Shown: in pieces, positions 1 through 64,000 of the stretch | Position numbering within the stretch: position 1 is the first letter of the stretch | How the letters are laid out: each line of letters begins with the position of its first letter | Source: Mycteria americana | Taxonomy: Eukaryota; Chordata; Aves; Ciconiiformes; Ciconiidae | Assembly: GCF_035582795.1 (NCBI RefSeq) | Contig: NC_134382.1 | Location: 10,420,501-10,484,500 of the forward strand | Direction: 5' to 3' | DNA length: 64,000 nucleotides | The notes under the pieces: generated by a model | What the model was told of the DNA's origin: nothing | Database searches by the model: none | What the model saw: only the letters and a program-made list of their open reading frames with translations | Position numbers and translations under genes: made by a program

Positions 1-3000
1 AGAGAAATGCAAAATAAGTTGGGCTTGTAAAATCATGTCAGACTTACCTGGAAACTCAGGTTGTAAAAACTAGGACTTTGTTGTTGTTCTGAGCTTACCA
101 GGCGAACTCCAGAAGAGGCAGTTTTTAGTGGAGCTCCTTATGCTTGGAGCACAGGAACATAAGGGTGTATTGTAGTTGTGGGTTTGCTGCTTAGTTTTGT
201 TTTCATTCTCTGGAATCGCAGAATCACATAAACTACATAAATCCTGGACTGGGAACAACTAAAAGCTATTTGATTCAGCAAGACTTTATTTTCTTCTTTC
301 AAATGTCCATTCCCTCCAGGATGCCCTCTAATTGATTCTTGAATTACACCCAATCCTGAAGCATTGCCTGTGAGGCTGCGATTCTCCTATAAAGATGTGC
401 TTCCTGACGTCTGTTTTGAATTTGTTTTTCTTTAATTTCCTTTTAGGCCCCTGTGTCCTGTTATCTGCATTAAGCTGAAACTAACAACTAAAGCTGATGT
501 CTACCATGTCATTTAAGGTTGCACATGGTTCAATAAAAATCTCCTCTTTCTCATTTTCTTTTTTTAAAATGTAGCCTAAATTCATCCCTGGTATAAATGC
601 ACTTGAGATTAAGTAGTTACTCAGGGGAAGAGTAGCTGTCCGTGTGTTTTACGCTGTTACTGCAATTCTGTCTTTACAGCTCACATTGATCATCAAATAA
701 GTGTAAAATTTTGCAAGTGCTGTCATGCTGTTGAAACTTTACAAAGCATCTTCTCAAACGCCTTACTGTCGCATTCGAAGCGGTACCCAACTTGTTGTGG
801 TCGTACCGTGATTAGCTCAGTTACTCGTTCGCACGTTGCTGGGTTTTGCTGTCTGTTTTTCCCCTTCCAGTCGTGTTGCACCAGGTATCCGAGTCCCCTC
901 AGGCTCTGGGGATTGCTGCCATTCCCGAGTTCCAGCTTTGCTCGCTCTTAGCTATCATTCACTCCCACTTTCTATTTTTCCAGCCCACTGGTGTGTTACT
1001 TTAAACTGATAAGGAAGAAACTTTACTAGCATTTTGTCAGTGTGTTTACAAAGCAAATACCACTTCTTTTGAGTTTTATTCTTCTCCTGCCTCTGTGTTC
1101 ACCTCTTCCCTGAATTTAAGCTGGTTCCTCCGTCTGGGTCATTTATTTAGATTAAAACCAGCAGAGATCCAAGAACCGACCCCTCTGGGACCACAAATAA
1201 TACAGTACGTCTCCCTCATCCCTTTGCTTTCAGACATTAGCTATTGCTCCTTTCGAATGCCCCTCTGTTTTCTATTTTTTTAACAAGCTCTTTATCCTTT
1301 CTCCCTACCCTAACCTGGATCCACATAGCTCATAGTTAGAGCAAGGACCTGTCAAAGGAAACTTTTCAAAGGCTTCCTGAACATCTAAATAAATTGACAT
1401 ACAGGAGGCCAGGTCGTTCTTGCCTTGCGCATGCAGGCGCTCCCTTTGAAGTCACTGGAGCTGCTCGTGTGAGTAATGTAGGCGAGACCCGGCGTGGGTA
1501 CGCGGGGCAGGCGGAAGCACGGCGGCACTCGGGAGCCCGATGCCCCTCTTGTGCCAGGCACTGGGCAAACACGAACGAAGGAGAGCTTGGCTGAGAAGGG
1601 CACGGAGCTGGCGGGGACAGGCAGGGAGTGAAAACCCTGGGCACCAGCAGAGACGAGGAGGGGGCTGCTGATACAAGCTGGGCAAAACCGCTTCTGGAAG
1701 CCCTGTGGAATAACAGGGATATCGGGGTACTGGCTATTTCGGAGGTCTCGGTTTTCTGAAGTGCTGAACAGTAGAGGCTGCCGAAGCCTTGGCAGCTCCT
1801 GAAAGCAGATTTGTTGGTTGCGAGCGGATAGGAGGAGAATAAGAGCTGGAAATCTGTGCGTGTTTAACTGTTCGTATATAAACTGTGCTTGTTCTTGCTG
1901 GTGTTCGAATAACGTCTTGTTTTCTTTACTCGTTCAATTTGTGTTTTTTGAAAAAATGAAAAGCTTTTGAACTCTGAGAAAACTGTGGTTTAAAAAGAGA
2001 TTTTGCTTTCTTCCTAGGTTAATCATAATAAAGGTTCATTATCTGAAATATCTTTATTCTTTTTGGTGATTTAGCAATAGGAAATTTAGAGGTGGACATG
2101 GAATCCATAAACATTCAGTGAGAGAGAGTGTTTCATAAATGTATCTCTGCTAAAAAAAAAATAATATCAATTTATTTTTAGAGACCAAATAAAAATCACA
2201 GCTGTAGCACATCTGGAAATGGCGTGCGTGTTTCACAGCATAGATGTTTTACACTCGCACCTCTTCCCCGCATTTGAACCTGTTGTGTCTGTAGGAAACA
2301 ATACGATGTCCTTAGTGTCAAGGCAAATCGGGTTTCATACTTGAATGCCAGAGGCACAAGGTGAGTTCCGTGTGCCCTCTCCCCACGGTGAACTAATGGC
2401 ACTCCTAAAAAGTGCACAGCCGCAGCACCGTCTTCACCCCTTATCAAGCAGTCGCTCAGCTCAGTGGGACAAATTTTGCTCTCAGTTAGAGGAGCACAGA
2501 GCAGTTCTGCTAAAGCAAGCGGGTTTGTTCTGGAATTACAAGGGCTTAAGAACAGGTTTTACTTTGTCCCGTAAGTGTACGGGATTTGCAGAGGTCTGTA
2601 GCGGAGAAAGGATTCTGCTTCTTAGGGGGTTTGGAAGTAGAGCCATGAGGAAAGCAGCTTTGTTGAGGTACAAATGACGTATTTAAAGGGAGATCTAATG
2701 AGGGATTCAGGCGGATTCAAAGAGGAATTAGATTTTCTCTGGCTTTAGTACGGGAGCTCTTCATTGTGGCTCAAAGCTGCCCTCTTCAGTACATCGGCTG
2801 CCTTCTTGTTCTGCGCCGGAGGAGAAGCGGGGGGCTGAGTTCACAAAGCACCACGGTTTAGCAAAGCCTTGTTTTTATTTGGAGGGAATCTGAATCCAGA
2901 GAGGGGGGTGGCAACTTTGAACAAGCTTCCAGCGCGTCTACCATGGGTCCTGCAGAGGTTTGTTTCCAAGAGGGAACATTTCTTCGCTCAGCAGTTTCCC

Positions 3001-3661
3001 TAAACATTCTGGCTTGCCTCCTTACATTCCACGTTTTTTCCTCATAAACCAGATATTGACTACATAGGAATAAATCTTATCCTGTTTGGAAACTACGGTG
3101 TATTTCTTGGGAGCTATTGTGCTATAATAATAACAACCATAATTACCTTTAAAGGCATGCTGTACTGCCTACATCTTGAGTACCACAAGGAATTTCACAA
3201 ATAAATCTGGAGTTTTCTGTATGTCCAGATAACTGTGTCATGTAGGGATATGCTAGCTAATAACTATTTTATACATTTAACCTCCCTTCTTTCTTCTTCT
3301 GTCGTCTTTTTCCTCCCTCCACAGCCATATTTCACCTACTTCCCCTACAAAATCAGAAGGGTGGAAGAAATAAATTCACCTTTCTTATTGTTACATTTCT
3401 ATGTGCAGAAGTAATTATTTTGGTTAAAATTATTATTTGTTTGGATGACTTGCATCTTAATTAATCCTAATCCTTTCTTTGTGCTCCTTGAGTAACAATA
3501 ATATCAGATTTGTCTGGAATGATTAATGCCTTGTGCTTCCCAGGTCCTCAGCTGAGTAAAGATTTATAGACCAACATTTTCTGGTTTTCTGATAGTCAGA
3601 TTTTTCTTTTTCTTTTTTTTTCCTCACATTGCACTCTTTGGCATTTGCTTCTATTTTTCAG
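1..3661 (+). other. PRDM16 intron (3' part) entering the window
   Basis: No coding exon is visible before the acceptor at 3,660-3,661. The preceding zinc-finger exon of the family is not in the window, so the window opens inside an intron. The stretch is AT-rich and non-coding. It contains one old LINE-like remnant (about 1,120-1,440) and a pyrimidine-rich tract (3,600-3,660) leading into the acceptor. Confidence 0.8.
1120..1440 (-). mobile_element. Degraded CR1/LINE-like remnant
   Basis: The text around 1,165-1,195, 1,283-1,300 and 1,350-1,425 follows the order of a familiar old amniote CR1-type LINE segment read in reverse complement. It goes from a phrase about a proposed fresh dollar-like 'gatccaagaaccgacccc', through 'gctctttatcc', to 'tcaaaggcttcctgaacatc' and 'gttcttgcc'. 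Similarity is partial and from memory. It carries no intact reading frame. Confidence 0.45.
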
Positions 3662-3831
3662 GTGTAAATACTGTGACAGGTCATTCAGCATTTCCTCCAA
3701 CCTCCAGCGGCATGTTCGAAACATCCATAACAAGGAGAAGCCATTCAAATGTCACCTGTGTAACCGATGCTTTGGGCAGCAGACCAACTTGGACCGACAT
3801 CTTAAGAAACACGAACACGAGAATGTTCCAG
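3662..3831 (+). CDS. PRDM16: PRDM16 exon: last two C2H2 zinc fingers
   Basis: The 170-bp exon runs from the acceptor ttttcag to the donor GTAGGA and starts with the last base of an Arg codon. It encodes two fingers: C-x2-C-x12-H-x4-H (CKYC ... HVRNIH) and C-x2-C-x12-H-x3-H (CHLC ... HLKKH), joined by the linker NKEKPFK. These finish the second DNA-binding cluster of the family. It ends after ENVP in phase 1. Confidence 0.96.
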
Positions 3832-6800
3832 GTAGGAAAGGGCACGGCGGCGTGGTTCTGTTGGGGCACTGGAGGGAGAAGACACCATGGTCTGGTCTCT
3901 CTGGTCCTTGGGGAGCCTTTATGGAAAGCATGGTTTCTTAAGGCTGAAGATCATGAGGTAGCAAAAAACCAACGCCAGCTCCTCATGCAGCCAAAGATGC
4001 GTTTATCCACAGTGCATAATTGTAACACACGGGCACTCATGCACAGTACTCGGCTCTGCCAAGCTCTTGTCAGGTATCGCTTAGACGTGCCCTTTTCCGA
4101 TCCATTAAACACCGATCGTGATACTAGCTTCCTGGGGACTCTGTCCAGGGAGCATAACCTCACATTGCGAGATGTCCTGGCACAATGCTGATGTGGACAT
4201 GTCAAGCTCTGCCAAGGGTTTTCAACCTGAAATGCATTTGTAGGTATGTGTGAAGTTCAAGAAGATGAATAGGCTTTGCCTTAAGATAAAAACTGAAGGA
4301 AGAAATTCCTGTGCTGAAGCCAACTAAGTGATTTCCCAGCCTAGGAGAAAAAATTTATTGAAAAGTTACAGGCAAACAGCTATGCAATGGATAGTGGTTC
4401 TTAAATTGTATATACCATCCATAAATGCTAAATATCGCCTATATTTCTCTCTCTAGTTCAAGTCTGGAAAACATGAACTTGCTTTGACAGCTTTGGTCCG
4501 AGAGATTTCTCTTAAATGTTAAATCATTAATATATAGTGAGAGGATTGTTGCGTAACGTTCCTCCTTTATTTTTCCTCTTAATAATAGCTTTGACAACGT
4601 CTGATTGTTTCTCCTGTTCTCTTGTCTTGTTTCTCTCCCTCAGTGAGCCAGCACTCTGGAGTCATTACAAACCACCTTGGGACCAGTGCCTCTTCCCCAA
4701 ACTCGGAATCAGACAACCATGCACTTTTAGATGAAAAAGAGGATTCGTATTTCTCTGAAATCAGAAATTTTATTGCAAATAGTGAGATGAATCAAGCATC
4801 AACTTTAGCAGATAAAAGGTAGACAAGCAAATAAAGTTATCTGGTGACATGTGTTGTTAACGGGGTTAAAAGACCAGTCAGCCGCTGTCCTGCAGTACTT
4901 GATTTAAAACGCTCAAAAGAGAGAAATGGAACAGTTTGGAAGGAAAATGCATTCAACTTCAAGCTCTAAGCCCAGTGTTAAGTCTTTTCAGAAAGTGGCG
5001 TAAGTTAGGAGGGCTGACACCAGAGAGCCGCTAACGGTTGAGACGTGGCTGCAACCAGCGGAGCAAATTTCAAGAGAAGGTGCACCAAGAGAAGGCAGGC
5101 AGGCTGACTGCTGCCGTTGGCTCCAGCGCAATAGCTGTGAGAAAACACAATTTCTTCTTTAGATAAAAATACGATTATTGAACCATTACCTTCTGCCGTG
5201 AAACCACGTGGCCTGTTCCATCACAGATCAGAGAGTCCTGACTAAGGAAACCGGAGGCATCTGCTTTTCTAGTCTATTAGTTTGTTTCAAATCTACCCAT
5301 ATCGCAAGCCCTGTTTTGACTGAGTGATATTTCACCTGCTGCTATCCTGTTTTCATAAATAGCTATTTAATGCCAATACTAAGGTTTAAGTCCAAAATGT
5401 AAGTATGAGAAATCCACATGATGATGTGGTCCACGTAAAGAACAGTAAAAAGTGTGGAACACGCGGACGTAAAATTTCTGGTGAAGATGTTAATCTTATT
5501 TTATGTCACTTGGTGGCATCCTGTTGGGTTCCAAGTCCATAGCACTGGTGATCCCACTCTCATTCTCTTAACGTAATGTAAAACTGCTAGGTCCATACGG
5601 GCATGAATAGCAAAAGTAATACGAGAGAGAATTTAGGCTGGCTGTTAGATTACACCGTGAGGAAGCTTCCTCCTTCCAGTTGCTCGAAGGGAGGTTGTTA
5701 GAATACAGTAGCACAGAGAAGGAGGAAAGCCGCTTGTCCGACAGATGTTACATTTTAAGAGATGGAAAACCATCATTTAAATCCAGACCAGACAAAATTC
5801 TAGTTTGAAAAGCATTGGGGTTGGTGTATACTTGACATGCTTATTAGCCCTTAAGACACGGTGAAGGCTGATTTTTAAATGCCTGAAACATGTCGGTTTT
5901 CCTTTTCCTTGCAGTTTAAATGATATGTATGTGTACATAAATATGTCTCTGTATTCATACATATGTATAAAATTATCAAAGTCTTGCATTACAATGAAAA
6001 TGCATGACTTACACATTTGGCATCTTTTCTTTTTTCTTTTCTTTCTTCTTCCCCCCTTGACCAAATATTTCAGGCCAGAAATCCAGGATATTGATGGCAA
6101 TTCCCAGTGTCATGGATTAGCAAATGAGAAAACAGAAGATGTGGATGATGAAGATGAAGAACTGGAAGAGGAAGACGATGACAGCCTGACAGGGAAGTCA
6201 CAGGATGAAACGGTATCACCCACCGCAGAGCCCCGAGGAGCATTTGAGGATGAAGAAGATGAAGAGCCCACATCTCTCACCATGAGCTTTGACCACACCC
6301 GAAGGTGAGGTGGGCCATTCCCTTTGGGGAGACAAACGGGGCTCAGACTTCTGACCCTGTGTCAGTGGTAGATTGTGAGTGCTGTTGTTTTATTTTTCAA
6401 GCCATGTATCATCCCTCCAGTTTGATTTAAGCATTCACTTGAGAGATTCCATTTTCACCGTGGTGGGGACATGAAACAAGTGGACTGCAAGGAGAATCTG
6501 TGATAAGGTGCATGTCCAAGACTTGAGAAGTTCCTATCAGGAGAACAGTTAGTCCCATGCAGAAAACAGCATTTTCAGGGTACCACAGTTCAGCAGATAA
6601 TGTCGTTCTCTCTAAAACATTGGTCAGGGCAAAGGGAGAGGCGTACGTATGCGATCCGTTTTGTGCTGCTCTACCCATTTAGTTGTAGCAAAATGTTGTT
6701 GACTTCAAGTGGAGTTCTCAGAGCTCTGGGAAAAAGTGAAGCTTTTTTTTTCCAAGGTCAAGCCATGTCTAGACACCTTTAAAATTAAAGCTTGTTGCAC

Positions 6801-9800
6801 GTAGTATAGGCTTAGCTTTCTTTTTGCCTCAGTTCGCCTCAGTTTCCCAACTGGTATTCGTAACAAATATCCCATGATGCAAAGTAGTAACTTACTTGAT
6901 TTCAGTGCATCACTATTTTGCAACTCCAAGAAAATGCAGCAGTGTTCTTCAGACATTGATCCAGTGTCAGACGTTTCAAGGAGCGGACGCCAATGGGACG
7001 TCTCCACACAGAAGACCAAAGTGAATTGTAGCCACGCTGAATCACAAATATCTATAGCGCTAATGCTTGTTTGTGCATAGTCATGCTCTCCACTTTTTCT
7101 TTGCTCCTTGCATTTTGTGTCATTTTCGTGTTTGTCTGTCTGTCAGTTCACGCATGTGGCTTGTGAGACCCCCATGGTATGTGCATGCAGGCACTGGGTT
7201 AGCAACACTCACATTGGCTAGATGTGAACGGTGAGATGAGCTAACAACAGGTCAACCCCTTCCCCTGGTCATTGGTACAGGTGTATTGAGGAGGACGAAG
7301 CCGGCTTGTTAGATTTGGAGCAGATGCCGAATTTTGGGAAGGGGCTGGATCTTCGCAAAGCAGCCGAGGAAGCATTTGAAGTTAAAGATGTGTTTAATTC
7401 CACCTTAGACTCTGAGACAATAAAACAGACTCTGTACAGGCAGGCTAAAAACCAGGTAGGTATATGACAGAACATTTTATCTAGCTTGCCGCCAGCACGT
7501 ACGATAGGATTAGCAAGCAGCTGGCCTCCTTTAGCTAAGGTTTATTTTCCCCTTCCAGTGAGCAGGAATTCTAACTGTAACGCGTGAATCATGTGTGAAC
7601 CGTGTCTTGTTGCAACTATACTGAAATAGAGGAGAAACGGAGTGGGCATCAGTTTTAGGTCACCAGATCAATTTATCATTTAGCCTGTGCGGTGAGAACA
7701 TGCTTATATAGAAAGAGAGAGGCATCTGTCTGTTTTTATCTGTCTGTATAAATGTTTTTATAACTATTATTTATTTATACTTTGGGATGGGTCTTCGGCT
7801 GGTATATACTAAGAAACCCGAGGTTTGGTCTGCAGACACAGTAATAAAGTATCCCTGGGCTTGATGATAAAAGGTGTAATAGACAATAGTATTTCCAGGA
7901 CTTGCAGTCCAGCAAGTCTAGAGGAGTTCCTTATTTATCTCCCTGATTTCTGAAAGCAAACCGTAAAATGGAAATCTGCCCTGTGAGCTAGAGCAGTTCA
8001 GACCCACCAAGAAACCTCAAAATGACATCTCGGCACCTACTGGAGTTTTGAGAAAAATCTGGAGGTATGGGGCAGATCCATTTGTGCTTTCTGCTTTTTC
8101 ATTAAACCAAAATACTCAGTCTAGTTTTATGCAGTTTGTATCTTGATCCCTACAAAAGGATTCTCACAAAAGAACTGTTCAATGAAGTTCCATCACCGGA
8201 CTGGACTGGAGAGAGCATACTCAACCCGTCATGGGGGATGAGTACGGCTGTTGCCTTGGAGTCTCTTTCTGACCTTCAAGCAACAGAATTTGTCATGAAG
8301 TCTATTTTAAATGTCCAGCAAAGCAGTAGCTTAATGCAATTGCCAAGCAGAACATGATTTTTGATTTATCATCACCCAAAACTTGTGAAATTATTGTCTT
8401 CCTTCATAGTAGGTGCTAGCACTGAAGCTGGGGAAGGTCTGCTTGAAGATAGGACACAGCTTTTTTCTGGGTGAAACTAATTTAAACACAAGCCACTTGC
8501 CTGACTCTTATATGTGTCCTGATACTAATACGCCAAATGTACTAACTATTTAGGAACAGCTTGCTCTTTTAAAATATGTACTACATCGTTAGGTCTAGCC
8601 TATGCTTGAATGCGGGGGGAATTTTTGTTTTTTGAACCAATTTTATGGTGTGTGAGATGCAGGACTGGTTACACTTAAATCACAATACGTAACTTGATTC
8701 GAATCATCTCTTGTGCAGGCAGTGTAATAGTAAAACATTTGTGTGAGCAGCACAGCACTCCTTTGTGGCTGTCTTTCTTTTAAGCAGTTTTAGAAGCGTG
8801 CATCTCCATAACACTACAAAGCTGTACCTCTTCCAGCACACACCTACAATACACGAATGTGTTGACTTGACAAGTAGATCTGACTCTCAGCTTTTGAGAG
8901 GCTAAAGCTGGATAACTGGTTAGTATTGTCACCGTTACAGTTGCATTACTAAGGGTCCTACTGTACTGAGCGTTGTACTGATGTCCCGGGTAACGCATGG
9001 TCTTTGTCTGTTGCCCTGCAAAGGTTGCGTGTGGGTGGGTGCAACCTCGGTGGGAAGGAGAGGGCTACGTGGCCACCGTTTCATTGCGAAGTAGGAGCAT
9101 TACACCAGCTGACGTAGACCAGGGAGGGTGGGGACCATGTCCTCCTCTGTTTCAGATCATAGGTGGCAATTGCATTGGCTTTCACCTCCAGTATGTGAGG
9201 TTATCGTCTGCCTAAGTCTTCACATCACTTGTGTGGGCTGTGAAAGGACACAAAGGTGTACCAGACAAGTGGTGTTGGAAGAGGGAGAGCATGTAGGTTA
9301 CAAAGAAGCAAGCAGATTTTTCTCAACAGACACTTAACCATTTCACTGCAGCAATAAATCTAGCTGGACAAGAATATATGAACACACTGGTGATGCCCAT
9401 GAGCATGTCGTGCCTATGTTCCCAAATACCTATGCGCAGGTTTCTGCAGGTACCGGCGAGCTCATGCCAAGCAGTGAGCCAAGACGGTCAGCCTGCTGCC
9501 CGCGGCTGCCATCGGGGTACAGCTCGTGCGGATGTCGCTGCGCCATTTCTGTGGCGTGTGGCCGGGCCCTAGCCTCACTCAGCCACTCGCTTGTCCGTAG
9601 GGGTGCTCTTTTTAAGAACAAAACAAAGCAATTGGCATTCTGCATGTAGCTGCTTTCCCCTGAGAGCAGAGCCTAGAATCAAGTGTGTGGGTCCGTGACC
9701 AAGTGCAGAGCTGGCACAGAATGGGTTTGGTCCTATAAAAGCCAATGGGAATGGTGGCCTCTCCCGACTGCCCTACAACTGCCTGTAAACTGTGGCAAAT

Positions 9801-10139
9801 TCGAGTAGTTGGAGGGATGGGCGTCATCCTAGCACGTGGGTGTAAATTTAGACCTGCTGGCAAGGTTCTTAGCCCAGGCCAAAGGATACCGGCAGTCCAG
9901 TGCTTCCCGTATGGTTAGAAGGTGCTGTGCTTCACACGGTTTACTGTAGCCTGTCCTGTGCGTGTATTCACACGTGTCCTCTGCATTGCTCTCTTCTCCT
10001 CCAGGCTTATGCAATGATGCTGTCCCTGTCTGAGAACGCTCCCCTCCACACGTCCTCCCAGAACTCTCTGGGTGCTTGGTTGGACATGGCAGGAGCAGCT
10101 TCAGAGTCGGGGACCTTTAACCCCATCAACCACCTCTGA
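3662..10139 (+). CDS. PRDM16: PRDM16, C-terminal part (five coding exons, joined)
   Basis: Join 3662-3831, 4644-4818, 6074-6304, 7281-7455 and 10005-10139; 886 coding bases ending in TGA, about 294 residues of a roughly 1,276-residue family protein. PRDM16 is a nuclear zinc-finger regulator of the PRDI-BF1/RIZ family, known for roles in brown-fat, haematopoietic and craniofacial programmes. Visible here are the last two C2H2 fingers (CKYCDRSFS... and CHLCNRCFG...), then a serine-rich segment, an acidic stretch ([12 protein letters not shown]), and a conserved tail with the [18 protein letters not shown] and INHL-stop signatures. MECOM (PRDM3) shares the fingers, but the tail and the ARHGEF16/MEGF6 neighbours favour PRDM16. 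The PR domain and first finger cluster lie to the left of the window. Confidence 0.95.
4644..4818 (+). CDS. PRDM16: PRDM16 exon after the zinc fingers
   Basis: The 175-bp exon has acceptor ctccctcag and donor GTAGAC. It encodes [13 protein letters not shown]..., a Ser/Asn-rich segment with the conserved motifs [14 protein letters not shown] and NSEMNQAST. It ends with the first two bases of an Arg codon. A TAG directly after the donor would truncate any unspliced reading. Confidence 0.95.
4819..6073 (+). other. PRDM16 intron
   Basis: AT-rich intron of 1,255 bp. It contains a TATG/TACA-rich patch near 5,920-5,970 and a strong polypyrimidine tract (6,025-6,072) before the acceptor. I see no other feature in it. 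Confidence 0.85.
6074..6304 (+). CDS. PRDM16: PRDM16 exon with acidic region
   Basis: The 231-bp exon has acceptor atttcag and donor GTGAGG. It encodes [14 protein letters not shown]..., then a run of Asp/Glu ([15 protein letters not shown]), [10 protein letters not shown] and [10 protein letters not shown], ending ...SFDHTRR across the splice. The acidic tract is typical of the PRDM16/PRDM3 C-terminal region. Phase 2 on both sides. Confidence 0.95.
6305..7280 (+). other. PRDM16 intron
   Basis: Intron of 976 bp between two well-defined PRDM16 exons, without convincing coding potential. A short stretch near 6,830-6,880 (gcctcagtttccc) recalls an old MIR/L2-type repeat but is too short to call. 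Confidence 0.75.
7281..7455 (+). CDS. PRDM16: PRDM16 penultimate coding exon
   Basis: The 175-bp exon has acceptor ttggtacag and donor GTAGGT. It encodes [19 protein letters not shown], then [17 protein letters not shown], and ends RQAKNQ in phase 0. This block is one of the most recognisable parts of the PRDM16 C-terminus. Confidence 0.95.
7456..10004 (+). other. PRDM16 last coding intron
   Basis: Intron of 2,549 bp with low to moderate GC. It holds a 73-codon open frame at 8,136-8,357 with no recognised homology and no phase-0 acceptor that would join it to the preceding exon, so I do not call it. The rest shows no feature I can support. Confidence 0.75.
10005..10139 (+). CDS. PRDM16: PRDM16 last coding exon
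   Basis: The exon has acceptor cttctcctccag. It is 45 codons in phase 0: [19 protein letters not shown] ... [12 protein letters not shown] followed by TGA at 10,137-10,139. The ending NPINHL matches the family C-terminus, which confirms frame and stop. Confidence 0.96.
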   Translation, partial: AYAMMLSLSENAPLHTSSQNSLGAWLDMAGAASESGTFNPINHL

Positions 10140-12601
10140 GAGGTCAACAAGGCACTGGCCAGGGTCCAAGCGAGGAGGCGGTGGTGCTGCAATTATCCTA
10201 GCAAAAATCCTAGCAAGCAGAAGATGGATGAGAGGGCCTCAGGGAGTCGTCTGGACTTTTGGCTGAGAAGGAAACCTGTTGCATCCGACCTACAAGTCCT
10301 GCATTTTTATCTGTCCAGAGTCTTCATTTCTAATTTATCAGAATGAACCTCTCCAAAACTGGATCACCCTGATGCAGCCCTAGGATTTCACAGTCTATAG
10401 GAATAGCGTGAGCAAGACACGAATTGCAACAGTGCAATCGAGTATTGGCCCCTCTAACATCACAAAACAGTATCACTGAGCCAGTAAAGCCTGCGTATAA
10501 ATGAACGCTTGAAACCATTCGGTAGCATATCCTTTCAATTCAGCTGAATAGTGAAGTAATAAGGAAAGAGAGCCAGGCGTGACCTATCCCTGGTGCAATT
10601 CTGACACAGTCACTGGAGTTATACCAGGGAAGGGTAAATTCAACCCATGTAATTGACCCCAAAAAGAATTTGAAATTCTGTGCTCCCACGGAAATACCGT
10701 CCTGTCTTTGTTCCCAACAAAACATATTAGCACAGTGCAAAGCTTCTCGAATGCGAGGCCACGTTGCCTGCGGTCATGATGCACCACATGCAGTGTCCCG
10801 GTTGAGAAATCTTCAGCCTGGAGCATTGCTGAGGTTGGGGTTATTGATGTATCATGCGAATATGTGATTCACGGTCATCAGCTGTGCCCTGAATGCCCTT
10901 CTGTCTGTGCCTATGCTGCAAGGTTAAGAGTGCTTTCCATCTCTGCTAGTGCCTGTGAGCCCAAGCTGCTGCTTGGACTTGAAGTAGCCAGAGTGTTTCA
11001 GAAAAAGCCATGCTCAGCAAGTCTGCTGGGGAGGGGTGCGGTGGCCTGAGTGCCCCGCCACTGAGCTGCTGACAATGCTTGGACTTCCCCAGTCAGAGAG
11101 GTCCCGGGGTGCAGCCTTACCTGGAGAGCGTAGCTGTGCGTGGGAAAGCGCGTGGTGGGCCTCTCGCCTTAAGAAGGGCAATTCGGGCACATCTTCTAAT
11201 TTATCTCCCAGGGTTTTTTGAGAGTGGCATCCTTTCAGTGTTGATAGTATCTGGGAATTGTGGCAGAAATTTCTGACTCGTGCAGTTGTTCTGGTATGCT
11301 GGATGGTTGCTTATGCATCGCACACTGCTATTTGGCCTATAATTTAAGTAGAAAGATTAAAACTTCCTTGCTTCAGCAACCTTAGGGGTACAGCCTTCTA
11401 TTCAAGCACATAGCGAAGAATCAAATTCTCTCTCTGACTCTAAAATTGCTCGCAGATATTTTATGAGTGGTTTTAAATCGCTTCAAAGTCTCATCTTCTT
11501 TACTGATACAAAGCAGCCTCCAGAAATACTGTGATGGTTACGCTATTCTACATTGCAATTACAATCTGCTGTTGGGGCAGCGATTTTGCAGGTAAAGCTG
11601 AATTACAGAATAGTCAGGAAAGCAATTGGACCTTGCAAAGGATAACATTGGCTACACAGGTAAAGTTTAGAATGTGTGTCCTGAGAATTTTCGAATTACA
11701 GCATCTAAAAATTAGAAGTGCCGAGGACTGGACTGCTGCTAGCACCGAGCGAAAGCCCGTGCCTCTGCATCTGGCCCATTGCAGTTCTGCATCAGCAGCC
11801 TGCTGGGAGTCTGGAGGTGCTCTGGCAGCCTGGCTGTGTGAAGATTGCATTCAGAGCCAGTGGAGCCGAGAGGAACTTTTCCATTAATTTCAGCATGATT
11901 TAGTACTGGGTGTGCTTCTAGTAAGTATTTTGTCAGGCAGTAACTGCTTGCAGAACTGTGTTAATGGCCGATTTCAGAGACACAGCACGCAGTTGTCGGT
12001 ATATCTGCCTGTACGTACTTGACGTGCAGAGCCTCTCTGCCTGCCCGGTATGGACAAGAGCAGAGGGAGGCTTCGGTGCCAGTCCAGTGTGGAGAAGCAC
12101 AACGGGGAGGCCTCATTCCAGCATGCTAAAACAAAGGAAACAGCTACTCAAATAGAGCGGCGGTTGTGTTAGGAACGATACCTTTGCAATTCGCTCTTTG
12201 CACCCAAGAGCGCATGTGAGGCTGTTTTTAGATAGCCAGGAGCCTCAGACTGTCCCCGGAGGAAAGCATCTAGGGTAGCTTTGGTACAGAAGGAGCAAAA
12301 GGTAAATTAGCAGCATCAGTGTATTTTCCAAGAAAATTTACCCTTCCTTTTTGGTTTTCCACAACACCCTGTGAAAGTGCCCAAGGCTCTGAGACCAACA
12401 GTCAGCGTAACCCGAACTGCTTCATCTCTTGCACAAAGCTCGTGGTGGATGGAGCCCGAGAGCTGGCCCTGCCACAAGGAACCAGTCTCTGCGAAGGAGA
12501 CGGGCGCTCCCGTCCCAGCACATCGCCTCTGCTGCTGCTGCAGTACAGCCCTGCCCAGGCGCTTGGCCTTTAAATTATTCCCACGGGGGCCAACTGAAAA
12601 T

Positions 12602-12607
12602 AATAAA
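12602..12607 (+). terminator. Possible internal AATAAA poly(A) signal
   Basis: AATAAA lies within the identical core of copy 1 and recurs in copy 2 on the minus strand (33,781-33,786). In both places it is in the sense orientation of the adjacent gene. Whether either is used is unknown. Confidence 0.35.
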
Positions 12608-13080
12608 AGAATTGTTTCTTTTCCTGATGGAATTTATTTTAATCTGTATATAACTTGTAATTTTTTGCTAATTCTTTTCTTATTTTATTTCTTCCTTAAC
12701 AGTATTTTTTGCATTAGATATCATTATTGTGAAGAAATAATGTTAATATAAGTATGTAGTGAAGGACCAAAATTGTGTAATTAAGGTTGTATGTTGTATG
12801 ATTGATAACCAGGGAGTAGGAAGATTTTGTCCATGTGCCAAATGACCCTGATCAATCCTGCTCGTCTTGCTGCCGATTCTCCAGACAATCATATCTTTTG
12901 TTACATTTGCCTTTAAGTGACCGTTGCATTAGACGAAGGTTTCTATTTATTTCCTTGGCCGGTTGGAAAGCAAACGCAGCCTCCACCAGAAAGCGAGCAG
13001 CCCCTCCCCGCGTGCCCTTCCACCCAGCACAGGGCGAGCAAAGTGCCGGCTAACGACCCGGGAGCCGTCGGGTGCAGCTG

Positions 13081-13131
13081 TGGGGGCCGGCAAGTGAAGC
13101 CACCGTGCCGGCAAGTGAAGCCACCGTGCCG
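13081..13131 (+). repeat. 21-bp tandem pair within copy 1
   Basis: Two consecutive units gccggcaagtgaagccaccgt. Copy 2 has the same pair but with 'cgatg' in place of 'tgaag' in both units, so the variant is shared within a copy and not between copies. Confidence 0.85.
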
Positions 13132-15613
13132 CGTGTCCCACCGGCAGCCCCTGCCATCCGCCGGGACTGAGGTGCAGACCCGGGAGCTGCGGGACGTGGG
13201 GCCTCTCCCGGGCGCTGCAGCCCTGGGAGGGAGCAGCCGACAGAGCCGGGGGCCAGCGGGCGACTCTGCCGAGGGGATGTGGCACGGCAGAGCTGGCGGC
13301 CACGCTGGGTCCTTGGCGGACTCGCTCTTCGCAGCAGCAGGGGTGCGCGCCGCGCCCTGCCCCGGGAAAGCCTCCGGCTTGCGAGCCCTGACCTGCGCGG
13401 CCAGCTGCCAGCTTCGCTCCCCGGCACACGCGGAGAGACTCTTCCAGCGAGCGCTCGTGGGGCCGGGGCCCGTCGCTGCCAGCACGGCCCGGAGGAGCGC
13501 TCGGCCCCGATGGGACTGTCCGGCCCTGCAGGTTCCCAGACCCTGCTCCAGGAGAGCACGGAAACGTAGCCCGGCCTTAAGCATCGGGATGGATCGGTCC
13601 TGTCCCGTTACAGCGTGAAAGCCTGAGCTGCAGCTCCGTGGCTCCTGGAGTATCTGCTTGGAGTAAACCGTACGTCTGAGCGTCGTCGTGATAGGGACCG
13701 CAGCGCTGTCTGCCTTGTTGGAACAAGATCTGTGGGTAATAGTAAGTGTTTGCGTGCTCTGACCCCATGTTTTGTTCATCGTTGAAGCAATCTTTGAAGA
13801 GGTCGGCATCACGCTCCTCGGCGTGAGCAGGTAACAGAGCAGCCGAAGGAGCAGCAGTGAGCTGGTCTCCACCATGCGGGCCAAGCACTGAGAAATACAA
13901 ATGTTGCTGTGGGGATTTATGTGGGGTATACGTGGGCTTCCCTTCAGTATCTCGGCCCTCCGTCCGTTGCGTGGTTCCTTCAGGAGCAGGGTTTCTCAGC
14001 AGCTCCTCGCTCTGAGCTTGCGCGGTCGCCGTCTCCCTCGCAGGGCTGTCCCTGCTCCCCGTGGCTCTGCAGGAGCGAGGGCTCCTCCTGCGGCGTGGTG
14101 CTGCCAGGGGACGGGCAGGTACAATCCAGCCAGGGATTACGGACGTTAAAAATCTAGGTTTTAAAATCATGAAATGATTTTTTTCTTTTCATATTTCCTA
14201 ATTCAGTTTTCCTCCCGTTTTCTCTAGCTGGTGTCTCTGTTTGTTGTAGGATCTCCCGACTCCTCTAATTTAGCACTGATTACGAGTTTTAATTTTTCCA
14301 CAGTTAAATAAACAGAAAGCCTCACTGAATCTCTGTTTATCTTGTAGCTTTCACTGAATTGCACTTGAAATGCGTTGCAGCTCTTAGCAGGCGTTTAGTT
14401 TTTGATTTGCTGTTGTAGACAAAAGCAATCCCTTATTTCGAAGGATGTTTCCCGAGAGGTGCGCGTGTTGAGGAGGGTTCTGCCATCAGAGCGCAGGTTG
14501 CTTCCCAGCGTCGGTGGTGGGAAAGGTCTGGGTCCCCTTGGCTTCGGTGGGACGTGGAGCGCTCGAGGCCATCCGACGCCACGAACGCTGTGCTCAGGAT
14601 CCACGGCGCAGGTGCCACGCAGCGGTGACCGCAGTACGGCCCGCTGTTTGTTTGAAAGCCAGGGCCCCACTCGAGGTGTGATTGAAACCAAGAATATTTG
14701 TGTAGGATCTGTTTATTAAAAGTATTTTCACATCTCATAGCCATATTGCCACGCGGCAAGGAGGAGAGAATGGGAGAAGCCCTGTGAGTTTTTTGTATAA
14801 CCAGATAAGGTTGATGGCCGCTGGCTGCTCCCGGCTGTTGAGCGCTGCGGAGGTGACGGTACCCCGAGAAGGGTCCTCGCTTCTCCTGAATGCGACTTTG
14901 ACCGCAGATAGATCTTTCTGCCTGAGCTAGTTAGAGAGGAGAAAATGGGTCTGGTGTACGTGCTTTCCCTTTCTCTTGCCGGCTCGGAGACTGGCAGGCA
15001 GTCCTGGCGCGAATCGCTGTGGCCGACGCGGAAAGCCGAAGGCGCAGCACGGCTGCCGCGGCGCTGAGCGTGCCGGTGCACCGGCTTCTCCCGCGGGACG
15101 TGCCGAGCGCACGCGGGTCGGCAGCGCCTGCGTTGCTGTTTGGTGCGGGCGGGTGTTCCTGCTGGGCAGCGGCTGCTCCGGGTGCATGCCTTGAAAACGT
15201 ATGGGGGCCGGCGGGGTCCTGCGCTTCACAGGCTGCGGCAGAAGCGAGGCGATGCGCAGGGCTCCACAGGAGCAGCCGAGTGCCAGCAGCAAGGCCGAGC
15301 CAAACGGGGCGAAACAGCAGAACACGAGCCGAGTTTGCTCAGCTGCATTCCGGGACAAAACACAAAGCTTGGCTTCTGCCTTGCTTAAAACAGACTAGTG
15401 GAAGCTTTCGATTTCTCCCTAATCAGCACTTAGACTTTCAATAGACGTTCTTGAAAACGGCTTCTTTTTCACTTCATCCGAAGCATTTCGAAAAGCACTT
15501 GCACAATGACATGAACATGTTTGACTCTAAGCATCAAAGCACTGGATTGTGAGCCCCCCTCCCCTCAGCCGAGTTCAATCTACTGACTTACATTCGATTT
15601 TTACGTGCTGTAT

Positions 15614-15631
15614 TGTGTGTGTGTGTGTGTG
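15614..15631 (+). repeat. Dinucleotide (TG)n microsatellite
   Basis: Nine TG units followed by a G-rich run (ggcgggggaaggggg) inside the presumed PRDM16 3' UTR. Confidence 0.9.
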
Positions 15632-16738
15632 GCGGGGGAAGGGGGAAAGCATCATGGTGTAGGAACCTGCCCGTTCCTGCCCGTTGGGAAACGGGCAGGG
15701 AGCGACGCAGTCTGCTCGGATCAGTGCTGGTAACATAAGGGCAAAACCCTCTGCTCCTAGACGATGGTCAGTAGTGTTTCCACAAAGCCATGGAACTTTT
15801 TCTCTGTAGTGTTGAGTGATACTGTGATTAAAATGTTACTGAATGATTCCAAGATTATTTTTCTCTTTCTTCTGTCATTAATTCTTATTACCACTTTGGA
15901 AAAAGAATGAAAAAGAAAAAAAAGGCAGCTTTGATTTCCAAATGTGCAATTCACATGTGAACAAAGTAATTCTGAAAGTAATTCTCAATGTATTTTACAG
16001 TCTCGTTGCTCTCTTCAAAGCAGGAGATGTTTTGCCCTGATGTCATTTCCAGCCTGCAGAAGATGTAATTTAAAACATATATATATTGTGCTTGCAAGAA
16101 TCATAAATCTGTGCATCCTATGTCATTCCTTTTCCCATTGTTACAATACAGATATGATTTAGTTTTTTTTTTCTTTAGAACTGTATAGTGTTTTTTTAAA
16201 TCAATTGTAAATGTCTGGTTTTCATATAATGTTTAAAAAACATTGAGAAAGAGGATGGTGCTTGTTCCATATCATTCTTGATTGTATATTGCTTCTGTTA
16301 TGTTTATAAGTAAACTGTGCATGACTTGTGTTTAGCAGTCATTATTGTGTCTGTTTGTGAAATTTTTATTAAAAAGAAAAAAATTCCGTAGATGCACTTA
16401 TTGTATATGTGATTAGATTTTGCGTCCGAGGCTAGAAGCCTTGAACTGCCAAGGAAGGAAAAAAAAAAAAAGTGTTGGCAGTTATTAATTAATATGAAAT
16501 CGCTTTGTTGGGAGCATAATGAAATAAAAGATATGAAGTGTAGAAAATAATTAAAAAAGCGATTTTACAAATTTCATTTTGATGCTTGTGATAAAAGACA
16601 AATGTACTTGTGTAGAGAAATTCCTTTAAAATAATGAATAGAAAAAGCTGATTTTGAGGTTAATGCTGTAGAATAGGAATGTATACCAAATGTAATCTTT
16701 CCAATGCTACAATGAATTTATACATGAGATTGATATGC

Positions 16739-16744
16739 AATAAA
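16739..16744 (+). terminator. Likely distal poly(A) signal of PRDM16
   Basis: AATAAA is followed 40-50 bp on by a GT/T-rich tract (gtcctgtgagctttttttc), the usual downstream element. It closes the AT-rich block, and the composition changes sharply to GC-rich soon after. Confidence 0.6.
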
Positions 16745-16765
16745 CCTGTGTGCTTTTATAAGCAA

Positions 16766-18650
16766 TGGTCCTGTGAGCTTTTTTTCTTGGAAGAACGGTC
16801 GAGACGCAGCACCACGCAGAGCGACGGGGCGGTTGCACGGGTTACTCTCTTACTTGGCCAAAGGGTGCGTTGGAAGGGCGTAGTACGGGCACGCAGGCCC
16901 GAGGACTGAGGGGAGCGTAACAAACAGGAACTCCAACGGGAGCGCTTTGAGGGTCTTCGACAGGAAGAAACAGTCTGATGAAGACCTGGATTTCAGCTTT
17001 TTTATAGTCGGCAAAAATAACAGCTTGTATTCCTCCTCTTCCCAAGCGGCTCGTTCGGGTACAGAAGGGAGCCGGTCCTCGGCCATCTCTGCTGCTTGCG
17101 ATGCAGCGCGTCCTCCCGGAGAGCCCCGAGGGGCTCTGCCGCGCTCCCCACCCGCTCTGATGCCCAGCCTGTTCCTCGGTTTCCTCCGAGGAGGGGCCGA
17201 TTGCCAGGGCAGGTGGGGGCTGTGGCAGTGCGGTCACCTTCTCCTCTGCGGGCCGCGTGGGATGAGTGCCTGCGTGGTGAGGTACCCCGAGCTGGCAGAA
17301 CGTTTCCATGTTGAGTAACGTGGCATAGCGCTAGCGAGCCCCCACCGCCTCTGCGGTACCTGTTGGCTGGTATTTTATGTGCTGGGTTCGTAATACTTCA
17401 AAAGAGCTTCAACAAATTAAACGACGGGCACCCCTCCTGGCTGCCGAGGTCCAGAAGGACCAGGTAGTGCCACTGAGCCATGCCGGCATCCCGCTGAAGG
17501 ACGCGTCGTTCTCGATGGGAAGTTTGCACGGGGCAGAGCGAGAACATTCTGGGGTGGGGGAACAGGTTAGGACAAAGAATTAGTGAGCTATCTGAAAACG
17601 TCAAGAATATTTCCTTTCACGACTACGAGCTGAGAGTTAGCGAACTATCTAGTGATAGCGGTCAGACGTTTCAGCGGGGGCCCTGGGAGCAAAAATGACT
17701 TGAAAGCAGGGTCTTTGAACTAACAACACGCATTACAAAACTGATGAATGGTCTCCGCTTCAAAAAGTCATTCATCGTGATCAAATGATGGTATCCTACA
17801 TCCAGCATAATAGCCCTTCCCTGGAGTTTGCCATGTAAGGGTTTCAGTCTTAGCTGAACTCTTGAGCAGAAACCCTCTGCCTCTCCGTGACGGCTGGCAA
17901 CCTTTCTCCTTATTAGCCCCGGAGGGAAAGGAAAAAAATCTGTCGGATAAGAAAGCTCTGATAATAGAGCGATTGTCAGGCCGGCCTTAGAGAGAAGAGA
18001 ACAGAGTCTTTGAAAAGAATATTGCTGACAAGTGGACTTTGTCATCCAGAAAGCACTTGAGATTCACCATAAACCAGTGAGAAAAAGGCTCCATTTTTAG
18101 GGAGGGGGGGAATAATCAGAGCAGGGGGCAAAAGAGAAGGTCAAGGAAAAATCTGTTCCCAGTAAATATACAGCGCACTGTTGAGCCTGGCCTTACTGGG
18201 CGGCTGGGTTACTGGGCGGCTGTCAGCAGCCTGACCCTTGGATCCTCTTTCCCCCGGTAGCTACACGTCCTGGCAGAGAGTGCGCGGTACCAAAGCGTCC
18301 GAGCCCGATGGGCTGTGCAAAGACCTAAGGGACAGCCTGTGGTCGCCTTTAACCGCTGAAGATGTCGGCGAGCCTGACCCCTGCCTTTAGCGAGAAACAG
18401 CCCCTGGCCTGCTTGAAATAACCGAGTGCCTGTTGCTGGCCAGACCCCGAGGACCGCGCGGTAGCGTGTCACCCGCTAACGTGACGGGAGGACGATGCCA
18501 AATAAGCCGGTCACCTTCAGTGACCTTGGCGAGGAGGCTTTCGGGAACGGGTGATCCCGCGGGAGTCCGGGGGCTAGGACAGGAGCAGCAAACGCCTTCT
18601 GAAGAGAAGTCAAGAAGCAGCAAAAAATCATTTTTAGTTATCAAGTTTAG
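16766..18650. other. PRDM16-ARHGEF16 intergenic stretch
   Basis: No exon-like frame with splice context is visible. 16,790-17,350 is GC-rich. 17,640-18,060 is less GC-rich with clustered factor-like motifs (see the findings). A 16-bp unit ttactgggcggctggg is tandemly repeated about 1.9 times at 18,193-18,222. Confidence 0.6.
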
Positions 18651-18654
18651 TTAG

Positions 18655-19660
18655 TCCCTCGTTCCTGCGGGGTGCTGCGCCCCGGGCCGGCGCGCAGAAG
18701 GCGGGCAGAGCTCTCCCGGGCGCGGGCTGCCCGCGGTACCGGCTGCCGGCGCCTGGCCCGGCGCGGAGCCGCCCCTGCTCGGGGCAGCGCCGGGAGCCCG
18801 AGCGCCCCGGGCCCCCGCCCCTGCCCGCCCTGAGCCGGGACCCCGCCGCGGGCGCCCGGCCGAGGGGGGCCGGCCCGGCCCGGTCCCTCCCCGGGGCGGC
18901 TCCGCGCTCGGCCCCGCCCGCCCCCGCCGCGGCCCGCCCCGCCCCGCCGCCGCCGCCGCGCCGGGCTCCGAGGGGCGCGGGTAGGTGCGGGCGCCGCGGG
19001 CCGGGCCGCGCGGGGGCCCCGGGGAGGGACCGGGCCGGGCCGGGTGGGGTGGCGGCGGCCCCGGGCAGCAGCGCCGGGCGGGTCCGGGGCTCCGGAGCGA
19101 GCGGCTGCCGGGAGCCCTGCGGGGAGGGGGCGGCGGAGCCCTGCGGGGCCCCAGCGGGGCCCGGCTCCTCCGCCTCCTCCCCGAGCGGCGCAGCCCTCCC
19201 CGGCTGCCCCGGGCCGGGCCCCGGGAGGAGGCGGATCCCGGCGCCGGGCTGCGCCTCTTCCGCGGCGGGGGAGCGGGCAGAGGCGGTGAGGAGCCGGCGG
19301 CTCTGTCCGCTCGCTGGCCCGGCCTTCCCGGGGGGTCTGTGCAGGGGCCGGGCGCGCTGCGGGCAGCGGCGGAGGTGCCGGTGCCGGGATTCGTCCGCGT
19401 GCCCCGGGCTGCGTCCACCGGGCTGCCAGGCGGAGCGGGGCTGGCCCTGCGGAGCGGTGCCCCCGCAGGCAGGCTCCCCGGGCTGGAAGCACCGGAGTTA
19501 CTGTGCTGCACGTCGTGGGCCCGTGTGCCCCGGGGCTGCGGAGCGCCAGAGGCGGGGGCTGGAGGCCCTGTGTCGCGGGCCAGCCCTCCTGCGGGCGCGG
19601 GAGACCTGGGGCCGTCGCAGCACCCGGTGCCTCTGCGGTCGGGTGTGCCTGTTTCTTGTT
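18655..19660 (+). promoter_or_regulatory. CpG island, presumed ARHGEF16 promoter and first exon
   Basis: An abrupt switch to extremely GC- and CpG-rich sequence begins near 18,655. GC-box runs (ccccgcccgcccccgccgcg) occur around 18,913-18,960 and there is no TATA box. It lies upstream of the ARHGEF16 start-codon exon, whose acceptor at 20,755-20,756 requires a preceding non-coding exon. Possible donors are GTAGGT at 18,981 and GTGAGG at 19,286. The transcription start cannot be fixed from sequence alone. The long open frames here on both strands are effects of GC content. Confidence 0.7.
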
Positions 19661-20756
19661 ATCGGGGCCAGTGCTTAGGAGAGGCTTCATCTGCAGCCGA
19701 GACGGGGTTAGGAGTGGACTGTAGTGCTTTTCTCATCCGCAGGGCATTTGGCAGACCTCTGGCCAAGAGGCATGTGTCCCTCATCCAAGGACAGGGAAAT
19801 AAGCAGCGTCTTGATCAAATGAGCTTTTGTTGAGGGGTCTGTTTTGTGCTTCTGCCAGTCATTGATGCAGGGAAGTAAGTTCAAGTCTTGGTTTCTGTTT
19901 GCTGGTCCGTGGCCTTTGAAAAGGAACAGCTCGGAGATGGCGATGGCATACAATGAGAGCTCAGTTGAGAGAAATTAAACCATAGTTTTTCCTCAAATTA
20001 TGTAACGGGGTAGGCAGTGGGCGTAAAACGCTCTGTCAGATGTTTGTTCAGTAGGTGCACCGTACGTGGTGTGCCACAGAAGGAGATGAGTAAGCTTAAC
20101 CCCGAACGAGGAGCTTTAGGGACTCGGGCAGGTGTTTTTGCACGGCGTGGAGCCGCTCCTCAGAGCGGTTTGGGACGGGGACAGGCTTTGAGGGGGACAG
20201 GGCTCGCGGTGAGGCGCGTGCCGGGGTCTTCACAGCACATCAGCCTGGGGGAGGTGGTGCGGAGAGAGCGGAAGCCGGGAAGGTCGGGGCTGGCCCTGGT
20301 GGCTCAGGCTGGTGGCACCCCTCTTCCCCGGAGGGGATTAAGAGGGGACACGGAGGTGCGGCAGAGGAGGAGCAGGGCCCGGCGGTGCTCCAGGCCTGCC
20401 CCGGCTGCTCGCTCGGGTACGAGCCTGCCTGGTGCCTGCTGCATGGCCTGGCTGCTCCCCGGCGCCTGGCCGCATCCTGCACCGCTCTGCCTGAAGCCAG
20501 TAGGCTTCAGGAGCCACCAGCCCGGCCCCCGCGTACCAGCTGGCCGCGAGAGAGGGGCGTGGGCAGTGAGAGCATCACGGGTGCGTCTGTACGGGCTCTG
20601 CCTGCGTACAGCACCCTGGGAAGGCAGAGACTGGGTCCTGCGCTGCCCCGAGGTTCCCCGTGCAAAACGGTACGCTGGCCGTGGCTAAGCGTGAATGCCC
20701 TCTGCCTTACTGGGAAAAGTCGTTCCACCTACTGTCTGCCTGTCTGTCTTACGCAG
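19661..20756 (+). other. ARHGEF16 5' intron
   Basis: Sequence between the CpG island and the start-codon exon, presumed intron 1. It is moderately GC-rich, has no credible coding exon, and ends in the polypyrimidine tract ctgtctgcctgtctgtcttacgcag. Confidence 0.6.
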
Positions 20757-20781
20757 CTTTCCGGTTCCCTGTGCCGCCATC

Positions 20782-21336
20782 ATGTCTCAGAGCCCCCCTG
20801 GCAGCTCTGTGGATGACAAGACCTTTCTCCTGGAGTACCGATGCCACCCCGTGCGGCCAGAGCCCCCCAGCCCGACCTCCCCGCCCGGGAAGCACAGCTC
20901 CGCCACGGCGCCCGCCGCCGCCTCGCTCTCAGCAATGGGCTCTCCCACCTCGGCCGAGCCCCGCCGCATCGTCCTCAGTACGGACAGCCCGGCCGCGCTG
21001 AAGGTGGGAACCCAGCAAATGATCCCTAAAAGCTTGGCTGTCTCCACCAAGACCAAGAACAACCCCTCCCGGCACCAGAGCTGTGGGGCATCTGGGTCGA
21101 GCCGGGAGCCCCTGGGCCCCAACCCGAAGCGGGCGTCCATCCCCAGCCTCTCCCTGGAGGCCGAGGTGGAGGATGACGGCGGGGGGACCCTCAAGCGCAA
21201 CCTGAGGAACATGTCCTACCGCGCGGCCATGAAGGGCCTGGGCGCAGAGCCGGAGCCGGTGAGCACCGTCCCCTCGCTGAAGCCCGTGTCGGAGGAGGGC
21301 AGCGCCCTGCCTGCCCGCAGCCCCGGCAGGAACAAG
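20782..21336 (+). CDS. ARHGEF16: ARHGEF16 coding exon 1 (residues 1-185)
   Basis: The exon opens at the acceptor 20,755-20,756 with 25 bp of 5' UTR, then [13 protein letters not shown]. The N-terminal third is poorly conserved and Pro/Ser-rich. The family-specific blocks [27 protein letters not shown] and [16 protein letters not shown] are clear. Donor GTGAGT, phase 0. Confidence 0.95.
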
Positions 21337-24300
21337 GTGAGTTTTGCGCCCGCTGTTACCCGATTGCTGTCGGGCGAGGATCGAGCCCCCGCTTTCCCCG
21401 GTGCTGAGCTGCTGGCGGGGGGTCTGCAGAGCCCTTTTCCTGCAGCTCCTGGCAGTTACAGAGCTGTGTGAGCCCGGCGTGGAGCTGGCGGGGCTCGCTG
21501 AGCCTGGTGACGCGACTTGTGCCTTGGGAAGCCTGCACGTTACCAGCAGATGCTGCAGGTCCCCGGAGAGCCTGGAAATAGCGACATGGCTTTCGTGGGG
21601 AGTATAACTGGCTGCTCCGAGGTTCCCGCTTGTCAACAGGCGGCTGCGGGCATGTTTGCAGGGTGGGGTCGGCCGGGTGTGTGGCTCCGAGGTGCTGGTT
21701 GGTTGCGCACAACCGTGGGTGAAGCAGGTCTGGGGAAAAGGAGACTCCAGTGCAGGCAAAGTCCAGGTGTGAGACAGATAGATGTGAAAGGCAGCAGCAT
21801 AACTACAAAATGGTTTAGATCGTGGCCCTGATAAGGCGAGGTGAAAGCTGAGTCACTTCGGTAAGGCAAACAAAAGCTCAGACAAAAATCGGGCTGAAAG
21901 AACAGGGTGATACTTGCTAACCGGCCGTGCAGGTAACTTCTCCCATTTCCTGAAGGAGCTCAGTGCTTCCCAGGGCCACAGAAATAACTGCAGCGCGTTC
22001 TCCCTTCTTCTTCTTGCAGAAGACCTTTGGGCGGAGGCGGGTGCAGAAGCGTGGCGGCTCGTTCAAGGACCGTGAGTGCTGCTTCCCGTCTTCCCGAGAG
22101 CGACAGCTCCGGCGTGCCCTCTGCCTCGCGGGGCACCGGGGCGCTTCCCAGCGAAGCAAATCCCTAGAAGTGCCACGCGTGCTGCTCTTGTCGCTGGCCT
22201 GGGGCCATTGCTTTTGCCTCCGCTTCCCCACCTGCAAGGGGAGCGTTGCAGCCCTGCTTTCCCGCTCCCCGGGGCGTGATGATGTGATGATGCCGTGCTC
22301 GCAGCTGCAGCGCTCCCAGCTTTGCTTGCTCCGGGCCAACACGGGAGGGCTGCCCGCGGCACGCTGGCTGCGGGAAGCTGTCGGGAGCGGAGCTGCTGGT
22401 TAACCGGTGCCGTGCAAAGTCCGACCTTGGCGGGGAGGTGCTGGCCCTGGCTTGCCGGCACTCGTGGCAGGGCTCTTGGCTGAGGGCGTGAGGCAGTGGT
22501 GGGAAGGGAAGCCCGTGGGCCGTAGCTGGGAGAGGCTTCGCTGACCTCTTGCCTTTTCCTCTGCAGAGCCCCGGCTGTATCAGGAAATCCGTGAGAGAGG
22601 TCTGAACTCCGTCAGCCATGAGTCAGACGAAGATTTGCTGGAGGAACCCATCCCAGAAGAGCCGTCCCCTCTGGATGCCACTATTGTGGTGCAGAGCTAT
22701 CGCCCGGCGCCGGTGACCTGGAGCCAGCTCCCAGAGGTAGGGGCAGCAGCCCAGCCCGGAGGGTCCGAAAGGCCCCGCTTGCCCTCGCCACGGGCTGCTC
22801 CTGCGCTCACGCCACGTTGCAGCACAGCTGCGTGTATTTTAAAAGCCATCTGAGCTGCCGGACAAACCGTGAGTGGATAATTCTGCAGCACTAGTCTTCG
22901 CAATGGGATGTTCTGGGACCACCTGGCTGGGACATGCAGGTTCCTGCCCAGGCTCGTCGGGATGCCGGCGGAGCTGCTGCGGTCGGGCTTGTAGAGGTTC
23001 ACCCGCAGAGGGGGGCAAGGCAGGCGCTCCCGCTGGGTGTTCCCTGCCGGCCCTTGGGGAGAACAATCTCCTCCTGCGGAGCGGCGTCTGCTCAGCGCCG
23101 GAGGGCGATGGGCCGTGGGGTGGGGGGTGATGGGCTGTGGGGCTGCGGGCGATGGGCTGTGGGGTGGGGGGTGATGGGCTGTGGGGCTGCGGGCGATGGG
23201 CCGTGGGGCGGGCGGAGCCCCTGGCCGCACTAGGTCATGCCAGGACCACCGGCCGCGGCTGATGCCGGCCTCCCTGCAGGTGCTGGAAGCGGGCATCCTG
23301 CAGAGGATCTCCCCCGAGGAGCGCAAACGGCAGGAGGTGAGAGGAGCCTCGGAGGTGCCCGGGAGCGCGGCGTGAACGGCGAAGGCAGCGGGGACGCGCG
23401 TGACTCTGTCCGGGACCCCCCGCGGGGGTGGGCTGGGAGCAGGGCTGCCTTCAGGCTCGGGTTCGGCTCCTGCGTGCGGGGTTTGTGGTGCGGCCGCTTC
23501 CAGCAGCGCTGGGACTGGGCAGCACTGGGAGGGCTCACCCGCACGTCTTGGAGGGGACGCGGGCAACTCCTTCGGGTGCTGATGGGAAATAGCTGCTGGA
23601 AGGGAAAACATCTTAGGGCTGCGTCTCACTAATGAGTGAAAGTCCTAACACATGCTGAGGTCATTGGTGGAGGGCAGGCAACGCATCAGATGAGGGAATG
23701 CCGTTCCGTTGGAGCTCATTCATTTCCAGTGGCTTCGTACCAAACCAAACGTAAATAAGATACGGCAAGTTTTAATTCACGGCCTTGCTTAGTCAATAAT
23801 AATCCACTTGGTGTTGTTACATCCTCGCTGCCCTGCTTTTTCAGGCAATGTTTGAGATCATCACTTCCGAGTACTCCTACATACACAGCCTGAGTGTCCT
23901 GGTGTGCCAGTTCATGCGGTCGGAGGAGCTGAAGGAGACCATGACTCAGACGGAGCACCACCACCTCTTCTCCAACATCAGCGACATCCTGATGGTCGGC
24001 ACCAGGCAAGTGGCAGCCATCGGCGTGGGGTGGGACCAGGCAGGCCTGGAGGACTCACTCTGGAGCTCCTTTTATTTGCCGTGTAAAAACAACCATCCCT
24101 TGGATTCGCTGAAGGTACCGACGCATCCCTCCTGTTGCCCTTTTCCTAGTGCCTCGTGTCGCGGCACGCTCCCCTGCAGCGTGCTGCGCCGGCTTCCTGC
24201 TGCCACGTGCTCGGGACCCGAATGTCTAGTTGAAGGGTCTGTTACCCTGACACCCAGTTTTTTAATGGGTTACAATGGTGGTGCTCAGTCGTGCAGCTGC

Positions 24301-27300
24301 AATTGGGCACCAAAACCTGGCTGAGCCCCTGTCCCCGTGCCTGGGACGCTCCTGTTTGCCCGGAAACTCCTCCTCGGGCGTCCCGGTGCTGCCGCGAAGG
24401 TGGTGCTCCCTTTGCCCCTGGGCTGGTGAGACGGGGCGGGCGGAGCCGGTAGCGCTGCGGCTCAGCCGCCTGGCTCCAGCCCGGCTGCGGCGCGGCCGAA
24501 AGCAGGGGCCGGCGAGGCAGGGGCGCGGGGCGGCTGAGCCGCAGCAAGCGGCCGCTTGTTCCGAAGCACGGGCGGGGGATCGCTCGGGTGCCGAAACTGA
24601 AACCGCGCCTTCAAAGAGCCAGTCTAAGCCTGGCCTTTGCGCCCTGGGAGGTGGGGAGCAAACACGTTGGGAGCTGGCACTCGAGGCGGCCGAGGAGCCG
24701 TGGCTGTGTGGGAGAGCAGCAGGAGGAGGGCGCAGGCGGGGCCGCGGCAGGCGTGGGAACTGCTGCAGGGGTGTCGAGGGCTTGCGGCTTCCCGCAGCCG
24801 GGCAGGAGCGGCCCCGATGGGGCAGAAGCAAATCCTCCGGGAGAGCTAAAGCGGAGGAGGGATCTCGTGTGGGAACGGAGGAAGCCTACGCACCTCCGGG
24901 CCGGGGAGTTTGAGCGCTGCATTCCCCGTCTCCGGAGCGGAGCTGCTGGGAGCCACGCCGGAGACGTGGGTGTCTCAGCTGTGCAGAGCTGACCCCGTGC
25001 AGAAGCGATCCAAGGCCTTGTGTCCTCTGGGAAAACTGGGGAGAAGTTGCAGTGGGAGCGTTGTTAAACATATATCTGTTCGGTTTGTTCGGCCCTAACG
25101 AGTTACGTAGTGAAGTTATTCGAAATTCTCTCCTTAGCTTCTTTGAAGACTTAGAGAAGCGATACCAGGAAAACCTCCTAATTCCTGACATCAGTGACAT
25201 CGTGGAAGAACACGCCTCGAACCGCTTCAGCCCTTACGTCAGCTACTGCTCCAATGAAGTCTACCAGCAGAGGACACTTCAGAAGCTGCTGTGAGTACTG
25301 CTGTGCGCAGAGGAGAGGCTCGCAAGGGGTCTCTGGGCTGCGGGGACGCTAGCTGGCTGCAGACGGGACGGTGACTTGCAGGTGGCTCCCTCAGCCTGTG
25401 GTTGCATCCTTTTCCCGAAGGAAGGCTGTCCCCTTTCTGAGCAGAGTTCAACTTCTAGACCTCGGTGTGTCTGTGTCGGGCGATTAGGACGTGATTTGTG
25501 TTGTGCCGTGAGAAGGGCGAAGGAAGGGGATAGGTGGGGGTAATGCTACCACGTACTGAAGTCAGACGGGTCTTGCCAAGGTCAGAACACGTATGGGGTG
25601 TGTTAGGGCCATCTGTGGAGGCTGTTCATCTCCAGATCATACCGGTGGTACAGGTCAAGTTTGTGTCCGCTGTTGATCCATCTACGGCTTTACCCGCCTT
25701 TTGGTGGACTCGACGTCTCTGGGTGCTTTTACCTGCTGACGGATCAGTCCGTTTTCTGCCCCAGCTCTGTGCTCTGCGCTCGGCAGGCTGCCCTGGAGCA
25801 CCGGAGGCAGTGCCGTCGCTGCGCTGCATTTCTCGTGCACGGAAAGCTACTGGAAAATCTTGATAACTGAAGAACAGAGTTAATGGAGATTTCTTGTCCT
25901 GTTCCAGAACCACAAACCCCTTATTTAAAGAGGCCTTGAAACAAATTGAAAGGAAACCAGAATGTGGAGGCCTGCCAATGATATCATTTCTCATTCTCCC
26001 TATGCAGAGGGTAACACGGCTTCCTCTGCTGTTAGATGTAAGTAAGTCACACGGTGGCATTGCTTGGCACCTCTGAAGAGGTGACTGTGTTATTCCTTTC
26101 TCCGGTTTGCTGAGCCCGGGACAGCCTTCTGCTTGGACTTCCATCCCTGGGAGCCGAGGCTGGGATGCCCAAGTCTTTAGTCAGGATTTAGATCCAGAGC
26201 GATCTGCTTTTAGCGGGTGTCAGATGTGCAGCTTAAAGCCCTGTGAATAACACCGCGTCTCGGCGCCATCCACCTGAGTGACGTGAGGTTCTTCCATGCC
26301 CCGTGCTGCGTCTGGATACCCAGGGTGGGGGGCACGAGCCTCCTGTTTGATTAACGGTCAGGCGGCCCAGGAAGGGAAAGCAGGCCTTGCACAAGCTTCT
26401 CTGAAATCTGGGACTTGTGGACCCAGCCGCTCTAAACAGCGAAGCTGCCGGACGTGGGATTTCTAGTAACTGCTCCCGGTCTGTAACGGGCTGCGGGAGT
26501 GAGGGCCAGGGGGGTGCCCGGTGCAGGGGGTGACAGTGATGGTCAGGCACGTATCTGATGTGAAAGCTCCAGCAGAAACCAGATTCACAGCTACCAGCGC
26601 TGTTAGACCTCGCTTTGAGCGCGAGCCTGCCCCGCTGCCAGGCTGACCGCTGGGAACGGCTCGAGCACGTGTCGCATCCTGAAATCCCAGGTTGATGCAC
26701 AGTTCTGTGTCTTGCAATGCCACTAAAGCGTCTTATCTTGACATTCTAGACTGTCTGTCAAAAAACAAAAGCAGGCACTGCAGCGTACGGAGCTGCCAGC
26801 AGAGCTCTGAAAGCCATCAGCAAGGTGAGGCCCAGCTGCCAGCTCTCCACCTTTCCTCCTTCCAGCGCACCGTTCCATCACTCTGGCCCCGAGCCTGCCG
26901 TTCTGGCCTCTGGTTTTCCTTCTTACATCAGTTCACCTGAGATTTCTCTGCTCCGAATAGCTGCTGGGTGTGCACGTCTTCTCTCTTGCTCACCTTTTTC
27001 ACCTGATCTTGGTTTTTTTCCTTTTTCTTGTCGTCTTTTCTTCTTTCCTCTTTGGCCCATCTTTTGTCCTTCCCTTCAGTGTCGTCTTCTCCATTCGTGC
27101 TCTCCCTCCTCAGAACCTCCCTCGAGGCGATAGCGAGCTGCGACACTTACTTGCCTCGGTTTTTGGAGATTTAGGCAAAGAGCAGTAAACAAAGCAAAGA
27201 GCGAGGGGTAGAGGCGCGCAGGAACGGCGGGAGCAGTGGCACTCGTGAGCCGTGCGCTGTTCGTGCTCCCGTGTCTCACCTGCCTTCCCCCCGGCTGTCA

Positions 27301-30300
27301 TTCGCACAAGGCGATGCGCCACGGAGATTACAGCCACCAAAGCGGCGGTGGCAGCCCTTCCTTTTGTCCCTTCCTTTTGTCCCTTCCTTAAAGACCCGCT
27401 CTTGGCAACGCGCTCCTGCCGCCCGTGGTCTGTCCCGCTTGCTCCTCTGGCAGGGGAACAAAATGCACGACCCCCGGGCGGGCCCCGCGGGACCGCCGGT
27501 GCTTCCCCGGTCGGAGGGGCATCTGGCAGAGGTGCGTCCGCTCGGGAGGGACAACGCCAGGGCGTGGTGTTGCTTCAGCTGCCTGCGGAAGGGTTCTGTC
27601 CTCCCCTCTAACTGCGATCGTTCGTCCTCCTGTCTTAACCTCCTCTTTTCAGATGATTAATTCTTCCTCTTCGTGTTGCTCCTCGGTGAAGCTCGGTTTT
27701 GGTGCGGTTTCACTTTGGTCCTTCTTCAGGCAGAGGAAAGGTGCCGTCTCTCTCCTGGAGCGCTCTCGTGGCAGGAGAACCTCCAGCTGCCTTTCCCCAA
27801 ACCTGGCTTGAAACCTGTGTCGGGACTTGGCTTCCCTTGTGGTGTTTTTTTCTTTTTCTAGCTGGTTAAGAACTGCAATGAGGGAGCTCGTGCTATGGAG
27901 AGGACAGAGCAGATGTACACCCTGCAGAAACAGCTGGAATTTGGAAAGAAGAAGGTGAGGACTTGTGGCAGTGGCGGAAAAAAAAAAATCTTCTGGGGTG
28001 TGGTATAGAGTAGCCCATCTCAGGCGTGTCAGGCCTGTCCTGGGAACCCTTCCAGGGAGCCTCGACCAGCTGGAGCATCACTGCTGCCACCAGCAGCGTC
28101 GCTGCTTCATGCCCAGGGTCACCATTTTTTTCCTGCTGTTCTGACTTAAATATAAGTTTCTGGGCACTCGCCCTGCCAGCTTGGAGGGTTCAGGAGAGTA
28201 GTCCTGGGTAATCCCCGCTCCCTCACGACCCCCCACTTTCTCCTCTGCCTCGCTCTGTGCTTTCACCCGGTGAAAGCCGGACTTGCCCTTGACAGGAGGA
28301 GGTTTTCCCTGGGTGGAGCAGCGGGCAGCGACGCCTGCTCTTGCTGTCTTGTACCAGACAGACACGGGGCTTCATCTGTTTGTAAGCGCTGTCGGGTGCG
28401 GGCAGCTTTCTAAAGGGCCGTAGGGAAGCCTCGACATTGAGCCCCGCTGCTGCGGTTCAGGGCGTGCTGGAGCGGGGGGTACGGCTGCTCCGCTTCCCCG
28501 CCTGCCTCCTGGAAAAGATGTTTAAAAGCGCGCAACGTGTCCGTGCCGACTGACCCCAGCGTCCGCTGCGAGTTCGAATGCGGCTTCTTGGCGTGATTTC
28601 GCCTGCTGCTCGTGAGACAGGTAGTCAGTCAGACTTCCTCTGGATCTGTTTCAGCCTTTGCCGCTGATTTCTGCTTCCCGCTGGCTGCTGAAGCGGGGGG
28701 AGCTGTACCTGCTGCTGTCGGAAGAGGCGGGCATCTTCCGCCGAGGCGCCGGCAGGCTCTGCTACCTCTTCTTGTTCAACGACGTCCTGATCATAACCAA
28801 GAAGAAGAGGTAAGGCTGGGGGGGACCCCTTCCTTTCCCTACATAACAGCTAGGGGAATTAAAATCTCAATTTCCCAAGCAGCATGTAGCCTAAGAAATT
28901 CTCAAGATTTCCCTGCTTTGACCGTTATTGAAGTGTCCCTTGCTAGAAGGGAAGCGCCCAGCTCCGCAGCCCTTGGCCCCGCTTCTGTTTGTGGGTGGCC
29001 GGCAAGTCCGCAGAGCCGTGTCCCACCCCTGGGCATCAGCTCGTGTCCTGGCCCTGACAGTCACTTCGGCGATGCCCGCTGAACTTCCCCCACCGGGGCT
29101 CTGAGCCGGCGCCGGGAGGCAGCTCGGTCCCCGCCGGCGGCATCCGCTCTGCGGCTGCCCGCGGCTGAGGTGCCGATCCCATCTTTGCTGTAGCGAGGAG
29201 AGCTACGCCGTCATGAACTACGCCACGCTGGACCAGGTCACGGTGGAGAAGATCGAGAACGCGGACCCCCCTTCCCCTCCTCCCAGCAAGAGCGGGAGTG
29301 GTGGCGCGGCCCGCGGCGCGGCCGGCGGGCACCTGCTGCGCGTGGTGATGGAGAAGGACAGCGAGGGCAGGCGGGAGGAGATCGTGCTGTCGGCAGAGAC
29401 GCTGTGAGTGGCCCGGTGGGATTTCACAGGGTGCACGTTCTTGCTTGTGGGATAAACCGGTGCCCTGGAAATCCCCCTGAGGCTCCTGTGAAGCCCCCTT
29501 CCCCTCCCACGCCTCCTCCCAGAAAGGGGGATCTGTGCGGGCTTGTCCCCTTGCCCTGTTTCCTTCTCCTCTTCGTTTTCCCTTATAATTCCCATATAAT
29601 GCTTCCCCTGCGCGCATTAAGCAAAGCTGCTGGGCGATGTGTACCGCTTGTGAAGTATCTTCGCGTTGCGTGCTCTGAATGTGATGTTTGCTTCGTCTGC
29701 CTTCCCTTGAAAGCCTTCATCTTTCCTGCTGGGATTTCCCAGCAACACCGATGCTGCCTCTAAGGCTTTCTCTGGGCTTTCCCTCTGCCAGGAGTGACCG
29801 GGCCCGGTGGATTGCTGCGCTGATGCACAGAGAAAAGGAAAAGCCTGACACCACTCCTAAAGGAGGTACCGGCATGCTGGAGGTCAGGCCTGGCTGTGCG
29901 GGGATTAGCGGTTGCACCAGAGCCTGAGCATTTGCAGGCACGGGTTTTTACCCTGTTCTTATCCGCTCCTGCTGGAGAAGGGGCTGAGGACATGTGTCGA
30001 TGGAGAGGAGAACTCGGGGTACCACACCTTGCTCGTTAGGAGTTGCCTCCCATTAAGTTATCGGTCACAATAAACCTTAGATACATTTCTTAGGAGGCAC
30101 AGTGACATTCCAGGAACGCCTCAGGCTGTCCGTAAGAAGAGATTTGGCTTCCCCTTCCTGTGTGCTTGGAGGGGGCAGCGGGAGAGATGAGGGGCAGGAG
30201 GGGAACGGAGCACGACTTGCCGTGGAGCCCCAGAGGGGTGGGCGGCCGGGCCGGGCTGGAGCAGCTTGCCCAGCACCGGGGGGTACCGGCCACGCGTGCC

Positions 30301-31068
30301 GGGCTGCGGCTCCCGGCCGTGCCTTCTCACTGGGTCCCTGCTGTCCGCTGTCCTCCGCAGATCTGAGCCAAGTGGAGATAACCCGCGCGTACCTGGCCAA
30401 ACAGGCGGACGAGATTTCCCTGCAGCAGGCTGACGTTGTGCTGGTGTTGGGTGGAGAGGATGGTGAGTGTCAGCGAGCGGGGAGCTGTGGCCGGGGAAAG
30501 CTTATCTTGGGCAGAGCTATGGTGGGGGGAAAAGCTTCAGTGATCCCAGTGAACTGGGATTTTAGCAATTTTCGGAAGCTTCCAGGAAGCCACTGGCAGG
30601 GTCCCTGTCGCTGGCCGGTGCTGTGGCCCAGCAGATGGCAGCGGGTCCCCGGAGGCTGACGGAGGTGGCACTGCCACGGGCGGCTGCTGCGTCGCTCACC
30701 GGTGATGCTGTACGCAGGCTGTGGCTGGCAGCCGGCAGCAGAGACCTCAGAAGCGAGAGCAACAACCCCAGAACAGGCAGTAAATGAGAAACCTCCTCCC
30801 CTGCAAAGCTTTCCGGGGACACCTCTAGCTGGCAGCCCGGTGGGAAGGGGAGCGGGCCAGCCTTCCACGCACGTCCCCAGGAGCAGTGGCCCTTCCTCCT
30901 TGCGTGACCAGCTCTGTTCTTCTCCTAGGCTGGTGCTGGGGCGAGAGGCTGAGGGATGGTGAACGGGGCTGGTTTCCCCAGTCCTGCGCTCGGCAGATCA
31001 CCAGCCGCGCGGCGGTGGAGTGCAACGTCCGCCGGATGGAGCGGCTGCGGATAGAGACCAACGTGTAG
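20782..31068 (+). CDS. ARHGEF16: ARHGEF16, complete coding sequence (14 exons, joined)
   Basis: Join 20782-21336, 22020-22071, 22567-22736, 23280-23336, 23845-24005, 25138-25290, 25908-26037, 26750-26824, 27862-27954, 28655-28809, 29194-29403, 29792-29865, 30361-30462 and 30929-31068; 2,127 bases, 708 residues, close to the 709 I recall for human. It is a Dbl-family Rho guanine-nucleotide exchange factor (ephexin subgroup) that loads GTP onto Rho-type GTPases in the cytoplasm and at the membrane. The order is a disordered Ser/Pro-rich N-terminus (1-200), DH domain (about 279-470), PH domain (about 490-625), SH3 domain (about 637-697) and a C-terminal class I PDZ-binding motif ETNV. The ATG at 20,782 sits in gccatcATGt and is the only good start in the exon. 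Confidence 0.96.
21337..22019 (+). other. ARHGEF16 intron
   Basis: Intron of 683 bp, GC-rich. It ends in a strong polypyrimidine tract (tcccttcttcttcttgcag). No other feature seen. Confidence 0.85.
22020..22071 (+). CDS. ARHGEF16: ARHGEF16 coding exon 2 (residues 186-202)
   Basis: A 52-bp basic micro-exon, [17 protein letters not shown], ending with one base of the next codon; donor GTGAGT. Its Lys/Arg-rich composition and SFKD motif match the family. Confidence 0.93.
22567..22736 (+). CDS. ARHGEF16: ARHGEF16 coding exon 3 (residues 203-259)
   Basis: A 170-bp exon encoding [14 protein letters not shown], an acidic stretch ([15 protein letters not shown]), and [21 protein letters not shown] just before the DH domain. 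Acceptor ttttcctctgcag, donor GTAGGG, phase 0 at the end. Confidence 0.95.
23103..23216 (+). repeat. G-rich minisatellite, 44-bp higher-order unit
   Basis: About five alternating 22-bp half-units of type gatgggccgtggggtggggggt and gatgggctgtggggctgcgggc, so roughly 2.5 copies of 44 bp. It lies in the intron 64 bp upstream of coding exon 4. The runs of four to six guanines could form G-quadruplexes. Confidence 0.9.
23280..23336 (+). CDS. ARHGEF16: ARHGEF16 coding exon 4 (residues 260-278)
   Basis: A 57-bp exon, exactly 19 codons in phase 0 on both sides: [19 protein letters not shown]. It forms the approach to the DH domain. Acceptor ctccctgcag, donor GTGAGA. Confidence 0.94.
23845..24005 (+). 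CDS. ARHGEF16: ARHGEF16 coding exon 5: start of the DH domain, GC donor
   Basis: A 161-bp exon starting [19 protein letters not shown], the first conserved helix (CR1) of the DH domain, through [15 protein letters not shown] to MVGT. The only donor that keeps the frame is AG|GCAAGT, a GC-AG intron. It joins AG to the C that opens exon 6, giving Ser then FFEDLEKR. An ordinary GT donor is absent at the needed position. Confidence 0.92.
24006..25137 (+). other. ARHGEF16 intron with CpG-rich core
   Basis: Intron of 1,132 bp opened by GC. Its middle (about 24,340-24,900) is CpG- and GC-rich, unlike the flanks, and may be a small intragenic CpG island. Open frames there on both strands have no recognisable homology. 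Confidence 0.75.
25138..25290 (+). CDS. ARHGEF16: ARHGEF16 coding exon 6 (DH domain, CR2)
   Basis: A 153-bp exon encoding [26 protein letters not shown], then [19 protein letters not shown], the second conserved DH region. Acceptor ctctccttag, donor GTGAGT, phase 2 at the end. Confidence 0.95.
25908..26037 (+). CDS. ARHGEF16: ARHGEF16 coding exon 7 (DH domain, CR3)
   Basis: A 130-bp exon encoding [19 protein letters not shown], then [20 protein letters not shown] and LLLD. The motif [12 protein letters not shown] is the hallmark CR3 helix of Dbl-family exchange factors that contacts the GTPase. Acceptor cctgttccag, donor GTAAGT. Confidence 0.97.
26038..26749 (+). other. ARHGEF16 intron
   Basis: Intron of 712 bp between coding exons 7 and 8; no feature recognised. 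Confidence 0.85.
26750..26824 (+). CDS. ARHGEF16: ARHGEF16 coding exon 8 (DH domain)
   Basis: A 75-bp, 25-codon exon, [25 protein letters not shown], in the last DH helices. Acceptor cattctag, donor GTGAGG. Phase 0 at both ends. Confidence 0.93.
26825..27861 (+). other. ARHGEF16 intron
   Basis: Intron of 1,037 bp containing a long pyrimidine-rich stretch (26,985-27,080) and a short duplicated cttccttttgtccc near 27,355. No exon or RNA gene recognised. Confidence 0.8.
27862..27954 (+). CDS. ARHGEF16: ARHGEF16 coding exon 9 (end of DH, DH-PH linker)
   Basis: A 93-bp exon encoding [18 protein letters not shown], then [13 protein letters not shown], the end of the DH domain and the linker to PH. 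Acceptor tttttctag, donor GTGAGG. Confidence 0.95.
28655..28809 (+). CDS. ARHGEF16: ARHGEF16 coding exon 10 (start of PH domain)
   Basis: A 155-bp exon: [19 protein letters not shown], then [14 protein letters not shown], the first strands of the PH domain. Acceptor gtttcag, donor GTAAGG, ending with AG of a Ser codon. Confidence 0.95.
29194..29403 (+). CDS. ARHGEF16: ARHGEF16 coding exon 11 (PH domain with low-complexity loop)
   Basis: A 210-bp exon: [20 protein letters not shown], then a GC-rich Pro/Ser/Gly/Ala loop ([20 protein letters not shown]), then [20 protein letters not shown]. The loop lies between PH strands and is the part least like the mammalian protein as I recall it. Acceptor ttgctgtag, donor GTGAGT. 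Confidence 0.94.
29792..29865 (+). CDS. ARHGEF16: ARHGEF16 coding exon 12 (PH C-terminal helix)
   Basis: A 74-bp exon: [19 protein letters not shown] then TTPKG. The Arg-Trp-Ile motif is the conserved C-terminal helix of the PH domain. Acceptor ctctgccag, donor GTACCG, phase 1 at the end. Confidence 0.93.
30361..30462 (+). CDS. ARHGEF16: ARHGEF16 coding exon 13 (start of SH3 domain)
   Basis: A 102-bp exon: [20 protein letters not shown] then [13 protein letters not shown]. This is the RT-loop half of the SH3 domain ([17 protein letters not shown] in place of the usual ALYDY...DELSF). Acceptor gtcctccgcag, donor GTGAGT. Confidence 0.95.
30929..31068 (+). CDS. ARHGEF16: ARHGEF16 last coding exon (SH3 end and PDZ ligand)
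   Basis: A 140-bp coding part: [18 protein letters not shown], then [14 protein letters not shown] and TAG at 31,066. The GW...GERL...GWFP pattern completes the SH3 fold. The ending T-x-V fits a class I PDZ-binding motif; the human protein ends similarly. Acceptor ttctcctag. Confidence 0.96.
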
Positions 31069-32262
31069 GGCTTACGGCCAAGGAAAGATGCCTCTGTCGT
31101 GACTTATTTCAGGGGTCGTCAAACCTCTGTGGACTGAGCCCATAGCGAGAAGGGAGCGGGAGATCCTTTCTTCTTGGATTTCGTTTGTCTTGAGCAGTCA
31201 CAGGCGGCAGATCTTACCGTTCAGCTAATTGATGTGAGACCTGGCATCCGAGCCTCCTGGCCAACACTAGCATTAATGACCTGGAACAGGCTTCAAGAAG
31301 CAGCCAAGGTGTTGGCTCCAGTTGAAAAGGCTGCGGCTCTGTTCCAGGCTCTGTGAAGTGGCTCGTGCTGCCATCTCTTTCCCTGCTGGCATCTGGGCCA
31401 TTGCCTCGTGGCAGCGGCTGCACACCTTGCGTGGGAAGACCGGGGCGTGGGGAGAGCATACCTGAATCGAGAATTTTTAAGAACTTAAATCTGTGTGCTA
31501 GGCTTATTCCTTGACCCAATTTTTTTCCCTCCTGTTTCTTTTTTATTCTTTCTTTTCTTCCCCCCCACAATTATTCTTGGTTCTTTTGAACACAACTGTG
31601 ACCTCGGCAGGGGTGATTAATGTGACCCACCCACCGCCTTTCGGTCACTTGCCAAAATAGCAGGTGCCGGAGGCTGGTGCCGTCGGAGTTGTTCTCATGG
31701 AGTCAGCTCTAGGGCCAGGAAGGGGATGCCCCAGCCCGAGGGAAGCGATGTGCAAGTCGGACCAGACAAGCCAGCCAGGAGCACGAAGAAGGTCAATGCT
31801 GCAGCTCCCGCTGCCTTTCCCATCTCCCAGGGCGGGCAGGGGGCTGTGCCCAGGCAGAAGGGGGGAGGGACGTAGTCACGGAGGTTCAAACCCCATCCTT
31901 CGCGATGCGGAGCGGTCCCCTCTCCTCCCCTTCTCCTCCAGAATTAGCACCGACAAGTGACTAACGAAGAGGGCCGAGGCGAGGCAGTTCTTTTGTCATA
32001 GCTGAGCATCTGGGTTTTTCATGAGTCAAATGTTTAATGCCGTAGGGCCCTGGGGGTGGTGGCAGGAGAGGGCGGCTCTGCCGGCTGGTCTGCCGTCCTC
32101 AGCCATCGCGCCTTGTGCAGGGGAGACGGCGGCGACGATTTTGGGGTGAGGCAGCTCTGCATGCTGTCTGGGTTTGGCTTCACAGGGGCAGTTGTAACGT
32201 GTCTGTTTAATTAAACCGTTAAAGGATTAATTGGATTAAGAATAAATTCATGGATCCCAAGG
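31069..32262 (+). other. Presumed ARHGEF16 3' UTR
   Basis: Non-coding sequence after the stop. The first plausible poly(A) signals on this strand are ATTAAA at 32,210 and AATAAA at 32,241, in a short AT-rich patch. The end point is inferred. Confidence 0.5.
32241..32246 (+). terminator. Candidate ARHGEF16 poly(A) signal
   Basis: AATAAA in ggattaagaataaattcatgg. It lies about 120 bp before the edge of inverted-duplication copy 2. Confidence 0.45.
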
Positions 32263-33159
32263 AAACACGTGTTCTCCTTGCCCAAAAAGCAACGGCGTGC
32301 AGCGTCAGCAGCTCAGTCCCTGGGTCTAAGCTGTTAGTGGGGCCGGGCGTCCCTGAGCGTGACAGCTCGGGGTCAGACTGACGCCAAGGAGCCAGGCTTC
32401 CCCATCACAAACTCTAAAAAGAAAGCTTCAGTCTGATGGCAGCATCCTTCTGGCCCCTGCTTGTTCTCGACGCATGCACATCTCGGGAACAATCCTTCAG
32501 AATAGCTCACTAAAAATCTGCTGTCGGTTGCAGCACATTTCAAATGTAAGTGACTGAGAGAGACCAGAGAAACAGAAACTCAGTGAGGCTTTCTGTTTAT
32601 TTCTCTTAACTGTGGAAGAATTAAAATTTTTCATCAGTGCTAAATTAGAGGAGATGGGATCCAAAAAGAGAGACACGAGCTGCATGAAAACGGGAAGCAA
32701 AGAAACTGTATTAAGAAATACGAACAGGAAAAAAATCATGATATAAAAAAGTATCAGTACAGAGTTGCTGCGGTCCCCTGCTCAGACGTACGGTTTACTC
32801 CGGAGCTGCAGCTCAGGCTTTCACGCTGTAACGGGACAGGACCGATCCATCCCGATGCTTAAGGCTGGGCTAGGTTTGAGTGCCCTCCTGGAGCAGGGCC
32901 ATCGGGGCCGAGGGCTTCTCTGCACCTCAGTCCCGGCAGATGGCAGGGGCTGCCGGTGGGACACGCGGCACGGTGGCATCGCTTGCCGGCACGGTGGCAT
33001 CGCTTGCCGGCCCCCACAGCTGCACCCGACGGCTCCCGGGTCGTTAGCCGGCACTTTGCTCGCCCTGTGCTGGGTGGAAGGGCGCGTGGGGAGGGGCTGC
33101 TCGCTTTCTGGTGGAGGCTGCGTTTGCTTTCCAACCGGCCAAGGAAACCTTCGTCTAAT

Positions 33160-33460
33160 CATAGAATCATTAAGGTTGGAAAAGACCTCTAAGATCATCT
33201 AGTCCAACCGTCAACCCAACTCCTCCATGCCTACTAACCCATGTCCCGCAGTGCCACGTCTCCACGTTTTTTGAACTCCTCCAGGGATGGTGACTCCACC
33301 ACCTCTCTGGGCAGCCTGTTCCAATGCTTGGCCACCCTTTCAGTAAAGAAATTGTTCCTAATATCCAATCTAAACCTCTCCTGATGCAACTTGAGGCCAT
33401 TTCCTCTCGTCCTATCGCTAGTTACTTGGGAGAAGAGACCGACACGCACACGGTGGTAAG
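33160..33460 (-). mobile_element. CR1 retrotransposon fragment (3' end)
   Basis: Avian CR1: it opens on the plus strand with catagaatcat, the reverse complement of the ATTCTATG-type CR1 3' terminus, then ggttggaaaagacctctaag, atcatctagtccaacc and gggcagcctgttccaatgc. It is 5'-truncated, as most CR1 copies are. It interrupts copy 2 between gtctaat and gcaacgg; copy 1 has the unbroken site at 12,927/12,928. No clear target-site duplication is visible, which is usual for CR1. Confidence 0.93.
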
Positions 33461-33780
33461 GCAACGGTCACTTAAAGGCAAATGTAACAAAAGATATGAT
33501 TGTCTGGAGAATCGGCAGCAAGACGAGCAGGATTGATCAGGGTCATTTGGCACATGGACAAAATCTTCCTACTCCCTGGTTATCAATCATACAACATACA
33601 ACCTTAATTACACAATTTTGGTCCTTCACTACATACTTATATTAACATTATTTCTTCACAATAATGATATCTAATGCAAAAAATACTGTTAAGGAAGAAA
33701 TAAAATAAGAAAAGAATTAGCAAAAAATTACAAGTTATATACAGATTAAAATAAATTCCATCAGGAAAAGAAACAATTCT

Positions 33781-33786
33781 TTTATT
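33781..33786 (-). terminator. Possible distal MEGF6 poly(A) signal in copy 2
   Basis: Minus-strand AATAAA within the identical core. It would serve a MEGF6 transcript that extends past 35.7 kb. It is the counterpart of the signal at 12,602. Confidence 0.3.
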
Positions 33787-34020
33787 ATTTTCAGTTGGCC
33801 CCCGTGGGAATAATTTAAAGGCCAAGCGCCTGGGCAGGGCTGTACTGCAGCAGCAGCAGAGGCGATGTGCTGGGACGGGAGCGCCCGTCTCCTTCGCAGA
33901 GACTGGTTCCTTGTGGCAGGGCCAGCTCTCGGGCTCCATCCACCACGAGCTTTGTGCCAAGCGATGACGGGGCCTGGCTCAGGAGGGCTGTTGGTCCGGT
34001 AGCCCCGGGCCCTCGCCGGG

Positions 34021-35680
34021 GCGATGGCGTTCCCCGCTGCTGCAGGTGGCAGCCGAGGCTTTGCCGTGACTCCGCGCTTGCTGCCGAGGCAGGAACTGCC
34101 TGCAGCTCTGCAGCTTCCTGGCTGGTCCCCCTGCCTCCATCCCCTTCCAGCTCCCGGGTTCAACTGGGATGGAAAAAATAACGCAGGGCCCAGGGCTGGG
34201 GCGAGAACGCTTAAATAGGGATTTGCATTTATCGGACCAAGAGCTTTGTGTCTATCCACACAGTAGCTCTGATTATTACACCTTGCTTTTTAGTGGAGCA
34301 AACAACATGGGCAGCTCAAGTGGGCTGACATACTCCCGGTATGAAAACCCGGCTCCTGACCCCCTGCAGAGCTTGTCGAGAGCAGACTGCGCTGTCGCAA
34401 AGAAGCCGTTGCCCGTCGCTGGAAATGTAAACCGGGGCACTTGACTCGTGCTGAGAGCGAGCGTTGGGCTGTGGGCACTGGCTCCGCAGAGGCGGCGTGG
34501 TAAGCGCTAGAGCCCAACGTCTTGCCCCCATGGCAAATGATAATTTACAGTAAAAGACCATTACAAATTCAAATTAAAAAAAGAAATTCAAGTGAGGTGG
34601 TACTTCTAGAGGAGGCGTGATCTCAGGAGAGCTGGGCACCCTCAGCCATCAGTTCTGACAACGCTGTTGTACAGCTTCCCATAAATATCGTTGCATAAAT
34701 ACCTATTTTGGACCATAATTTCAGCCCCCTCCCCAAGCCCAGCACCCAAAAGATCAAGGCCAGCAATTTGCCACGAGCTATCGAAGTCCGCTGAGCAGAA
34801 GCGACCGCTTCCGAACTGTTCCTTCTGCTGTCTGGCCGAGGGCGCGCGCCGGTGTCGGCGTGCCCGCTCTCGCGGCGTGCCCGGAGGCCAGCCCGTGCCA
34901 CCGTGGTGAACTGGTTACGCTCGGCGCTTCAGCCTCGCTCAGACAACTCCAAAAGCAGCGGCATAGTCTGTCGGGCAATGACAACCGCTCATGTGGCTTG
35001 TAAACAAGTTTGTTAAATAGATGGTTGGCGTCTTCAGGTGGCTGCTTGGTCACACCGAGGGAGCGCTCCCAGCAGCTGCAGGACCTAGTGCTTGACCGGC
35101 CGGAGCCTGCCCTGGGGCGGACGTGACCCGGCGGGTGCCGGGGGCTGCACAGCTGGAAGGGAAGCCGGCACAGGTCAGTCCTCGCTGTGTGCACCGGGTG
35201 GGCTGTGGTCGGGCCGTGGCTCGGGAGGGGAGATGCTACGGGGCTGACCCCCCGGCTCCCGGCCAGGGGAAGGCATGAGCTGGGAGCGCCGGCCCCCCCG
35301 TTCTGCGCCCACAGCCTGTTGCTTCACCCTGTTGCTTCACCCTGGAGCAGCATTTTTAGATTGCTGCCTGCAGCCGTGGCGTGCAATAGGCCGCTTGTCG
35401 GGGTCTGTTACTGACCTGGGACCGAGGAGGGGTGCTCGGCCGGCGGCAGACGAGGCGCACCACCTGCAAAGCAAGTCCGATCGTCCTGCCACCCATCCCT
35501 GCAGCATCGCCGCGCAGCACCCGTGGGGCAGTCGCTCTGAGCCAACAGGCTCAGTCACGGTTTGGGCAGAAATAAGGTGTGTGTTTTTTCCACCGCGGTC
35601 AGTGCAGGGGATCGCTTTGCTCCAGTGTGCCCAGAAAAGAGTGGGCTTTGTGTCCTGGCTTTACGACGGGCACATTTGGG
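34021..35680. other. Gap between copy 2 and the MEGF6 3' end
   Basis: No confident gene. On the minus strand there is a candidate alternative terminal MEGF6 exon (35,085-35,152, listed separately). A 13-bp tandem duplication tgttgcttcaccc occurs near 35,318. The 138-codon minus-strand open frame at 34,778-35,194 has no recognised homology beyond that candidate. Confidence 0.5.
35085..35152 (-). CDS. MEGF6: Candidate alternative MEGF6 terminal exon
   Basis: On the minus strand an acceptor (ggcttcccttccag) precedes 68 bp. Joined in phase 1 to the donor at 35,966, it would read A-VQPPAPAGSRPPQGRLRPVKH and stop (TAG). The short Pro/Ser/Arg-rich tail ending near an RxxKH-type terminus resembles in style the tail I recall for human MEGF6. 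This rests on phase and composition only. Confidence 0.3.
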
Positions 35681-35698
35681 GTTAGACTGCTGAACAGC

Positions 35699-35704
35699 TT
35701 TATT
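35699..35704 (-). terminator. Poly(A) signal for the short MEGF6 3' end
   Basis: Minus-strand AATAAA (gtgaaaataaagctgttc) lies about 250 bp after the in-frame TAG at 35,956. That gives a compact 3' UTR if the last EGF exon is read through its donor. Confidence 0.55.
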
Positions 35705-35955
35705 TTCACAGCACTGTCAGCACGCAGCCTGCCTTTTCAAAACCCTCCCCGATGGCTGGGGTGACAGTGGAGGGCCTTGGGAAGAGGCAGGTGCTACACT
35801 ATGTTACTGGTTTTAGTTGACAGCACCGCTACCAAAACCAACCCACCAGGGCACGAGCCACGACCCAAGCGCGGGTACCAGAGCATCCCCCCGCAGCAGT
35901 TGCTTCTGCATTCCCCCACCGCGTGCATCCAGTGGTACTCACTGTGGCACTGCGC

Positions 35956-63354
<27,399 letters not shown>

Positions 63355-64000
63355 CTACGAGGCAAAGGGACAGAACGCTCATCACAAAATAACGGCACCT
63401 GGATGAGGCTCTTGCACAGGACCAGGGCAAATCGTACACACTTAGAGCACTGCTGCTGAGAGTTTAAAATTGGGGCATACTCGACCTGCGCTAAAGTGAG
63501 AAGTTCATGGCAAACTTCAGAAGTGAGAAGTGTGCTCGATGTGAGCTGTTGCTACAAAAACCTGTCCTGCGTGCAGTGCACAAGAGAGGCCACCCACCGC
63601 CGTGCCAGACGGGTACAGAACCCCTCGAGATGGGGGCCCTTTTCTGTAAAGGTAAGATCGGCTCAACAGCGTCAGGTAGCAGCTTAAAATCGCTCTTTTC
63701 TACAATAACAGTTCCCAGCAGCTCTCCTGGGAGGCGAGACCGGGATGTGGGGGTCTGGGCTAGGTCCTCTGCAGTATTACACGGGAGGCAAGCTGACAAC
63801 CGGCGTGCTTCCTAACAAGCACCAGCCCTCTCCGAAGGGTGCCCGTGCCAGCAGGCAGGCTTCTTGTGCTGCATTGTTGCTGAAAATCTCATAATTTTGT
63901 TCAAAGACGGTCACTCCAGGTACAATGCCACAGCTAGTTCAGCTTAATTACTGCTCAGAGAGCGCTGCGCTCAGGCATATTCAGGTTTTCCTGTAACAAA
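63355..64000 (-). other. MEGF6 intron running out of the window
   Basis: No further exon recognised up to the right edge. Confidence 0.75.

Follow-up and report, generated by a model that had tools for sequence, protein, structure and literature searches.

The inverted repeats at FLNA-EMD undergo recurrent inversion, and ultraconserved elements retain hundreds of identical bases across distant species. One study describes 12 primate X palindromes whose inverted arms are >99% identical and are kept alike by intrachromosomal conversion (PMC8981503), and another gives mammalian conversion tracts as usually a few hundred base pairs long and rarely >1 kb (PMC3961182). Here we describe a pair of short inverted repeats that is a candidate for ectopic gene conversion and is compact enough to be read easily. 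It lies on an apparent avian microchromosome, in a 64,000-nucleotide stretch (10420501-10484500) of contig NC_134382.1 of Mycteria americana (hereafter, the window). No paper on this repeat was present among the literature matches listed.

A first-pass annotation of the window had reported that 12431-12927 is the reverse complement of 33461-33957 and that the flanks of this core are diverged to approximately three-quarters identity. Self-comparison of the window and alignment of the two arms, two of the checks proposed there, bear this out. The core copies match at 497/497 bases between exactly those coordinates, with 0 differences, whereas the flanks are diverged (77% identity for 14174-14379 by BLAST). 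A perfect match of 497 bases is far beyond chance. Four pairs of inverted repeats of at least 60 nt were detected in the window by self-comparison, in agreement with BLAST, and every one of them pairs arm 1 with arm 2. In a genome search that scores best candidates only, the core was found at exactly two places in the 1.35-Gb assembly (279 contigs), and block 4, the old part of the duplication (Table 1), was likewise found at two. The contig measures 11.8 Mb, others in the assembly are as long as 223 Mb, and these sizes and the CR1-like repeats are in keeping with a bird genome that has microchromosomes. Because the core and block 4 each occur at two places in this search and the stretches confined to arm 1 at one, a dispersed transposable element was rejected as the source of the repeat. 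The exact core pattern had 0 matches in the viral contigs and genome contigs of public collections, and the exact block 4 pattern had 0 matches in the viral contigs.

Both copies of the core retain the same CTG run and two T6 runs, and all 12 CpG sites (24 CpG positions of 497) are kept. A protein-coding core was considered and set aside: its reading frames are all short, and frames on one strand overlap those on the other. A structured RNA was also considered for the core and rejected, given folding z-scores of -0.58 and -0.28 and no Rfam support; no Rfam family was matched anywhere in the window at gathering thresholds.

Table 1. Coordinates of the repeat arms and of neighbouring features in the window (gene and CR1 names are those we presume)
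Feature	Positions	Strand	Remarks
PRDM16 frame end, ...NPINHL + stop	10125-10139	+	zinc-finger patterns at 3663-3812
Outer flank, arm 1	12376-12430	+	35/55 aligned positions identical to 33958-34013
Core, arm 1 copy	12431-12927	+ (PRDM16 sense strand)	matches arm 2 at all 497 bp
GGACCAAA	12764-12771	+	contains GGACCAA, miR-133 seed match; not rare by chance
Block 2, arm 1	12950-13178	+	222/229 identical to 32919-33147; contains 21-bp tandem repeat
Arm-1-only stretch	13180-13493	+	no second copy in genome search
Block 3, arm 1	13494-13681	+	three aligned pieces, 7 differences in 139 positions
Stretch essentially arm-1-only	13700-14150	+	no second copy in genome search
Block 4, arm 1	14174-14586	+	old, diverged part of duplication; AATAAA at 14307
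ARHGEF16 C-terminal end + stop (31066-31068)	31036-31068	+	RhoGEF pieces
Block 4, arm 2	32333-32739	-	partner of 14174-14586; AATAAA on - strand at 32601
Block 3, arm 2	32780-32918	-	partner of 13494-13681
Block 2, arm 2	32919-33147	-	partner of 12950-13178
CR1-like retroposon tail	33157-33450	-	absent from arm 1, which has the empty site near 12928-12932
Core, arm 2 copy	33461-33957	-	497 bp identical to arm 1
Outer flank, arm 2	33958-34013	-	diverged homology to 12376-12430

The two inverted arms, which are spaced 20 kb apart, are colinear over approximately 2.2 kb and form a mosaic in identity (arm 1, 12376-14586; arm 2, 34013 down to 32333 when read on the PRDM16 strand). The alignment adds to the earlier description two further high-identity blocks and, in arm 2, an inserted CR1-like element. 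The three pieces of block 3 were chosen by hand from the arm alignment; arm 1 carries stretches of 22 bp and 27 bp there that are missing from arm 2, and 13541-13638 is identical at 93/98 positions. In block 4, 77.8% of 374 ungapped positions are identical (K2P 0.27), or 67.5% by BLAST counting gaps. Arm 1 is the fuller copy of the two. Because the genome search gave no second copy of either 13180-13493 or 13700-14150, arm 2 probably lost these stretches rather than arm 1 gaining them.

Tandem repeats occur in and beyond the arms. The units of the 21-bp tandem repeat (13086-13131 and 32966-33011) are identical within each arm, and the same two positions distinguish the units of one arm from those of the other; for this reason they have probably been homogenised within an arm. 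Elsewhere in the window, the MEGF6 region holds a tandem array of approximately three 51-bp units (56284-56459, 96% matches) and a 35-bp tandem repeat (50722-50811, 98% matches), and a 22/44-bp GC-rich minisatellite lies inside the ARHGEF16 gene (23099-23212).

The names PRDM16, ARHGEF16 and MEGF6 are presumed assignments, made from motifs and gene order. A Pfam comparison of ten frames outside the core found RhoGEF pieces in three frames, one of them slightly below the cut-off, and no match in the other seven. The - strand carries EGF-type patterns between 63322 and 35974, which we assign to MEGF6. Arm 1 starts 2.2 kb downstream of the PRDM16 stop codon, a position that the first-pass annotation does not point out, and arm 2 sits between the convergent ARHGEF16 (+) and MEGF6 (-). 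The first-pass annotation had suggested that the arms could support inversion of the ARHGEF16 block. Since PRDM16 (+), ARHGEF16 (+) and MEGF6 (-) follow the human order and orientation, the assembly appears to carry no fixed inversion relative to human.

The two edges of the identical tract differ in character. At the outer edge, a 1-base gap is followed abruptly by diverged sequence at approximately 64% identity. The anchored score of this outer flank (12) was reached by 0/1,500 random GC-matched window pairs, for which the best score was 10.3, and by 0/100 shuffles; with the first 8-9 bases removed by hand the score is 9, which was reached by 1/1,500 random pairs. Local scores over 60, 100 and 200 bp were reached by 0/200 shuffles. 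Over 400 and 800 bp they were reached by 17/200 and 22/200 shuffles, respectively, and are not clearly above chance, so the homology of the outer flank is short and a long outer homology was rejected. A genome search with 12200-12430 matched only itself, as expected of a short diverged stretch. The inner edge has no such clear boundary. The first base inward of the core already differs (12928 versus 33460), and the CR1-like insertion in arm 2 and a 10-bp extra stretch in arm 1 are found at this edge. Past the insertion site, with one base different, identity continues for approximately 60 bp to the first block 2 difference at 33087. The retroposon was considered as a barrier to the tract, and this reading was dropped because, barring the 10-bp indel and the insertion site, identity continues for approximately 60 bp on its far side.

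We hypothesize that the arms stem from an old inverted duplication and that recent interlocus gene conversion made their cores identical, and we consider this the probable explanation. It is favoured because old homology lies in register on both sides of the core, because the outer edge is abrupt, and because the core carries fewer differences than the adjoining blocks. The sequence that bounds the core is more diverged on both sides: the outer flank matches at 35/55 positions over 55 bp only, and the inner side differs by 3.8% in blocks 2 and 3 and then by 22% in block 4. Under this hypothesis, an old inverted duplication of approximately 2.2 kb would have left arm 1 downstream of PRDM16 and arm 2 between ARHGEF16 and MEGF6. 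The arms would occasionally pair as repair templates, and a short tract of one would overwrite the other. An earlier round of conversion would have reset blocks 2 and 3, now 3.8% different, and the latest round would have homogenised the 497-bp core. On the outer side, this latest tract would stop at the diverged flank; on the inner side, it would stop somewhere from the last core base to the first block 2 difference, approximately 60 bp past the insertion. Conversion as the homogenising step, together with the number and order of its rounds, is what we infer from these patterns. A tract of 497 bp would fit the lengths of mammalian conversion tracts.

The first-pass annotation had offered either recent gene conversion or very strong constraint. 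Conversion is the better supported of the two by the register of the core, its abrupt outer edge and its difference count, and constraint is disfavoured. Constraint in this sense means that very strong purifying selection on both cores would have preserved their identity from the old duplication onward, with no exchange between the arms, for example if a PRDM16 3'UTR element were also used at a second site. We regard this as unlikely. The sudden drop in identity from 100% to approximately 64% where the core ends on its outer side argues against it, as does the absence of change at any of 497 sites in either copy while block 4 reached a K2P distance of 0.27.

The difference counts bear on the same choice. 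The core has 0 differences in 497 positions, in contrast to 14/368 (3.8%) in blocks 2 and 3. Nine of these 14 differences touch CpG sites and the core is CpG-poor; the expectation was therefore modelled with separate CpG and non-CpG rates taken from blocks 2 and 3. The model predicts 11.0 differences in the core; treating the duplicated change in the 21-bp tandem repeat as a single event lowers this to 9.1. If both arms are free to change, the probability of observing 0 is 1.7e-5 to 1.2e-3; it rises to 0.004 to 0.019 if one arm is wholly frozen while the other is neutral. A simpler weighting gives 6e-6 to 3.4e-3, although values based on blocks 2 and 3 say nothing if both arms are frozen.

The insertion in arm 2 provides a separate comparison. 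From its 3' tail, we take it to be an avian CR1 element. It is a high-copy sequence (3,831 first-look candidates in the genome, of which the best 40 were scored), and its reading frame had no Pfam match. Arm 1 reads straight through TAAT at the insertion point, versus TAAT and TAAG at the ends in arm 2, and because arm 1 carries this empty site the arms appear already to have been separate loci when the element inserted. The age of that event rests on 1 to 7 differences in 293 positions. The divergence of block 4 and of the outer flank likewise points to arms that were separate before the core was homogenised.

Compared with the majority of the 29 nearest copies fetched, the insertion differs at 7/293 positions, of which five are common to one copy (L032), one to another (L027), and one is a private edge position. 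L032 1501-1787 corresponds to contig positions 10363941-10364227, 90 kb from the insertion on the same contig. Among the 29 copies compared, four of the five letters shared with L032 occur in no other copy and one occurs in two more. When L032 was used as a genome query, its best match was the arm 2 insertion (95%), and the differences between the two are spread along the whole element, a distribution that would fit a shared minor subfamily and not a conversion patch. The five shared letters are probably inherited subfamily letters, the insertion and L032 may each come from a minor subfamily, and perhaps only 1-2 of the seven differences postdate the insertion.

If all seven postdate it, 24 differences would be expected in the core, and the probability of 0 is 1.5e-5 when both arms are free, or 6e-4 when one is frozen. 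Should only 1-2 do so, the expectation is 3-7 differences, with probabilities of 0.11-0.02 and 0.23-0.08, respectively; all of these values allow for sampling error. The insertion was rejected as a firm clock because five of the seven differences are common to the copy 90 kb away, with one more common to L027. The clock tilts toward homogenisation of the core after the insertion, without proving it, and is by itself compatible with constraint.

The position of arm 1 speaks for some constraint. Its start 2.2 kb past the PRDM16 stop codon makes it plausible that arm 1 is the distal 3'UTR of this gene or its flank, in which case some selection on arm 1 would be likely. The + strand of 10140-14700 has ATTAAA at 11356 and AATAAA at 12602, in the core, and at 14307, in block 4. 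AATAAACAGAAAGCCTCACTGA is kept at 14307 (+) and 32601 (-) although block 4 is otherwise diverged, and its retention in both arms might reflect use for polyadenylation. On the + strand of 10140-14700, arm 1 contains the only GGACCAA, which lies in the core, and the only TGTANATA, which we take to be a Pumilio-type motif. One study places a GGACCAA miR-133a site in the mouse Prdm16 3'UTR and also names miR-128 and miR-1/206 sites there (PMC3708806). These motifs are weak evidence for constraint because each recurs in the window above expectation: GGACCAAA is found 5 times versus 2.4 expected, and TGTANATA 5 times versus 1.8 expected. Matches to the miR-128 and miR-1/206 seeds are absent from 10140-14700. 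Moreover, selection on arm 1 alone would not hold arm 2 identical, the two T6 runs and 12 CpG sites have all been kept, and the folding scores and the Rfam comparison described above do not favour constraint.

A second, recent inverted duplication, which would have placed another core over the old relic, would explain the clean outer edge, which resembles that of a fresh copy. However, colinear diverged homology flanks the core on either side and is in register with it. The incoming copy would need to take the exact place of the old one, and such a replacement amounts to conversion; we consider a second duplication quite improbable. An error of assembly or polishing that erased differences between the two copies is similarly improbable: the evidence comes from a single assembled sequence, but blocks 2 and 3 keep their 14 differences, a 300-bp insertion difference lies close by, and contigs of up to 223 Mb suggest long reads.

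Gene conversion could also be maintained because the match between the arms is useful, although we give this extension very little credence. The + strand of arm 2 is perfectly complementary over 497 nt to the possible distal PRDM16 3'UTR, and conversion might conceivably preserve either a trans-antisense pair, with this strand reached by ARHGEF16 read-through, or a spare PRDM16 regulatory tail with a miR-133-type site on the MEGF6 strand. If arm 1 is indeed PRDM16 3'UTR, copying from arm 2 could introduce mutations to, or remove them from, a regulatory tail. Short-read variant calls in both cores would be unreliable.

Set beside the known systems, the locus shares with ultraconserved elements a run of hundreds of identical bases, but the identity here is between two copies within one genome. 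As at FLNA-EMD, inverted repeats flank a gene-bearing spacer; the arms here are shorter than in that system, and one orientation is seen in a single assembly. The likeness to sex-chromosome palindromes (PMC8981503) lies in inverted arms kept alike by conversion. Unlike the primate X palindromes described there, with their >99% identity, the arms here are approximately 2.2 kb long and identical in one patch only (497 bp identical, block 4 at 78%, outer flank at 64%), so that near-identity does not extend over most of the arm, and they lie on an 11.8-Mb contig not known as a sex chromosome. Interlocus (non-allelic) conversion tracts in segmental duplications (PMC3961182) likewise show identity over a few hundred base pairs inside a diverged duplicate; here the evidence is from one genome and the inner edge is not sharp. 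What the candidate would present is a known process, ectopic gene conversion, at a new locus.
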